IMG/VR virus record: IMGVR_UViG_3300025168_017853 | Span: 1 to 57,093 of that record | Source: a virus | DNA length: 57,093 bases | Direction: 5' to 3' (one strand) | The notes under the pieces: generated by a model | The model's database searches: none | What the model was told of the DNA's origin: nothing | What the model saw: only the letters and a program-made list of their open reading frames with translations | Position numbers and translations under genes: made by a program | Shown: piece after piece, positions 1 to 57,093 of the stretch | Layout of the letters: the number at the start of each line of letters is the position of its first letter | Position numbering within the stretch: the first letter of the stretch is position 1

Positions 1-294
1 CATTGCATCGGCTTCCTCTGTGATCGGAAAGTCAAGAGCAACTTCACGGTCTTCGTACATTCCCCATTTGCCTAAATCACTTTCAACAAGCTCAATGTCA
101 GCCCCAGACAGCGCGACGTCGCGCGCAAGATGTCTTGCGCGTGTTTCGTTTATAAGATCAAAAAATGCTTTAGAGCCCGGTCTGTATACAGATTCCGCCA
201 AAGACAACCCTTCTCGAAGGTGGTACTTTAGTCCTTCTGAAAAAAGAACTTCTTCTCTAATGATTTTTTTAAGATTTTGTTTTGTAATTTTCAA
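1..294 (-). CDS. Tagged hypothetical protein, 5' part only (runs off the window)
   Basis: I do not recognise the function. The gene begins at a TTG codon that overlaps the TGA stop of the upstream Fic gene (TTGA), with AGAAAGAGG as ribosome binding site about 7 bases upstream, and stays open for 98 codons to position 1. Translation starts MKITKQNLKKIIREE and continues LFSEG, so it carries the shared N-terminal module of this phage with an (I/L)xE-like end. The visible body is helical and acidic, containing VYRPGSKAF and LGKWGMYEDRE. The start is decided by the coupling, the Shine-Dalgarno and the tag match, since no ATG is available. It is probably a virion or internal protein by analogy with its tagged neighbours, which is inference. 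Confidence 0.75.
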   Translation of the reverse strand, partial: MKITKQNLKKIIREEVLFSEGLKYHLREGLSLAESVYRPGSKAFFDLINETRARHLARDVALSGADIELVESDLGKWGMYEDREVALDFPITEEADAM

Positions 295-923
295 AGCCAG
301 CCTCTTTCTAAGAAGTATTTTTTATATTTTTCGTTATATACGTCTAGTCTATTAAAATAGTCTTGATCTATTAGTTGATTTATTGAAAAATAATCGTAAT
401 CCATGCTGGACAAAAGAAGTATTCTGCCACTTCTTCCGTTACCATCTGAAAAAGGGTGAATCAATTCATACACTGCATGTCTTTCAAAAAGATCTTCAAA
501 GTCTGTCATTTCCCACCATGACATTGCTTCTGCAATAAAGCTAGGTTCAATATACTGCGTACCACCAGAAGATCTTGCTTCGTTATCTCTTAACATGCCC
601 GGCACGCCTGAATCTAGTACGTCTGACCCCATCGCTCTGTGTACTTCAAGTGCTTCTGCTAAAGTCTTACCTTTTCTTGAGTCAAATGTTGTTGTCGCCT
701 GTATTCCTTCAATTTGTGCTTTTATGTAAGGACTTCTTGTAACGTAACTGACTGGGTATCCTTCAATAACGCCTTCTAAGGCTGACATTACATCTTCAAT
801 ATCTTCAATATAATCTTCAATTTCATTAGATCGGTATATGAAACTTGCTGCATGCTTTAAGTTTGTCAAGCTATCAATGCTTTCAACTATAATCTTTCTG
901 AGATCATTTTTTGTTATTCTCAT
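291..923 (-). CDS. Fic-domain protein (predicted AMP/NMP transferase) with N-terminal tag
   Basis: Fic enzymes transfer AMP or another nucleotide moiety to protein hydroxyls. The 210-residue product has a complete Fic core motif HPFSDGNGRSGR at residues 156-167, including the catalytic His156, phosphate-binding GNGR and final Arg. An upstream IEG at residues 71-73 sits where class II Fic proteins have the inhibitory (S/T)xxxE(G/N) motif. Here the Glu and Gly are kept but the Ser/Thr position is Lys68. The protein begins MRITKNDLRKIIVES, the tag shared with other genes of the window, giving a possible prohead-type cleavage site after IVE. Its stop overlaps the TTG start of the next gene. A promoter/hairpin lies directly upstream. 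Target and activity are unknown; a phage effector acting on host proteins is inference. Confidence 0.88.
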   Translation of the reverse strand: MRITKNDLRKIIVESIDSLTNLKHAASFIYRSNEIEDYIEDIEDVMSALEGVIEGYPVSYVTRSPYIKAQIEGIQATTTFDSRKGKTLAEALEVHRAMGSDVLDSGVPGMLRDNEARSSGGTQYIEPSFIAEAMSWWEMTDFEDLFERHAVYELIHPFSDGNGRSGRILLLSSMDYDYFSINQLIDQDYFNRLDVYNEKYKKYFLERGWL

Positions 924-930
924 GCAAAAA

Positions 931-958
931 CTCCTCGCTATAACTATACAGCGAGGAG
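931..958 (-). promoter_or_regulatory. Hairpin with TATAGT box in its loop, overlapping the Fic ribosome binding site
   Basis: A perfect 9-bp inverted repeat (CTCCTCGCT / AGCGAGGAG) flanks a 10-base loop. On the minus strand the loop reads GTATAGTTAT, holding a -10-like TATAGT (943-948). The downstream arm GAGGAG is the likely ribosome binding site, 7 bases from the ATG, and is followed by TTTTT. Read-through RNA could pair the arm and hide the site or terminate; RNA started from the loop box would lack the upstream arm. The structure is seen; the regulation is inferred. Confidence 0.6.
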
Positions 959-975
959 AACAAAATTCTTAACAA

Positions 976-1104
976 TTACTTGATTTTAATTGTTTTCTTC
1001 TTGGACTTAATAACCGCCAGGATCCAAACAGTGAACAAATCATCCGTAAAGTCATCTTCATCTTTTGATATATTAAGCAAGTTTGATAGTATTTTGCGAC
1101 ACAT
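976..1104 (-). CDS. Possible small acidic protein, 42 residues
   Basis: This ORF fills part of the otherwise empty 244-bp gap between the Fic gene and the 704-residue gene. It starts ATG with AAGG 5 bases upstream and encodes MCRKILSNLLNISKDEDDF, then a hydrophobic WILAVI stretch and a lysine-rich tail (KSKKKTIKIK). I recognise no family. Strand, ribosome binding site and amphipathic composition fit the neighbourhood. The product is short and the surrounding DNA is AT-rich, so chance remains possible. No better candidate fills the gap on either strand. Confidence 0.35.
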   Translation of the reverse strand: MCRKILSNLLNISKDEDDFTDDLFTVWILAVIKSKKKTIKIK

Positions 1105-1167
1105 TAGCCTTCGCAAGTATGATATAGACACGCAAAAAAAGTTGTACACTCTCTTTTTTAATTTATT

Positions 1168-3282
1168 TTAAATTTGGAATAAGTCATCACCTAGCAGGTC
1201 ATCTAAGAATTCATCTACAGACTGACCCTTTGTTTCAAAAGCATCTATGATTATCCTGGAAGGAAAGATCATGGTCGAGACTTTTTCTGCAACGTCTCTA
1301 AACTTTTTAGGTTGATTAGCTTTGAGATTGTCTATAGACACTTTGAAGTCTTGAGAATACATCTCATCAATACCCCGCGACATCATCTGTGTCGTGTAAA
1401 AAACTTCTTGTGAAGTCATCAAATCAAAAGATTTAATTAACTGCTTTGAAAAGCGCATTGATATCCTTGAAGGATTTGTCATCGTTGCAAACATATCACT
1501 GATTTGCCTGTTATTTCTTAAGAAGTCTAATGTGCCAGATTTTGTCTCCAGGGCCTGATTAGCAGCCTTAATAACTTCAGGAAGACTCGTTATCTTGCTT
1601 CTTATTCTGTGATCTGTAATTTTTCTATTAATTATCTCTATAGGCAAGAATTCGTGATCAAGATGCTCAATAAATGCATCGTCAAGTGCACGAAAGTTAT
1701 TCAATACACTTGAGCTCTTTTCGTAGGCTGCGCGTGCTTCTTCAACTGACTTGGCTTTCTTTATACTTTCGACGACATTGGCATATCCCTGAAAACTGGT
1801 TCTTGCTTTTTTAATTACGTCTAGTAAAAAGCGGCTACCTTCGGGTCCAAAAATCGTAGAGTTGGTTGAAATTTGGTCATTGACATCTTGGAGTAATGCA
1901 AGCTTACTTATTATCGAATTAACAGATAAATTGCCATCAATTATTGACCCCTGCAATGTCTTAGTTAAGAGCTCCGACATCAGGCCGTTGTTACCATAAG
2001 CATAAACATGTTGGCCGGGTAGTTTAGCTTTTTCAAAAAGATTTTTTAAATTAACGACAGATTTAAAGTGGTTCGAGTCAAGCTGTGTTAATACATTTAT
2101 AACTTGAGTCAGACTTTCAAATTTATCATAGTTGTAGCTTCCATTGGGCTGCTTGATTTTTAAAAGCTTGATAATTGTAGCTTTTACTTCGGGAGAGATG
2201 ACTATACCTTTAAACACGGCCATACTCATAAGGTTTTTAACTTCAGCAATCTTTTCTCTAAACCCTAGCGACCCAAGGACATGTGTGATTAATTTAGGAT
2301 CTGTCAAACTTTTGAGTTGATATTCAACTGAAGGTGAGTCTTTCTGTTGGCTTGCTAATCTGTTGACAACTGCCATTATTTGATCATAGTAGGGTGATGT
2401 GGCTTTTTTCATGTCTTCAAAGAAGCTGCCGTGTCTTGTATTAGCGTTATTGTCTCTTTCTACTGTTGAGCCTGCACCTCCAGCTGCAGTCTGTACCTTA
2501 CCGTTCTTTACACCAATACTTATGTAATCCCAAACGCCGGCGCGGTCGGGATAAGGTCTAGGATTATCTTTAATAATGTAGACTAAATATTTGTCTATGC
2601 CGTTGTAAGAATAAAACAAATTAGAGCCTGACGTTCTTGCTGTACACCAGGTCACGTCAGACTTCATGGTGACAGGATCAAAGCCTGCAATTCTAATACT
2701 GTCAGATTTTGTCTGAGGAACCCAAATATTCCAAGGCCCTACTTTTTTGACGAAGATGCTCGCTGGATCTTCTTCAGCCACTGTATTCTTCGATTTTTTT
2801 AAGTCTGATAATGTCATGATCTGAGACATCTCATCGGAAGACATTCTTCCCCAGTCCATCGGGCTCTGTGACCAAGAATTGACGTTCTCCCAATCATATG
2901 GAGACTTCTTCCAAGAAGGATTCTTTTCTACTTGCTCATAAGACAACGCGAGTATTTCGCCCCAACTTTTGCCGCCATAATCTTTTTTAGCTCGGCGCTG
3001 CCATCTAGATTTAATCTGAGGGACTTTTGAGATGTATTTTTCTAGCGTTAAAATTGCGTCAGCAATAGGGTGAGTTTCTTGGATTTTTGCGTTTTCGCCA
3101 TATCTTTGAATAAGCCATCTAATGGCAGGAGGCTTAAACTTTGATACTTTTTCTGCAAGAGAGGAATCGTCATTGACAAGTGCCAATATTTCTTCTTTAT
3201 CTTGCTTAAAACCTTCTAGGAGAAGAAGAGCTTCTCTTAATAAGTTGCGTAGCTGATGCTCTGTTAGCAGTCTCTTTTTCAT
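1168..3282 (-). CDS. Large tagged protein with a WCTA-motif domain, function unknown
   Basis: 704 residues. It begins MKKRLLTEHQLRNLLREAL, a variant of the shared N-terminal module with (I/L)xE at LRE and again at LLE. Residues about 180-280 form a compact domain containing VGPWNIWVP, SDVTWCTART, YLVYIIKDN and YISIGVKNG. From memory, similar TxWCTA-type domains recur in uncharacterised proteins of large phages, with no function known to me. The rest (about 280-704) is helical and shows no motif I can name. The gene is 7 bp downstream of the paralogous pair of tagged genes. A virion or internal role is inferred from the tag and position. The start has only a weak GAGAG ribosome binding site. 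Confidence 0.8.
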   Translation of the reverse strand: MKKRLLTEHQLRNLLREALLLLEGFKQDKEEILALVNDDSSLAEKVSKFKPPAIRWLIQRYGENAKIQETHPIADAILTLEKYISKVPQIKSRWQRRAKKDYGGKSWGEILALSYEQVEKNPSWKKSPYDWENVNSWSQSPMDWGRMSSDEMSQIMTLSDLKKSKNTVAEEDPASIFVKKVGPWNIWVPQTKSDSIRIAGFDPVTMKSDVTWCTARTSGSNLFYSYNGIDKYLVYIIKDNPRPYPDRAGVWDYISIGVKNGKVQTAAGGAGSTVERDNNANTRHGSFFEDMKKATSPYYDQIMAVVNRLASQQKDSPSVEYQLKSLTDPKLITHVLGSLGFREKIAEVKNLMSMAVFKGIVISPEVKATIIKLLKIKQPNGSYNYDKFESLTQVINVLTQLDSNHFKSVVNLKNLFEKAKLPGQHVYAYGNNGLMSELLTKTLQGSIIDGNLSVNSIISKLALLQDVNDQISTNSTIFGPEGSRFLLDVIKKARTSFQGYANVVESIKKAKSVEEARAAYEKSSSVLNNFRALDDAFIEHLDHEFLPIEIINRKITDHRIRSKITSLPEVIKAANQALETKSGTLDFLRNNRQISDMFATMTNPSRISMRFSKQLIKSFDLMTSQEVFYTTQMMSRGIDEMYSQDFKVSIDNLKANQPKKFRDVAEKVSTMIFPSRIIIDAFETKGQSVDEFLDDLLGDDLFQI

Positions 3283-3289
3283 TTATCTC

Positions 3290-4084
3290 TCAGAGTTCAA
3301 GGCCTGGGTCACGCCAATTAGTGTCAAAGTTTAAATAGTCATCATCTCCAAACCCTACAGCAAAAGAAAGGTCATAGGCTTCATACATCTTATCATCATA
3401 CTCGTCGTGATAACGATAGAATTTTGTGACTTGATCAAAAACTTTTCTAGCTAGTCCTTTCATCCCTGCTTCTGACGAAATGAAGTCTAAGTCTTGTGTG
3501 CCAAAAGTGACAGTTCCTTCGCTAGGTGACAATCTAAGAAGATCGATTGCATTACGCCCGTAGTCGTCAGCGACATCTGCGATGTCGATGGGAAAGTCAG
3601 TATCTGTTGGGGGGTAAAATCTATACAACAAAGCGAAGAAGCTCTCTTCTGCGATGTTCATAGAAAAAATTGCTTTAATCAAGTATCCGACGGATCTTTT
3701 TGCGACTTCAGCTCCAGCAGCTAAGCCAGGGTTCTCTGCAACGATACTGTCAATCTGAGCGTTTGCAGTGCCTATCATTCTGGCGTGAAACCCGCCAGAA
3801 GTTATTACTTTTTGCATGTTATCAACCATCTTTGGAAAGTAGACGGATTCTTTGCCAGTCATAGATCTCACCATGATGGACTGCAAAACCTTTCCGCCGA
3901 CTCTCGAAAGAAGGACATCAAACCTCTTTGGGCCAAAAAGAGTTTTTACAATTCCATACGCAGCTTTATATTGAGACTCTTCTGAGTCGTCCATCGCCAC
4001 GTAGCTGGCATCGCCTCGAGGTAGAGGAGTCTCCATAAGCGTACGCCTGATGATCGATTCTAATATGCTCTTTGAAACTTTCAT
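3290..4084 (-). CDS. Tagged hypothetical protein, paralogue A
   Basis: 264 residues, starting MKVSKSILESIIRRTLMET with AGGAG a few bases upstream. The first 18 residues match the shared N-terminal module and end in LME. The body is mostly helical, and the C-terminal third holds ARKVFDQVTKFYRYHDEY, which matches ARNIWEQVMKFVGFTHAY at the same place in the upstream neighbour. Both then end in a short aromatic and acidic tail. The two genes are therefore probably a tandem duplication. I recognise no family or catalytic motif. Internal virion protein or core component is the best guess, from the tag only. Confidence 0.78.
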   Translation of the reverse strand: MKVSKSILESIIRRTLMETPLPRGDASYVAMDDSEESQYKAAYGIVKTLFGPKRFDVLLSRVGGKVLQSIMVRSMTGKESVYFPKMVDNMQKVITSGGFHARMIGTANAQIDSIVAENPGLAAGAEVAKRSVGYLIKAIFSMNIAEESFFALLYRFYPPTDTDFPIDIADVADDYGRNAIDLLRLSPSEGTVTFGTQDLDFISSEAGMKGLARKVFDQVTKFYRYHDEYDDKMYEAYDLSFAVGFGDDDYLNFDTNWRDPGLEL

Positions 4085-4092
4085 CTCTTCTC

Positions 4093-4854
4093 CTAAAAGG
4101 GTGCCACGATTTCCCAGCCAAACGAAAACGGCAAGGAGTCTTCGTAGTCTGCAATCTGATCTTCTGTAAAGCCAAAAAGTCTAAGATCACGAAAGTCAGC
4201 AAATTGTGGGTTTTCGTATGCATGTGTAAAACCCACAAACTTCATGACTTGCTCCCATATGTTTCGTGCGATTTTTAAAATATCCATACCGGCTAAGGCA
4301 TCACTAATCACTTCTGGTGTTAATTTGATTACAAGGTCTGAATTTTTTAAACCAGACATACCATAGTAGAAGCTAGCTTGTGTAATGTCTTCGGGCAAGA
4401 CAGATCTCATTTCATAAAACACAACTCCAACAAGCTCATCGACGACGACAGAACCACATGCTGCTTTGATAATTTTTTCTATAGAAATTTTCGCCATCTG
4501 CTTTGATTTTTCTTCAGCTGATTGAAACGCTGGTGCTTGAGAAAGTGCCGAGTTTGTCACTTGAGATATTTGACCTAAAACCTTTGGACTGTTCATGACT
4601 TGCTTTGCGACGGTGTGATATTTTTTAGGTGAAAAACTACCCTGCGCGATCATTCTTTTCATAATGCCAACTGCTAGTTGTGTCAGCAGTACAGAAACAT
4701 TTTGACCCCAGTATCTCGATGACGTCGCTTGAGCGACTAGCAAGTAACCTTCAGCGAACTCTCGCATTGGGTCACCTTCATAGTCTTGCAGCACGTACTG
4801 CTCTCTTATAACCTGCTTTATAATTGACTCTAATATGTTTCTTGAAATCTTCAT
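4093..4854 (-). CDS. Tagged hypothetical protein, paralogue B
   Basis: 253 residues from ATG at 4854. A GTG 15 bases further upstream is open, but the AAGGA at 4856-4864 sits correctly for the ATG, and the tag (MKISRNILESIIKQVIREQ) starts exactly there. It shares with its downstream neighbour the ILESII tag, a helical middle, and a matching C-terminal helix (ARNIWEQVMKF). The last residues are aromatic (PFSFGWEIVAPF). No catalytic motif is visible. The pair likely arose by duplication and diverged strongly. Function unknown. Confidence 0.78.
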   Translation of the reverse strand: MKISRNILESIIKQVIREQYVLQDYEGDPMREFAEGYLLVAQATSSRYWGQNVSVLLTQLAVGIMKRMIAQGSFSPKKYHTVAKQVMNSPKVLGQISQVTNSALSQAPAFQSAEEKSKQMAKISIEKIIKAACGSVVVDELVGVVFYEMRSVLPEDITQASFYYGMSGLKNSDLVIKLTPEVISDALAGMDILKIARNIWEQVMKFVGFTHAYENPQFADFRDLRLFGFTEDQIADYEDSLPFSFGWEIVAPF

Positions 4855-4865
4855 TTTTGTCCTTT

Positions 4866-5372
4866 TCACATTAATGTTTCTCTATTTTCTGGTGGGACCC
4901 AGTCTAAATTAAGAATCTTAAATACTTCTTCTTCTGTCTTGCCGGCGGCAATATTCTTTCCTTCATTATTAAGTATCTCGTACTTTGTGTATTTTAAGCC
5001 GTATATTGAGGCCCAGCCAGACAAAAATATACTAAATCCTGCAGGACCTGTGAAGTTGAGAACCTGGACCCCATAAGTGTCTTCGTTAGCAGGGAAGAAA
5101 TCGACTTGAATTCCGCTAATAGAGAGAAAGTAGCCTCGCGGGCTTTTCTTCTTTTTATACGGAAGTTTATTAAACCACTCTTCAAACTCACCTATGCTAC
5201 AAGGTATAAAGACAATGTCTAAGTCGCCTATATCGCTTTTCTTTCTTCTGTATGAGCCGCAGACTTCAAACTTTTCACACAAGTTAAAAAACAGCGCTTC
5301 TCTTAAAATTTCAATAACAGCGTCGACTTCTGCTCTAGAAGCACGACGACCGTCCATCATTTTTCCACTCAT
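4866..5372 (-). CDS. DNA polymerase beta-like (family X) nucleotidyltransferase
   Basis: 168 residues. The palm motif reads VCGSYRRKKSDIGDLDIVF, with Asp50 and Asp52 as the metal-binding pair, and Asp91 in GIQVDFF is the third acid. Next come FTGPAGFSIFL and GLKYTKYEILN, which match the family X thumb region, and the C-terminal LDWVPPENRE resembles the usual IPPELR ending. The N-terminal 8-kDa lyase and helix-hairpin-helix domains of full family X enzymes are absent, so this is a minimal palm/thumb protein. It could act in gap repair or be a nucleotidyltransferase of another substrate. It sits between tagged genes and is itself untagged. Its stop is 11 bases before the start of the next gene. 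Confidence 0.82.
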   Translation of the reverse strand: MSGKMMDGRRASRAEVDAVIEILREALFFNLCEKFEVCGSYRRKKSDIGDLDIVFIPCSIGEFEEWFNKLPYKKKKSPRGYFLSISGIQVDFFPANEDTYGVQVLNFTGPAGFSIFLSGWASIYGLKYTKYEILNNEGKNIAAGKTEEEVFKILNLDWVPPENRETLM

Positions 5373-6385
5373 TAAACCCTCCTTGATCTTCTCATAAGTA
5401 TATTGTCGTTTAGTACAATATACAACAAGGACTCGCGTAAAGAAAGTTTTTTGCCGGCTGTGGAACCCAAGAACTGACCGAATGCCTCGTCTTCCAGATC
5501 TCTTGACTTTTGAATTGCCTTCATAAAGCCTGTTCTAAAAGCTTCGTCTGTGTGTCTACTTCTAATAGACTGAAGTTTTCTAAGTAAGTTTTCGCTGTTC
5601 TTGCCTGCCTCGTCTAGAACTAAGTTGTAGTATCTTGACAAGACGGTTCTAAGTCGCTCAACCGATTCTCTTGATTCTGCCGGTGGGGGTGCTTTCTTAG
5701 CACCTAAATCTAACTTGAGCAGGTTTTGAAAGAACATGTCTTCGTCTGTTCTAATTCCGTTCAGGGCGATGTGAAAAGCGTCTTCAAACCCAGACTCTTT
5801 GGAAAGTCGTTTAATTTCGTTCCAGACTGTAGGTAAAACCGTCTGACCTACCGCCATCGCGGGTGTGACAAATTCATCCATCATTACTCTTTCAATTGCG
5901 CCGGAAGGGTCAGCAGAAGACTTCTGCTTTAAGCCGGGCTCGCCAGCGTAAGAAGGCTGGCTGGTCTGGAATCTCTTTGTCGTGGGTGTAGGTGTGCCTA
6001 CAAAATCTTCGATGTCATCATAAGGATCTAGATCATCGTCAACAGTAGGTGCTCTTTGAAATCTTGCTTTGTTTTTCTGTGCGCTCGAAGCGGCTGCAGA
6101 AAACTCATCTTCAAAGTTCCCTTCAGGAGCCGGGCCGCCAAGAATGTCATCTAGAAAAGAATCTATGCCTCCTAAGATGTCGTCAAAACTCCCACCCGAA
6201 CCTCGCACTGCTGGTGCATCTTCAGATCCTGCAGGTGTATCAGGTGCAACAGTTGCTAATGAAGCATCATCTAGATCTAGATCGTCGAGCATGTCTTGAA
6301 CTGCAGAATCTACATCAGTCTGTGTCTTTGTCTGAGCTTCTGCGATTAATTCGATAATTAACTTTCGTAACTCTTTTTTGTTCAT
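5372..6385 (-). CDS. Tagged acidic protein, possible prohead core or internal virion protein
   Basis: 337 residues, beginning MNKKELRKLIIELIAEAQ. The IAE followed by Ala is the form of T4 prohead-protease sites. Residues 20-160 are low complexity, rich in Asp, Gly, Pro and Ser, with several LDD and ILGG repeats (FDDILGGIDSFLDDILGG). Residues 165-337 are helical and more basic, ending in RRSRRV. The start overlaps the stop of the upstream tagged gene. No enzyme motif is present. Composition resembles scaffolding or core proteins, but this is inference. Confidence 0.75.
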   Translation of the reverse strand: MNKKELRKLIIELIAEAQTKTQTDVDSAVQDMLDDLDLDDASLATVAPDTPAGSEDAPAVRGSGGSFDDILGGIDSFLDDILGGPAPEGNFEDEFSAAASSAQKNKARFQRAPTVDDDLDPYDDIEDFVGTPTPTTKRFQTSQPSYAGEPGLKQKSSADPSGAIERVMMDEFVTPAMAVGQTVLPTVWNEIKRLSKESGFEDAFHIALNGIRTDEDMFFQNLLKLDLGAKKAPPPAESRESVERLRTVLSRYYNLVLDEAGKNSENLLRKLQSIRSRHTDEAFRTGFMKAIQKSRDLEDEAFGQFLGSTAGKKLSLRESLLYIVLNDNILMRRSRRV

Positions 6386-6876
6386 TTAATACTCTTCGTC
6401 AAAAGGTCAACAAGTTTTCCTGATTCAAGGCCTCGCAAGTAAGCTTCAAATTCATCGTCTTGTGATCTTGAAATATCGTCTTCAGGAACATTTGTCATCA
6501 TTGAGGACAAAACATCGACCTCTTGCTGGCTGAGATCTGTTGGGTCTGATTCTGTATCGTCACCTTCTAAATCTGTGCCGTAAGGCTGAAACTTGTAAAC
6601 TTGCCCTACTGGATCTTCATCTTCGTTTTCAGTGGGAGGCCGCACTCTATCAGTCGGAAACTGTGTGACTGTACCTTCTGATAGATTAGATTCATTAACT
6701 TGACCGGCGGCAGTTTCAGCTATTCCCATTGCAGAAACAAAAGCAGCGCGCTCTGAGTTTGTTAGTTGATCGTATACAGAAGTACTTGACATATCTTCAG
6801 TGCTTGTATCTTTCGGACGATACGAGTCAACAAATTCTCTAATGATTTTTCTAAGTTTTGATCTTTTAATTTTCAT
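6382..6876 (-). CDS. Tagged acidic hypothetical protein
   Basis: 164 residues starting MKIKRSKLRKIIREFVDS, a clear copy of the shared N-terminal module with a site after IRE. The remainder is acidic and probably disordered, rich in Asp, Glu, Ser and Thr, with TENEDEDP and LEGDDTESDP. The start overlaps the LysM gene stop as TAATG. No family is recognised. It may be a core or internal virion protein, judged from tag, composition and neighbours. Confidence 0.72.
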   Translation of the reverse strand: MKIKRSKLRKIIREFVDSYRPKDTSTEDMSSTSVYDQLTNSERAAFVSAMGIAETAAGQVNESNLSEGTVTQFPTDRVRPPTENEDEDPVGQVYKFQPYGTDLEGDDTESDPTDLSQQEVDVLSSMMTNVPEDDISRSQDDEFEAYLRGLESGKLVDLLTKSIK

Positions 6877-7166
6877 TATATTGCGCCTATTGCTGCAGCT
6901 GCTTGTTCTCCAGGCAAAAGTATTTTATCGCCTGCTTTAATACTGTCAGCTGACAGTATCTTGGTTAGAGAAGTATCTCCTCCCGACACTCTGCTATTTT
7001 GCATTTTTATTAATTTGTTAATTTGATCTTGAGTTAAAGTTACACCAACAGCGCTACTGTATATTTGAGACAAAGTTTCGCCTTGTTTAACTGTGTGGAC
7101 TGATGTTCTGTCTTCGTTTAACGTTGACTCAACAATTCTTCTAAGTTCTCTTCTAGTAATTTTCAT
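6876..7166 (-). CDS. Tagged LysM-domain protein
   Basis: 96 residues. The N-terminus MKITRRELRRIVESTLNED is the tag, with two (I/L)xE sites. Residues about 22-85 form one LysM repeat: VHTVKQGETLSQI at the start and IKAGDKILLPG at the end. LysM domains bind peptidoglycan N-acetylglucosamine chains. There is no attached catalytic domain. The gene overlaps the endolysin gene upstream (7163-7166), suggesting co-translation. A virion-carried peptidoglycan-binding protein used at entry or lysis is a reasonable inference. The combination of tag and LysM is unusual. Confidence 0.85.
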   Translation of the reverse strand: MKITRRELRRIVESTLNEDRTSVHTVKQGETLSQIYSSAVGVTLTQDQINKLIKMQNSRVSGGDTSLTKILSADSIKAGDKILLPGEQAAAAIGAI

Positions 7167-8056
7167 TTTATTTCCTTTAAAATCTCTTCTATATCTAGGC
7201 CTGCACAGTCAATTTTTTTAGTGCTACAGTGAAAGTGATTCATGAATCCTTTAAATTTGCCAGACGCAGCATTTTTATCATAAGTCCATTTTTCATCAGG
7301 TGCTTCGAGCGGAATACCGCAACCTTCATGCATTGCCTTATAAAGAGCCTTAAGTGCTTCAATCTGGACTGGATAAAACCAAGTAAAATCTTCTACTTTT
7401 CTATTTTGCGCCAGCGCTCCGCTTTTAATTGGTCTTTCACCAAACCCATTTTTCTTGTACCAACTTTGATATTTTGTATAAAAAGCATTGCTTATTTCAA
7501 CTCCAACGGCAGAGTGATTAACTTTAGAATTTCCTGCGTGCCAGCAAGCATCATTCATGTCATGAAGCTGTATAATTGTCCCATCGTTGTCAATGCAAAA
7601 TTGAACTGATACATTTCTTTTTGCAAGCACCCTTGCACAAGACATGCTATTTAAGCAAACATCCCAGTGAGTAACAAAAGATTTTATATCTCTTTTTCTA
7701 CTATACTTTGTTAACCCTTTGCTTATTGGATATGGAAAACCTGCGTCTTTAAATGTGTGAACTTTTTCTGAGGGCCAGTCAATTTTGATAGGGCTATCAT
7801 TCCACCACAAAACATCTGATGAATCTGTTACCCACCCTAACGTATTAATCTTCTGTTCAGCTTCTCGCTCAGAAAGAACTACTCTATACGTACTGGGCCC
7901 ACACATGCCATCCGGAGATAGATTTCTTTCTTTTTGAAAACCTTGAATTGCTAAAGTTAGTTTTTCATCAAAGTCATTGTGACATGGAATAAACCAGTTA
8001 GGTTTCCATCCAAATCGTCTAGCTTGATTTTTGTTATAAGTTTCTTTCCTACCCAT
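7163..8056 (-). CDS. N-acetylmuramoyl-L-alanine amidase endolysin with peptidoglycan-binding domain
   Basis: 297 residues, with AAGAGG upstream of the ATG. Residues about 28-62 look like a PG_binding_1 domain (LTLAIQGFQKERNLSPDGMCG). The rest is an Amidase_2/PGRP-type domain: THWD with zinc ligand His130, ACWHAGNSKVNHSAVGVEI in the middle, and HFHCSTKKIDCAG near the C-terminus giving the second His, the catalytic-type Lys and the Cys ligand, as in T7 lysozyme. The enzyme cuts the amide between muramic acid and L-Ala. No signal peptide is visible, so a holin is needed; holin-like genes lie far away at 24657-24938. A tail-associated lysin is an alternative. Confidence 0.9.
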   Translation of the reverse strand: MGRKETYNKNQARRFGWKPNWFIPCHNDFDEKLTLAIQGFQKERNLSPDGMCGPSTYRVVLSEREAEQKINTLGWVTDSSDVLWWNDSPIKIDWPSEKVHTFKDAGFPYPISKGLTKYSRKRDIKSFVTHWDVCLNSMSCARVLAKRNVSVQFCIDNDGTIIQLHDMNDACWHAGNSKVNHSAVGVEISNAFYTKYQSWYKKNGFGERPIKSGALAQNRKVEDFTWFYPVQIEALKALYKAMHEGCGIPLEAPDEKWTYDKNAASGKFKGFMNHFHCSTKKIDCAGLDIEEILKEIK

Positions 8057-8117
8057 AATTTTACCTCTTACAATAAATATTACTTATAAAGGAAAAGTAT
8101 TCTTTTAAGTATAAAAA

Positions 8118-8560
8118 TGGTGGACCCGGCGGGAGTCGAACCCGCGTCCGCAATAGTTTCAAAGTTAAGTCATTTACAGGTTTGTCTAATTTACTATCAC
8201 AAATTAGAAAAGATAGCCGGTTTTCCCTGCGCTTACCGACCTGTTGCGCTCCACCAATATTGATTTGACTGTCTTAGCAATTTCTCTCTAAGCGCCACCA
8301 GATTGTACGATTTAAGTCTGTCTGTCTAACCACCGTAGCAATATTGGGTAACCATTTTGATTTTTACAACTGCTCTGTTGTGTTGACTAGATTGGATAGA
8401 AGGCTCTAATCAGCCTCCCGATTATGCCGCTAAGCGGACAGATTCGAAGTGATAATTGTTATTGGCAATTAAGTTTTTGAAACCGCATTTTAGGTCTACT
8501 ATTTCGTGTGACCACCTGCACTCTTATTATTCGCTACTCCGTCGAAGCCGTTTCAGGCCC
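8118..8560 (-). ncRNA. ssrA: tmRNA (transfer-messenger RNA)
   Basis: The 443-base RNA has a tRNA-like end. 5' GGGCCUG pairs with CGGGUCC before an encoded A-CCA end (CCA at 8120-8118). The T arm is GCGGG-UUCGACU-CCCGC, and the 5' side has the typical AACGGCUUCGACGG. Inside is a reading frame starting at GCC 8466 and ending UAA 8422-8424, encoding ANNNYHFESVRLAA, which has the normal LAA protease signal. The middle has pseudoknot-like inverted repeats. It rescues stalled ribosomes with SmpB and tags the nascent protein for proteolysis. It starts 6 bases after the upstream membrane-protein gene, so it is probably processed from a longer transcript. Confidence 0.95.
8422..8466 (-). other. tmRNA tag-peptide reading frame
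   Basis: Resume codon GCC (Ala) followed by 13 codons and UAA. The predicted tag is ANNNYHFESVRLAA. The C-terminal LAA is the ClpXP/SspB-type degron end seen in bacterial tags, while the inner part NNNYHFESVR is distinctive. Confidence 0.88.
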
Positions 8561-8566
8561 ATAATG

Positions 8567-8917
8567 TTATCTATAAACAAACTGTATAAAAATTATCATA
8601 AACGCTAAGATTGTGCATATCAGTGTTTTTGTTGTAAACATTGACTCATTAATGTAGTACCAAGTCATTAGCGGAAATGTCAAGTAAGAAAGAGAAAAAG
8701 AAATAAATCTGGTCGTCCAAAGCTCACCTGTTGCTTCCATAAAATATCTTGATGCATACCAATAAACAAAACCACAAGGAATGCCAAAAACTATATTAGA
8801 AAGTATTGGACGATTTTCCCAAAATGGATAAACAAACTGGAGATTATGAGTGTACCAAGCGAGAACATGACCGCAGATAGCGAGACAAACCCCAATGATA
8901 ATGCTAGAATTAAACAT
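8567..8917 (-). CDS. Small four-helix membrane protein
   Basis: 116 residues with about four hydrophobic segments: near the N-terminus (IIIGVCLAICGHVLAW), around ILSNIVFGIPCGFVYWY, around FISFSLSYLTFPLMTWYY, and at the C-terminus (TLICTILAFMIIFIQFV). No signal peptide, no catalytic motif, no family recognised. It lies directly upstream of the tmRNA, 6 bases apart, so both are likely on one transcript. GGAGG and AAGG precede the ATG. It could be a holin/antiholin-like or superinfection-exclusion protein, but nothing in the sequence decides this. Confidence 0.7.
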   Translation of the reverse strand: MFNSSIIIGVCLAICGHVLAWYTHNLQFVYPFWENRPILSNIVFGIPCGFVYWYASRYFMEATGELWTTRFISFSLSYLTFPLMTWYYINESMFTTKTLICTILAFMIIFIQFVYR

Positions 8918-8942
8918 GCCTTAGCTAGCCTCCAAGCTACAA

Positions 8943-9128
8943 TCATGAAAAGCTGACGTGCTCTTTTAAAATTTCGTCAATTGTCACAATTGTTCTATGT
9001 ATTCTTGCTGCATGATCAGATTCTTTCATTAACGCATTTTTGTTTGACTTATAATCCCTAAGCCTTGCAAAATGATCAATTAATTCTTTTCTTAATTCTA
9101 GTATTTTATCTAAATCTTCTTTATTCAT
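8943..9128 (-). CDS. Small helical hypothetical protein
   Basis: 61 residues, highly charged and helical (MNKEDLDKILELRKELIDHF), probably coiled coil. Its ATG overlaps the end of the upstream gene by 8 bases and has AAGGGA at the right distance. No family recognised. Confidence 0.6.
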   Translation of the reverse strand: MNKEDLDKILELRKELIDHFARLRDYKSNKNALMKESDHAARIHRTIVTIDEILKEHVSFS

Positions 9129-9708
9129 TTTCTATCCCTTTTAAAAACCATTTTGGCGTTTTTGATCTTGGTTCCCATTTAGCAAACCTTACTTTATCTT
9201 TAATGTAATAGTTTCTGTACGAAGCTACAACATCTATTCTATCACAATCTTTGTATATTTTATACTCTTCTTTCATACAAACAGGAAAGTCTGTAAGTAC
9301 GCTATCACTTATGTTTATAGGAAAATTCTTCCTGAGCCATTTTGCTTCTTTTGTAGTCTTGTGAACTCGATGGTAGCGTTTTTGATATTCTTTAAGCAAC
9401 TCTTCACATAATCTAAGCTGCCAATTATAGTTACACACATTTTCTGATGTCCAAAGTGTGCAAGGGTGTCGAGCATGAGTCAACTTCCAAGGCGGTTGCA
9501 AGTCAGGATCTGTGTTTTTATAAAGCCACGCCTGCGCATCTTTTACACGCCTAAAGTCTGTCATCGTCCGGTTGTTATCTTTTAACAAGTGTAGCCAGTG
9601 TGCAGTGCATAACATCTGAGCGCTTTCTAAAATCATCTTAACAACGTGCTTGTTACAATGAAATTTTGCTGCTTCTTTTGTGTCCATCGATAGTATAAAA
9701 GTATTCAT
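9121..9708 (-). CDS. Conserved phage protein of unknown function (CNKHVVKMILE family)
   Basis: 195 residues. Conserved-looking stretches are FHCNKHVVKMILESAQML, LTHARHPCTLWTSEN, LTDFPVCMKEEYK and VASYRNYYI followed by RFAKW. From memory, proteins with this pattern are common in tailed phages, especially marine ones. They are usually left hypothetical, and I recall but cannot confirm a suggestion of a pyrimidine-dimer or DNA-lesion role. Many conserved His, Cys, Trp and Arg residues suggest an enzyme. It is coupled by overlap to the phosphomannomutase-like gene upstream. Confidence 0.78.
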   Translation of the reverse strand: MNTFILSMDTKEAAKFHCNKHVVKMILESAQMLCTAHWLHLLKDNNRTMTDFRRVKDAQAWLYKNTDPDLQPPWKLTHARHPCTLWTSENVCNYNWQLRLCEELLKEYQKRYHRVHKTTKEAKWLRKNFPINISDSVLTDFPVCMKEEYKIYKDCDRIDVVASYRNYYIKDKVRFAKWEPRSKTPKWFLKGIENE

Positions 9709-10508
9709 TAGGTGTTCCTGATGTCGGGCAGGATTAACATTTCAACTATCTTGGTAGTAACCAAAGGATCAGTGGTTGCGTAACTCTGTGTGCATTCTCC
9801 GTCCTTTAAAAGCTGATAAAGTGTGTGATCATTCTGGCCTTCTTCTACAGCATCACCTACAAAAATAATTTCTTTGTACTTAGAAAGATGATTTATTACA
9901 AAAGTTTTGTCCCATCCTTCTGGGTATATATCAAAGCTAGTTGACCCACCTAATGCAACGCAAAGATTAATATCTTTTTTATCTAACGCGTTCTTAAGTT
10001 CTTTAACGTAGTGAACTCTTATCTTTTTTTCCTTGTCACATTCAACCCAAGCATTTCGGGCTGCTGCATCTGCAGCTCTCCCAATTGGGCACCAGTTTAA
10101 CATAGATCCGCGGTAGTGAAAAAAAGTTCCCGTGTAGGGAAGATTATATTTTAATGTTATTAAAAGCTGGAATGATAAAATTGTTTGGAGTAGAAGCTGG
10201 TAGTTTTCTTTGCCTATTTCTTTAATCATGTCTTGGTCAAAGACTTTTTCAAATTTGTTATTTTTCCAAGTGTAATGTTTTGTTCCGTTACAAGGAAAAA
10301 TCTCTACCCTGTCTACTGGAATTCCGCTCAAATCAAACATATCTTTGCATTGCTGCATAACATATTCAAAATCAGAACCAGTCACAATACCAATTTTTGC
10401 AGATGAAGAAAGATCCCTAAGTGCTCTAATCATATCGTGTTGTATTTTTTCTCTTGGTAGAGTTAGTGTTCCGTCCATGTCAAATAAGACAATTTTATTA
10501 TTTTTCAT
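9708..10508 (-). CDS. Eukaryotic-type phosphomannomutase-like HAD protein
   Basis: 266 residues. The HAD nucleophile motif FDMDGTLT has Asp10 and Asp12. The match to the eukaryotic PMM family is long-range: GIVTGSDFEYV, FPCNGTKHY, MLNWCPIGRAA, STSFDIYPEGWDKTFVINHL and FVGDAVEEGQNDHTLY all occur in the expected order. PMM converts mannose 6-phosphate to mannose 1-phosphate on the way to GDP-sugars. Length is slightly above the usual 245-250. The neighbour 10505-10999 is a sugar-phosphate nucleotidyltransferase-like gene with overlapping ends, so the two may act in sequence. The exact substrate is inferred. Plain HAD phosphatase activity is the alternative. Confidence 0.82.
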   Translation of the reverse strand: MKNNKIVLFDMDGTLTLPREKIQHDMIRALRDLSSSAKIGIVTGSDFEYVMQQCKDMFDLSGIPVDRVEIFPCNGTKHYTWKNNKFEKVFDQDMIKEIGKENYQLLLQTILSFQLLITLKYNLPYTGTFFHYRGSMLNWCPIGRAADAAARNAWVECDKEKKIRVHYVKELKNALDKKDINLCVALGGSTSFDIYPEGWDKTFVINHLSKYKEIIFVGDAVEEGQNDHTLYQLLKDGECTQSYATTDPLVTTKIVEMLILPDIRNT

Positions 10509-10999
10509 AAGTCACTAGAATCTTTGATTAGCCGGGAAGAGCTTTGAATTTTTTCGCCGCCAACGCCTAGTATGACTTCGCAATCAACCTTCTGGCATGT
10601 ATCCCATTCTGGTATTGACGAAGGATTATTTCTGTCCCCGCCTTTTGTAAAAAAGTCAGGCTTTAATAACATAATTGCTTTATCAACAGTTTGGCTATCA
10701 TCTGTCCACTCAGTTGCGAAATCAACACCTCTAATGCCCGCTATAATCTCAAGGCGCTCTGCTATTGGCATAAACGGCTTTCCCTTCTTTTTAACTAGAA
10801 ACTGATCTCCGTTAACTAGTACAACAACTTTGCCGTTATTCTTTTCTGCTAGTTTTGCAGTATGTTGCAGACATCTAAGGTGTCCTATATGTAACGGATC
10901 AAATCCACCTGACGTCATATAAACTTTATGCCCTAAGTGCTTCCATTCCTGGACTATTCTTAGTGCTTCTGGGTGTAATGCCTTGTTTTTTATGTTCAT
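10505..10999 (-). CDS. Cytidylyltransferase-fold nucleotidyltransferase (HldE/RfaE C-terminal-like)
   Basis: 164 residues. The HxGH motif occurs as GGFDPLHIGHLRCLQ, followed by VLVNGDQFL and FTKGGDRNN, and the closing GGEKIQSSSRLI resembles the GxxxSTT region of the family. Such enzymes attach AMP, CMP or GMP to phosphorylated sugars or polyols; in bacteria the closest well-known member makes ADP-heptose. It directly precedes the PMM-like gene in the operon and overlaps it by 4 bases. Together they suggest a nucleotide-sugar pathway, for example for modifying surface glycans or DNA. The substrate cannot be told from the sequence. Confidence 0.85.
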   Translation of the reverse strand: MNIKNKALHPEALRIVQEWKHLGHKVYMTSGGFDPLHIGHLRCLQHTAKLAEKNNGKVVVLVNGDQFLVKKKGKPFMPIAERLEIIAGIRGVDFATEWTDDSQTVDKAIMLLKPDFFTKGGDRNNPSSIPEWDTCQKVDCEVILGVGGEKIQSSSRLIKDSSDL

Positions 11000-11016
11000 T
11001 TAATAGTCCTAAGAGA

Positions 11017-11022
11017 ACTATA
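11017..11022 (-). promoter_or_regulatory. Possible -10 box upstream of the nucleotidyltransferase gene
   Basis: In the 78-bp gap before the gene starting at 10999 the minus strand reads TTATAGTTCTC. It resembles the TATAGT box found upstream of the Fic gene. A short inverted repeat ATAGT/ACTAT (11003-11007 with 11017-11021) spans the AGGA ribosome binding site. No clear -35 is present. Weak evidence. Confidence 0.3.
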
Positions 11023-11077
11023 ACATAAAAAATAAAAATTTATATCTCATAAAGTGTTGTTGTCACTTATCTTGATA

Positions 11078-11491
11078 TTAAGTTGGGAGGCCGCCGACAC
11101 CTGAAAAGCCGGCGCTTCCTGTGAGCGAAGGAAATTCTGACGCTTCGATAGGCGTTAAACCTGCACATACTGACCACTGCATAGCAGCTGATGTTGTTAT
11201 AAAAATTTCTTTGCATCGAACGTCAAGTGTAACTGAATCATTGACAGGGCAAAGAAAAAAGTTCTTTAAAGTTGCGTGAGATAAGCCTTCAGATGTAAAT
11301 GCAACTTTTAAATATTCTCCGGCTGCGTTCCCTGAATTTGAAAGAGTAATAAATCTTGTGACATTTGGAAATTTAAACTGCTTAGCAGATATAGTCTCAT
11401 CAGCACCAGTAGATCCTGTTACGTAAGGTATCGCGCTAAGCTGGTATGCAGGAACTAAGTTGGGTCCTGCTTTTGTATGATTAATGGCCAT
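11078..11491 (-). CDS. Small probable structural protein
   Basis: 137 residues. The composition is typical of a beta-rich phage surface protein: many Gly, Ser, Thr and Ala, few charges, with SNSGNAAGEYLKVAF and CKEIFITTSAAMQWSV, and a Gly-rich end (AGFSGVGGLPT). It starts MAINHTKAGPN, overlapping the upstream stop. I recognise no named family. Head decoration, fibre or minor virion protein are the likely roles, from composition only. The gene ends its transcription unit; a 78-bp gap follows. Confidence 0.7.
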   Translation of the reverse strand: MAINHTKAGPNLVPAYQLSAIPYVTGSTGADETISAKQFKFPNVTRFITLSNSGNAAGEYLKVAFTSEGLSHATLKNFFLCPVNDSVTLDVRCKEIFITTSAAMQWSVCAGLTPIEASEFPSLTGSAGFSGVGGLPT

Positions 11492-11727
11492 TAGTTTATC
11501 TCCTCACTGTTTTGAATATTTTGGACTCTTGAAAGTAACATTTTGTGAACCAAGCTTGAAGCCTCTTCCATTTCTAAAAAAACAGAAGCAAATTCTTCTA
11601 ACTCTAATGAAATTTGAAGTCTACCTATTTTTAAAATAATTTCTTCTCCAATTTCATCGTATACGATATTGTTAGTTAAAACAATAACACCTGGAATGCC
11701 TGAATCATATAGACTTTTTGTATCCAT
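11491..11727 (-). CDS. Small acidic hypothetical protein
   Basis: 78 residues, acidic (MDTKSLYDSGIPGVIVL, then GEEIILKIGRLQISLELEEF). The region upstream of the ATG has no good ribosome binding site (AAGTAATATTA), and an in-frame TAA closes the frame just before it, so ATG is the likely start. Translation probably depends on coupling to an overlapping upstream frame. No family recognised; position next to a structural protein hints at a virion role. Confidence 0.6.
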   Translation of the reverse strand: MDTKSLYDSGIPGVIVLTNNIVYDEIGEEIILKIGRLQISLELEEFASVFLEMEEASSLVHKMLLSRVQNIQNSEEIN

Positions 11728-11908
11728 TAATATTACTTATATACCATTCTTCCAAAGATCCTTCACACAGAACTATAAAAAAATCTTTATGATTACAAGA
11801 TTTACTTATCAGTATTCCGTACTTTTGAGACTTTTCGTGCTGTACTAGACTTTGATTCTCTTTTTCTAGTAGTTCTTTTTCTAGTAGCTGGCTTTTTCTT
11901 AGGCTCAC
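11705..11908 (-). CDS. Possible overlapping-frame ORF
   Basis: A GTG-started frame of 67 codons that overlaps the lysine/arginine-rich end of the 103-residue gene for about 107 bases. It continues alone for about 74 bases, which no other gene covers, and then overlaps the start of the 78-residue gene. The unshared C-terminal part reads like protein (KDFFIVLCEGSLEEWYISN). It could be a real overlapping gene, the product of a frameshift from the upstream frame, or chance. The lack of a ribosome binding site for the downstream gene is weak support for translation here. Confidence 0.35.
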   Translation of the reverse strand: MSLRKSQLLEKELLEKENQSLVQHEKSQKYGILISKSCNHKDFFIVLCEGSLEEWYISNINGYKKSI

Positions 11909-12113
11909 TTTTTAACAATACTGCAGGCTCTTCGATTTTTAAATCTTTTTCTACAATAAATATGCTATTAAACTCTTCTTCTGTGTATGGTTCAAAACCT
12001 CTATGTGCACAGTAAGAAATTATATCTTTAAAAGAATTAATCTCTTCTCTTTTACAAAAATCTTTAAAAGATAGCTTGTTTCTCTGAAGTAAATATTTTA
12101 GCTTAATTGACAT
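11802..12113 (-). CDS. Small protein with basic C-terminal tail
   Basis: 103 residues from ATG 12113; a GTG two codons upstream overlaps the AAGGAG ribosome binding site and is rejected. The first 55 residues are mixed helical (MSIKLKYLLQRNKLSFKDF). The end is a strongly basic, Lys/Arg/Ser/Thr-rich tail (KKPATRKRTTRKRESKSS), like histone-type or nucleic-acid-binding tails. It lies in the sigma-factor operon, third gene downstream, so a DNA or RNA polymerase-associated role is possible but not shown. No family recognised. Confidence 0.6.
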   Translation of the reverse strand: MSIKLKYLLQRNKLSFKDFCKREEINSFKDIISYCAHRGFEPYTEEEFNSIFIVEKDLKIEEPAVLLKSEPKKKPATRKRTTRKRESKSSTARKVSKVRNTDK

Positions 12114-12396
12114 CGTCACTCCTTGAATTTAACAAATTAAGTTTGAGAGCTTCAGTATTAAACATTTGCTCTATAATTTTACTAGCAGGTGCTCCCCATT
12201 TTTCTTTAACTTCGACAACTATTTTTGATATTAATGATACATCAAAGGTAGAATTACCTATTGAAGTTTTAGTGAGCCTGCTAGCAACATAAATACTTAT
12301 TTCATCAAAAGCTTTTTGATCCCAATTCAAAGATTCTAGTAACGCAGTAGACTGATGGATCCCATACAGTTGTATTAATAAGTCACTTTTTTTCAT
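12103..12396 (-). CDS. Hypothetical protein in sigma operon
   Basis: 97 residues, helical, with MKKSDLLIQLYGIHQSTALLESL and a C-terminal EKWGAPASKIIEQMF. It overlaps the HTH gene upstream by 14 bases and the basic-tail gene downstream by 11. Overlap on both sides suggests co-translation with sigma-factor genes. No motif recognised. Confidence 0.6.
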   Translation of the reverse strand: MKKSDLLIQLYGIHQSTALLESLNWDQKAFDEISIYVASRLTKTSIGNSTFDVSLISKIVVEVKEKWGAPASKIIEQMFNTEALKLNLLNSRSDDVN

Positions 12397-12673
12397 GCTC
12401 TATTTCTCTCATAAAGCTTACAATTGCATCTTGAAATCTTGGATCTTTTGAAATTCTATTAATTGAATTTTCATCTGTGTCGACATCGTATAGACTTACA
12501 ATGTCTCTTGCAATTTTTTCAAGAGAGTTGACAAAAACATTTCTAGCTGTTGAGTGATTCATCTTAAAACCTTGCTCTGTCATCAAATCTGATATTTCAT
12601 GATATGATTTTCCACCTAGCGTTTTCTTTGTTGAATAACCGTTCTTAGACTTAAAGCCTTTAGGCATGGGCAT
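12383..12673 (-). CDS. Small HTH protein, candidate detached sigma region 4.2
   Basis: 96 residues. The segment KSYHEISDLMTEQGFKMNHS, followed by TARNVFVNSLEKIA (residues about 22-55), has the spacing of a sigma-70 region 4.2 helix-turn-helix followed by the LxKL-type recognition helix end. The gene starts 3 bases after the sigma gene stop and in the same reading frame (GAG TAA GTT ATG), with its own AAGGAG. The upstream sigma protein ends exactly where its region 4.2 should begin, so this product may supply that domain in trans or by stop read-through. Family membership is inferred from pattern and context; a separate regulator is the alternative. Confidence 0.65.
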   Translation of the reverse strand: MPMPKGFKSKNGYSTKKTLGGKSYHEISDLMTEQGFKMNHSTARNVFVNSLEKIARDIVSLYDVDTDENSINRISKDPRFQDAIVSFMREIEHEKK

Positions 12674-12676
12674 AAC

Positions 12677-13411
12677 TTACTCCTTAATCTCATAAATGTT
12701 GCTATCTTCTTCATTAGTCTCAGAAATTCCAAATCTAAGACGTAATACCAGTTCTTCTCTTTTTGTAAGTGACGAAAGTGAATTTATGATAACTTTTCTT
12801 ATTTTTTCATTGTCAAGAATTGTGTCTAGCGATTTTGCATTTTCGTCTGGTAAAGTATCGCCAAACGTTTTGTTTCCTTCTTCACCAATACGTTCGTCAA
12901 TAGACTTTGCATATTTTGCCTTAATTCCTTTTAGTGCTTGTCGAACATGCTTTTGTGACAATCCTAAAATTTCACCAATCTCAGTTTCTGTAGGCTCACA
13001 CCCAAAGTTTTCACGATATTCTTTTTGAACTTTCCAAACTTTTCTTGCATTTGAAAGTGTATGGGAAGGAATTTTTACCTGGGAGCTATTGTTTGTTAAG
13101 CTCCGGGTTACAGCTTGCTTAATCCACCAAGAAGCGTAAGTGCTAAACTTAAATCCTTTTCGCCAGTCAAATTTCTCAACTGCCTTAATAAGACCAATAT
13201 TTGATTCTTGAATTAGATCTTCGAGGCTACCTCCGTACCTTGCATATTTTTTAGCAATAGAAATAGCAAGCTTAAGATTGGATTCAATCATAATATTTTT
13301 TGCTTTTGCATCGCCCGCTTCGATTCTTTTAGCAAGTTCAACTTCTTGCTCGCGTGTTAGAATCTTGTGACCACCTGCAGATTTAAAATACAAGTCTAGT
13401 GAAGACTTCAT
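12677..13411 (-). CDS. Sigma-70 family RNA polymerase sigma factor lacking region 4.2
   Basis: 244 residues. Region 1.2 is LYFKSAGGHKILTREQEVEL; regions 2.1-2.4 run about residues 30-110 with DLIQESNIGLIKAVEKFDW and FSTYASWWIKQAVTRSL; region 3 holds IPSHTLSNARKV and GCEPTETEIGEILGLS. Region 4.1 is LTKREELVLRLRFGIS near residue 225, and the protein stops about 20 residues later (SNIYEIKE), where the region 4.2 HTH should start. It should direct core RNA polymerase to phage promoters via -10 recognition, with weak or no -35 contact unless region 4.2 is supplied by the next gene. It is probably a middle or late sigma; no phage RNA polymerase is visible. Confidence 0.93.
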   Translation of the reverse strand: MKSSLDLYFKSAGGHKILTREQEVELAKRIEAGDAKAKNIMIESNLKLAISIAKKYARYGGSLEDLIQESNIGLIKAVEKFDWRKGFKFSTYASWWIKQAVTRSLTNNSSQVKIPSHTLSNARKVWKVQKEYRENFGCEPTETEIGEILGLSQKHVRQALKGIKAKYAKSIDERIGEEGNKTFGDTLPDENAKSLDTILDNEKIRKVIINSLSSLTKREELVLRLRFGISETNEEDSNIYEIKE

Positions 13412-13478
13412 AATACTCCTTTAATTTTTAATTTTTAATGTTTAATGTTTGTAAGCTTATTTTAAAATGCAAAATAAC

Positions 13479-13685
13479 TTATTGCACTTTTAAAATCCGT
13501 CTATGTTCAAGCTCACGATAAACATAGCAGTAATAAGTCTGAAGACTTGTTAGTTTTTCTTTTTCTTTTTTAGAATTGTCGTTTCCAAACTCGATATCTT
13601 TAATTTTCCTACGCAAAGTAAGAAAAATCTGCTTGATTTCTTTTTGGTCCACTCTCTGTAGCTCATCCTTGTTTAAGATTCTCAC
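13479..13685 (-). CDS. Small helical hypothetical protein
   Basis: 68 residues from a GTG start with a strong AAGGGAGG 5 bases upstream. The product is charged and helical (MRILNKDELQRVDQKEIKQI, then RRKIKDIEFGNDNSKKEKEK). No family recognised. The TATAAT-in-inverted-repeat element sits just upstream, so it may be the first gene of the sigma operon. Confidence 0.62.
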   Translation of the reverse strand: MRILNKDELQRVDQKEIKQIFLTLRRKIKDIEFGNDNSKKEKEKLTSLQTYYCYVYRELEHRRILKVQ

Positions 13686-13699
13686 TTAAACCTCCCTTA

Positions 13700-13722
13700 T
13701 TATGTTATTATTATAAACATAA
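13700..13722 (-). promoter_or_regulatory. TATAAT box in the loop of a 7-bp inverted repeat
   Basis: The minus strand reads TTATGTT TATAATAAT AACATAA, with TATAAT at the start of a 9-base loop, 15 bases before the GTG of the gene at 13685. The stem is all A/T except one pair, so the hairpin itself is weak. The layout matches the stronger elements at 35673, 39502 and 42704. Confidence 0.45.
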
Positions 13723-13739
13723 AAAAGTACATTTACACT

Positions 13740-14102
13740 CTAAAATATAATTTTATTTCCACGAAGTGTAACTCTTTTCTTGTTGTACTTTTCAACTGTT
13801 ATTGACTTTACGCCTGGTAGATTTTTTATCATTCCAGAAAGCTTTTTTACAGAAGAATATATTTCGGAAGTTTTTGGTAGAAACTTTATTGAGATTGTAA
13901 GCATTGCGTCACCGTCAGCAAATCTTGCAACTCTGTCAGCCTGAGCTACGACTGCAACTGTTGGAAGAATTCTTATTCTTGTCATTAGATCAGGAACATG
14001 TGTTTCATTTTCAAGTCTTAAAGTAAGTGTTGATGAAGACACTTTCTTTTCAAGCTTGTAAAGAGATTCGAGCATTATTTTTATATCATCTAACTTTGAC
14101 AT
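13740..14102 (-). CDS. Hypothetical protein, alpha/beta (ferredoxin-like) fold likely
   Basis: 120 residues. The pattern of strands and helices (RIRILPTVAVVAQADRV, then AMLTISIKFLP, then SSVKKLSGMIKNLPGVKSI) suggests a beta-alpha-beta fold like ACT or ferredoxin-like domains. There is an N-terminal helical lead. It is 39 bases downstream of groEL. I cannot assign a function; similar short proteins occur in large marine phages from memory. Confidence 0.6.
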   Translation of the reverse strand: MSKLDDIKIMLESLYKLEKKVSSSTLTLRLENETHVPDLMTRIRILPTVAVVAQADRVARFADGDAMLTISIKFLPKTSEIYSSVKKLSGMIKNLPGVKSITVEKYNKKRVTLRGNKIIF

Positions 14103-14141
14103 TTGCGCCTCTCTTATACATATCCTTGTAAGTTTAAATTT

Positions 14142-15743
14142 TCAAGAAGAAGTAGTACTTTCTTCAATCATTGCTGAACCTACTGACAAGAGCGCTGCTG
14201 CTGCAGAAACAGAATTTTCTAGTGCACACCTCGTCACTTTAAACGGGTCAACAATTCCTAGTTCAAACATATTTCCAAACTTATCATTTCTAAAATCAAA
14301 CCCTACATCAACGTCAGAAGACTCAATTTTATCTAGATATGAAGCAGGATCTTTTCCGCCATTTAAAATTATTTGTCTAAAGGGCTGCAAACATGCGTGT
14401 ATTAGAATAGACATTCCTGCTCTAACACCATCGTCTTTAATCTCTTGTTGTGCAGATGCAATATCTTTACTTACTCTTGCAAGGGCCACACCACCACCTG
14501 GTAGAATTCCTTCTTGAATAGCTGCTTTTGTTGCATTTAGAGCATCATCAACCCTATCATACCTTTCTATAAGCTCTGCTTCTGTAGACGCTCCTACTCT
14601 TAATACAGAAATTGCACCTGACAGCTGCCTAAGCCTATATTGATAGAGCTCTCTTTCGTTACTTGAAAGACCCGGTTCTAGCAGTGCTTCTTTTATAGAA
14701 GCTATTCTTGCTAGACTTTGATTTGAACGATCATCTTCGTCAACAATAAAAAGCGTAGAGGCCTTTTGAACAATTACTCTTTTACAAGAGCCAAACATGC
14801 TGTTATCAAAATCATTCATGTCAAAAGAAGCATTAAGAACCTTTCCGCCTAGAATAGTTTGCATGTCACCAAGAAGCTCATGTCTTGTTGCACCAAAACC
14901 TGGAGACTTAATTGCTGAAACTCGCAAAGAGCCTTTAACCTTATTTAAAACAAGTCCTTGCAAAGCGTCACCGTCAACATCATTCGCTATTATCAAAATA
15001 GGTTTGTTCATGTCAAGTGCTACTTCAAGAGGCTTCATTAGACTGTGAATAGAAGTGTAAGAACTATCTGCCATTAAAATGACAGGATCTTTAAACTCAC
15101 AGATTGATTTATCTTTGTCAGTTATAAAGTAAGGAGAAAGAAAACCTCTTTCAACTTGATATCCGTCTACAACAGTCAAAGAAGATTTAAATCCTTTTGC
15201 TTCTTCTACTATTACTTCTCCATCGACACCAGAAGCTTTTATTGCAGAAACTATTAAGTTTGCTACTTCTTCCTCTCCGTTTGAAGAAATAGTCGCAACC
15301 TTCATTAGATCTTCATCGCTTTCTACGTTTCTTTTTTGCTTTGAAAGCTCTCTTAATGCAATGGCTAGCCCTAGCGACATTCCCTCCTTAATGCTTTCTA
15401 TATCAAATCCAGCTGCTTTCATTCTATGACCATGACCATAAATTGACTGTGCAAGAACTGTTGCAGTAGTAGTTCCATCACCTGCTTCTTCTGCTGTCCT
15501 AGAAGCTGATTCCTTAATGACTCTTGCACCTAAGTTTTCGACTTCATCTATAAGATTAATTGCATTTGCAACTGTCACGCCGTCTTTTGTAACTATCGGG
15601 TGAAGGCCTGGACGCTGAATTAAAACTAAGCGTCCCTTTGGACCCATTGTTGATTTTACTGTGTCTGATAGTCTGTCAACCCCTCGCTTTATTGCAGAAG
15701 AAAGTTCTTCGCCTGTAATAATTTCTCTTTTAATTTCAGCCAT
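14142..15743 (-). CDS. groL: GroEL-type chaperonin (Cpn60)
   Basis: 533 residues, near full bacterial length. Nucleotide-binding motifs are [15 protein letters not shown] (the Asp52 equivalent), [10 protein letters not shown], and [14 protein letters not shown] (the Asp398 equivalent), followed by LPGGGVAL. The apical domain is present but divergent. The C-terminus ends MIEESTTSS, with no GGM repeat tail. It probably folds phage virion or replication proteins. No GroES-like co-chaperonin is recognisable nearby; the 61-residue gene immediately upstream is not a clear GroES. A J-domain protein is encoded at 42759-43487. It may use host GroES or act without one, as reported for some phage chaperonins. 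Confidence 0.95.
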
Positions 15744-15745
15744 TT

Positions 15746-15931
15746 CTATCCTTTTAATAGCTTAGAATTACTTTTGTTTTCTAAAAGTGTCTTATCTATA
15801 CTGATAATTCTACGATGATTACTAATAACGTTAACTGCTACGTAGATATCACCTTCCTGCAAAACAACTTCATTTTCAGAAATGACGCCTGCAGATCTTA
15901 AGTTTTTTTGAGTGTTTTCGCTAAGATACAT
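15746..15931 (-). CDS. Small hypothetical protein upstream of groEL
   Basis: 61 residues from ATG 15931, chosen over an upstream Met because AAGGAG lies 5 bases before it and the start overlaps the exonuclease stop (TAATG). It has beta-type patterning (SENEVVLQEGDIYVAVNVIS) and ends basic. Only 2 bases separate its stop from groEL, so the two are co-translated. Position suggests a co-chaperonin, but it is much shorter than GroES (about 95) or T4 gp31 (111) and lacks a recognisable mobile loop. Confidence 0.65.
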   Translation of the reverse strand: MYLSENTQKNLRSAGVISENEVVLQEGDIYVAVNVISNHRRIISIDKTLLENKSNSKLLKG

Positions 15932-16728
15932 TATAACTCCTTGAATGTATTGCAGTATTTTTTCCAAGTAGAATCTTTTATCATGGAAGTAAATTCCATT
16001 TTTTCAAACGCTGACTTGAGTGTTGTAAAATCTTCTGATCCTACGTGAGACTCCATTTCGTTCATGCGTTCAGAAAAGTCTACCAACCTTATGAGGTTGA
16101 CATTTCTCTGAAATATATTCATTTTTTCACTATCAGAAAGAAACTCTTTAAGAAGCTTTTCATTCTTAACTAGTTTTGTCGCGGTTTTATCGCCAACTCC
16201 TTTTATTCCTTTAATGTTGTCAGTTGCATCACCTCGAAGTGCTTTCCACATAACATAATCATAGTCAGGTTTTTCAATAAATGATTTTCTAACTGGGTTG
16301 TATATTTTAATATTTTCAAATGCATTAAGCATTTGAATAAAATCAGAGTCAGAAGATATAATTGTGACATCGTCGTTTTGTCTTGCATGAATTGCAGCCA
16401 AAGTTGCAATTGCATCATCACATTCAAGCTTAGGGTGCCTGACTGTTTCAAAGGGAAAGCAATTCTTTATCAGCGAAATAATTGTAGCTTTTTGCTCATG
16501 AAAACTTCTATCTTGCTTTACCCTGTTCCCTTTATACCCACCTTCAGTAAGTTTGTTTCTAAACTCTGGAACACCTTCTAAAACAAAATATACTTTATCA
16601 GGATTAAACTTTTCAACAAGCGGCCTTACACCTCTAAAAAAGTTATAAACAACTGGATTGACTCCTTTTGTGAAACCAGAACGTGCTCTATAGATTAAAT
16701 TATACGCATCAAGAAACAAAACTTTCAT
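15931..16728 (-). CDS. 5'-3' exonuclease / FEN-like nuclease (first copy)
   Basis: 265 residues of the PIN/FLAP nuclease fold: FLDAYNLIYRAR with the first metal Asp, YKGNR, ECDDAIATLAA and ISSDSDFIQ with paired acids, and RGDATDNIKGIKGVGDKTA as the helix-hairpin-helix (H3TH) DNA-binding motif. It is a structure-specific nuclease for RNA-primer removal or recombination. A second, less similar copy is at 54508-55473, so roles may be divided, for example RNase H-like primer removal versus flap processing. There is no polymerase domain attached. Confidence 0.9.
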   Translation of the reverse strand: MKVLFLDAYNLIYRARSGFTKGVNPVVYNFFRGVRPLVEKFNPDKVYFVLEGVPEFRNKLTEGGYKGNRVKQDRSFHEQKATIISLIKNCFPFETVRHPKLECDDAIATLAAIHARQNDDVTIISSDSDFIQMLNAFENIKIYNPVRKSFIEKPDYDYVMWKALRGDATDNIKGIKGVGDKTATKLVKNEKLLKEFLSDSEKMNIFQRNVNLIRLVDFSERMNEMESHVGSEDFTTLKSAFEKMEFTSMIKDSTWKKYCNTFKEL

Positions 16729-17216
16729 TAAACTCTCATCTTATCTAAATCAGATACTTTCATATTGGCCATGACACCATTGCCTATGTCCACCTTTACT
16801 ATATCATCATTTAAAGGAGTTTGCACACTATCTTCTTCTTTAATGTCTTTAGTGTAAGGACTTGTCTTAGAGACGAGTGCTTCATCTTTTTCATGATTAA
16901 GCTCTGTACCAACTGTGTCTTCGATTACACCGTATACATGTTCAGATATTTTCATTGCAGATGAAAGCATCTTATCGATAGCATTTTTTGCATTGCTTAT
17001 CATATGTACCCTTACTTGTTTAATGTTTTCGAATGTTGCACCTTTTAGTTTTGATACATCTACTTTTGTTTTTTCTTCATCTGGCATTTCTGCAATAAAA
17101 GATTTTTCAATCCCCTCAAGTGTTGTTCTAGTAATCTCTTCAACAACTCTAAAGGGGATTACTCTTGCAGTCTCATTACCAACCAAATAAAAAATTTGCC
17201 CGACTTTGTATTTCAT
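16728..17216 (-). CDS. Conserved-looking hypothetical protein
   Basis: 162 residues. The N-terminal half is a compact beta-rich domain (MKYKVGQIFYLVGNETARVI, then FRVVEEITRTTLEGIEKSF). The C-terminal half is acidic and flexible (LNHEKDEALVSKTS) and ends VDIGNGVMANMKVSDLDKMRV. It overlaps the exonuclease start by one base. I cannot name a family or function. Confidence 0.68.
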   Translation of the reverse strand: MKYKVGQIFYLVGNETARVIPFRVVEEITRTTLEGIEKSFIAEMPDEEKTKVDVSKLKGATFENIKQVRVHMISNAKNAIDKMLSSAMKISEHVYGVIEDTVGTELNHEKDEALVSKTSPYTKDIKEEDSVQTPLNDDIVKVDIGNGVMANMKVSDLDKMRV

Positions 17217-17275
17217 AGAATCACCTCAGTGTCTATAATAATACAAAACGAGCAAATTTTTAATTTTAGAAGGAA

Positions 17276-17461
17276 TTATTTTTGTAAAGCTTTTTTAATA
17301 TCTCTTGAAAGAACTAAAACATCCTTACCTGATATTTGTTGAAGGTATGCAGAAAAATCTATCTTTGATAGTTCAGAAGCAAGGCGCCACTCTTCACGAT
17401 GGCCTCCGTGAATTTGAAAAATTCTTACAAGTTCTTTTATTGCAGATTCATGTAATTTCAT
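17276..17461 (-). CDS. Small hypothetical protein with tag-like N-terminus
   Basis: 61 residues, starting MKLHESAIKELVRIFQIHGG, a loose version of the amphipathic N-terminal module without a clear (I/L)xE. It ends ISGKDVLVLSRDIKKALQK. Overlaps the upstream acidic gene by 4 bases (ATGA). No family recognised. Confidence 0.6.
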   Translation of the reverse strand: MKLHESAIKELVRIFQIHGGHREEWRLASELSKIDFSAYLQQISGKDVLVLSRDIKKALQK

Positions 17462-18000
17462 TTAGAGTTTCTAAAACCTATTCCTGGAAATGCAGTATTT
17501 ACAACGCCTTTTCTGCTATTTGTAGGCTTTCGGTCGCCATATACCCAACCTGACGTTAGATTTAGGTCCTTCATAACGTTTTCAACTTCTTCTGCAACAA
17601 TTCTCTTAAGCTTTTGCTCTGCAAGTGTGGCAGGCGAAACTTTTTTTGCTTTTCTTGACTCTGAAAGCATTTTTCTTGCTCTTCTAATTTCCTGGACAAG
17701 CATTGCTTCATCAACTTCAATTAATTCATCCATGTCTTCTTCCATGTCTTCGCCTTCCATGTGATGCATTCCTTCATTTTCTGCATCCATGCCTCTTTCA
17801 TCATCTGCGTCACCGTCAGCTTCCATGTAATGACCGCCTTCTTCAAGTTCCTCAGAAAGTTGTCCTTTTCCGTATCTGTGCTCGCTTTCATCACTAAGCG
17901 GTGTTTCTTCATGATAGCTTCTGTTTGAAGCCTCATTTAAAGTCTTTGTGCCACTCTCAACACCTGCAAGTTTACAAAGTCTGTCTAAGTTGATTTTCAT
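17458..18000 (-). CDS. Acidic virion/prohead-core-like protein
   Basis: 180 residues. It starts MKINLDRLCKLAGVESGTK followed by LNEASNRSYHEE, related in style to the tag, with LNE followed by Ala as a possible protease site. Residues 40-95 are very acidic and Met/His rich (MHHMEGEDMEEDMDELIEVD). The C-terminal third is a charged helix (RRARKMLSESRKAKK) and a short GWVYGDRKP-containing end. Composition resembles prohead core or scaffold proteins. From memory, proteins with the opening pattern LCKLAGV plus LNEAS occur in other marine phages, unassigned. Confidence 0.7.
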   Translation of the reverse strand: MKINLDRLCKLAGVESGTKTLNEASNRSYHEETPLSDESEHRYGKGQLSEELEEGGHYMEADGDADDERGMDAENEGMHHMEGEDMEEDMDELIEVDEAMLVQEIRRARKMLSESRKAKKVSPATLAEQKLKRIVAEEVENVMKDLNLTSGWVYGDRKPTNSRKGVVNTAFPGIGFRNSK

Positions 18001-18020
18001 ACTATCCTCCTAAGATTGTA

Positions 18021-18032
18021 TATTAACTATAC
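18021..18032 (-). promoter_or_regulatory. GTATAGTTAATA promoter-like box upstream of the acidic protein
   Basis: The minus strand reads AAGTATAGTTAATATAC about 25 bases before the ATG at 18000, in the same form as the GTATAGTTAT box before the Fic gene. A short 5-bp inverted repeat GTATA/TATAC flanks it (18018-18032). AGGAGG follows before the ATG. No -35 is evident. Confidence 0.42.
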
Positions 18033-18389
18033 TTGATTTGAGGTTTTTTCTTCAATATTTTTTCTAACATTTGAAGTAAGTAGCCTTCCTGCAGCACTAG
18101 CTTCTTGAAGCGGCTGCAAGCCTAACGAGACTCTTACTTCGTCATACAACTCTGGACTTAAACTTTCTTTTAATACTTTCATATCTGCGTACTGATGCAG
18201 ATCCATTTCAAGAATTGGGACAGGTTCACCATCAAGACCAGGCTCATGCTCGCCTGTCTCTCTGCTTTCAAACATATACATAAGCGAAGGCATTTTTTCT
18301 TCTTTTGGAACCATCACAAAAGGAATTTTGGAACTTCCGCCGTCTTCACTTTCCTCATACATAATTTCTGGAAACCACTTACTTGTCAT
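18027..18389 (-). CDS. Hypothetical protein
   Basis: 120 residues with a proline- and methionine-rich start (IPFVMVPKEEKMPSLMYMF), a middle containing EMDLHQYADMKVLKESLS and a C-terminal ending AGRLLTSNVRKNIEEKTS. Preceded by GGAG. No family recognised. It lies within a run of virion-like genes. Confidence 0.62.
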   Translation of the reverse strand: MTSKWFPEIMYEESEDGGSSKIPFVMVPKEEKMPSLMYMFESRETGEHEPGLDGEPVPILEMDLHQYADMKVLKESLSPELYDEVRVSLGLQPLQEASAAGRLLTSNVRKNIEEKTSNQV

Positions 18390-18454
18390 TTACTTCTCCG
18401 TTAGACAAATAATAATATCTTATAGTGGGTTTGATGTTAAACTAATTTATATTT

Positions 18455-19333
18455 TTAAATACTCAGAGGTTCAGAATTAATCAAGTCAATAATTTTATCT
18501 TTTATTGCATTTGTAACAGGAACATTCTTAGAGTACCCGTCGTTTTCTAATTTTTGAAAATATCTTTCTATTTCATCAAGATAGTATTTTTTATTTTTTC
18601 TTTGACCTACGCCTAAGTGAATTTTTTTTATTTCTCGATAAAGCTCATTAACGTTTTGACTTCTTTGACGAATAACATTGTTTTTAAAATATTCTTTTTC
18701 TTTTATGAATTCTTCATTTATTTCTTCTTTTTCTGCGCCTTTAGCAATTAGATGATATGTTTTAGGAAAAAGAATTTGATAGCTTGCATTCTGGCTTATT
18801 CTTAGCTGGTTAAGCATTTTTTCTGATGATATTTCTATTACTTTAAAAAAACTTGCCAAATCAAAAGCGCCAGGAAGTTGTCTATCTGTATTTTTATCTT
18901 CATACCCGCCTAAGTTTTCAAAATAAGCATCTACTATTTTACAAACAGGCGCAGCTGAAGGAAAAAACATTATATCGAGAGTGTTTTCTATCTTGCTTAT
19001 TATTGCTTCTTTATCACTGGAATTTCCCATAAATTTTCTAATTGCTGTATTGTACTGGAGATTTTCATCAGGTGTCATTGTCATTCCTGTTGATAAAAAT
19101 CTATCAAGCTTTTCAAGAAAAGATTTTTTTGACAGCCCAGTTGGATTAAAATAAAGTGCTCTATTTAAAAAGAATATTATTTTTCCGACCACTGAATTGT
19201 TAGTTGACTTTTTTAAACTTTCTAATTTGCAACGATATCTATCGTCACTAGATCTAAACTCAGGTCCTTCAGGTTTTCTTATCTTAAAAGCTTCTCTAAT
19301 TATTTTTCTAATGCCTTCTTCAGAGAGTATCAT
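18455..19333 (-). CDS. Tagged hypothetical protein
   Basis: 292 residues, starting MILSEEGIRKIIREAFKIRK: the shared N-terminal module with IRE followed by Ala. The body is helical and basic with many aromatic residues (IIFFLNRALYFNP, ILFPKTYHLIAKGAEKEE), and there is a lysine-rich stretch near residue 240 (GVGQRKNKKYYLDEIER). No catalytic motif. Internal virion protein is the working guess, by tag. Confidence 0.75.
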   Translation of the reverse strand: MILSEEGIRKIIREAFKIRKPEGPEFRSSDDRYRCKLESLKKSTNNSVVGKIIFFLNRALYFNPTGLSKKSFLEKLDRFLSTGMTMTPDENLQYNTAIRKFMGNSSDKEAIISKIENTLDIMFFPSAAPVCKIVDAYFENLGGYEDKNTDRQLPGAFDLASFFKVIEISSEKMLNQLRISQNASYQILFPKTYHLIAKGAEKEEINEEFIKEKEYFKNNVIRQRSQNVNELYREIKKIHLGVGQRKNKKYYLDEIERYFQKLENDGYSKNVPVTNAIKDKIIDLINSEPLSI

Positions 19334-19335
19334 TC

Positions 19336-20016
19336 TTAACCTCTTAGCATCATTCTTCTAACTTTTCTTCTTAGCAATGTTAGATCTTGTGACTCGTTTA
19401 CTCTTATTGGAGGGGTTGTGTCTTCCTGTTCTTCTTCACTTGGTTCTTTGGCTTGCGTTTCAGGAGAATCTTCTGCAGGTTCTTCTACAGGCTCTTCAGA
19501 TGGTTCTTCATCTGGAGCTTCTTGTCCTTGAAAACTTATTGAAACAGGAGGCTCGCTAGGATCTTGTGCTTCCTTACCTTGAACCTGACCAGATATAATG
19601 TCAGAAAATGCTTCTAGAAAAACAAAAAGAGCTTTTCTTTCAGCATCAGAAAGCTTATCATAGTAATCTGCTGCTTGCTTTTTAATACCAGAGTCTTTGA
19701 GTGACTTACCAGACCTTAAAGTGTTTATTGCCCGTGTAATGGAGTCAAATGAAACGCCGGCGTCAACAAAATCTTCTTCAGCATCAACTTCTTCAGCATC
19801 AACTTCTTCAGCATCAACTTCTTCTGCCTCAACTTCTTCTTCGTCTTCTTGTTCAGAAAGATTTCCAAATAGTTTTTCATCACTGCTGTATTGACTTAAA
19901 TAGTCCCTTGTTGTAGGATCAGCATTTTCATTTATTCTTTTTGATACTCCGACAGCTTCACTAGAAATAATCTTAAGCAAGCTTAGCAGTTCATTTTCGT
20001 TTTTAATTTTGATCAT
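19336..20016 (-). CDS. Very acidic tagged protein with EEVDA repeats
   Basis: 226 residues. The N-terminus MIKIKNENELLSLLKIISSE is a divergent form of the tag, followed by SKRINENAD. Residues 55-80 have tandem AEEVD repeats encoded by 15-bp DNA repeats. A helical domain around 90-150 is followed by a second acidic, proline-rich stretch (EEPSEEPVEEPAEDSPE), and the end is basic (LTLLRRKVRRMMLRG). Repeated acidic segments and a basic end suggest a core, scaffold or internal protein. It abuts the tagged gene downstream by 2 bases. Confidence 0.72.
   Translation of the reverse strand: MIKIKNENELLSLLKIISSEAVGVSKRINENADPTTRDYLSQYSSDEKLFGNLSEQEDEEEVEAEEVDAEEVDAEEVDAEEDFVDAGVSFDSITRAINTLRSGKSLKDSGIKKQAADYYDKLSDAERKALFVFLEAFSDIISGQVQGKEAQDPSEPPVSISFQGQEAPDEEPSEEPVEEPAEDSPETQAKEPSEEEQEDTTPPIRVNESQDLTLLRRKVRRMMLRG
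19781..19840 (+). repeat. Four tandem 15-bp units in an acidic-repeat coding region
   Basis: Units of GCATCAACTTCTTCA occur at 19781, 19796, 19811 and a variant at 19826 (plus strand). On the minus strand they encode repeated Glu-Glu-Val-Asp-Ala/Ala-Glu. The first units are identical, suggesting recent slippage. Confidence 0.85.
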
Positions 20017-20030
20017 TTTAAATACCTCAA

Positions 20031-20390
20031 TTACTCAACTATAACTATCTTTAATAAATAGCAACTTCTTTCATTTTGTCTAATAAGCTCGTAGTTATCG
20101 TTTTTCACATCCAATGAATTTAGTATTCCATCAGGTGCGTTTATACTAAAGTTAACAACTGAATTTAAAAGTGTTGAAAGGTACCCGTAAGATTCGTGAA
20201 TTTCTATTACGAGTGATTCTACAAAATTTTCTTTTTTAAAGCTTACAAATTTAAAGTTATGAGAAAAATCTTGAAATTTAGCATTGACATAAACTATTTC
20301 ACTTTTTAACTTTTTATTTTTTTCGCTTTCATCAAGTAAGTTTTCTTCTGTTACTCTTCCTTTTAGTTCATCACTGACAAAAAATGACAA
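20031..20390 (-). CDS. Hypothetical protein
   Basis: 119 residues from a TTG start directly after the upstream TAG, with AGGAG 7 bases before it. It is beta-rich (SEIVYVNAKFQDFSHNFKFVSF, shortened here, then GILNSLDVKNDNYELI) and ends CYLLKIVIVE. No family recognised. Tightly coupled to the PCD-like gene upstream. Confidence 0.62.
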   Translation of the reverse strand: MSFFVSDELKGRVTEENLLDESEKNKKLKSEIVYVNAKFQDFSHNFKFVSFKKENFVESLVIEIHESYGYLSTLLNSVVNFSINAPDGILNSLDVKNDNYELIRQNERSCYLLKIVIVE

Positions 20391-20804
20391 CTAAAACTCC
20401 TGAATGAATTTAATATCTTCGTATACTTCATCAATAAATTTTGCTAGCTTAAGATCCATTTCAGATATTTCATTAATATTATGAGTGTAGAGTTCTACTT
20501 TGACATAATCACTACCTACCTCTAAAAGCGGATGATGCATCATAATATCTGACTCTTTAAGTGTTTCTAAAACAAAGTATCTTAAATGTTTATGTTTTTC
20601 AAAAGAAAACCTTTTAGATAAAGCGGTTTTATAGAAGTCAGAAACTTCTTCCCATTCAGATTTACTAGCTTCAACAGGTAATTCAGGAATATTTCTAATT
20701 CCTTGAAATTTATCAGTAAATAAATTTTGCATGCCAGATGAAAAGCCAAAATCTTCATTTAGTATTTTTGACTTTTTTTGTATCTGGCTATATAGGTTTT
20801 TCAT
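20391..20804 (-). CDS. Pterin-4a-carbinolamine dehydratase-like protein
   Basis: 137 residues. Residues 50-130 match the PCD/DCoH pattern: RFSFEKHKHLRYFVLE, then MMHHPLLEVGSDYVKVELYTH (split: HHP at 90-92, V.VEL.TH with His108) and ISEMDLKLAKFIDE. PCD dehydrates 4a-hydroxytetrahydropterin, and the family also has regulatory members. The N-terminal 45 residues are an extension (MKNLYSQIQKKSKILNEDFG) not usual in the family and resembling the tag, ending LNE followed by Asp. Phage role unknown. The three conserved His positions are kept, so activity is possible. Confidence 0.68.
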   Translation of the reverse strand: MKNLYSQIQKKSKILNEDFGFSSGMQNLFTDKFQGIRNIPELPVEASKSEWEEVSDFYKTALSKRFSFEKHKHLRYFVLETLKESDIMMHHPLLEVGSDYVKVELYTHNINEISEMDLKLAKFIDEVYEDIKFIQEF

Positions 20805-20812
20805 TTTTTCCT

Positions 20813-23800
20813 CTACAAGCTTGTGTCTTGAATGTGCATGCCAATTGCTTGTATAACTACATCTCTCATCTGTTTTTTATTTTTAACTAGTTTTTTAACT
20901 TCTTTATCAGAATAGTCCTTAATTGACTCTATTTCTGTTTGAATAGCTGAGTTTATGCCGGTATCAACCTTGTCTGTCATTTCTTTAACATCTGCTTTCT
21001 TACCGTTGATCATTTGGTCGCCTGCTTCAAGTAGTTTATCAAAAATTTGTTTTGCTGTTGCTTTTCTTTCTTCCATTGTTGAAGCGCCGCCGCTATTTTT
21101 ATCAGCAATTGCTGTAAACCAGCACACAAAGTTTTTAGCTGCTGGATTCATTTTTCCAAAGTCAGGCATTCTTTTAACTCTTCCAACAAAAGGATAGATT
21201 GTTTTTATCTGGAAATCTTTCATGTTCTTTTCTAAAAATTTTGCTTTTGTTTCTTTGATACCTAATTCTGTTGCTGTTACGTATGCTGCGTCTTGCGCTT
21301 CTCTTAGATCAATGCCAGAAAATTCAGAACTCATCATTTTAATCATTTCTTTTTCTACTTGAACAGCACTTCTCACAACCTTTGTTGCAATTGCCTTATT
21401 GATACTGTTAAAATCTAAGTCAGGAATTTTTTGAAGGCCGCCGCCGCGAAGAGTTTTGCCCATAATACTACCTACGATATTTCTAACAATACTAGGTCCA
21501 GCAGCACCTGAGTCGACTAAAAAGTCCAAGTCTTCAGATGCAATATTCTGAAGTAGTGTTTCGCCGCCTCTTGTAGCAGGTCTTTCAACTTCATCACTCT
21601 GACCTTCAAAGTCAACTTTTTCTGGCATTCCATAAACTATTCTCGTAACTGCAGAAATACCTACTTCTTCGCTAGCAGCTGCTCTAATTACGTCTGATGC
21701 TAAGTCTTTAACTTGCTGTTCACTATAGTAGGGCGTGTACTTTTTTAAACTTCCTAGTTCTTCTTTTGTTAGTCCAGTACTTTCGATTTCCTTTATTTGT
21801 TTTTCAGCTGTTGGTGCCAGTTCTGACATTATGTCATTATAAACATTGACATAGTTTATATCTTCTGAACTTGCATCGTCATCTTTTAGTGCATCGAAAG
21901 CAAGTTTTTGCTTTCTACTAAGCACTCTGTAGTCATAGTCTCTAAAAGATGAAGAAGAACCATCATCATTCTGCATAATTCTTGAAGCTATTTCGTCTGT
22001 GAATGCTAACTTCTTTTCTTCTTCAGGAATGTTTGGATCTTCTAGTCTTGCTTGAAGATCTGCAAAATCTTCATCTGACATGATTTCGCCTTGTTCTTTT
22101 TCTACGTTTGCTTCTTCAAACTTTTGATCAACGTATGCACTTACATCTTCTACTATATTTTTCTTATCAATTATAAAAGTTGATTTTGCTTTTCCTGTAC
22201 CCTGTGTAAAACTAAAAGAATCATTCCCTGAAAGACCTGCAATTATTTGTTGTATGGCTGAGTCTCTCGCTTCGTTTTCTAAGTCTGAAGATAGCTCTCT
22301 TTTTTCCAGTCTAAACTCATCAGATTTTACAATTGCGTAAGCAACGACTGCATCAACTATGGCCTGTCTAAGTGTTTTTTCTTGCCCTGCATGTTCAATT
22401 TTTTCATTAGGATCTAATCTGCGCTGAGAAAAGACTGTTTTGTTTGGTATGCTAAAAGGTTCTTTTTTAATTTGCGCTGAAAACCCTGTATCTATAATCT
22501 TAGAAAGTGCTTCTGAATCTGAAGCAGCTACGTTTCTTGTGAGTGCACCGTACTTTGGGTCGTAAAGAATTGACTGCACAACTCTATTGGATACTTGGTC
22601 TAAAAATTTAACAATAGTTAAGCCGCTTTGTTCATACTGTGTATAACCTGCGTTAACTAATTCTGCAAACTTATCAGAGACTTCTGATAATGACCCAGCA
22701 CTACCCGATCCGTACTTATTAATAAACTTAATAACCCTAGGTTTCCAGAATTCTTCTGTTTTCTTTTTTGCAGGAAGTTTATAAGTTACTTCATCATTTG
22801 TGTTAATTTCATTATTTAGTATACCTTTCCACGAACTTGCCTCACCTTCTGATGATGTAGACTCTTCAGTACCTGCACCACCATATCCAAATTTTGCTGC
22901 GTGCTGTGTTCCTATTATTCTAGAGACAACATCCATTGAATCAATTACACTTTGCGAAACAGCTTGAAGACCAAACATCTCACCAGATTCTACTTTTGAA
23001 ATTAGGTCACTCCAGTAGTTTTGACTTAGGACTTTTGATCTAGTGCTGTCAGCGTCATCTCTGTCTAAGTCTTTACCTCCACTTGCAATGTCTCCTAGCA
23101 TTTTATCTGCTTCATCATCTGTTAGTTCTGGAAGCTCATCATCATCTTCTAAGTCAATAACATCTGTGTCGAGATTTTTTCTAGTGCTTGCAGAAGCTGT
23201 TGGCGCTGTTGCAAGCTTGCCAGAAGTGCTTGATTCTATTTCATAGCTGCCCTGAAGTGCTGATTCAATCTGATCATAAGAGACACCGTATCTATCAGCA
23301 AGCCTTTGCACGTCTAATGTTAAGTCGTAATAAGGATCTTCTTTAAGCTTTTCAGATATTTCTACAAAAAGAGGATCAGACATCACATCTTCCATGCCTC
23401 CATATCCGCCCAACTCTGAATCAAACTTATCGTCTGTTTGATCCATCCCATCGTATGATGTATCTCTGTATCTATCGTCGCCGTCATCATCAAAAAATCC
23501 GCCAGGTGTATATGCCTCAGCAATCATTGTATCTTCAGCTTTATCCAGAGACATATCCAAGCTTTTATGAAGCAACCTGTAAAAATGTTCAATCTGAGAA
23601 GAAGGTACTTCTTGTGAAATTCTTTCAGCTGCTGCTCTTAATTCTCTCATTGTTGCAGGTACATACTCGGGATCTTCTACAGGAGGTGCTGTAGTAGACA
23701 ACTGTGTTGCCATTTGTGCATCAGGGACAACTGGGCCGTCATTGATGTCAAATGGGTGCACAAAATTTCCACCTGGATTGTCACCGTACGTTCTGTTTTC

Positions 23801-23857
23801 TGTTAGCTTTGACTTTAACAAATTGAACAGTACAGACTTTTTAACTTTTACTTTCAT
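20813..23857 (-). CDS. Very large tagged protein (1014 residues), probable internal virion or core protein
   Basis: The N-terminus MKVKVKKSVLFNLLKSKLTE matches the shared module, with LTE followed by Asn. The remaining about 990 residues are highly charged and helical, with Asp/Glu-rich stretches (LEDDDELPELTDDEADKML near residue 245) and no recognisable catalytic motif. Ser- and Thr-rich linkers and many (I/L)xE triplets occur. It is the largest tagged gene and lies between the PCD-like gene and the spanin-like gene. Size and tag suggest an abundant internal virion component or injected protein. A region around 480-640 may form a globular domain, unassigned. Confidence 0.78.
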   Translation of the reverse strand: MKVKVKKSVLFNLLKSKLTENRTYGDNPGGNFVHPFDINDGPVVPDAQMATQLSTTAPPVEDPEYVPATMRELRAAAERISQEVPSSQIEHFYRLLHKSLDMSLDKAEDTMIAEAYTPGGFFDDDGDDRYRDTSYDGMDQTDDKFDSELGGYGGMEDVMSDPLFVEISEKLKEDPYYDLTLDVQRLADRYGVSYDQIESALQGSYEIESSTSGKLATAPTASASTRKNLDTDVIDLEDDDELPELTDDEADKMLGDIASGGKDLDRDDADSTRSKVLSQNYWSDLISKVESGEMFGLQAVSQSVIDSMDVVSRIIGTQHAAKFGYGGAGTEESTSSEGEASSWKGILNNEINTNDEVTYKLPAKKKTEEFWKPRVIKFINKYGSGSAGSLSEVSDKFAELVNAGYTQYEQSGLTIVKFLDQVSNRVVQSILYDPKYGALTRNVAASDSEALSKIIDTGFSAQIKKEPFSIPNKTVFSQRRLDPNEKIEHAGQEKTLRQAIVDAVVAYAIVKSDEFRLEKRELSSDLENEARDSAIQQIIAGLSGNDSFSFTQGTGKAKSTFIIDKKNIVEDVSAYVDQKFEEANVEKEQGEIMSDEDFADLQARLEDPNIPEEEKKLAFTDEIASRIMQNDDGSSSSFRDYDYRVLSRKQKLAFDALKDDDASSEDINYVNVYNDIMSELAPTAEKQIKEIESTGLTKEELGSLKKYTPYYSEQQVKDLASDVIRAAASEEVGISAVTRIVYGMPEKVDFEGQSDEVERPATRGGETLLQNIASEDLDFLVDSGAAGPSIVRNIVGSIMGKTLRGGGLQKIPDLDFNSINKAIATKVVRSAVQVEKEMIKMMSSEFSGIDLREAQDAAYVTATELGIKETKAKFLEKNMKDFQIKTIYPFVGRVKRMPDFGKMNPAAKNFVCWFTAIADKNSGGASTMEERKATAKQIFDKLLEAGDQMINGKKADVKEMTDKVDTGINSAIQTEIESIKDYSDKEVKKLVKNKKQMRDVVIQAIGMHIQDTSL

Positions 23858-23906
23858 AGAGATCTCCGTTTTTCTTTATTAAGTATCTTCTAAATATAGA
23901 TTTTTA

Positions 23907-24308
23907 TTAATTTGCTGCTTGATTTACAGAATATGTAACAGCAACTGTTGTACCAACGCCTAACATAAATGCGCCGTATGTCGCCCATCTTTGCCACACG
24001 TCTCTTTTTTTATCTTTTTTGATTTGAAGATCACGTGACTTTATCATTATTTGATACATTTCAACTTCAGATTCGTATCTTATATTTAAAAGATCATAAC
24101 TGAGTTGTTGATTTGCTTTAAATTTTTTAAAATCAAATTCTGCATCAATTTCGCATTGTACAATATCTCTTTCGTGCTGAGAAATTATTTCTGCGAGTGC
24201 TTCGTTTGTCAATATTTTACCTGAAAACGGAGCTTGCTCACCTTCTTCTATGTTAACAAAATCAGGATTGGCTAGTGCCAATCCTGATATAAGTAAAAAG
24301 AATTTCAT
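23907..24308 (-). CDS. Membrane protein with signal peptide and C-terminal anchor (spanin-like)
   Basis: 133 residues. It starts with a short secretion-type signal (MKFFLLISGLALANPD). A charged helical middle (about 40-100) follows, then one hydrophobic segment (YGAFMLGVGTTVAVTYSV) at the C-terminus. The motif EGEQAPFSGKILTNEALAE near residue 22 resembles small phage membrane proteins near lysis genes that I recall as unassigned. Signal plus C-terminal anchor is the topology of unimolecular spanins, but there is no lipobox Cys. With the next two genes it may form a lysis cassette. Function inferred from topology and position. Confidence 0.65.
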   Translation of the reverse strand: MKFFLLISGLALANPDFVNIEEGEQAPFSGKILTNEALAEIISQHERDIVQCEIDAEFDFKKFKANQQLSYDLLNIRYESEVEMYQIMIKSRDLQIKKDKKRDVWQRWATYGAFMLGVGTTVAVTYSVNQAAN

Positions 24309-24311
24309 GTT

Positions 24312-24656
24312 TTACTCTCCTTCTAAGTCGTACTCTTCCTTAAGAATATTATCAAGCTTATCAGGATCTTTTAATAATTCTTTTTTTCTTTTAATCATTT
24401 TTTCATCAGCTAATTTTTCTGATTTGCTTCTATCTTTTTCTGCGTTGTTTACTGCTTCTTGGTTTTTTGCAACTGCATTAACAGTTTCTTTTTGCTGTTT
24501 TATTCTTGCTTTTTCTTTTGCACGAGCATCATCTTTAAGAACTTTTTCTCTACTTCCAGAAGTTCCCCACACTACGCCTATTAGTAAAAATAAAAATGCA
24601 ACAAAAATTTCCCAATACTCAATTGCTAATTCTTTGATTTTAATTAAGTATTTCAT
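24312..24656 (-). CDS. Inner-membrane coiled-coil protein, i-spanin-like
   Basis: 114 residues. One N-terminal transmembrane helix (IEYWEIFVAFLFLLIGVVWG) is followed by a long charged coiled coil (KDDARAKEKARIKQQKETVN, onward to the end). This matches Rz/i-spanin topology: cytoplasmic N-terminus, periplasmic coiled coil. It sits 3 bases from the signal-peptide protein and adjoins the holin-like gene. Family homology cannot be shown by eye. Confidence 0.6.
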   Translation of the reverse strand: MKYLIKIKELAIEYWEIFVAFLFLLIGVVWGTSGSREKVLKDDARAKEKARIKQQKETVNAVAKNQEAVNNAEKDRSKSEKLADEKMIKRKKELLKDPDKLDNILKEEYDLEGE

Positions 24657-24938
24657 TTATTTTCCGTGACGCCACACCTGAACTGCATCAATTGCAGACT
24701 GCCCTCCAATGTAAAACATTGCAATCATACCCCATGTATCAGGATCCAAACCAGCACCAATTAATAGTCCTGTTGCGGTCAAGAAAACAAGTAATTTTCT
24801 AGAAACAAGCTTTTCTTGAAATGCATCCAGCGCACCTTTCTTCTCGCTGTCAGAGTAAAGAGAACTTTTAAGTTTATTAAAAGCACCTTCTTCGACTACA
24901 TCTTTTGCTTCTTCTACAATATTTGTATTTTCAGACAT
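24657..24938 (-). CDS. Holin-like membrane protein
   Basis: 93 residues with a charged N-terminus (VEEAKDVVEEGAFNKLK) and two hydrophobic segments (LLVFLTATGLLIGAG and WGMIAMFYIGGQSAIDAVQV), ending in WRHGK. Length, two helices and basic tail fit class II/III-type holins. The FYIGGQSAIDA segment recalls phage holin-family sequences. It would form membrane lesions letting endolysin (7163-8056) out. The endolysin is far away, so the lysis set is split. Assignment is by topology and context. Confidence 0.62.
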   Translation of the reverse strand: MSENTNIVEEAKDVVEEGAFNKLKSSLYSDSEKKGALDAFQEKLVSRKLLVFLTATGLLIGAGLDPDTWGMIAMFYIGGQSAIDAVQVWRHGK

Positions 24939-24948
24939 TACAATCTCC

Positions 24949-25227
24949 TTATTTTAATGGATCTTCTTGTTCAAGCATGTCAAAGATTGATTTGACATCT
25001 GCTTTTGAAAACTTTTTTTCTGTTTTATTCTTTTTATTTTCTGCAACCTGATCTAAGAGTCTAAGCATGTGTGGGCTTTCTGATAGGATTTGCTGAACAA
25101 ACTCTTCAAATACTTCTTGCATTGAAAGGCTTCTTTCGAAACAAGCAATTCTAAAAGCGGCATGTGCGTCTTTAGATATATTAAAATGCACAGATTTTTT
25201 ATTAAATCTTTCTGTTCTAGAAGACAA
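24949..25227 (-). CDS. Ribbon-helix-helix DNA-binding protein
   Basis: 92 residues from a TTG start with GGAGGAGG 4 bases upstream. Residues about 8-50 (NKKSVHFNISKDAHAAFRIA, then FERSLSMQEVFEEFVQQIL) have the beta-strand, helix, helix pattern of Arc/ParD/CopG-type repressors. The C-terminal part is basic (KKNKTEKKFSKAD). It probably dimerises and binds DNA, perhaps regulating nearby phage genes. No partner toxin is adjacent. Starts directly after the acidic tagged gene. Confidence 0.68.
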   Translation of the reverse strand: MSSRTERFNKKSVHFNISKDAHAAFRIACFERSLSMQEVFEEFVQQILSESPHMLRLLDQVAENKKNKTEKKFSKADVKSIFDMLEQEDPLK

Positions 25228-25932
25228 TCAACCTCCTCCGGACGGAAGACTTCCAGTGCCTCCTGCAAAAGCTCCAACTGCATAGTCGTCTTCTTTTACA
25301 TCAGGAACATTACTAAACTCAACAGGTTCAATTCCGTATGTCTGAACTAGAGTATCGCTAAATGCTTGGACAAAAGCGTCGCCGTAATTTTCATCAAGGA
25401 ATGTTTTTGCTCTATTGAGGACAGCTTCTTCTACGTTTAACAAACTCTTGTAGTTACTTAGAAGTCTAACAACTCTATTTGCAAACTTATCGATATCCAA
25501 GTCAGGTACTTCTTGATCATCTGCAGGTTCTGTCACAGACATGTTTTCGCTACCAGACGGTTCTGCTGGTTCGTCTGCAACTTCATCTTCTGCTTCAACT
25601 TCGGCTTCAATAGCTTCATCTTCAACTGGGTCGTCTGGTGGTGCTGCTTCATCTTCTTGTTCAAGTAAAAATCTTAGATTAAGACTACTCAAAGACTCAT
25701 TTAGTGAAGGCTCTGATCTTATTGAAGAAGTTTCATATCTTAAAAGCAACGCATCAATTTGGTCATCGACAGAATCTTTTGCAGGTTTGCTTTTTAACTT
25801 AGGTTTTCTAAAACTAACCGGGTCTTCAGGCGTGTCTGCTCCAGCAGTCTTCGGAGCCTCTTGTTCAAGTATTCTTCTTTTAAAGCTTTCTGAAAAAAGC
25901 TGTTTTAATTCTGATCTTTTCATTTTAGACAC
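25228..25932 (-). CDS. Tagged acidic protein, possible prohead core protein
   Basis: 234 residues. It starts MSKMKRSELKQLFSESFKR and continues RILEQE, a tag variant. Residues 85-145 are acidic and Pro/Glu rich (AIEAEVEAEDEVADEPAEP). A helical domain at 150-200 follows (FANRVVRLLSNYKSLLNVE), then a glycine-rich end (AFAGGTGSLPSGGG). Several (I/L)xE triplets occur. Core or scaffold protein is a guess from composition. Overlaps the superoxide dismutase-like gene upstream by 8 bases. Confidence 0.72.
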   Translation of the reverse strand: MSKMKRSELKQLFSESFKRRILEQEAPKTAGADTPEDPVSFRKPKLKSKPAKDSVDDQIDALLLRYETSSIRSEPSLNESLSSLNLRFLLEQEDEAAPPDDPVEDEAIEAEVEAEDEVADEPAEPSGSENMSVTEPADDQEVPDLDIDKFANRVVRLLSNYKSLLNVEEAVLNRAKTFLDENYGDAFVQAFSDTLVQTYGIEPVEFSNVPDVKEDDYAVGAFAGGTGSLPSGGG

Positions 25933-26629
25933 CTCTAATAATATTTAAAACTTTGTCTGCTTTTTCAAACCTTGATTCAACAACTGTCCATCTAAGTTGT
26001 TTCATCATAGCATTCATGTAAGAACTTGCATCTTTAAGATAGTCTCTATAATATGCATGTTGCCACAGATCCATAACGATAACTGGGTACATGCCTGCAG
26101 GTACATTTTGAGAATGAAGATCGATCACGCAGTTCATATAAGATTGCGTATAGATGTTTAGGTAAGTAACTGCCCACCCACATCTTGAGGACATTCCGCA
26201 AGCAATAAAATCGCGTTGCCAATCATCAAAAGTTCCAAAGTCTCTGTTTAGTCGCATATAAGACAAAGAATCCATGGATATTCTAGAATTTGCATCGCCT
26301 ATGTTTGCAAAGTATAATTCATGAAGATAAGCAGCATTCATATTGTAAGTCTCATCAATTTTTAAAGATCTAAATGCTGAGTGGTTTGAGTTAACTTCTG
26401 ACTTATCTACACTGTCTAGCTGAGCGCTTACTTTGTTAAAATCTTGAACATAGTTGTCGTAAAGTTCAATATGATTTTGAACATTCGATGGAGAAAGAAA
26501 GTCTGTCTTAAGACTAAATTGTTTTGGCTGCGCTGCAAAAGATTCATTTAAAGATTTTTTATCACTTACGCCTAGTGTTTCTTTAATAGCTTTTTTAGCT
26601 TCTTCTGTAAAAAGATCATCAAGTTTCAT
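25925..26629 (-). CDS. Iron/manganese superoxide dismutase homologue with N-terminal extension
   Basis: 234 residues. Residues about 40-230 match Fe/Mn-SOD: LSPSNVQNHIELYDNYV with His53, YNMNAAYLHELYFANIGD with His103, DDWQRDFIACG, and VIVMDLWQHAYYRDY with Asp187 and His191. All four metal ligand positions (His, His, Asp, His) are kept. SOD dismutates superoxide. A 35-residue extension MKLDDLFTEEAKKAIKETLG, ending LNES, precedes the domain. It resembles the phage tag and is absent from ordinary SODs. The usual QGSGW motif is changed to SRCGWAV, so activity is uncertain. A structural use of the fold is the alternative. Confidence 0.8.
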   Translation of the reverse strand: MKLDDLFTEEAKKAIKETLGVSDKKSLNESFAAQPKQFSLKTDFLSPSNVQNHIELYDNYVQDFNKVSAQLDSVDKSEVNSNHSAFRSLKIDETYNMNAAYLHELYFANIGDANSRISMDSLSYMRLNRDFGTFDDWQRDFIACGMSSRCGWAVTYLNIYTQSYMNCVIDLHSQNVPAGMYPVIVMDLWQHAYYRDYLKDASSYMNAMMKQLRWTVVESRFEKADKVLNIIRGV

Positions 26630-26877
26630 TATACTGCCTCATATTTGCCAAAGTCTTCTTCTGTCAATTCCATATATACTTTTTTTTCACCGCTAGGGCC
26701 ATAGTATCTATAGCACTTGACAACAGGTTTTTCTCCGTCAAAATTAATTTCTTCAATAGTATACTCATGTTTTGTATTCTTGTCTCTAATCAAAAGACCA
26801 GAAGACAGCATGTCCATTGTCTTTCCTTTTAGTTTACCACCTTTTAGTGATAATGTCTCTATAATCTTTTTATACAA
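26629..26877 (-). CDS. Small beta-rich hypothetical protein
   Basis: 82 residues. MYKKIIETLSLKGGKLKGKT, then LLIRDKNTKHEYTIEEINF, GEKPVVKCYRYYGPSGEKK, ending EEDFGKYEAV. The pattern suggests a small beta barrel. Overlaps the SOD-like gene by one base. No family recognised. Confidence 0.62.
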   Translation of the reverse strand: MYKKIIETLSLKGGKLKGKTMDMLSSGLLIRDKNTKHEYTIEEINFDGEKPVVKCYRYYGPSGEKKVYMELTEEDFGKYEAV

Positions 26878-26892
26878 AACATTCTCCTATTT

Positions 26893-27294
26893 TTAAAACT
26901 TTCTGACTTTAATGCCTGCATCTATAAGTATATCTATTCCGTTAGACTGTTCATATCTTTCTAAATAAATTACTTCATCAATTCCTGCATTTACTATTTT
27001 TTTAGCACACATTGTGCAAGGTGATAAAGTAACATACATTTTTTTATATTTTGGATTGTTATAGTCTAGCTTGATTAATGCGTTATCTTCTGCATGAATA
27101 AAACCACTCTGGCCAACTACCAACGAGTCTCTTTCATTGCTTCCACCTTTTTGATCACCATTGTACCCTATAGAAAGAACTTGTGTATTTTCTCCATTGA
27201 CAATGATTGCACCCACTTTGTGTTTTGAATCAGGGCTTCTTCTTGATATTTGAACAGCAAAATTTGCCCATATTTCATCCCATTCAGGTCTCAT
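26893..27294 (-). CDS. dCMP deaminase family protein
   Basis: 133 residues with the zinc deaminase signature: His67 and Glu69 in FIHAEDNAL, and Cys93/Cys96 in SPCTMCAKKIVNAGI. VGAIIVNGENTQVLSIGYNG precedes. It is of the dCMP/cytidine-type fold; in T4-like phages the enzyme turns dCMP into dUMP for dTMP synthesis. It overlaps the DHH gene, and ThyX, thymidine kinase and dUTPase are also in the window, supporting this use. Subfamily by sequence alone is probable. Confidence 0.9.
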   Translation of the reverse strand: MRPEWDEIWANFAVQISRRSPDSKHKVGAIIVNGENTQVLSIGYNGDQKGGSNERDSLVVGQSGFIHAEDNALIKLDYNNPKYKKMYVTLSPCTMCAKKIVNAGIDEVIYLERYEQSNGIDILIDAGIKVRKF

Positions 27295-28150
27295 TTTTTT
27301 CTTCTATTTCTTGAACTTCTTTGTCAAAAATGCTGTCAATAACATAATCACCGGGTAACCTAAATCCTGCGGCTTTTTTATGACCGCCGCCACCGAACTT
27401 TTTTGAAACTTCTGACACATCTATTGTATCATGAAACGCTCTTAGACTAACTTTAATATCTCTATCGTCATGATCATAGTACCATATCATTGCAAAATCA
27501 CAGTCCGGTGAAAGTCTTGCACCTATTTCAGACATCCAATGAGATGCATTAACAACCATTACATGTTTTCCATCAAGCATTCTAGCAGAAGCTTTTTCAC
27601 AAACTTTTTTAACTACTGTCTTGCTATACGCAAGAATATATGAACCACGTTTAATTGCATCATCAAAAACTGAATCATCTTCAAATTTTTCAAACTCTTC
27701 AAAATTAAAAGGAACCATATCGAATGCAGCAGAAAACTCTTTTGAATATTCAAGTTCCCACTTCCACAAGTCTCTGTCTTGAATATATCTTATAAATTTC
27801 GGTGGTTCTTTTCCTGGGTGGAAAAACTCCCAAGCAAGCATTGCACCACTTTTTGTCATATCAAAGTGTGTATTTGATATATCATGAAGTTCAACCATTG
27901 CTGACTTGTGATGATCAATAACCATCAACTCGTTTGCTTCTTTAATCATCTTTTTTGTAACAGCATTGCTGAAAGAAAAATCTAATATTACTACATTTTT
28001 TCCATTTACATCAGGCGGTTCAACTCCATGCTTACATGGAAAATATTCTGCTCTGTTTCCTAGTTGTTTCCATGCTGAATAAGCAGCACCAAAACCATCT
28101 GTGCAATTTGCGTGAAAAATTACACAGTTTACGCTTGTAGGCTCTAACAT
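27284..28150 (-). CDS. DHH-family phosphoesterase
   Basis: 288 residues. DHH motifs: HANCTDGFGAAYSAW, VILDFSFS, and VIDHHKSAM near residue 80. The DHHA1-like C-terminal glycine motif is KKFGGGGHKKAAGFRLPG. Family members cleave short oligonucleotides (NrnA), pAp or cyclic dinucleotides. In a nucleotide-metabolism operon, degradation of nanoRNA or signalling nucleotides is plausible. Substrate not determined. Overlap with the deaminase gene is 11 bases. Confidence 0.9.
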   Translation of the reverse strand: MLEPTSVNCVIFHANCTDGFGAAYSAWKQLGNRAEYFPCKHGVEPPDVNGKNVVILDFSFSNAVTKKMIKEANELMVIDHHKSAMVELHDISNTHFDMTKSGAMLAWEFFHPGKEPPKFIRYIQDRDLWKWELEYSKEFSAAFDMVPFNFEEFEKFEDDSVFDDAIKRGSYILAYSKTVVKKVCEKASARMLDGKHVMVVNASHWMSEIGARLSPDCDFAMIWYYDHDDRDIKVSLRAFHDTIDVSEVSKKFGGGGHKKAAGFRLPGDYVIDSIFDKEVQEIEEKNET

Positions 28151-28158
28151 TTTTTCTC

Positions 28159-28734
28159 CTAAATTTCAATGTTGGAGTGGTGTCTTAAACACCTTGCTTC
28201 ATACATATCTTCTCCACCAACTTGAATCACATCAGAGTTTGAAAACTCATCTTTTCTCATTGTGTAAGAAGCATCTGATCCGCAGACAGTACATACTGCC
28301 TTGCATTTTTTTATTTTTGTTGCGTGTCCTAAGAGTGTACATACTTCTTCAAATGAAGAAAGTGAAGAAGAAAGATCTAATGTCGATACTAAAACGTCTA
28401 TTCTTTTATCATAGAAGAAATTCAAACATACATTTGCAATGTCATCAATCATAAAAGCTTCGTCAATCGCTATCGCATCAGGTAACTCTTTATCTTTAAA
28501 AAAATCTAGAATGTCCTGACCTGTACTTATTAAGACACAAGGAACTTTATTTCCTCCATGTGTTACAATAAATCCTTCTTGAGTGTACCTGTTGTCCATC
28601 TTTGGCTTAAAACACACGATATCTTTCTTAGCAAACTTATATCTATCTACCTGCTGAAGTAATCTTGTAGATTTTCCACTAAACATCGGTCCAACATACA
28701 GGTTTAAGTTATGAATCATTTTAGTTGCCACCAT
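28159..28734 (-). CDS. tdk: Thymidine kinase (type II)
   Basis: 191 residues. P-loop GPMFSGKS at residues 15-22, the lasso/AIDEAFMIDD Walker B region, and a zinc site: CTVC in KCKAVCTVCGS and a C-terminal Cys/His in YEARCLRHH. It phosphorylates thymidine to dTMP. A normal, short type II kinase. It overlaps the epimerase gene upstream by 19 bases. An alternative start exists at the internal Met (MIHNLNLYVG), five residues in, which would reduce the overlap. Confidence 0.92.
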   Translation of the reverse strand: MVATKMIHNLNLYVGPMFSGKSTRLLQQVDRYKFAKKDIVCFKPKMDNRYTQEGFIVTHGGNKVPCVLISTGQDILDFFKDKELPDAIAIDEAFMIDDIANVCLNFFYDKRIDVLVSTLDLSSSLSSFEEVCTLLGHATKIKKCKAVCTVCGSDASYTMRKDEFSNSDVIQVGGEDMYEARCLRHHSNIEI

Positions 28735-29774
28735 CGAATTGTTTCTTCAAGACCTTCCCAGAAAGTTACCAATGGCTTATAACCCAACTCCGCAGTTGTT
28801 CTCGAAAGATCAGCAAGCGTGTGCTTGACATCGCCTATGCGCTCAGGTGTGTGTTCGACTTTAACATTAAAGTTTTCTTTGAAAAAGTTTAGAATATCAT
28901 TGTTTGACACACTAGTACCACAAGCAACGTTATAACATCTTCCTCTAAACCCAGACGGACCGAATCCGTGCTGATCTGAGTTTGCTGCTAAAATGTTTGC
29001 GTGAACTACATTATCAATGTAGCACATATCTCTTGTTTGCTCGCCATCACCGTCTGACCTTAACGGAAGATTATTTTTTGTAGCATGACACCACGCAGCC
29101 ACTGCTGTAGAGTAAGGTGAGTCACCTAGCTGACCCGGCCCGAAGACGTTAAAGTACCGAAGGCACACAATGTCAATATCATAAAGATCGCATGCCATTT
29201 TTGCGTAGTCTTCTATAGCAAACTTTTGCCAAGCATATGGTGATTTAGGAAGAATTCTTCCGCGCTCGTATTCATGTGTGGGCCTTGACTCTGCTCCGCC
29301 ATACACAGAAGAAGATGAAGCCCAAACAATTCTTTTGACATGACCTGCCGCAGCTTCAAAAAGCATAACTGTTTTTAATATATTTTCAGAAGTTGTTTCT
29401 GAAGGATTTTCAACAGAGTATGAAACTCTAGGAATTGCAGCTTCATGAAATATTACATCGTAGCTGTCGAAAGTAATATGGTCTAACATTCCTTGTGATG
29501 CCAGGTCATCTTGTATTACAAGAATTGTGTCTTTTCCTCTTTCTTCAAATTGAACAGGTGACACATTTGCTTGTCCGGTTGGGCCAAGCGATCTATAAAA
29601 ATGAGAAATAAAGTCACTGCTAGGAAGTACTCTTGTTTTTTGATCAGCAAGCGATTCTAGACTGCCGCCTGTCATGTTGTCAACAACGTCGACAAGCCAC
29701 CCTTCCGATACTAGTTTTTTTGCAATGCTGGATCCAATAAACCCACAGCCACCTGTAACTAAAGCCCTTTTCAT
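28716..29774 (-). CDS. NAD-dependent sugar epimerase/dehydratase
   Basis: 352 residues of the extended SDR family. Rossmann motif GGCGFIGS near the N-terminus, then SSSSVYGG and the catalytic SPYAWQKFA (Tyr...Lys). FNVFGPGQ follows, typical of UDP-glucose/galactose epimerase-like proteins. Acts on nucleotide sugars. A second member at 35731-36747 and the PMM/HldE-like pair suggest a nucleotide-sugar pathway for glycan synthesis. Exact substrate unknown. Confidence 0.9.
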   Translation of the reverse strand: MKRALVTGGCGFIGSSIAKKLVSEGWLVDVVDNMTGGSLESLADQKTRVLPSSDFISHFYRSLGPTGQANVSPVQFEERGKDTILVIQDDLASQGMLDHITFDSYDVIFHEAAIPRVSYSVENPSETTSENILKTVMLFEAAAGHVKRIVWASSSSVYGGAESRPTHEYERGRILPKSPYAWQKFAIEDYAKMACDLYDIDIVCLRYFNVFGPGQLGDSPYSTAVAAWCHATKNNLPLRSDGDGEQTRDMCYIDNVVHANILAANSDQHGFGPSGFRGRCYNVACGTSVSNNDILNFFKENFNVKVEHTPERIGDVKHTLADLSRTTAELGYKPLVTFWEGLEETIRWWQLK

Positions 29775-29805
29775 TTAATCTCCTTGATAGTATATGATCT
29801 TGTAC

Positions 29806-29844
29806 TTATTACAATCTTACAAAGTTAAGAAAGTTATTACAATC
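29806..29844. repeat. 11-bp direct repeat TTATTACAATC, two copies
   Basis: Identical copies at 29806-29816 and 29834-29844 (period 28) in the 68-bp gap before the epimerase gene. On the minus strand each reads GATTGTAATAA. A TTGACA-like hexamer lies just upstream on the minus strand (about 29846-29851). It may be an operator or promoter region; AT-rich chance similarity is possible. Confidence 0.4.
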
Positions 29845-30763
29845 ATTTGTCAACTATAATATGCCCAGAACCTATTTTTAAATTAATTTTGCACATTTTA
29901 ATGTCGCTACATTCTGACAGTCTTGAAAAAACATCTCTTGTAAGTGACTTGATAAAATTCATATCATACGGGAGTGTCTGCTTTGTCTCTGAAGACCTTA
30001 GGTAGAACTGCCCATATAGAAACTCATTTCTTAGTACAAAGTGGCACAGAGATAAACAGGAGTCATCTGTGTATATAAAACGACGTGACTCATGAGTTTC
30101 AATTCTATTGTATTCATTTATCCCTAATAATTCTGCATCAATCTTTTTTAATAACTGTCTTCTTATTTTGTCATAATATACTTTTTCTTTTTCATATCTA
30201 AGCATTTCTTCAGACACATCTTCAAAAGACCCGCTGTCATAGTGTGTTATAGACATGCCGATTTTTTCTAAAGATTCTTCACAGGCTGCAGATGTCATAA
30301 ACATATTTGAAAGACTGTGAAATTCTCTTCTTTGAAAATGAGATCTAAGATTGTGGCAGATGTAAGCAACCATGTTTTTGTCAATTTCTGTTTTTACTGT
30401 TATGACATTGGGATAGCTTTCAAGCTCTTCTGCAGCTTCTACAAAAAGATCATAAACTTTTTTTAGCGAGATTAAGTTTTGAATCTCGTCACCTCGCTTA
30501 TTAAATCTTTCTGCAATTACATTCCACTCAGGTAAAAGAAGAATCATAACATTGTTCAAGTTTGATAGTTCTGTCTTGAGTGCTTCGACGTGAAAATAAT
30601 CGCTTCTTCCGTATAACCTTGCGTAAACAACCATAGAAAGTGCAGATCGATCTTGAACGTTCCAGCAATAGTCAGTTTTTTCATGAATCATCTGATATAG
30701 GGTTGTCTTTCCACTCAGGTCAGGACCTTCAAGGCTAATCTGGTTAATAGGTGTTATTCTCAT
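29843..30763 (-). CDS. P-loop nucleotide kinase-like protein
   Basis: 306 residues. A Walker A motif [12 protein letters not shown] lies at residues 14-25, followed by [16 protein letters not shown], similar to thymidylate kinase-type DR(Y/S) regions. The C-terminal half (160-306) is an unassigned domain. The N-terminal 150 residues resemble dNMP kinases. It lies among nucleotide-metabolism genes and overlaps guaC by 4 bases (ATGA). A deoxynucleoside monophosphate kinase fused to an unknown domain is the best description. Confidence 0.75.
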
Positions 30764-31851
30764 CTTACAAATACTCCGTTAAACTGCTGAGTTACTCTAA
30801 CAAAGGTGGTGCACTTGCTAAGTTGTTTTAAAGAAGAAGCACCCACGTATGTGCATGTAGATCTTAACCCACCAAGTAGATCTTTTACAGTATCATCAAC
30901 ACTTCCCTTATACGGAACTTCAACTGTCCTACCCTCTGAGGCTCTGTAGGCAGCTACGCCGCCTTTGTGCTTTTTCATTGCTGTATCGGAGCTCATTCCA
31001 TAAAATTGAACAAACTTCTTTGTCTCAACAACTGGCTTAAGAAGAGATCCATCAATATCAACTTCGTACTGGTGTGTCTTAAATTTCTTTTCGATTATTT
31101 CTCCGCCGCCTTCATCGTGACCTGAAAACATTCCGCCCATCATAACAAAGTCTGCGCCTGCTGCGAAAGCCTTTGCAACGTCTCCCGGGCATGTACACCC
31201 ACCATCAGCAATGATATGCCCGCCTAAGCCGTGTGCTGCGTCAGCGCATTCTATGATTGATGAAAGCTGTGGGTATCCTACTCCTGTCTTAATACGTGTC
31301 GTACAGACGCTACCTGGCCCAATTCCAACTTTGACAATATCAGCTCCTGCAAGAATTAGTTCTTGAGTCATGTCAGCAGTGACAACATTTCCAGCAATAA
31401 GTGTTATATTCGGATTTCTTTCTTTAAAGCGTCTTACAAAGTCAACAAAATATTCTGAATATCCGTTTGCTACATCAATACACACAAACTTTATGTCTGC
31501 CTCGTAGCTGTCGATGATATTCTGAGTTTGTTCTAGATCTGAAGTTGATATACCTGTAGATATAATAGTAGTTGACGAGACTAATGATTTGCCATTTTCA
31601 GCATAGTCGTCTCGATTGTATGACTTTATTAGGCATGTCATGAGACCATGCTTGTTTAGTGCACTTGACATGTCAAATGTACCTACACCATCCATGTTTG
31701 CAGCAATAATTGGTATGCCTTCCCATACCGTGCCATTTCTAAACGTGTATTCTCTTTTGAGAACTACATCTTTTCTACTCCTAGCCTCTGACCGCTTGGG
31801 TCGAATTAACACGTCTTTAAAATCTAATTTTAAATCCTCTTCAATCCTCAT
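30760..31851 (-). CDS. guaC: GMP reductase
   Basis: 363 residues of the IMPDH/GMPR barrel. [19 protein letters not shown] contains the catalytic Cys, then [49 protein letters not shown] and [17 protein letters not shown]. These match GuaC rather than IMP dehydrogenase, which would have CBS domains and a different flap. It converts GMP to IMP with NADPH. In a phage it may shift purine pools during DNA synthesis. Confidence 0.93.
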
Positions 31852-32206
31852 ATTTCCTCACTATGAAATTTTTTTCTATGTATTCGTGTGTCATTTCGCT
31901 TAAACCGTGCCCTGTCAAAATAGTGTAAGACCGGTTCCACTTCTTTTTTCCACCTTTTTTATCGATAACAACACCACAAAAGTTTACCTTGTCTCCAACA
32001 TGCATCTCTTTTAAGTTGATCAGCAAAAAAGTTAAGACGTTTCCTGGCTCAAACAAGGTATGCTCAGCATCACTGCGAAAGCTGTATCTAATTTTAGCAA
32101 GTCTTTTTTCTGACTTCTTAATCTTCTTTTTTCTCTTTTTATTTGACAAGTGGGCGTACTTTCGTAGCGCTCGTTGAAGCTCCCCAATTGGGGTCGTTTG
32201 ATGCAT
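31841..32206 (-). CDS. Small basic/beta protein overlapping the polymerase gene
   Basis: 121 residues with a very basic helix ([20 protein letters not shown]) followed by a beta-type domain ([20 protein letters not shown], then [14 protein letters not shown]). The ATG lies 68 bases inside the end of the polymerase III gene; a TTG further in would reduce the overlap. It could be an RNA/DNA-binding accessory. No family recognised. Confidence 0.6.
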
Positions 32207-35200
32207 TAGTTAACCATATTGTGTAGGGTTGCATGGACTTAGGAATCTGGCCCCAGACACGAAGCCAGCCTGTATTACTTTCCTCATCTGTTATCTTAAC
32301 ACGATAGAAGGTCTTTTTATTCTTTGTAGTCTTTTTAATTGTCTCGACAACGCAGAACCAAGCAATACCTTTTTCTCCAGGGTCCATCTGAAGCACTGAT
32401 TTTACATTGGCACTTTGAATCTTTGTCATGAGCTCATCAGGAAATGCCAAGTCGTCACGTGTTGCAGAACACATTTCCTGGTACATTTGAAGCTTTTCAA
32501 TACGTGACCAGTCTTCTGTGTCTTGAGTTTCTTCAATAAGTTTTGGTAAAACAGGTTCAGCATCTCGCTTCTTAGCTTGACGAAGTGTCATTCCAAACTT
32601 ACTCTTTTTAAGTATTTCATAGTTTTCAATAATGATTTTGTGAAGTTGTCTGTGATTTTGAATTTCACCTTTCCACACTTCTTCAAGTACATCTAGTGCT
32701 TCAACTGAACAGAGTGCAGCAAAACCAGTCTTGTTAAGTTTGGAGTGATACCACTTGCCTTCTTCGTTGTAAAGCATTTGATTGAGTGATGTATAAGGGC
32801 GATTTTCAAAGATTTCTTTTACAGCGTTTTTGCCAAGACCTTTGATAGATGTTAGCGGCGGAATAAATGATTTCTTGTTTTCAGACCAAGCCCACTCAAT
32901 GCTTGACTCATTAATGTCTGGTGTACTAACATTATACCCCATTGCTTTAATTTCAGAAATTGCTTTTGATAGATTTTTAGGGCTTCCGTTTTCAGACTCA
33001 AGAATTGTACCAAGCCAGTCTGTTTCATAGTACGTGTGCAACCACCCAGCATAATAAGAACCGATAGCGTAAGCGACTGCGTGGGATTTGTTGAAGCCGT
33101 AAACTGAGAAGAATTCAATTCTTTCCCACAACTCTTGTGAGACATGCTCAGGAACGCCGTTGATTTCTTTGGCGCCTGTAACAAACTTAACTCTTGCTTC
33201 TTCTCGTTCATCACCCTTCTTGCCCATTGTGTCAAGAGATTTCTTGACAAGCGTTTTTCGAAGCTTGTCAGATTCGGCAGGGGTAAAACCGCCTAGTTTC
33301 TGTGCCAAAAGCATGAACTGTTCCTGGAAAGTAACGTGACCAAACGTTGGTCCAAGAATTTCCTTGATGATCGGGTGGGCATATTCAATCTTGTCAGCGC
33401 GAGCCTTATCTTTAACATACTTCTTGTGAACGTTAGCACGAAGAGGACCCGGTCTGTAGATTGCAGTCAATGCAGCAAGTTCAATAATCGCTGTGGGCTT
33501 AGCATCTTCGCAGAATCGTCGAGCACCCTCAGCTGTGAATTGAAAGACACCTACTTTGCGTCGCTGGTGATATACGTGTTTCCAGACTTTAGGATCTTCC
33601 TGCTCAACATAGCGGCAATTAATCTTTTTATCAAACCAGTCTCGAATTTCAATAAAGGTCGGCTCTTTTCCTGCTTCTCGAGTAAGAATGCGCCGAATGC
33701 AGTTTTCAACGTCCTTGAGAAGAGTAAGTCCTAAGAAGTCAAACTTAATAAATCCGTTATCTTCAAGGTTACGGAAGTTCATACCCTCAGTCCATGGAGT
33801 CTGCAGTTCGCCACGAACGCCGATAATAGGCATGGACTTTGCAAGTTCTTCTGCTGGACCGATAATAACACCACCTGCGTGGCGACCGATTGAACGATTC
33901 TGCATAAAGAGTGCTTCGATATGATCCTTCACCTTAGGGTATTTTTCCATAAAGTCAATATACTTCTTAGAGTACTTCATACAGTCTTCGTGCTTGAGAA
34001 CAAACACGGATTTCTCAGTGTTTTCATCCCGAGCTTGTGACATAACTTCATCTTGAAGAGGACCTGTCATCTTATTAACTTCGGCAAAGTCAATTTGATA
34101 GAACTTTGCAATGTCTTTTACGAGTGACTTGAGCTTAAGCGTGTTAAAGTTAGAAACAGGAATGACTGACTCAAACCCGTAAAGTTCGCGGGCAGCATTA
34201 ATTAGCGCATCTCGATCGCCGGCGTCAGAGTCAATATCTGGCCATGACGTACGGTGACGGCCGAGGAAGCGCTCCCAAAGTAAATCGTACTTAAGTGGAT
34301 CAACCTGTGTAATACCAAGCAGATAATTGACTAGACTGCCGCCGCCAGAACCACGTGCAGCACCAAAGAGTGTGTGATCTGCTGCCTTGTGGAAGACTTC
34401 GTTCATGACAAGGAAATAATTTTCAAATCCAAGAAACTTAATGTCAGCTAGCTCCATCTTTGCACGATCAACATATTCTTCGTTTTTGTGAAGCCCTTCT
34501 GTTACAAGAGCTTTCTTAACTTTTTGTGCCAATTGCTGAAAAGCAGTTTGATCTGGGTTGTTAAAATCAGGTAGCTTAACGCTAGTATCAATCCAACAGT
34601 CAGTGCACTTATCCCAAGCAATATCATGCGTTCTTTCAATTGATTCTTTAACGACTTGCTCATAACCTTCATACGTTTCTTTATACTCATCGTAGTGCCT
34701 TGTAAATTCATCCCACATTTGCTGTGCGTTTTTCGGGTAAAGCTCACACTTAAGATCTTCAAACTCAGGAAGCGGTGAAGGATCGTTACCCATCCACCCT
34801 AGCTTTTTGTAAAGCTCGCGGGCTTCCCACTTGTTTGGGTTGTAATAATGAGAATCAGGAGTAGCTACTAAGTTAATTCCTGTTGCTGCTGAGTGCCTAA
34901 GTAAGTGATGATTTACGAGGTGTTGCTGTTTTAGTCTGTTAAATTGAATTTCTAAGTAGAAGTTATCTTCGCCGACTGCATCAACAAACCTGTCTGATAG
35001 ACCAAGTAGTTCTGCTTGGATCTCAGCGTCTGATTTCTTAAGTGCGTTGCCTCTCATAATCCTATTCGAGAAAATACCACCTAAGCAAGCTGTGGAAACA
35101 TTAAGACCTTTTCCGTGCTGCTTGAGCATGTCAAAGTCAATGCGTGGGTATCGATAGAATCCCTCTGTGTACGCACGTTTAATCAATGTAAACAAATTGC

Positions 35201-35654
35201 CTAAACCTTCACGGTCTTGTGCAGTGATTACCAGATGATAACGTCGTTTCCATTCGTCCTTGTTGACATCGACTGTCTTTGTCTCATCTTCATTCTCGAT
35301 GACGTGACCTGCGTCTGCGTCTTCCTTGAGTGCACGCTGCTTTGCGAGTGCCCGGTCGATTTTTGACTGCTCATAATCATCCTTCCAGCCAGCAAGTGAA
35401 GGCACAAAGTAGAATTCACAGCCGTAAATCTGTCGATACTTGCGGCCACTTTTTTGTATTTTGGCTGCATGCTTGTGAGCGTGTGCTAATCCGCTACCAT
35501 TTCCGTGATCTGTTAATCCCCAAGCATCCATACCGTTTTCAAGAACGAAGTCGATGTGATCTTTGGGGTAACCTAGACCGTCAAAAACTGAAAAACCTGT
35601 GTGACCGTGAAGGCCGACGAAACGTGTGGGCGGCTTGATATCAAATATGCTCAT
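32139..35654 (-). CDS. dnaE: DNA polymerase III alpha subunit-like replicative polymerase (C family)
   Basis: 1171 residues from ATG 35654, chosen because AGGAG lies 4 bases upstream; an in-frame ATG at 35678 is inside an upstream hairpin and has no ribosome binding site. A PHP domain opens the protein (LHGHTGFSVFDG, LTDHGN, YGCEFYF). The polymerase core includes GAARGSGGGSLVNYLLGIT (about 432-450), the catalytic WPDIDSDAGDRD with Asp473 and Asp475, and the third acid in IKFDFLGLTLL. HhH-type IKGLGKNAVKEIF and a C-terminal OB fold (WFCVVETIKKT) follow. It replicates phage DNA; no T4-like family B polymerase is in the window. Clamp and loader genes are not seen here. Confidence 0.96.
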   Translation of the reverse strand: MSIFDIKPPTRFVGLHGHTGFSVFDGLGYPKDHIDFVLENGMDAWGLTDHGNGSGLAHAHKHAAKIQKSGRKYRQIYGCEFYFVPSLAGWKDDYEQSKIDRALAKQRALKEDADAGHVIENEDETKTVDVNKDEWKRRYHLVITAQDREGLGNLFTLIKRAYTEGFYRYPRIDFDMLKQHGKGLNVSTACLGGIFSNRIMRGNALKKSDAEIQAELLGLSDRFVDAVGEDNFYLEIQFNRLKQQHLVNHHLLRHSAATGINLVATPDSHYYNPNKWEARELYKKLGWMGNDPSPLPEFEDLKCELYPKNAQQMWDEFTRHYDEYKETYEGYEQVVKESIERTHDIAWDKCTDCWIDTSVKLPDFNNPDQTAFQQLAQKVKKALVTEGLHKNEEYVDRAKMELADIKFLGFENYFLVMNEVFHKAADHTLFGAARGSGGGSLVNYLLGITQVDPLKYDLLWERFLGRHRTSWPDIDSDAGDRDALINAARELYGFESVIPVSNFNTLKLKSLVKDIAKFYQIDFAEVNKMTGPLQDEVMSQARDENTEKSVFVLKHEDCMKYSKKYIDFMEKYPKVKDHIEALFMQNRSIGRHAGGVIIGPAEELAKSMPIIGVRGELQTPWTEGMNFRNLEDNGFIKFDFLGLTLLKDVENCIRRILTREAGKEPTFIEIRDWFDKKINCRYVEQEDPKVWKHVYHQRRKVGVFQFTAEGARRFCEDAKPTAIIELAALTAIYRPGPLRANVHKKYVKDKARADKIEYAHPIIKEILGPTFGHVTFQEQFMLLAQKLGGFTPAESDKLRKTLVKKSLDTMGKKGDEREEARVKFVTGAKEINGVPEHVSQELWERIEFFSVYGFNKSHAVAYAIGSYYAGWLHTYYETDWLGTILESENGSPKNLSKAISEIKAMGYNVSTPDINESSIEWAWSENKKSFIPPLTSIKGLGKNAVKEIFENRPYTSLNQMLYNEEGKWYHSKLNKTGFAALCSVEALDVLEEVWKGEIQNHRQLHKIIIENYEILKKSKFGMTLRQAKKRDAEPVLPKLIEETQDTEDWSRIEKLQMYQEMCSATRDDLAFPDELMTKIQSANVKSVLQMDPGEKGIAWFCVVETIKKTTKNKKTFYRVKITDEESNTGWLRVWGQIPKSMQPYTIWLTNASNDPNWGASTSATKVRPLVK

Positions 35655-35672
35655 TATACTCCTAAAGTAAAT

Positions 35673-35698
35673 CCTCATGTTTATTATAAAACATGAGG
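35673..35698 (-). promoter_or_regulatory. Perfect 10-bp hairpin whose loop is exactly TATAAT
   Basis: The minus strand reads CCTCATGTTT, TATAAT, AAACATGAGG, with a perfect 10-bp stem and a 6-base loop. It lies 19 bases before the polymerase ATG. RNA started from this box would lose the upstream arm. No T-run follows, so it is not a classical terminator. The ribosome binding site lies downstream of the stem. Structure seen; promoter function inferred. Confidence 0.62.
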
Positions 35699-35730
35699 CT
35701 TAAGTTTACACTCTGCTAAAAAGTTTACTA

Positions 35731-36747
35731 CTAATAAAAATCCGTCAAATCAACACCTTTTTCTTTTGCTTCTTCAAGATGTTCGAGTGGGTTGTAATCT
35801 TTACTCTCTTTGATTTCTTTGACAGTTCGCCTAATACCCACCTCAAGAGATATTTTAGGCTCCCATCTTGAGTACCTTCGAAACTTAGCTGAAGAGAGCC
35901 TGTGATTACCTAGATAGTCTGTCTTAGGGTGCCATTCAAGAACTTCTTCGATACCTTCGCCTCCTAGTTCTTCCACAAGTATTTTTTGTAGCATATTCAT
36001 GATTTCACCTGTATTTAGCGGAGTCTCGGAGGCAACATTCCAGTCATCATTCCATAATCCTTGTTTAATTGCTGTTAAAACAGCATCACAGTAATCATCA
36101 ACATGCATGTAATCTTTAATCTTCTCTTGATCAAGAAACATATCGATGCCTTTCTTTCCGTTTAAATAGCCAAAAGTTGTCTTAGCAATAAGTGAATTCA
36201 TGTCGCCTACGCCTCCGTAAGCAAAAAGTGGCCGAACAATCATCCACTTCTTCCCTGTCTGGCTTTTGACAATATCTTCAGCACAAAGTTTTTGACAGCC
36301 ATAGAGTGTTGTTGGACCTTTAATTGAAGTCTCAGTTATAGATGCGTCTTGATACTTAGCAACGTCATATATGACAGTTGTGCCCATGTAACATACAGGA
36401 ATACCTAAGCGCTTTGCTGCCCGACAAATATTATAAGTGCCTGCTACATTGGTAAGTGTTGCTTCTGTGGGATTTAGCGCGACGACATCAGTTCCTACCG
36501 TCGCAGCATTATGAATAACAACTTCTGTTTTTGTCCTAAAGAAGAATTCTACCCAATGTTCAATTGAGTTTCTGTGAACACAAAGCTCTTCTTCTTCGTG
36601 AAAAGTATACTTAAGATTAGCTTTCTCTATAAAGTCGAAGTGCGTCGCAACTGTTGAAGACGGTATATGTGAAAACTCAAACTCTGGAAGTTTTTTAACA
36701 AGGTTTCTTCCAATAAAACCTTTTTCACCTGTGATGAATATTTTCAT
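35731..36747 (-). CDS. NAD-dependent epimerase/dehydratase, second copy
   Basis: 338 residues, extended SDR. GEKGFIGRNL at the N-terminus, VVIHNAATVGTD in the middle, YMGTTVIYD as the Ser/Thr position, and the catalytic Tyr-Lys pair in TTLYGCQKLCAEDIV. YMHVDDYCDAV and the final DLTDFY follow. It acts on nucleotide sugars; specificity unknown. Distinct from the copy at 28716-29774 and probably another step in the pathway. It directly follows, in transcription order, the tagged protein at 36848-37810. Confidence 0.88.
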   Translation of the reverse strand: MKIFITGEKGFIGRNLVKKLPEFEFSHIPSSTVATHFDFIEKANLKYTFHEEEELCVHRNSIEHWVEFFFRTKTEVVIHNAATVGTDVVALNPTEATLTNVAGTYNICRAAKRLGIPVCYMGTTVIYDVAKYQDASITETSIKGPTTLYGCQKLCAEDIVKSQTGKKWMIVRPLFAYGGVGDMNSLIAKTTFGYLNGKKGIDMFLDQEKIKDYMHVDDYCDAVLTAIKQGLWNDDWNVASETPLNTGEIMNMLQKILVEELGGEGIEEVLEWHPKTDYLGNHRLSSAKFRRYSRWEPKISLEVGIRRTVKEIKESKDYNPLEHLEEAKEKGVDLTDFY

Positions 36748-36847
36748 TTTGCCTCGCTTTAAGATATATTACCAATTTTGGAATACTTTTTCAAAATTAC
36801 TATCTCTAGAGAATCATCAATCCAGAAAAAGTCTTTACAAGATTAAA

Positions 36848-37810
36848 TTACGCAAAAGAAGTTTTTGATTTTTTAGTGCGAATGCTAGTTGGTACACCTT
36901 TGTAGTTTAGTTGTGTTTCGTATTGCAGAAGAAGAGGTTCTAGTGCAGCTGCAGCATTGCCATCAAAACCTGAAAACACATAGTCTAAGAACATTTTAAA
37001 CGACTTGTATGTGTTAGCAATGGTAGGAATGGCCTCTTCAAAATCTGATTTTTGATGCCCTGGTTGTCTAAACACATTAAAGTCATACTGGTCAACTATG
37101 GTGAAGGTGCCATCTGATTGTGGGTATGCTGTGCAATTTCCAAAAAATGATGAAAGTTGCCCGATTATATTGTCAGAATTTGGTTTGTGAATCTGAAAAC
37201 CGAAACCGTATGTTGGCATGCCATCAGAAACTTTTTTGTAATCTTTATAAGTGATTAAAAATTTCTTGTTTGGCCTGCCTAATCTTTTGTGCACTTTTTC
37301 GGCGACTTTTTGCATCCCTTCCTTAGCATTAGAAGCAGCAATTTTAAGCTCTTTAGACCTAAGCATTATAAATGACATTAGTATTAGATAATGAAGCGGT
37401 ATTCCTGTTACTTTCTGCAAAAAAGAAGTAGGTATTAAATCTAAAGTTCCCGATCTTGAAATCTGAGTCAGTTTTTTAATTGCTGACCCAACAGTTGTCG
37501 TAATGATGTTACCTTCTTTTCTCGCATTTTCTAGGTCAATTTTATTTTTAGTGTCGTATGTCTCAAAATCTTCTTCCTGGCTTTCTTCAAACTCTCTTCC
37601 AAACTTATCGTAAGCAATTTCTAGCCCTGCCCAGCTTGCGGCACCTGATTTCTTAGTAATGTCTATATCTTTTTCTTTTGAAGCAGCAGGCTCGTTGTCG
37701 AGCATCCAGGATCTAAATTCGTCAGACTTTTTTTGATTGCTAACGTATGGATATTCTTCTTTTATCAAGTCTTCAATTAAAATTTTCAAATCTAATCTTT
37801 TAATTTTCAT
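36848..37810 (-). CDS. Tagged hypothetical protein
   Basis: 320 residues starting MKIKRLDLKILIEDLIKEEY, with (I/L)xE sites at LIE and IKE. Residues 28-70 (DEFRSWMLDNEPAASKEKDI, then ITKKSGAASWAGLEIAYDKFG) recall small modules in phage peptidoglycan-active proteins, but I cannot confirm this. A hydrophobic patch (LHYLILMSFIMLRS) lies near residue 148. The rest is mixed alpha/beta. The stop of the upstream membrane-protein gene overlaps its start by 4 bases. Function unknown. Confidence 0.74.
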   Translation of the reverse strand: MKIKRLDLKILIEDLIKEEYPYVSNQKKSDEFRSWMLDNEPAASKEKDIDITKKSGAASWAGLEIAYDKFGREFEESQEEDFETYDTKNKIDLENARKEGNIITTTVGSAIKKLTQISRSGTLDLIPTSFLQKVTGIPLHYLILMSFIMLRSKELKIAASNAKEGMQKVAEKVHKRLGRPNKKFLITYKDYKKVSDGMPTYGFGFQIHKPNSDNIIGQLSSFFGNCTAYPQSDGTFTIVDQYDFNVFRQPGHQKSDFEEAIPTIANTYKSFKMFLDYVFSGFDGNAAAALEPLLLQYETQLNYKGVPTSIRTKKSKTSFA

Positions 37811-38619
37811 CTTTTACCTCTTAGTATTTTTTGAATTACATCGTCAAGCCAGAAAATATGAAAGGAGCTTAGGTCATTCTTAGATGTTATTTTCCACTTT
37901 CTTCTAACTATATATTTAGAGAAAAGACCTTTTTCTTGCATAGCACTAAAAACCCCCTCTTTTAACTCTAAAATAGTAATTTCTCCTAGCTTGATGCGGG
38001 TACTGACATTATTCATGTGAAAGTTTGTAACAATCTCGCACTCGTGGTACGTCTTACCTGATTTATCTACTTTTTTTCTAACGTACAAAATAGAAGCACC
38101 GTTCAGAGCTAAAGCGACTCTTGAAGAGTCAGACGAGTGCTCAGCTCTAGTCCAGTTTAAATAAAAGCTAGAAGTTTTTCTTTGTGAATCAATATGCTTT
38201 TCTATGTAACCTCTAACTTTTTCAGATTTCATGGCGAAGTCTGACTGTATCGTTATGTCATGACTTTTTATCTTTGCTGGAATGGCAAAGTAAATCATTT
38301 CAAAACCTGTTTGTGGGTAACCTGCGAGCGACCCAATTGAAGACATAAGAAAAGTAATATTGTATACACCAGCTACATTCAGCGGAGTATACTGATTTTG
38401 TTGTGCTTTGTTGTTAAAATCTTGTGATATTTGATTCCATTCAAAGAAAGAAAAAGGCAAGAGAACTAAAAAATACGTTAATAAAAAAAATCTTTTAAAA
38501 TTATTGTTTTTAAAGAAGTAGTGTAAAAAAAATCCGCCTAAAACCCAAAGCATAGAAGTCATGAACAAATCTAAAGATAGTGCAGAAAACAATGCATAAA
38601 ACCATGCAAAAAGTAACAT
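37807..38619 (-). CDS. Membrane protein with N-terminal helices
   Basis: 270 residues. Three hydrophobic segments fill the first 70 residues (LLFAWFYALFSALSLDLFM, then TSMLWVLGGFFLHYFF and FFLLTYFLVLLPFSFF). A soluble domain of about 190 residues follows with beta-type patterning (KSHDITIQSDFAMKSEKVRG, then ALNGASILYVRKKVDKSGKT). No family recognised. A promoter-like TATAAT lies 20 bases before its ATG, after a terminator. It may anchor a phage factor in the host inner membrane, which is speculation. Confidence 0.7.
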   Translation of the reverse strand: MLLFAWFYALFSALSLDLFMTSMLWVLGGFFLHYFFKNNNFKRFFLLTYFLVLLPFSFFEWNQISQDFNNKAQQNQYTPLNVAGVYNITFLMSSIGSLAGYPQTGFEMIYFAIPAKIKSHDITIQSDFAMKSEKVRGYIEKHIDSQRKTSSFYLNWTRAEHSSDSSRVALALNGASILYVRKKVDKSGKTYHECEIVTNFHMNNVSTRIKLGEITILELKEGVFSAMQEKGLFSKYIVRRKWKITSKNDLSSFHIFWLDDVIQKILRGKR

Positions 38620-38636
38620 TCTTTCTCCTTTTAAAT

Positions 38637-38642
38637 ATTATA
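38637..38642 (-). promoter_or_regulatory. TATAAT -10 box after the terminator, upstream of the membrane protein
   Basis: The minus strand reads AAAAAAAGTATAATATTTAA followed by AGGAG and the ATG at 38619. It lies just downstream of the terminator at 38664-38698, as expected for a new transcription unit. No good -35 at 16-18 bases. Confidence 0.55.
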
Positions 38643-38663
38643 CTTTTTTTAACACGTCTTTGC

Positions 38664-38698
38664 ACACAAAAAACACTTCTTTGTCAAAGAAGTGTTTT
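38664..38698 (-). terminator. Rho-independent terminator after the gene at 38747
   Basis: On the minus strand, AACACTTCTTTGACAAAGAAGTGTTTTTT, shown here as arms AACACTTCTTTG and CAAAGAAGTGTT, forms a 12-bp hairpin followed by six T. It ends the unit containing the tagged gene at 38747-39484. The A/T-rich flank also gives a weak T-run on the plus strand. Confidence 0.85.
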
Positions 38699-38746
38699 AA
38701 AATCACAGTGATACGAGCTAGCGTTGACGAGGCATAATTAATATTT

Positions 38747-39484
38747 TTAGCTTCTATCTGGTATTACTGTAGCAGCTGTTGCTGCCATCCCTATAATTCC
38801 AGTTAATGCGCTCGCGCTAATTATAAATCCTTTTACAAAGTTTCTAGCAGTTGACTCTTCAACACCTAAATATTTTGAAGCTACTCGTGCAGCAAACTTT
38901 TCAACACCATCAGACATATTGACACCGGCCTCATAAGCTTCTTTAACAAATTCAGCTATCTGTTCACCAAGCGCTACTAGAAAACTTTCTGCCATGTTCT
39001 CTAAATTTGCAGGTTTTCCTTCCAATGCGGATGCAGATATAGTTCTACCTATCGCTTTTGCTTGAGGTCCAGCAACGACTCTTACTTTATCAATAAAGCC
39101 ATCTTTTCCGATCGAAGAAGGCATGTAAAGATAAGGGTCACCACTTCTTCCAGAAGCAGGAAGCTCCATCATTCCAGAATCCCAGTACTCAGAAAGCCCT
39201 CTCCAGATATAGTAGTTTTTCTTAGACAAGTCTTTCCCGGTGGCTTTTGCGATTCCTTCCATCGCATTTTTCTCCATGCCTATTGCCTTCCCGTCTTTTC
39301 TTGTGCCCATTCCGTATTGTGTCCCAGACATGTGAATTAGTATGGCATCCTTGTTACTGCCGTCTGGCACTAGCAATCCATTCTCTCTTTTGCCGCCTAA
39401 ACCTGACATGATTTGATCATAACCATCCTCGTTTAAGATTGCAGACTCTATTAGTCGTCTTAGTTGACTTCTTGATATTTTCAT
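38747..39484 (-). CDS. Tagged protein with C-terminal transmembrane segment
   Basis: 245 residues starting MKISRSQLRRLIESAILNED, a strong tag with LIE and LNE sites. Residues 20-140 form a soluble domain (DAILIHMSGTQYGMGTRKDG, then KNYYIWRGLSEYWDSGMM). A helical region around 165-215 precedes a hydrophobic C-terminal segment of about 22 residues (GFIISASALTGIIGMAATAA). A packaged protein that inserts in a host membrane after ejection would fit, but this is inference. No catalytic motif identified. It has its own promoter-like hairpin and its own terminator, so it is transcribed as a single gene. Confidence 0.74.
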   Translation of the reverse strand: MKISRSQLRRLIESAILNEDGYDQIMSGLGGKRENGLLVPDGSNKDAILIHMSGTQYGMGTRKDGKAIGMEKNAMEGIAKATGKDLSKKNYYIWRGLSEYWDSGMMELPASGRSGDPYLYMPSSIGKDGFIDKVRVVAGPQAKAIGRTISASALEGKPANLENMAESFLVALGEQIAEFVKEAYEAGVNMSDGVEKFAARVASKYLGVEESTARNFVKGFIISASALTGIIGMAATAATVIPDRS

Positions 39485-39501
39485 TTTAACTCCAAAAAAA
39501 T

Positions 39502-39528
39502 GCCCTGTGCATTAATTATACACAGAGC
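39502..39528 (-). promoter_or_regulatory. TATAAT in the loop of an 8-bp inverted repeat with following T-run
   Basis: The minus strand reads GCTCTGTG, loop TATAATTAATG, CACAGGGC, then ATTTTTTTGGAG before the ATG at 39484. The stem is 8 bp with one G-U pair. TATAAT (39515-39520) begins right after the upstream arm. The 14 bases TGTGTATAATTAAT are identical to those at 45423-45436. Hairpin plus T7 also looks like a terminator for read-through RNA. Promoter role inferred. Confidence 0.65.
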
Positions 39529-39555
39529 TATGAAAATATCTTAATTGAAGTTATT

Positions 39556-40002
39556 TTATTCTATTTTTCCTTCGTATCGTCGAGGCATAATCTTTCTGTC
39601 ATTACGCTTACACCACTGAAGGTATTCTTCTAGATCATTTAGCGATGTGCATACAGTCTCGCCACTTGCTGCCAACATTAGATTAAACTGTGCACCTGGA
39701 GGAAGGCCTGCGCAGAAGTAAACAATAGGCTTGCCGAGATTATGGAAGTAACCTGCTTCAAAAATACTACCCATGTCTTTGTTCCTAGTATTACAGATCA
39801 TCCAGTCACAGTCTTCCATGCCTTTGATGTTGCCGTTAAAGACCTGATCTTGAAACCCAATGTCAGAATCTTCATCACATAGATTTTCATCCTTAGGCGA
39901 GAAGTATTCTAGACCGCAGACGTCCAGCTTCGTCTTGATCATCTCAAGTTCTTCAAGCCATTCAGGTGAAAACCATCCGCTTGCAATATAGCATTTATTC
40001 AT
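39556..40002 (-). CDS. Nucleoside 2-deoxyribosyltransferase-like protein
   Basis: 148 residues. CYIASGWFSPEWLEELE at the start, CDWMICNTRNKDMGSIFEAG with the catalytic Glu82, then YFHNLGKPIVYFC and NLMLAASG. These follow the NDT family order. The enzyme swaps bases on 2'-deoxyribosides, a salvage step. It directly precedes, in coordinates, the ThyX gene and abuts it by 1 base. Substrate bases unknown; modified-base metabolism is an open possibility. Confidence 0.85.
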   Translation of the reverse strand: MNKCYIASGWFSPEWLEELEMIKTKLDVCGLEYFSPKDENLCDEDSDIGFQDQVFNGNIKGMEDCDWMICNTRNKDMGSIFEAGYFHNLGKPIVYFCAGLPPGAQFNLMLAASGETVCTSLNDLEEYLQWCKRNDRKIMPRRYEGKIE

Positions 40003-40986
40003 TTATTCTCTTCCCATAAAGCCGTTGTATTCGCTTTTCATTTCATTGATTTCTTGCATAGAAGAATTCCAAAGATTTTCAAAAATAGTTTCAGTTCCAG
40101 GATTTTCTGTACCGTTGAGTTCTTCACGTCTAGCCTGATAAATTGTATCTTCCGGGTGGAATTCAAAGATATCATTTTTTGGTTCGGGCCAATAAAGGTT
40201 TGTGCCTCGTGAAGTAAAGTCATCGCCAACTTGAACTCTAAAGGTCTTGACATAGTGCATGTCAGGCTTGTCAAAGTTAATTGCAGAAGAAGCCTCAGGA
40301 AGGACTCTGATTAGTTCTTTTGCCATATAAGCAGCAAGAATATTATCAGCTGCAGGCTGGATTTGACGATCTTGACGTTGACGAATAAAACCAAGAAGGT
40401 CTTTTAGATTCATGCGCATAAGATAAAAAGAAGTCATGCATTTTGGTAAGATCATTCTTGCATCCATCATAGAAATATCTTTTGAATCTGTCATGTCTGC
40501 GTATAGCTGCTTAGAGTCTCTTACAAGTGCCATATATCGATCAAGAAACTCAGGAGAGTTTTCTACAGCTTCAGGAACAACAGCGCCATCGTCTCTAAGA
40601 TCTCTATCGCCTGTGCATTGTGCAGCAAAAGAACCAGCGCGGTGCCGGATAATATGAGTTACTTCTTGAAAAGAAAGGCCACTGAGTTTAAAAGTAAAGC
40701 CTAAACATTCCATGGGTGTAGGCAAAGCTCTGAAGTTGAGAACATCTTCAAGATTTTGAGACAGTTCTTGCATTCTTGTAGCTGAAGGATTGGTGCTATC
40801 TGGATGGTCTGCCCATGTCGCCTTCACATACTGCCAAGCTACATTAAGAGACTGCGATCGTGTAGGATGATCAACTAGTTCTACTTTAAGTGCAGTTAAA
40901 TTGTTTTGAAACACTGTTGACGGTAAATCGCCAAACTTTAAATCCATAGGAAGTATCACAGGCTTAAGGCTTTCATTAATTGGCAT
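40003..40986 (-). CDS. thyX: ThyX-type flavin-dependent thymidylate synthase (variant)
   Basis: 327 residues. FTFKLSGLSFQEVTHIIRHR is the family start of the core, followed by AGSFAAQCTGDRDL, where the usual RHRx7SxR signature has changed: the Ser-x-Arg is not in the normal place. Later blocks ARMILPKCMTSFYLMRMNLKDL (split here: ARMILP and FYLMRMN) and RQIQPAADNILAAYMAKEL fit ThyX. It methylates dUMP to dTMP using FAD, NADPH and methylene-THF. Length is long for the family (220-250), with N- and C-terminal additions. Activity is plausible, but the signature change is noted. Confidence 0.8.
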   Translation of the reverse strand: MPINESLKPVILPMDLKFGDLPSTVFQNNLTALKVELVDHPTRSQSLNVAWQYVKATWADHPDSTNPSATRMQELSQNLEDVLNFRALPTPMECLGFTFKLSGLSFQEVTHIIRHRAGSFAAQCTGDRDLRDDGAVVPEAVENSPEFLDRYMALVRDSKQLYADMTDSKDISMMDARMILPKCMTSFYLMRMNLKDLLGFIRQRQDRQIQPAADNILAAYMAKELIRVLPEASSAINFDKPDMHYVKTFRVQVGDDFTSRGTNLYWPEPKNDIFEFHPEDTIYQARREELNGTENPGTETIFENLWNSSMQEINEMKSEYNGFMGRE

Positions 40987-41203
40987 TATTTTTTCCTTTT
41001 TTGTTTGTTTTTACTTCGGTTCCAACAACTACTTTAAATTGAGAACCTTCAGGGCCGCATCGGCGAATCTTTACTTTTTTATAACCTTCTTTTAAAAGAG
41101 AAGACTTTAGACTTGAAGCGTCTTCGTATCTGCTAAACCTCTTTTTTTCTTTCCAGCTAAATTTTTGAGGAGTCACTACCACCTCTTTCTTTTCATATTC
41201 CAA
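40976..41203 (-). CDS. Small basic hypothetical protein
   Basis: 75 residues, rich in Lys and Arg (VTPQKFSWKEKKRFSRYEDA, then LKEGYKKVKIRRCGPEG). It ends TNKKGKNNAN. Overlaps both neighbours by 11 bases each. Looks like a small nucleic-acid-associated protein; no family recognised. Confidence 0.62.
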   Translation of the reverse strand: MEYEKKEVVVTPQKFSWKEKKRFSRYEDASSLKSSLLKEGYKKVKIRRCGPEGSQFKVVVGTEVKTNKKGKNNAN

Positions 41204-42095
41204 TTGCTTCTCCTATTTTTGAATAAAATTGAATGTTTTCATGATTAATACTTTTATTATAGCTTTTTATAGGTACTTTTACACAAATTCCATGCTTTGC
41301 ATATTCTAAAGCATGCTTTGGTGAATCATCAACAGCAAAAGTAATAGCGCCTGAGTCGTAATACTCAGAGTTCATACACCATCTTAGCTTTTCAGGTGAG
41401 AAATCTACTCTATCAAAGCAAAGACCGGTCGCTCCTAACCAGTAGTATGTGTCATAAAAGATCTTTAAATCTTTCTTTGGCCGTGCTGTTAGAAGCTGGA
41501 TCCAGTATCCTTGTGATCTAAGGCTAATTAGAAATTCTTTTGCGCCTTCTATTACAGGAAGATGCCTAAACTGGCTATCATTGACAAAACTTTCAAAAAC
41601 TTTTTCTGGGTTTAGACCTTCATCAGCATTTAATATTTCTTCAACAAAAAAGTACTGAGGACTTTCAACATCTGCTTCTACTTTATATTCTTGTTTTAAG
41701 AAATCTGAAAAGGGTTGTCTAAACTCTGCTAAGACATCGTCAATATCAACTATTGCAACTGGTTGTCCTTCCCACTTTTTAGAATTTGTCTTATGATCTA
41801 TGTCAAGAAAAATATCTTTAAGCAAGAATGCAGTAGAAACTTCCTCAGGGCTTATGTCCCAAAGATTTAGCATGGACATGACATATCTCAGAACATCAAT
41901 AGAAGAAAATATTAAATCGTCTTCGTGAGGAAGACCATTGTCAATTCTCATTTTTTTAATCATTTTATTGATAGAATTATAAGCATTTAGAGCTAAGTCT
42001 TTGCTTATCTCTCTTTTTCTATCGTCTGAGTCGAGCTCACCAAATTTTGTTTTATTGTACTTGGCTTGCGCTTCCATCATGTCTATAAAATTCAC
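41193..42095 (-). CDS. HAD phosphatase with N-terminal degenerate dUTPase-like domain
   Basis: 300 residues. Residues 30-100 align by eye with the dUTPase-like neighbour at 42095-42472: DLALNAYNSINKMIKK for DLALRGVEEMFEALQH, and SSIDVLRYVMSMLNLW for EEIVDALNYFFSLLIA. The catalytic acids are largely lost. Residues 112-290 are a HAD domain: VAIVDIDDVLAEF with Asp117 and Asp119, LLTARPKKDL, and FAVDDSPKHALEYAK. The product may be a dNMP or 5'-nucleotidase whose pseudo-dUTPase part is structural or regulatory. The start overlaps the stop of its paralogue. Confidence 0.8.
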   Translation of the reverse strand: MNFIDMMEAQAKYNKTKFGELDSDDRKREISKDLALNAYNSINKMIKKMRIDNGLPHEDDLIFSSIDVLRYVMSMLNLWDISPEEVSTAFLLKDIFLDIDHKTNSKKWEGQPVAIVDIDDVLAEFRQPFSDFLKQEYKVEADVESPQYFFVEEILNADEGLNPEKVFESFVNDSQFRHLPVIEGAKEFLISLRSQGYWIQLLTARPKKDLKIFYDTYYWLGATGLCFDRVDFSPEKLRWCMNSEYYDSGAITFAVDDSPKHALEYAKHGICVKVPIKSYNKSINHENIQFYSKIGEAIGI

Positions 42096-42472
42096 TAATA
42101 ACCTTCCTGTATCCTTTTCATTATAATGTCGTGCTTTAAAATATAAGCAGCTGTTAAATCATCTTCATCAAAACCAGCAGCGATAAGCAGTGAAAAGAAG
42201 TAGTTTAAAGCGTCAACTATTTCTTCTAAAAACTCTTCTCTATCCGGACCCTCATTAAATTCTGTCATTCTATGAGGCTTCCAGTTTTTTAGGTGCTGAA
42301 GTGCTTCAAACATTTCTTCAACGCCTCTAAGCGCTAGATCTCTACAAAATTGTTGTGAATCTTTTTTTCTTAGATCAACAGGCAAGTCTGGATAAGATCC
42401 AGGCCTATCTTGTTTCATTTTTTCAATAAATTCATTCCTAAGAATAAACATTTTTTCAAGATTGCACTTCAT
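42095..42472 (-). CDS. All-alpha dUTPase/dCTPase-like (MazG superfamily) pyrophosphatase
   Basis: 125 residues. DLALRGVEEMFEALQHLKNW with Glu52, Glu53 and Glu56, and EEFLEEIVDALNYFFSLL with Glu84 and Asp87, form the acid cluster of dimeric all-alpha dUTPases and MazG-like NTP pyrophosphatases. It removes dUTP (or dCTP), giving dUMP for ThyX. Next gene is its degenerate fused paralogue. Confidence 0.85.
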   Translation of the reverse strand: MKCNLEKMFILRNEFIEKMKQDRPGSYPDLPVDLRKKDSQQFCRDLALRGVEEMFEALQHLKNWKPHRMTEFNEGPDREEFLEEIVDALNYFFSLLIAAGFDEDDLTAAYILKHDIIMKRIQEGY

Positions 42473-42477
42473 AAGAT

Positions 42478-42696
42478 TTAGCTCTCGGAAACTTCGCTCT
42501 GCATTCTAACTGCTTCCTGTATCATTCGCTGCACGTTATCTTCACTTCGCTGTTCGTAATCAGGATCTAGCTCGAGACTTCCGTCTATATCTACCAAAGT
42601 CATCATTCGCATATGATCTACGACGTCGGTCCCTGTTAGCATTGCGAGCTGTACGAGTTGTGCTACGTGAGCAATTGTTGAATCACTAAGTGTCAT
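42478..42696 (-). CDS. Small hypothetical protein
   Basis: 72 residues (MTLSDSTIAHVAQLVQLAML, then DVVDHMRMMTLVDIDGSLEL). Acidic end RMQSEVSES. No family recognised. It is the first gene after the TATAAT inverted-repeat element, 5 bases upstream of the dUTPase-like gene. The ribosome binding site AAGAAGGAG lies in the arm of that repeat. Confidence 0.62.
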   Translation of the reverse strand: MTLSDSTIAHVAQLVQLAMLTGTDVVDHMRMMTLVDIDGSLELDPDYEQRSEDNVQRMIQEAVRMQSEVSES

Positions 42697-42703
42697 GTTT
42701 TCT

Positions 42704-42757
42704 CCTTCTTTGTGGTAATTTGATTATATGCAAATACCTTAACTTGTACAAAGAAGG
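42704..42757 (-). promoter_or_regulatory. 10-bp inverted repeat enclosing TATAAT, downstream arm contains the ribosome binding site
   Basis: Arms CCTTCTTTGT and ACAAAGAAGG (42704-42713 and 42748-42757) are perfect complements. The 34-base interval holds GCATATAATC (TATAAT, 42723-42728), flanked by an inner near-palindrome GGTATTTG/CAAATTACC. The downstream arm AAAGAAGG plus AG is the ribosome binding site of the gene at 42696. Read-through RNA would hide it; RNA from the inner box would not. Confidence 0.65.
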
Positions 42758-42758
42758 A

Positions 42759-43487
42759 TTAATTTTTCTTTATTCTTTTTTTAATAATGTTTACCGGCCT
42801 AGTACCAACTTTTCTTTTAATTTTTCTTACTCTTTTAATTGTTGCTTCTATGTCTTTTTTGTCAAAAACGTAACCTAGGGAAGTTAAGTATTTTTCTAAC
42901 ACTTCGTTTTTGTCTTTTTCAGGTACTTTTTGCCACTGATATGCAATACTCTTCTTTTTCTTTTCAATTTCTTTTGAAAGCGCTCTATTTTTAGGAACAA
43001 TATGCTCAGTTATTTTTTCAGCTGGGATTTCAAGCCCAAGTTCAAAACCAATAAAAAGCAAACTATCATACTGCCCAGCAGCGTAGTCGCTTATTGCTGT
43101 GTTGTAATACTTGTTAAATTTTTTCACGAGAGAAGGCACACCTAAATGCATTGTCTTGTCTGGGTGTGTTGCTATTGCAATCTTTCTATAGAGATTTTTT
43201 GCCCATTTTGCTACTGTCAAATTTGTTTTTTCTTCTGTTTGTTCTGGTATTTGCACAGGAGAGGGTTGGAAATCTAACTTTTCTTCTATATCTCTATCAC
43301 CAAAAAAGTGTTGATTAAAGTCTTTTCTTTGTCCTTCTACTTCTTCAGAAAGATTTTCTCTAAAATTCGTTACATAAATTAAAAGGTCTGCTTGACCTCT
43401 TTGAAACTCATTGTTAACAACATCTATTTCTTCATAGTAGAGTTTATACTGAAGTAGGAATATTTTACTTTCAGCGTCTAAAGTCAC
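42759..43487 (-). CDS. J-domain (DnaJ-like) protein
   Basis: 242 residues from a GTG start with TAGG upstream. The J-domain is in the middle: WAKNLYRKIAIATHPDKTM with the essential HPD at residues 108-110, followed by FNKYYNTAISDYAAGQYDSL. The N-terminal 90 residues are helical and acidic, and the C-terminal 90 very basic (KVGTRPVNIIKKRIKKN). J-domains stimulate Hsp70 ATPase. It may recruit host DnaK to phage proteins. The long arms outside the J-domain are unassigned. Confidence 0.78.
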   Translation of the reverse strand: MTLDAESKIFLLQYKLYYEEIDVVNNEFQRGQADLLIYVTNFRENLSEEVEGQRKDFNQHFFGDRDIEEKLDFQPSPVQIPEQTEEKTNLTVAKWAKNLYRKIAIATHPDKTMHLGVPSLVKKFNKYYNTAISDYAAGQYDSLLFIGFELGLEIPAEKITEHIVPKNRALSKEIEKKKKSIAYQWQKVPEKDKNEVLEKYLTSLGYVFDKKDIEATIKRVRKIKRKVGTRPVNIIKKRIKKN

Positions 43488-43493
43488 ATTAAC

Positions 43494-43715
43494 CTACTTA
43501 AAAAATGTAATTGGCCAAAAAATGTACCTAAGCATAGATTTCTTCGTTCTAGACAACGCTAAAAGATTTTCTTGTTTTTTAAGATTTTTTGAAGAAGAAA
43601 TAACTTTTTCAATTGCTTGATTGACATCTTTTTCTAGTTTCCAAGAAAAAACTCCGACCATTATATACGAAATAACAAGGGACGACAGGATGGATGTGTA
43701 AAAAATTTCTATCAT
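43494..43715 (-). CDS. Small single-pass membrane protein
   Basis: 73 residues. One N-terminal transmembrane helix (FYTSILSSLVISYIMVGVFS) and a basic C-terminus (ALSRTKKSMLRYIFWPITFFK) with a second weak hydrophobic end. No family recognised. Confidence 0.6.
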   Translation of the reverse strand: MIEIFYTSILSSLVISYIMVGVFSWKLEKDVNQAIEKVISSSKNLKKQENLLALSRTKKSMLRYIFWPITFFK

Positions 43716-44209
43716 TATCTACTCTTTAGTGCTTCAATAAGCGACATTATATCTTTGTCGGTTATTTTTGTTTTTGATTCTAAAACTTGATTTGTTTTTG
43801 TTTTTATTTTTTGAGCTGGCTTATTAAAAGAAGATTTTTTTCTTCTTTTTACTGACACACTTGAAAGACTTACTTGTGGCTTGAGAACTTCTTTCTTTTT
43901 TGTAACTGTTTCTGCAACAATTGATATGCTCTTTTCAAAATTGCCAACAAGTGTCAATGGTTTAAAAAACTTGTCTTCTACAATAACTTCTAGATTCATA
44001 TTGTATTGACCTTCTTTTAAAACATGACCAAGCGGAGGAAGCACAACACTTACTTCTTCTCCGTTGTATGTGTCAGAGTTAAAAACCAAAGACATATCTT
44101 TGTTTTCTAAAACTAATCTGCATTTTGCTGTTGCAGGACGTGTCCCTTCAATTTTAAGAGCAAACGTTAGCTCATTTTCTTCGTCTAATAAAAGATCAAT
44201 GTTTGACAT
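43715..44209 (-). CDS. Probable structural or assembly protein
   Basis: 164 residues. An N-terminal beta-sandwich-like domain (LTFALKIEGTRPATAKCRLV, then YNMNLEVIVEDKFFKPLTLV, NFEKSISIVAE) is followed by a basic, flexible tail (VKRRKKSSFNKPAQKIKTKT). From memory, proteins with an EVIVED.FF.PL pattern occur in marine phages as unassigned virion-region genes. Function not known. Confidence 0.65.
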   Translation of the reverse strand: MSNIDLLLDEENELTFALKIEGTRPATAKCRLVLENKDMSLVFNSDTYNGEEVSVVLPPLGHVLKEGQYNMNLEVIVEDKFFKPLTLVGNFEKSISIVAETVTKKKEVLKPQVSLSSVSVKRRKKSSFNKPAQKIKTKTNQVLESKTKITDKDIMSLIEALKSR

Positions 44210-44540
44210 TTTTCTTATTCCTTATTTTTACAGTTTCAGCAATAACTTCTATGTCTTTTGATTTTCTATGTTCAATAGACAGTGGTGTAGCTCGCCTAAT
44301 AACTATCTCATTCTTGACAAAAGTTTTTCTTATATTTTTAGCAATTGGTCTAAATACGTCCGCTCCATTATATGAAATTAACATTGCAGATAGCCTAAAA
44401 GTCTCATTTAAGTCTTTTACAGCTCTAGAAGCTGCAGACCTCCCGGCTCGAAGTATTTTTACAACTTCAAGTGCAGGGCCAAGACCTTGCAAAACTAAGC
44501 CACCGGCTGCTCCGGTCAGACCTCTTGTTAGTACTCTCAT
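44196..44540 (-). CDS. Small basic hypothetical protein
   Basis: 114 residues. Starts MRVLTRGLTGAAGGLVLQG with a Gly/Leu-rich segment, then AGRSAASRAVKDLNETFRLS, and ends RKSKDIEVIAETVKIRNKKN. Overlaps both neighbours. Possibly a small virion protein, by position. Confidence 0.6.
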   Translation of the reverse strand: MRVLTRGLTGAAGGLVLQGLGPALEVVKILRAGRSAASRAVKDLNETFRLSAMLISYNGADVFRPIAKNIRKTFVKNEIVIRRATPLSIEHRKSKDIEVIAETVKIRNKKNVKH

Positions 44541-44965
44541 TATGAAGAACCGCTATAAACCCTGTCAAAAACTTCTGTGACTGAAGGTGAACCTGATGAA
44601 TTAAATAAATTGTACCTTGCAATAACTGTTTCATTGTCATCTTGAAAAAACACCATCTGTTTCTTGCTTGAGTCAACCGTCCAACGACCTGTATGGATAT
44701 ATCTTGCCATTTTTTGATCAATTTTCACTTCTTCTGTCGCAAAAACAGTCGGTGCTGATGTCACTGACCAAACAATTGATCCACTAAATTGAGGTGAAAG
44801 ATTGAGTTCAACTCCATAGATACCTGTTGTTGAACCTAGTTCATATATTCCTGTATTTGCAGAAGCAGATACTTCACTTCCAAGTGTGTCATAAAGTGCA
44901 TATCTTATGCTGCCACTAATTCCACCTACAGATCTTCCTAGATTTGTTGTTTGAAGTATTTTCAA
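44540..44965 (-). CDS. Probable tail-region structural protein
   Basis: 141 residues, beta-rich: RSVGGISGSIRYALYDTLG, TGIYELGSTTGIYGVELNL, then GSIVWSVTSAPTVFATEEV. It ends NSSGSPSVTEVFDRVYSGSS. Composition and position with fibre-type genes suggest a tail or baseplate component. From memory, short proteins with YALYDT.G and TGIY blocks are found in virion modules of marine phages. Confidence 0.68.
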   Translation of the reverse strand: MKILQTTNLGRSVGGISGSIRYALYDTLGSEVSASANTGIYELGSTTGIYGVELNLSPQFSGSIVWSVTSAPTVFATEEVKIDQKMARYIHTGRWTVDSSKKQMVFFQDDNETVIARYNLFNSSGSPSVTEVFDRVYSGSS

Positions 44966-45402
44966 CTTAGTTTCCTATTTTTCTTTTTCTCTTTTATGGT
45001 TTTTGGTCTTTTGCCAATCTTTCTAATGTCTTTTTCTTTTCTTTCTTTTGATTCTTCAATATTTAAATCCATATTTTTTAATTCTAGAATTATTGAATCT
45101 TCTGTTTGGCTAATAAGACTTTTTAAAATTTCAAATTTTCCGCTTACTTTTATTTTTTCTGTCTTGTATGACTTACTTGACAATGATATAGTATCTAATA
45201 TTTTTTTTGTCAAAGCTTCAAGGTAACTTGAAAGACCTGGGTTTGTCTTTTTATGTTCTAAGACTTGTGATAAAAGAACTTCTCTTGCGTTTGAATAGAT
45301 TGTATTTACTAAAACATCTTCTTCTGGCATTGATTTTCTTTGTTCTGATAATTTATTGTTTAAGTCTTGCAAAAGTCGTTCTAGATACTCTAAGTCTTTC
45401 AT
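44962..45402 (-). CDS. Helical hypothetical protein
   Basis: 146 residues from ATG 45402. A GTG at 45414 is open too, but it overlaps the GTGAGG that serves as ribosome binding site for the ATG. The product is charged and helical throughout (LEYLERLLQDLNNKLSEQRK, then SLLSQTEDSIILELKNMDLN), with a basic end KGRPKTIKEKKKNRKLS-like tail. Coiled-coil likely. No family recognised. Confidence 0.62.
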   Translation of the reverse strand: MKDLEYLERLLQDLNNKLSEQRKSMPEEDVLVNTIYSNAREVLLSQVLEHKKTNPGLSSYLEALTKKILDTISLSSKSYKTEKIKVSGKFEILKSLISQTEDSIILELKNMDLNIEESKERKEKDIRKIGKRPKTIKEKKKNRKLS

Positions 45403-45422
45403 TTTAAACCTCACTTATTTCT

Positions 45423-45436
45423 ATTAATTATACACA
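45423..45436 (-). promoter_or_regulatory. TGTGTATAATTAAT promoter-like element
   Basis: This 14-base string on the minus strand lies 21 bases before the ATG at 45402 and just downstream of a strong terminator. It is identical to the sequence in the hairpin loop at 39511-39524. The repeated extended -10 (TGTGTATAAT) plus TTAAT strengthens the case that the phage sigma reads it without a -35. Confidence 0.68.
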
Positions 45437-45455
45437 AAACTAAGATTATGTTTAT

Positions 45456-45489
45456 GAAACAAAACGGGGGACCACAAAGTGGTCCCCCG
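45456..45489 (-). terminator. Strong rho-independent terminator after the fibre gene
   Basis: Minus strand: CGGGGGACCAC, loop TTT, GTGGTCCCCCG, then TTTTGTTTC. An 11-bp GC-rich perfect stem directly after the 818-residue gene, whose end is at 45531. The strongest terminator in the window. Confidence 0.92.
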
Positions 45490-45530
45490 CAGAATTTTAG
45501 CTAAACTAAGTTTAAGCTTTCACCCTATAG

Positions 45531-47987
45531 CTATGATACGTCGCCTCTTCTAAGAACAACCTGGATGGTATCACCAGCTTCGAGAGCAAACTCAAACTTA
45601 ATTCTACCGGCTGATGAACCTGGGTAGAAGTCTTTGTTTGCACCGGCGTTTGCGCCTTCGGACATTAGCTGGCCGTTGACGTATACCTCTCTTTGTTTTG
45701 AGTTACCATCTGTATAATCTGCACCGAGACCGGTATTTAAGTCAGTGTTTGAAGCAAGTGTCGCCGTGATATCAATTTCAGCTTTCTGCACCAAGAATGA
45801 CTGCATGTAAGTAATCATATCAAGCATAGAAACCTGCTTCATTGTGCCTGCATCGTTAACAACAACTCTGTCAGCATCAACTAAGGTAGTTGAAGTAGCT
45901 GAAGTGTCGCCGTCCATGATGTTGAGCTCAGTACCTGTTGCAGTAATACCCACGCCGCCGTAAGAAAGCTTACCTGCTGTGAAGTCTGTTACTTGGCTTG
46001 CATCGATAGTAAATGCTGTGGTTGAACCATGTGCAGCACCGAGACCAAATTCAAGCTTATCAGTGCCGTCATCAAGACCAATACGGTAGTCTTGAGCATT
46101 ACCATCAAAGACGAGAAGCGTATCTTCAGCACCTGCATCACCGATAACAAGTTTTGGAGTTGTTCCGCCAAGAACCATACCTGCAGCAGGTAGAGCAAAT
46201 CTTAGCTGATCAGTACCGTTTTCGTCGTACTCAATTGAAGCATCACCTGCTGCGCCAAACTCAAGCTTAGTATCATCGCTGATTCTTAAGCTTGCGCCGG
46301 CGTATAGAAGAGTGTCAGAACCTGCTTCATCATACTTGAATGAAGCATCATCATTGGTACCGAAGACAAGACCTTTGTCATCAACAAGCTTTGCGCCTGA
46401 GTTTGAAACAAATAATATGTCGGCGCCGCCAGCTTCAAATGCTATTGTATCATCTGAAGGTGAGCGAATTGAAGTATCAGCATCTGCATCAAGATCAATA
46501 CGACCAACGCCATTAAGGTCAATGTCGTCTGCATAAAGCTTACGCCAAGCAACACCGTCAGCTCCAAGATCTTTGGCACTGTCAGAAGAAGGAATTACGT
46601 TACCGTCTGCCTTAACTTCTCCACCTACAGGTGAAAGAACAATGTCAGCTGCTGAAGCAAGCTTAAGATCTGTATCTAGAAAGATTCTATTGTTTGCGTT
46701 TTCAATTTCAATTCTTCCAAGACGTAGCTTGGAGTAAGATGAAGGTGCTGCAAACGAAGATGAAAGTGGGCTTGTTGCACTAACACCAAGATGGAATCTG
46801 TCATCGCCAGAACCACCGTGGTAGAGTGCTGCCTGTTCTGCTGAAAGTGCACCTGCTCCAAAGATGATACCACGTGCCATAGCAGCAGGAGCATAACCGA
46901 CGGAACCTGATGTACCAATGCCGATAATTGAATCTTCAATTGCCATGTTTGCTGTATCAATTGTTGTTGTTGCACCGTTGACATCTAAGTCACCGTTAAT
47001 AACAACGTTTCTTGTAACAGTAAGATCTCTACCAACACCTAAGTCTTGAGCAAAAGATCCATCACCAGTAGCGTCAGCTTGGAATTTTAGAACTCCTGAG
47101 TTGTTCTTGACCTGAAGTTTAGTATCAGCTGTATCTGAGCCTAGTGTTATTGAAACACCATCACCTGCATCTGTACCTTGAGTATCAATGACAAAGTTAT
47201 TAGCAGCAATTGCTGAAATATCTGAGCCGTCGCCGCTAAGGTTTGCACCAGCACCACCAAGCTGAACCTGCTTACCAGAGGCCATCTTAAGTGCAGCAAC
47301 ATCACCATCAAGTCTCATAACTTCAGTGGCTGAGCCGCCGTCGTTTACCTTGAAGATCATGTCTTTGTCTGAAACTAAGGATGCAAGTGTGACATCATCG
47401 CTTGATTCTGTGATGCTAAACTCGTTTCCACCTGCACCAAGTGAAAGGCCAGCTGCGTGAGCAATAACCGTAGCTTGAGCAATATCAACTGAGTCTGCAT
47501 CTACACTAAGTACAACGTTGGAAGCGACCTTAAGATCGACGCCACCGCTTGCGTGAACAGCACGAAGTACAATAGAGTCTGCAGCTGCTTCACCGGCTTC
47601 TAAGACTAGTGAACCTGCAACCGATTCTACTGTAAGATCGCCTGCTGCGGTAGAAACCTTACCAGCGTCAGTCATTAGGACGTCGCCTTCAAGGTGCAGA
47701 TCTTGCCAAGCAGCAGATGCTGAGCCTAAGTCAAGACTATCGTCTGCATTAGGGACAAGGTCATGATGAAAAGTTCCAGCTGAGGCTGCTGCAAAAGAAC
47801 CAGCGCCGTGAATTCTTTTAACTGCTGATGCCATTTCTGAAAGGACACCTACCATAGAACCGGAAAGAATTCCAACAGAGGCAAGTGTTGAAGAGCCTTC
47901 TGCTCTTGAATCAATGATTCCGCCTTCGAAATCACCGAAAGAACCAGTTACCTGGTTAAGTCTTAATCTTGTTTTGAAATTAGCCAT
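45531..47987 (-). CDS. Large fibre-like structural protein
   Basis: 818 residues, starting MANFKTRLRLNQVTGSFGDF. It has repeated fibre-type blocks: PNADDSLDLGSASAAWQDL near residue 75, IPSSDSAKDLGADGVAWRKL near 480, and repeated KLEFGAAGDASIEYDENGTD-like strands around 560-640. The C-terminus has a beta domain (KQREVYVNGQLMSEGANAG, ending DTIQVVLRRGDVS). Gly-, Asp-, Ala- and Ser-rich, few Cys or Trp. Repeated DLGS...W..L and FG.D.D..I.YDE patterns are typical of marine phage fibre proteins. Likely a tail fibre or appendage for host binding. It is followed by a strong terminator. Confidence 0.82.
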   Translation of the reverse strand: MANFKTRLRLNQVTGSFGDFEGGIIDSRAEGSSTLASVGILSGSMVGVLSEMASAVKRIHGAGSFAAASAGTFHHDLVPNADDSLDLGSASAAWQDLHLEGDVLMTDAGKVSTAAGDLTVESVAGSLVLEAGEAAADSIVLRAVHASGGVDLKVASNVVLSVDADSVDIAQATVIAHAAGLSLGAGGNEFSITESSDDVTLASLVSDKDMIFKVNDGGSATEVMRLDGDVAALKMASGKQVQLGGAGANLSGDGSDISAIAANNFVIDTQGTDAGDGVSITLGSDTADTKLQVKNNSGVLKFQADATGDGSFAQDLGVGRDLTVTRNVVINGDLDVNGATTTIDTANMAIEDSIIGIGTSGSVGYAPAAMARGIIFGAGALSAEQAALYHGGSGDDRFHLGVSATSPLSSSFAAPSSYSKLRLGRIEIENANNRIFLDTDLKLASAADIVLSPVGGEVKADGNVIPSSDSAKDLGADGVAWRKLYADDIDLNGVGRIDLDADADTSIRSPSDDTIAFEAGGADILFVSNSGAKLVDDKGLVFGTNDDASFKYDEAGSDTLLYAGASLRISDDTKLEFGAAGDASIEYDENGTDQLRFALPAAGMVLGGTTPKLVIGDAGAEDTLLVFDGNAQDYRIGLDDGTDKLEFGLGAAHGSTTAFTIDASQVTDFTAGKLSYGGVGITATGTELNIMDGDTSATSTTLVDADRVVVNDAGTMKQVSMLDMITYMQSFLVQKAEIDITATLASNTDLNTGLGADYTDGNSKQREVYVNGQLMSEGANAGANKDFYPGSSAGRIKFEFALEAGDTIQVVLRRGDVS

Positions 47988-48090
47988 TATTTACTCCTAA
48001 GTTAATTTTTTATAGCTTTTGTGACATTAACTAGTGGACTTTTACTATGACTTGAACTTTAACGGTTATAAATATCGAGATAGAATTGTA

Positions 48091-48333
48091 TTAACTCTTA
48101 TAAATAATATTTTTTAGATTTTTTATGTGTGCATCAAACTTTGCAGCTTCACTATTAACATATTCAATAGACATTTGAAATGCCTGACCAGATGGATCTT
48201 CAAACTTAAACATAAATCTACCTCCTTTTTGAACAGAAGCGTCAGATAACTTAAGACCTCGCATCATTAAATACGCAGCAATTGCTAAGTCTGATGTTTG
48301 AAAATAGTTCACATTATAATTATTGCGTTTCAT
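48091..48333 (-). CDS. Small DUF5659-like protein
   Basis: 80 residues from the ATG at 48333, just after the upstream fibre gene stop; earlier in-frame ATGs lie inside that gene. NYFQTSDLAIAAYLMMRGLK and GGRFMFKFEDPSGQAFQMS follow the pattern I associate with DUF5659 (short alpha/beta phage protein). Ribosome binding site is weak. Function unknown. Confidence 0.62.
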   Translation of the reverse strand: MKRNNYNVNYFQTSDLAIAAYLMMRGLKLSDASVQKGGRFMFKFEDPSGQAFQMSIEYVNSEAAKFDAHIKNLKNIIYKS

Positions 48334-48334
48334 G

Positions 48335-49357
48335 CTAGTTGGACTCATTAGTTGTGTAATTTGCCATAATAATACTTCCTTGCCCAGGAATTGAAGATGT
48401 TGTAAAAAATATATTTGATCCTGTAATACTATAGTCTTGATACGGTGCGCCGGTGGCGGCAGTTGCAGGCATTTGAAGTAGTCCATTTAAATATATTGAA
48501 ATATTCTTAGATTCAGTAGGCGTTTTCAAAAGAGTGAAAAAAGTATTTAGATTGCTGCCTGTGCCTAAATACTCATTAAATATAAAGTTTGGAGAACTAA
48601 TTTCTAAGGAACCGTTAGATTGTGTAACGACAGCAATAGAGCCTGCTTGCTTTATAAAGCTTGTGCCATTTGGTAGCTTAGTCAAAGATCCAGATAGCCC
48701 ACTAGAAAAAGTCGATGCATCTTGAAAAGTTGTGAGTCCTGCTTCTACTTCAAAACCTGAACAGAACAAAGAAGTTGAATTAAACGTCATCGGGCCGTCA
48801 AATATAGTGTTTCCTACAACTTGCATGCCACCACCAATTTTCAGAGGAGAACCACCATGAAGTGTTCCTGATATTACTACGTCACCACCAAAAAGTGCAG
48901 TACCTCTTACAGCAGAACCTTGTGAGTTTTTTGAACCAGATACAAAAAAGTTAACATCAGGATAGCTACCTTCATCTGTTGAGGACGCCGCGCCACCAGA
49001 CAAGAACATGATCTTAGCACTATTTGCTGATATAGAATCTTGTACTTCTAGATTTCCAGAAACAAGTAAGTGTCCTGAAGCAACTTCATCTACTTCTATT
49101 ACTTGCCTTTCTGCATACAGTGTCCCTGATACTACTAAGTCGCCACCGAATACAGAAACGCCTACATTTAAAGAATTTTTTGAACCAATCGCGCCGCTTA
49201 TAAATAGTGCAGTATCAGTCCCTAAAGACAGGCCTGTTTGAAGCCCACCAGACGCTGTGTTAAACAGTATATTAGTGGGCTCAAAGCCTCCAAACAAATT
49301 TGATGATTGAATTACTCCAACCGAACCCGAAGATTCTGTAATTCTAATTGCTGCCAT
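48335..49357 (-). CDS. Fibre-like structural protein
   Basis: 340 residues. Repeats VFGGDLVVSGTLYAERQ and LFGGDVVISGTLHGG and LLVSGNLEVQDSISANSAK are typical of beta-helical fibre proteins. The C-terminus (ISIYLNGLLQMPATAATGAP, SIIMANYTTNESN) resembles ends of phage fibre proteins. It is next to the 818-residue fibre gene and probably part of the same appendage. Confidence 0.78.
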   Translation of the reverse strand: MAAIRITESSGSVGVIQSSNLFGGFEPTNILFNTASGGLQTGLSLGTDTALFISGAIGSKNSLNVGVSVFGGDLVVSGTLYAERQVIEVDEVASGHLLVSGNLEVQDSISANSAKIMFLSGGAASSTDEGSYPDVNFFVSGSKNSQGSAVRGTALFGGDVVISGTLHGGSPLKIGGGMQVVGNTIFDGPMTFNSTSLFCSGFEVEAGLTTFQDASTFSSGLSGSLTKLPNGTSFIKQAGSIAVVTQSNGSLEISSPNFIFNEYLGTGSNLNTFFTLLKTPTESKNISIYLNGLLQMPATAATGAPYQDYSITGSNIFFTTSSIPGQGSIIMANYTTNESN

Positions 49358-49411
49358 TTATAACTCAACTTAACTTTAAATTTTACTAGGACATTGAATC
49401 CTTCTTAAAAA

Positions 49412-49867
49412 TCAATATTTTAATTTCTGGTTAATCATGTAGGCAAAAGATTCATACTGATTGCAAGCTGCAGCAAGAAAATCGTCCATGCCTAGTGATA
49501 AAGCTCCTTCTTTTTCTAGTGTTAATTTTAAAGCCTCGAGTGCTTTAATGTGGTCTACAATTAAAACAAGCGAATACATTGAAATTTGAGAATCAGGTAA
49601 ATTTGCAGGTGATTCATAATTTTGCAATGTTTGTGCTGCTATTGACGAAACTAATAGCGGACAACCGCATTCTTCATCGTTTAACTGATATATCATTTTT
49701 TCTACAATTGTATCAAAATCCTTACTTATTGTCTCGTAGATTCTACCATACAAAAGTTCGTGGTTTGCAACAAACGCGGGCCCTTTTGTCAGATGATGTG
49801 CCGCATGCATCCACATTTCAACAGCTTTAAAAGATCCGATTGTTGACAAAGCTATTTCTTTTAACAT
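49412..49867 (-). CDS. Dps/ferritin-like protein (candidate)
   Basis: 151 residues, four-helix pattern. The segment MHAAHHLTKGPAFVANHELL followed by YGRIYETISKDFDTIVEKMI matches Dps H..GP.F..HE...Y....D..AE. His24, His36 (12 apart), Asp52 and Glu56 (4 apart) correspond to the ferroxidase ligands, with one extra residue between His36 and Asp52. Dps proteins bind iron and DNA and protect against peroxide. C-terminal helices are plausible (DHIKALEALKLTLEKEGALS). Distant homology by eye only; another ferritin-like four-helix protein is possible. Confidence 0.55.
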   Translation of the reverse strand: MLKEIALSTIGSFKAVEMWMHAAHHLTKGPAFVANHELLYGRIYETISKDFDTIVEKMIYQLNDEECGCPLLVSSIAAQTLQNYESPANLPDSQISMYSLVLIVDHIKALEALKLTLEKEGALSLGMDDFLAAACNQYESFAYMINQKLKY

Positions 49868-49894
49868 TTCTTCTCCTAAGATAAATATCTCGAA

Positions 49895-49932
49895 AATTAA
49901 AAAAAGACACCTTTATTTAAAAGGTGTCTTTT
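49895..49932 (-). terminator. Rho-independent terminator after clpP
   Basis: Minus strand arms AAAAGACACCTTT and AAAGGTGTCTTTT (13 bp) with a 5-base AT loop, then a T-run. Lies between the ClpP gene (end 49953) and the start of the Dps-like gene. Confidence 0.85.
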
Positions 49933-49952
49933 GTAAAAATTATAAATACTGC

Positions 49953-50555
49953 CTAGTCAAAATCAATACTTACATCAATTTTAACATTAATCTTTGGAAT
50001 TCGAGTATGATTAATTATTCCAATGCTTTTGCATTCATCTGCCTCTAAAAACCAGTCAGCGTGCCCTCTTTTGTGAATTTCTTTTAAGAAGTAGTCTTCT
50101 GGCTTTCCGCAGTTTTGAGCCATAATTTTAAAAATCTTTTTATTTAATCTGTCTGTTTCAGCTGCTGATGCTTTTACTTCTTCATTTTTACCATGCTGTC
50201 CTGATGCTACATCATGAATCATTACAGTTGCGTCTGGATCCATGTATCTCATTCCCGCCTCACCGCAAGTTAATAAAACAGCACCACATGACATTGCCTT
50301 ACCCTCAGTAATTGTTGCAACAGGAAGCGGTGATGCCCTTATTGTTGCAAGCATAGACATAAGAGAATAAACTTGACCTCCGTATGAGTCTATAACAACA
50401 GGAATTACTTTTTGACCTGTATTCTGAGCCATTGAAAACTTGTTTCTAAAGTCTTCTGCTGACTGCTCATCAAACTTATTTACTGTAACAATAATTGGAT
50501 TGTTAGATAGTTCAAACTCTTTTAGTAGATTTGACGCTTCAAATTTCCATAACAT
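49953..50555 (-). CDS. ClpP-family (S14) serine protease
   Basis: 200 residues. The catalytic Ser89 is in EGKAMSCGAVLLTCGEAG, His114 in TVMIHDVASGQ, and Asp167 is likely in GHADWFLEADE; SIGIINH follows as in ClpP. N-terminal VIDSYGGQVYSLMSML is the usual substrate-binding strand region. ClpP forms a barrel with an unfoldase. In phages S14 proteins also serve as prohead proteases. Here it precedes the replication genes and is not beside capsid genes, so a head role is uncertain. It could help process tagged proteins. Confidence 0.9.
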   Translation of the reverse strand: MLWKFEASNLLKEFELSNNPIIVTVNKFDEQSAEDFRNKFSMAQNTGQKVIPVVIDSYGGQVYSLMSMLATIRASPLPVATITEGKAMSCGAVLLTCGEAGMRYMDPDATVMIHDVASGQHGKNEEVKASAAETDRLNKKIFKIMAQNCGKPEDYFLKEIHKRGHADWFLEADECKSIGIINHTRIPKINVKIDVSIDFD

Positions 50556-50573
50556 GTTCTTTTCTCCTTTTAT

Positions 50574-53123
50574 TTAAGAACACTTGCTCATTCCACAAGA
50601 TTTGCATGTTACACATCCTTCTTGATAGACTAAGCTTCCTTCAGCTCCACAATGTTCGCAAGTTTTATCTCCACCGACTGATCCGTCGGGAATGTAGTTT
50701 TTAAGGCATCTTGCTATTACCTTACTAAAGCTAAACAAGTCAGCTTCTCTATCTTTTTGTAACTGCTCTACAATGTATTGAATTGGTGCGCCATGACGAA
50801 GTGCTAGTGATATAGTTCTAGTATACCCGGCATGATTTGGATTGTCAAAGACAGAAACAACATCTTTTATAACAAACTCATCTTCATCGACGCCACAATG
50901 CAAATCATACTTTGAAAGAACTGTTTTTCTTTGTCTTCTTCTAATTTCTCCATAGCGGTGCTTTTTCGGTATTTCTACATATTTACTAAGCCCACCGATG
51001 ATTTCATATGGGCGGCCCGCTAGAAGACCAAGTAAGATGGTCCATTTTTCACCTTTGATAGTTGCATGATGTATTTCGCAAGGAAGAACCTCAGGACGTT
51101 TTGGTGCTGTATTGTCAACAAATTTCATTGCTGACCTGTCATCGTTGGTTTTTTCTGTTTTGCTTACTAGTACTCCAGATCTACTTCCGTCTCGATAGAC
51201 AGTGATCCCCTTACAACCGCTTTCCCAGCCACGCATATAAACTTGCTTGACAGTTTCTACATCAATGTCAGCAGGAAGGTTTGTAGTGTTTGAAATTGCG
51301 TGGCATACCCACTTTTGAGCAGCAGCTTGTAGATCTACTTTAGCAACCCAGTCAATCTCGTTGGCAGTTGCGCCTGCATACGGGCTCGATCCTACTAAAT
51401 CTTCTACTGGGTACATCTTTAAATCTTCTTCGCTTAGCGTTTCCATCCACGACTTAAAACCATGATGATAGACTGGAAACTCTGACCACTTGTCCCCTAA
51501 GTCATCAACAAAGTCTACACTGGCATCTGCATCATTTGGGTTAATCTTCTTTCGGCGAGTGTAGTGAAGCATAAATGCTGGTTCAATCCCGCTTGTTGTC
51601 TGAGTGAGAACAGAAACAGAGCCTGCAGGTGCTGTTGTAGTGTTGGCAATATTTCTACGTCCAAAATGAGCATTCCAGTATCTTGCAGGCCAATGTTCTC
51701 CCATAGGTCCGGCTGAAGGTAGAATTCCTGACTCATCAATCGCATCAAAAATTCTAGCTAAGAAAGGATGATCTTCTTCTCTACTTGGGTCATGAACTAC
51801 AAACGCACCTCTTTCTTTTGCCATAACCATTGAAGAAACATATGAATTAACAGCGAGCGCTTGATATATTAATTCAGTCATTCTAATACTGGCCTTGCTA
51901 CCGTATTTAATACTCAGCATTGCCAGTGCGTCGCCGATGCCTGTAATACCTAAACCAGTTCTGCGACCATTTACAGCTTGCTCTTTAACCTTGTTCCAGA
52001 GATTAATTTCTGGTTGTTTTACTTCTAGTGCTTCTGGGTCTGCTTTAATCTTTGCAAGAATCTTATCAATTTTTTCTATTTCTAGATCGATCATGTCGTC
52101 CATGAGCCGCTGTGCTTTTTGTGAAACTTCTCCAAAATGTGCAAAGTCAAACTCAGCATTATCAATCCAGGCGTTTTTAACAAAAGAAGTAAGGTTGATA
52201 AGCATCAATCTGCAGCTGTCATAGGGAGAAAGAATAATCTCTCCGCAAGGATTAGTAGAGGTCGAGCCAAAGCCTTCTGCTTTGTAGATGTCAGACGGCG
52301 TCATACGCTTTGCTGTATCCCAAAACAGAAGGCCAGGCTCGGCTGCCGCGTGAGCAGATTCAACTATTTCATGCCAAAGTTCTTTAGCACTCACCCATTC
52401 TTCTACAATAGGCTGCTCTTTGGTGTCAACTGGGAAACGCAGGTTTATTGGATCACCCCCTCGGACCGCGCACATAAATTCCTCAGTAAGTCTTATTGAA
52501 ATGTTGGCTCCTGTCACACGCGACAGATCTCTCTTAATTCTAATAAAGTCTCTTATTTGTGGATGGTGTACTGATAGTGTTATCATCAGTGCACCTCTTC
52601 TTCCTCCTTGCGCGACTTCACGGCAAGAATTGGAAAATCTATCTAAAAATACCTCTAGACCAGACGTTGTTTTTGCTGCATTTGAAGTAGGCATGTCTTT
52701 TGGTCTAATGTTTGACACATCAAAACCTACTCCTCCGCGGCGTTTCATAATTTGAACTTGTTCTTGATCAGTCTTTAAAATACCACCGTAGCTATCTTCA
52801 GGCGAAGCAATAACAAAACAGTTGGAAATAGATTGTATTTGATGATCGTTACCTATCCCGCTCATAGGTGAACCTTGAGGCACAACATACTTAAATTCTT
52901 TAAGTAAGATATAGATCTCGTCATAACTCATAGGATTAGGATGTTTTGATTCTATCCTTGAAAACTCTAATGCTAGTCTTTTGTGCATATCATCAGGGTT
53001 TTTTTCTAAAAAATTTCCTTCTGCATCTTGAAGCGCATATTTTCCTGCAAAGACACTTGCAGCAAGCTCGTCGCCTTTAAAGTATTCTGTAGATGATTCT
53101 AAAACTTGATTATGTGTATACAT
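50574..53123 (-). CDS. nrdJ: Adenosylcobalamin-dependent (class II) ribonucleotide reductase
   Basis: 849 residues from ATG 53123, chosen over a Met 13 codons upstream that lies inside the helicase gene; AAGAG is 7 bases before it. SNCFVIASPEDSYGGI carries the first active-site Cys, STNPCGEIILSPYDSCR gives the Asn-x-Cys-x-Glu radical centre, and GSVSVLTQTTSGIEPAF fits class II. The C-terminus is a zinc-ribbon tail with Cys pairs (CEHCGAEGS, then GCVTCKSCGMSKC). It reduces ribonucleotides using B12 coenzyme. No small subunit gene is present, as expected for class II. Reliance on host cobalamin is a consequence. Confidence 0.95.
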   Translation of the reverse strand: MYTHNQVLESSTEYFKGDELAASVFAGKYALQDAEGNFLEKNPDDMHKRLALEFSRIESKHPNPMSYDEIYILLKEFKYVVPQGSPMSGIGNDHQIQSISNCFVIASPEDSYGGILKTDQEQVQIMKRRGGVGFDVSNIRPKDMPTSNAAKTTSGLEVFLDRFSNSCREVAQGGRRGALMITLSVHHPQIRDFIRIKRDLSRVTGANISIRLTEEFMCAVRGGDPINLRFPVDTKEQPIVEEWVSAKELWHEIVESAHAAAEPGLLFWDTAKRMTPSDIYKAEGFGSTSTNPCGEIILSPYDSCRLMLINLTSFVKNAWIDNAEFDFAHFGEVSQKAQRLMDDMIDLEIEKIDKILAKIKADPEALEVKQPEINLWNKVKEQAVNGRRTGLGITGIGDALAMLSIKYGSKASIRMTELIYQALAVNSYVSSMVMAKERGAFVVHDPSREEDHPFLARIFDAIDESGILPSAGPMGEHWPARYWNAHFGRRNIANTTTAPAGSVSVLTQTTSGIEPAFMLHYTRRKKINPNDADASVDFVDDLGDKWSEFPVYHHGFKSWMETLSEEDLKMYPVEDLVGSSPYAGATANEIDWVAKVDLQAAAQKWVCHAISNTTNLPADIDVETVKQVYMRGWESGCKGITVYRDGSRSGVLVSKTEKTNDDRSAMKFVDNTAPKRPEVLPCEIHHATIKGEKWTILLGLLAGRPYEIIGGLSKYVEIPKKHRYGEIRRRQRKTVLSKYDLHCGVDEDEFVIKDVVSVFDNPNHAGYTRTISLALRHGAPIQYIVEQLQKDREADLFSFSKVIARCLKNYIPDGSVGGDKTCEHCGAEGSLVYQEGCVTCKSCGMSKCS

Positions 53124-53134
53124 TATTTTCTCTT

Positions 53135-54511
53135 TTACTTGCTCGCTGTTATCTCTTTCCATTTAGATTTTAACATGTCTTTTGTTCCCGTATTATGAGA
53201 TTCATAAATATCTACAAGTGACATTTGAGAAGCATCTTCTATTATCTCTATTTTTGATCTAGCTGTATCTATTTTAACAGGAAATAGAATTCCGTCTTTT
53301 CCTGCTCTGTTTTTAGCAACAAAAATTCTTCCCATTCCAGATGCTTTTTCTGCGGGTTTTCTAGATATAGAGACAACAATGTCAGCTACCATAGCTTTTC
53401 CATACGCTTCGGACATGTTTTCTAGGCCAACAACTTCAGAATTTGATGCCTCTCTGTTTGCTTGAGAAGCAGTCCACACAGGAATGTTCATTTCCATTGC
53501 AAGATTTCTTAATTCTTCATATACCAATTTTAATTCATGCCTGAGTGAATCATATTGACGTGTTGACCTCATAATATCAGCATAGTCTAAAACAATTAAA
53601 GAAGGCACAAAGTCTTTCATTGAGAGCTTTTCTATGTGATTTCTAATTGTTACTATGCTGGCAGAACCTGTTGGGTACTGCTTAATAATTAACCTTCCAT
53701 GATTGTTATTTTCATAATATTCTAGAACTTTTTCTTTATTTTCAACAATGTCGGAAGAGTCAATTCCAGTTAAGTTACTGTCATATCTAATGCCTACAGC
53801 TGTCTCTGACAATTCAAAAGTATAGTGAATTACATTTTTGCCTCTTCTGAGTGCCTCAGCACCCATTGCAACAAGCCAGTGTGACTTTCCTACTCCCGTA
53901 GGCGCAACAATTACACCAATTTCTCCTCTAGAAAGACCTCCGTTAAATACATCTTTTGCATCGAGATGTGATAAACCAGTAGGGCAGCAAATTCTATTAA
54001 TCTTTGCAAATCTTGCTTCATGGTCTTTGAAAAAGATATGGCCAACTGACGAACCTGATCCTTTAGACACTGCGTCTTTCATAATGTTTAAGACAGCTTC
54101 GTAGTTTTCGCCTTGAATTGCCTTGACGCTATCTTCTAGTGCTTGTTGCAAAACTTGCTTTTTGCAAAAGTCAAGAGTTTTTTCTTTAACGTATTCTAAG
54201 TCGCCTAAGTTTGGTGACGATTTTACTCTGGACAAGAATTCAATTACTTGACCTTTAAGAATAACATCGTCACCTTCTGTCAATTCGTCTCTAATGATTG
54301 AAACAAGAAGACTTAGTGTTGGAAAACTTTTATACTTTAAGTAAAACCCAAAGAATCTGTCACACAAATACTGTAAATACTTAAGTTCAAAGTATTCATG
54401 TGTCATTACTTCAACCATCTGTGTTGCCCATTGCTGGTCTTTTAAAAGTGATTGAAATATTTTTTCTTGAAAGTCTTTTCCGTACTTAGAAAAGTGATTT
54501 TCATAACTCAT
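53135..54511 (-). CDS. Replicative DNA helicase, DnaB/T4 gp41 type
   Basis: 458 residues. RecA-fold helicase: Walker A APTGVGKSHWLVAMGAEALR near residue 205, FELSETAVGIRYDSNLTG, Walker B SLIVLDYADIM, and TASQANREAS as motif H3, then IVVSISRKPAE. The N-terminal about 150 residues match the DnaB/gp41 N-terminal helical domain. It unwinds DNA ahead of the polymerase. No primase is fused and none is seen in the window. Confidence 0.93.
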   Translation of the reverse strand: MSYENHFSKYGKDFQEKIFQSLLKDQQWATQMVEVMTHEYFELKYLQYLCDRFFGFYLKYKSFPTLSLLVSIIRDELTEGDDVILKGQVIEFLSRVKSSPNLGDLEYVKEKTLDFCKKQVLQQALEDSVKAIQGENYEAVLNIMKDAVSKGSGSSVGHIFFKDHEARFAKINRICCPTGLSHLDAKDVFNGGLSRGEIGVIVAPTGVGKSHWLVAMGAEALRRGKNVIHYTFELSETAVGIRYDSNLTGIDSSDIVENKEKVLEYYENNNHGRLIIKQYPTGSASIVTIRNHIEKLSMKDFVPSLIVLDYADIMRSTRQYDSLRHELKLVYEELRNLAMEMNIPVWTASQANREASNSEVVGLENMSEAYGKAMVADIVVSISRKPAEKASGMGRIFVAKNRAGKDGILFPVKIDTARSKIEIIEDASQMSLVDIYESHNTGTKDMLKSKWKEITASK

Positions 54512-55473
54512 TTAATAGTGCCTTTTTTTAAATTACGTAGAAGATAATTCCACCTTAAGGGATCAATAGTTCTTATAGATGATGCCTTTAAGATTTTTTG
54601 CATATTCATATTATTCCATGCAGGAATGAAATTTTCAATATCACTTTCAATTTTTTGCATATGACTCAAAGATAGATTGTTTGTATCAAGAAGCACTAGC
54701 TTGTTGTTTCTCTTAATTAAGTCTTCGTTATTTACAATGTTTTCAAAGATTTTTGGACCCTTAGGTTTAATCATTGATTTTGCATCTACGACCATGTCAT
54801 AGAGCATATATTCGTGAGACTCTGTTAACTTCTGAAACCTCTTGGAAAGACTCTTATATCCTACACCTTTAACCCCCGGGATGTTGTCTGAAGTGTCTCC
54901 TGTGATACTCTTTGCTAAGCAAAAATTATTAGGGTGAATTCCAAATCTTTCAATTACCTTATCTTTGTCGACAAAACCTTTTAACGTAGGTGACCATATG
55001 ATTGTAGATTCATTGACAAGCTGATAAAAGTCATGATCGGAAGAGACTATGATTTTGTTCTTTTCTTTAAGCAAATATTTTGACAAATACCCTATTGCGT
55101 CATCAGCCTCAGCACCTGATATGTAAGTCTGACAAACTGGTATGCAGCCTAAAATAGATATCAGCGTTTTTAGTTGAAAGTTTCTATTTTCATATGTAGA
55201 AGGAATGTCGCCTTCGTAGTACCTGTTTAATTTTTGTGGCTTTGATCCTTTTTTATAATCTTTATAAAGGCCTCTTTTTTTATTTGATCCGCCGCCTTCC
55301 CAAACTACTACAACACCTTCAGGTTTGCATTTTTCTACAAGTCTCATCATTGCATTATAAAAACCAGATATTCCGCCTACGTGATCTCCGTTTTCAGACA
55401 TTGCAGGATTTGCAATAAAATGTCTTGTAAAAAGATTTAGTCCATCTATTAGCAGAATTCTATTTTTATACAT
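54508..55473 (-). CDS. 5'-3' exonuclease/RNase H-like nuclease (second copy)
   Basis: 321 residues of the FEN fold: ILLIDGLNLFTRHF with the first acid, YKDYKKGSKP, GAEADDAIGYLSKY, VSSDHDFYQLV and GDTSDNIPGVKGVGYKSL (H3TH). Closer in length to T4 RNase H (305) than the copy at 15931. Located between helicase and recA, a T4-like replication order. It likely removes RNA primers. Confidence 0.9.
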   Translation of the reverse strand: MYKNRILLIDGLNLFTRHFIANPAMSENGDHVGGISGFYNAMMRLVEKCKPEGVVVVWEGGGSNKKRGLYKDYKKGSKPQKLNRYYEGDIPSTYENRNFQLKTLISILGCIPVCQTYISGAEADDAIGYLSKYLLKEKNKIIVSSDHDFYQLVNESTIIWSPTLKGFVDKDKVIERFGIHPNNFCLAKSITGDTSDNIPGVKGVGYKSLSKRFQKLTESHEYMLYDMVVDAKSMIKPKGPKIFENIVNNEDLIKRNNKLVLLDTNNLSLSHMQKIESDIENFIPAWNNMNMQKILKASSIRTIDPLRWNYLLRNLKKGTIK

Positions 55474-56647
55474 CTACATCTAAGTCCATATCCAGTTCTT
55501 GAGCAAGTGCTTGTACTTCTTCATAAGATTCTGAATCTATTTCGACATCTTCAATAGAACCTAGTTTTTTCTTCATTGCTGCTGCTGTTAAAATATCTAC
55601 AGCTTCTGACCAGTCAGGACTGTTTATAATATCTTTGAACCCTGTTTTGTAGAATTTCTTTTCTGCAATTATCTCGCCGGTACTTGTATTTGTCATTGTT
55701 ATTGACTTCCAGGCGCCGCCTCCCTGAACAGAATACGCAGTATTTCCGTCTTCGCTAAGGACGTCGTTGTCTTTGCAGTACTTTCTAAGTAGATCAAATA
55801 GTTCTTCATGTTCTACAATACCTTTTCCAAAATGAATTTGAAAGTCTACCTTTCTAAAAGGAGGCGCGACTTTGTTTTTAATTGTTTTTGCCCACACCTG
55901 GATTCCTATTACATCGTCTCCATCTTTTATCTGTTGTCCAGCTCCGAGTCTAATCCTAATTGAAGAGTGAAAAGGTATTGCTTTTCCGCCCGGTGTAGTA
56001 GTTGGGTCACCATACATTACGCCTATCTTTGTTCGAACTTGATTTAAAATAACAAAAAGACTGTTAGTTTGACCAATAACACCTGTTATCTTTCGCATTC
56101 CTTTTGAGATTGTTCTTGCTTGAAGGCCAATAGAGTTTTGATCATAATCACCAAGAAGTTCTGCTTTAGGTGATGATGCTGCAACAGAATCCCAAATAAC
56201 TGTTACAGGAATGTCTTTATCTAATGCTTTTGCTTTTAAGATTGTTTTTTCTGCAATTGATAAGACTTCTTCTGTACAGTGAGTATCAACATATACAAAT
56301 CGTTTTGTTACATCACAACCTAACATCTGAAGATTTTCTACAGAAGTTGCGTTTTCAGTATCAATATAAACAACAATTCCGCCCATTTCCTGTGTTGATC
56401 TTGCTATCTGAGTAGCTATGTGTGATTTTCCAATAGAGGGCGGTCCGAATATTTCAATAATTCTTCCTTCTGGAAGCCCGCCGTCTTTCTTGTTTGCGCA
56501 AATCCAGTCAAGCATTTTTGAACCTGTGCTAATCCATCTATTTACGTGAGTAGGACTTTCATCTTCAGATAGATTATAAGCAACTCTTGTCCCTGCTTCT
56601 TTATTTAGTGATTTAATTAAGTCTTTGGTAAAGCTGTCTTTTTGCAT
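55466..56647 (-). CDS. RecA/UvsX recombinase
   Basis: 393 residues. Walker A GPPSIGKSHIATQIARS (Gly68-Ser75), catalytic-type Glu in YIDTENATS, Walker B VTVIWDSVAA, then LNQVRTKIGVMYGDPTTTPG as the L2/DNA-binding region. The acidic C-terminal end (LDMDLDVDV) is typical of RecA. It mediates strand exchange in recombination-dependent replication. It overlaps the nuclease gene downstream by 8 bases. Closer in overall style to bacterial RecA than to T4 UvsX, by eye. Confidence 0.94.
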   Translation of the reverse strand: MQKDSFTKDLIKSLNKEAGTRVAYNLSEDESPTHVNRWISTGSKMLDWICANKKDGGLPEGRIIEIFGPPSIGKSHIATQIARSTQEMGGIVVYIDTENATSVENLQMLGCDVTKRFVYVDTHCTEEVLSIAEKTILKAKALDKDIPVTVIWDSVAASSPKAELLGDYDQNSIGLQARTISKGMRKITGVIGQTNSLFVILNQVRTKIGVMYGDPTTTPGGKAIPFHSSIRIRLGAGQQIKDGDDVIGIQVWAKTIKNKVAPPFRKVDFQIHFGKGIVEHEELFDLLRKYCKDNDVLSEDGNTAYSVQGGGAWKSITMTNTSTGEIIAEKKFYKTGFKDIINSPDWSEAVDILTAAAMKKKLGSIEDVEIDSESYEEVQALAQELDMDLDVDV

Positions 56648-56700
56648 GATTGTCCTTTGAAAGTTTATATTTGATTCTACTTAGCTTCTTGCTTTATTTA

Positions 56701-56727
56701 CAAAAATGGCGGCACAAAGTGCCGCCA
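56701..56727 (-). terminator. Rho-independent terminator before recA
   Basis: Minus strand: TGGCGGCAC, loop TTT, GTGCCGCCA, then TTTTTG. A 9-bp GC-rich stem. It ends the upstream (SSB-like) unit. Further downstream TTGTAA and TAGAAT, 18 bases apart, could be the promoter of recA. Confidence 0.9.
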
Positions 56728-56752
56728 AAGTAAGTCAAACTTAAGTCTAACT

Positions 56753-57091
56753 CTATTCCATTAAGTCTGCAAACGCATCGTCTAGACTTCCAAAGCTTTC
56801 ACTTTCTGTTTTCTTTGATGTTGAATCAGAAGTTGTATTTGTACTTGACGGTGTTGAGCGATGTGCTGTTCCTTCACTAGAAACAGTTTCTTCATCTCCG
56901 TTAATCCAGTTTTCAAGAATACCAGAAATCTCGTCGTAAGATTTAAGCGTGTAAAGATCTTCTACTTTTGGAATATTTTCTAACCACTCAGAAGCTTGTT
57001 TTGACTTAGTAGAAAGCTTAGTAACCTTGCCGCGAGGCATTACATCAGTCATTGCGTACTTTTTACCAGGAGGCTTAGTACAAACAACCTT
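56753..57091 (-). CDS. C-terminal part of a probable single-strand DNA-binding protein
   Basis: The frame is open through the right window edge, so the gene is 5' truncated here; 112 residues are seen, including 13 before the first Met. VVCTKPPGKKYAMTDVMPRG is followed by a helix and a Ser/Thr-rich linker (STPSSTNTTSDSTSKKTESE), and the protein ends SFGSLDDAFADLME. A flexible linker with a short acidic hydrophobic tip is the layout of SSB and gp32 tails. It precedes recA and other replication genes, supporting this. The DNA-binding domain lies outside. Confidence 0.62.
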   Translation of the reverse strand, partial: KVVCTKPPGKKYAMTDVMPRGKVTKLSTKSKQASEWLENIPKVEDLYTLKSYDEISGILENWINGDEETVSSEGTAHRSTPSSTNTTSDSTSKKTESESFGSLDDAFADLME

Positions 57092-57093
57092 AA

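Follow-up and report, generated by a model that had tools for sequence, protein, structure and literature searches.

Does this viral locus encode a working tmRNA with a tag of its own, and what is the long segment at the centre of its RNA? The window, meaning the whole stretch of DNA analysed here, is a virus record of 57,093 bases in IMG/VR, which lists it as linear; it is therefore probably a fragment. Its gene content includes a DnaE-type polymerase, a B12-dependent ribonucleotide reductase, a DnaB-like helicase, a UvsX-like recombinase and GroEL, and the record is likely to be a fragment of a large unclassified phage without close isolates. Phage tmRNAs are already known from mycobacteriophages and Bacillus phage G (PMC4131195), and huge phages with both tmRNA and SmpB have been described (Al-Shayeb et al. 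2020, PMC7162821). An earlier note, made from the sequence alone, had claimed a complete phage tmRNA with a distinct tag at this place and had called such genes rare, which is correct for isolated phages (tmRNA in 402 of 18,146 genomes; PMC9004378). The features of the locus are the following.

8118..8560, minus strand: one-piece tmRNA (ssrA) gene of 443 nt, matched by Rfam RF00023
8554..8560, minus strand: 5' strand of the acceptor stem, GGGCCTG, pairing with 8122-8128 and including a G3-U70 wobble
8479..8513, minus strand: pseudoknot PK1, with compensatory changes in both stems
8422..8466, minus strand: tag reading frame from GCC to TAA, ANNNYHFESVRLAA, based on its translation and a third-position excess of changes
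8385..8418, minus strand: pseudoknot PK2, GGAGGCT/AGCCTTC and GATTAG/CTAGTC, based on pair counts
8254..8347, minus strand: three-way-junction RNA module in place of the short PK3 hairpin, based on copies elsewhere, pair counts and covariance model R2
8118..8160, minus strand: 3' part of the tRNA-like domain, with T arm GCGGG-TTCGACT-CCCGC, acceptor 3' strand and encoded CCA, read from the sequence
8567..8917, minus strand: membrane-like open reading frame of 116 aa from the ORF list, 6 nt upstream of the tmRNA and on the same strand
7163..8056, minus strand: N-acetylmuramoyl-L-alanine amidase (endolysin; Pfam Amidase_2, 2e-14), 61 nt downstream of the tmRNA

The covariance model RF00023 matches the window from 8560 to 8118 on the minus strand, over its full length (model positions 1-374 of 374), with 90.6 bits and an E-value of 6e-34 against a gathering score of 47 bits. 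The acceptor stem has 7 bp (GGGCCTG/CGGGTCC) and contains G3-U70, the alanine identity element. With its full-length score, tRNA-like domain, tag frame, PK1 and PK2, the window RNA is a member of the tmRNA family RF00023. ARAGORN found no tmRNA in the window. A two-piece permuted tmRNA is ruled out, since the order 5' acceptor, tag, 3' acceptor is that of a one-piece molecule; RF04321 (two-piece tmRNA) gave no match to the window, and its partial matches, seen in some of the relatives, are confined to the 5' half.

Relatives were found by several routes. With a pattern taken from the tRNA-like 3' end, 12 viral contigs were retrieved; 11 of them have a one-piece tmRNA within the fetched DNA, and the tmRNA of the twelfth (L012) runs across the edge of the DNA that was fetched. 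Searches of whole records placed 43 virus records above the Rfam cut-off for tmRNA, and an amidase-based search added 10 further tmRNA contigs. About 53 other viral contigs, of up to 293 kb, carry a tmRNA.

Pairs in the acceptor stem, P2, PK1, PK2 and the T-stem were counted over an alignment of 27 viral tmRNAs (A1); PK3 and PK4 were left out because the length of that region varies. In total, 92.7% of cells were paired, and sliding the partners by one column reduced pairing to 50%. Double-change cells numbered 138 versus 46.6 after shuffling, a score reached in none of 500 shuffles. Compensatory changes support all five elements: both sides have changed at 6/6 pairs of the second PK2 stem (27 sequences), the T-stem pairs are kept at 100% with double changes in 4/5, and the acceptor G3-U pair is present in 27/27 viral relatives. 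The gene, its fold, its tag and its conservation are shown, and the earlier reading of acceptor stem, T arm, encoded CCA and a resume frame with an LAA end held, with the correction that the gene lies on the minus strand.

The tag frame starts with GCC at RNA position 95 (window 8466) and stops at TAA. We compared 18 distinct tag sequences from relatives that had been fetched without using the tag. In tag codons 1-8, codon positions 1, 2 and 3 differ at 0.121, 0.116 and 0.479; this third-position excess is as expected of a translated tag under purifying selection. Every tag tabulated has the UA at -5/-4 of its resume codon, and the C terminus of viral tags is always [L/Q/I/V]AA. Nearly all viral tags fit ANNNx[H/Y/N/F][F/Y][D/E]; the first-fetched viral contigs include ANNNYHFEAARLAA and ANNNNHFDSVRLAA, with ANDNGTVAQRLAA of L006 as an exception, and the tag of L011 is identical to that of the window.

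A degenerate tag pattern matched 41 viral contigs. Scanned once against 84,980 species of bacteria and archaea, the same pattern had a single match (L049), on a 4.7-kb contig of a Flavobacteriales metagenome-assembled genome. One of its ORFs matches a PHROG phosphohydrolase and the rest match nothing; the contig is likely, though not proven, to be of viral origin. Tags of 30 sampled Bacteroidota tmRNAs are different and have 9-10 aa (e.g., GEYNYALAA, ANDYSYAMAA), except for one odd 14-residue ARAGORN call. We regard the viral tags as a new class. The motif is almost exclusively viral. As to the proposal that the tag might be tuned to the phage cycle or host-derived and diverged, recent capture from a host is disfavoured by this distribution, and tuning to the phage cycle stays possible, without data that test it. 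Host assignment was also tried through NrdJ, DNA polymerase, GroEL, helicase and amidase and was abandoned: even the closest known phages are remote, reaching no more than about 49% identity, and their hosts are mixed.

Identity along the molecule is uneven. The ends, PK1 and tag of the window tmRNA share 81-96% identity with L009/L011 versus 60-77% with L183/L187, whereas the PK3-PK4 centre shares 88-99% with L183/L187, its last part also being 87% identical to L011. From this comparison we infer that the window tmRNA is a mosaic and that viral tmRNAs exchange parts.

At 443 nt, the window tmRNA is unusually long compared with the 329-408 nt of most relatives; the excess comes from an insert of about 90 nt (8254-8347) that the earlier note overlooked. 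More specifically, a 94-nt segment replaces the apical hairpin of the PK3 region (e.g., ACCCTGGAAACAGGT in L013) in the window, L118/L119 and L123, and the Rfam alignment of the window tmRNA places the PK3 helix around it. ARAGORN misses the tmRNAs of all of these, as well as those of L185/L186, which carry a different insert.

The segment also exists outside tmRNAs. A 21-nt piece searched against IMG/VR retrieved tmRNAs and three contigs (L201, L202, L205) in which the module lies between tRNA-Arg and tRNA-Met genes; no tmRNA was found in these three records. Two further scans located it after the major head protein gene in two contigs (L216, L217), where it precedes a terminator-like hairpin plus T-run, and between tRNA-Asn and tRNA-Leu genes in three phage contigs of up to 290 kb (L222, L223, L225). 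Six contigs in total thus carry the module as a separate unit among tRNA genes, 3-19 nt from the neighbouring tRNAs and on the same strand, like an extra unit of the array. Each carrier record has one copy, and 8 of 50 virus records tested carry the module. The last pattern scan also returned L218-L221 and L224, five chance matches that were rejected, since they lack the P2 core and the module fold. The module was found in 0 of 296 Bacteroidota genomes, a scan without positive control and so uninformative.

The module, 79-94 nt long, consists of a closing helix P1, a helix P2 (UACGGU/AUCGUA) with a loop ending in CUUAA, a helix P3 (AUCUGGUG/CA-G-UCAGAU) and a tip hairpin. In the window these are P1 CCAATATTG/CAATATTGG, P2 TACGGT/ATCGTA, P3 ATCTGGTG/CA-G-TCAAAT and tip CTTAG/CTAAG. 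Minimum-energy folds of the copies in L201, L183, L216 and L223 give an identical three-way junction; the window copy and L222, folded singly, come out somewhat differently. Single-sequence fold Z-scores are weak (-0.3 to -1.5, and +0.5 for L216), and the structure therefore rests on comparison. In an alignment of nine copies (A3), which represent only about five independent lineages, 96.8% of cells are paired, with 32 double-change cells versus 10.9 after shuffling (0/500). Compensatory changes occur in 6/7 P1 pairs and 5/5 tip pairs. The core is invariant over the three genomic contexts, P3 almost so, and P2 and P3 together nearly so.

Covariance model R2, trained on nothing but the four tRNA-array copies, recovers the window insert (8256-8345) at 46.9 bits (E 8e-12). 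It also recovers the capsid-context copies, at about 39 bits (E 2e-9), and across 383 kb nothing else falls below E 0.1. Searches of Rfam 15 at relaxed thresholds with the window insert and the L201 and L223 copies gave no credible match. We rejected a tRNA or intron-bearing tRNA, as ARAGORN finds none whether or not introns are allowed, and a group I intron, whose core exceeds 200 nt against 79-94 nt here and for which there is no Rfam match. No description of the module was found in the literature searched, most subscription journals being outside its scope. We consider the grafting of the module to be new, and likewise the module, which is a candidate RNA family.

A different insert is seen in the 485-nt viral tmRNA at L185 1501-1985 (and in L186), whose tag is ANNNFHFESAALAA: about 117 nt at PK3, with a 7-bp closing stem AAGTGTG/CACACTT beside a T-arm-like hairpin GCAGG-TGCGAAT-CCTGC. 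This insert gives no match to model R1, and for this reason the PK3 hairpin looks like an insertion hot spot.

The partners that trans-translation would require were searched for in the viral records. No SmpB gene (PF01668) is present in the window record, as the earlier note had observed, nor in any of the 47 virus records tested, window included; the search of the others covered 45 virus records and phage Phass-1, all without it. An SmpB gene elsewhere in these genomes may still exist, as the window and its relatives are mostly fragments. An SspB adaptor was looked for and none was found. Separately, the window encodes a ClpP-like serine protease at 49953-50555, next to the gene for ribonucleotide reductase; its catalytic residues Ser-His-Asp are present. 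We rejected this protein as a dedicated partner of the tag: it is equally common without tmRNA (19/30 records, mostly tmRNA-bearing, versus 12/14 tmRNA-less relatives) and may be a head maturation protease, the group with which PHROGs ranks it. That a special protease serves the viral tag is speculation.

Taken together, the best overall explanation, which we consider likely, is a working phage tmRNA in which an autonomous module replaces the PK3 hairpin. In this model the tmRNA of a large lytic phage would be co-transcribed between the genes for a small membrane protein and the endolysin and processed as a tRNA is. Host AlaRS would charge it with alanine via G3-U70, and host SmpB and EF-Tu would deliver it to ribosomes that have stalled on broken mRNA; there it would add A-ANNNYHFESVRLAA and send the product to a protease recognising the C-terminal LAA. 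During infection the viral tmRNA would supplement or replace that of the host, whose tag differs; the phage would gain ribosome rescue as host mRNA is degraded, the products would receive the viral tag, and the tmRNA would provide a stable and abundant scaffold for the module. Transcription, charging, tagging, proteolysis, a stable RNA and the use of SmpB are all inferred, there being no expression data. Because the tmRNA parts are conserved, ordinary trans-translation with host SmpB and AlaRS is most likely; the fit with these host factors is itself only inferred, the host being unidentified, and the insert could possibly impair the tmRNA.

For the module, the places where it occurs (tRNA arrays, tmRNA and a capsid transcript) and its invariant core point to an autonomous RNA that has a binding or catalytic function and is carried on stable RNAs. 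Our preferred guess, a tentative one, is that it may bind a host or phage factor as a decoy or aptamer, and a processing ribozyme is the main alternative. A bolder reading, which we would neither favour nor discount, is that the module founds a new class of small phage RNAs, three-way junctions whose core is invariant, expressed as a further unit of tRNA arrays, after capsid genes, or grafted as a functional domain into a tmRNA to which it would give a second function as decoy, sensor or ribozyme.

Two rival explanations concern the tmRNA as a whole, and both appear very unlikely. The RNA could be a decoy, decayed or TLD-only, which blocks host trans-translation by titrating SmpB, a role proposed for mycobacteriophage DS6A; TLD-only phage molecules are known (PMC4131195), and the window RNA does bear a large insert. 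However, it is full-length, every helix tested covaries, and its tag frame is under purifying selection with a conserved [LQIV]AA end, whereas a decoy would not need a tag. The gene could instead be a recent copy of a host ssrA, its tag merely reporting the host. Streptomyces phage tags resemble actinobacterial tags, and those annotated (ANSNVASAYALAA and ANSKFAFALAA) differ from that of the window; moreover, the single prokaryote match lies in a Flavobacteriales assembly. Against this, that match is one in 84,980 species and sits on a 4.7-kb contig, the sampled Bacteroidota tags differ in sequence and length apart from the one odd call, and dozens of diverse viral contigs share the motif and show mosaic exchange among them.

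Two others concern the insert. It could be a meaningless expansion of a tolerated loop, its likeness to the array units reflecting neutral spread, and other unrelated inserts do occur at that hairpin (L185, L005, L082). We find this improbable, as the core is invariant in three contexts, the P1 and tip helices have been replaced with compensation, and R2, never trained on tmRNA copies, finds the insert. Less probable still is an element that cleaves itself or serves in processing, and that either divides the tmRNA into two pieces at the PK3 region or is excised once transcribed. The module does lie in precursors that need processing (the tmRNA, and tRNA arrays at 3-19 nt from the tRNAs), it is a compact three-way junction with an invariant core, and two-piece tmRNAs exist; but no ribozyme in Rfam 15 matches it, the long closing helix P1 would keep both ends together, and tRNA arrays are normally processed without it.

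With bacterial one-piece ssrA (RF00023), the window RNA shares the tRNA-like domain with G3-U70, P2, PK1, a tag frame with an AA end, PK2, the T arm and CCA; it differs in the viral tag class, in the unrelated module that takes the place of the apical PK3 hairpin, and in its 443 nt. Isolate phage tmRNAs (Mycobacterium phages Bxz1 and Wildcat, Bacillus phage G, Streptomyces BE-cluster phages and Melnitz-like marine myophages) are also complete ssrA genes, usually without SmpB, although the Streptomyces tags are unlike that of the window and the Melnitz tmRNA is two-piece. Searching isolate records with the window tmRNA gave no match beyond the tRNA-like end. SmpB was reported in the huge phages of PMC7162821, in contrast to the 47 records here. 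That survey relied on ARAGORN, and surveys of this kind will have missed insert-bearing tmRNAs like that of the window, although the insert has not been shown by deletion to cause the miss. GOLLD and ROOL are likewise structured phage RNAs of unknown role among tRNA genes, near which they are often found. They are several hundred nt long, whereas the module measures 79-94 nt, is unmatched in Rfam and is found within a tmRNA as well. With a tmRNA clade that is carried by viruses and has a tag of its own, phages may redirect the products of stalled ribosomes away from host tagging rules, and the function of a compact, conserved phage RNA without Rfam match, grafted into a tmRNA, can be tested by ordinary RNA biochemistry.

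Several further observations were made on the neighbourhood and on other viral tmRNAs. The closest amidases (73-84% identity; L118, L121, L123) have a tmRNA just upstream. A pattern scan for homologues of the 116-aa ORF found none, and reading the sequence of L123 revealed a similar ORF at the corresponding place. The tmRNA gene of L123 (3497-3929) ends in CTA rather than CCA after the discriminator, so that CCA would need enzymatic addition. At L083 973-1312 (identical in L084, L085 and L086), the T loop is not TTCGANN and the stem is CCGG around GGCAGTA, with acceptor, CCA and tag ANNNYHYDNVALAA intact. Phass-1 (L087; OQ749652.1 92139-92577) has a tmRNA-like match of 77.9 bits in an unannotated gap, in which no AA-ended tag was recognised. 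In the isolate phages QDWS595, Moby, BUCT628 and XacN1 (L212-L215), ARAGORN calls permuted tmRNAs, unannotated at the place shown, with tags ANDNVYAAAA, VAANDDSYTVRIAA, ANDNVFGAKTLAA and ANANTFDYALAA, respectively. Within the window, a phosphomannomutase-like gene (9708-10508; Pfam PMM, eukaryotic type) lies near the tmRNA, the phage GroEL (14142-15743) has about 40% identity to other phage chaperonins, and genes of nucleotide-sugar epimerase type are located at 28716-29774 and 35731-36747.
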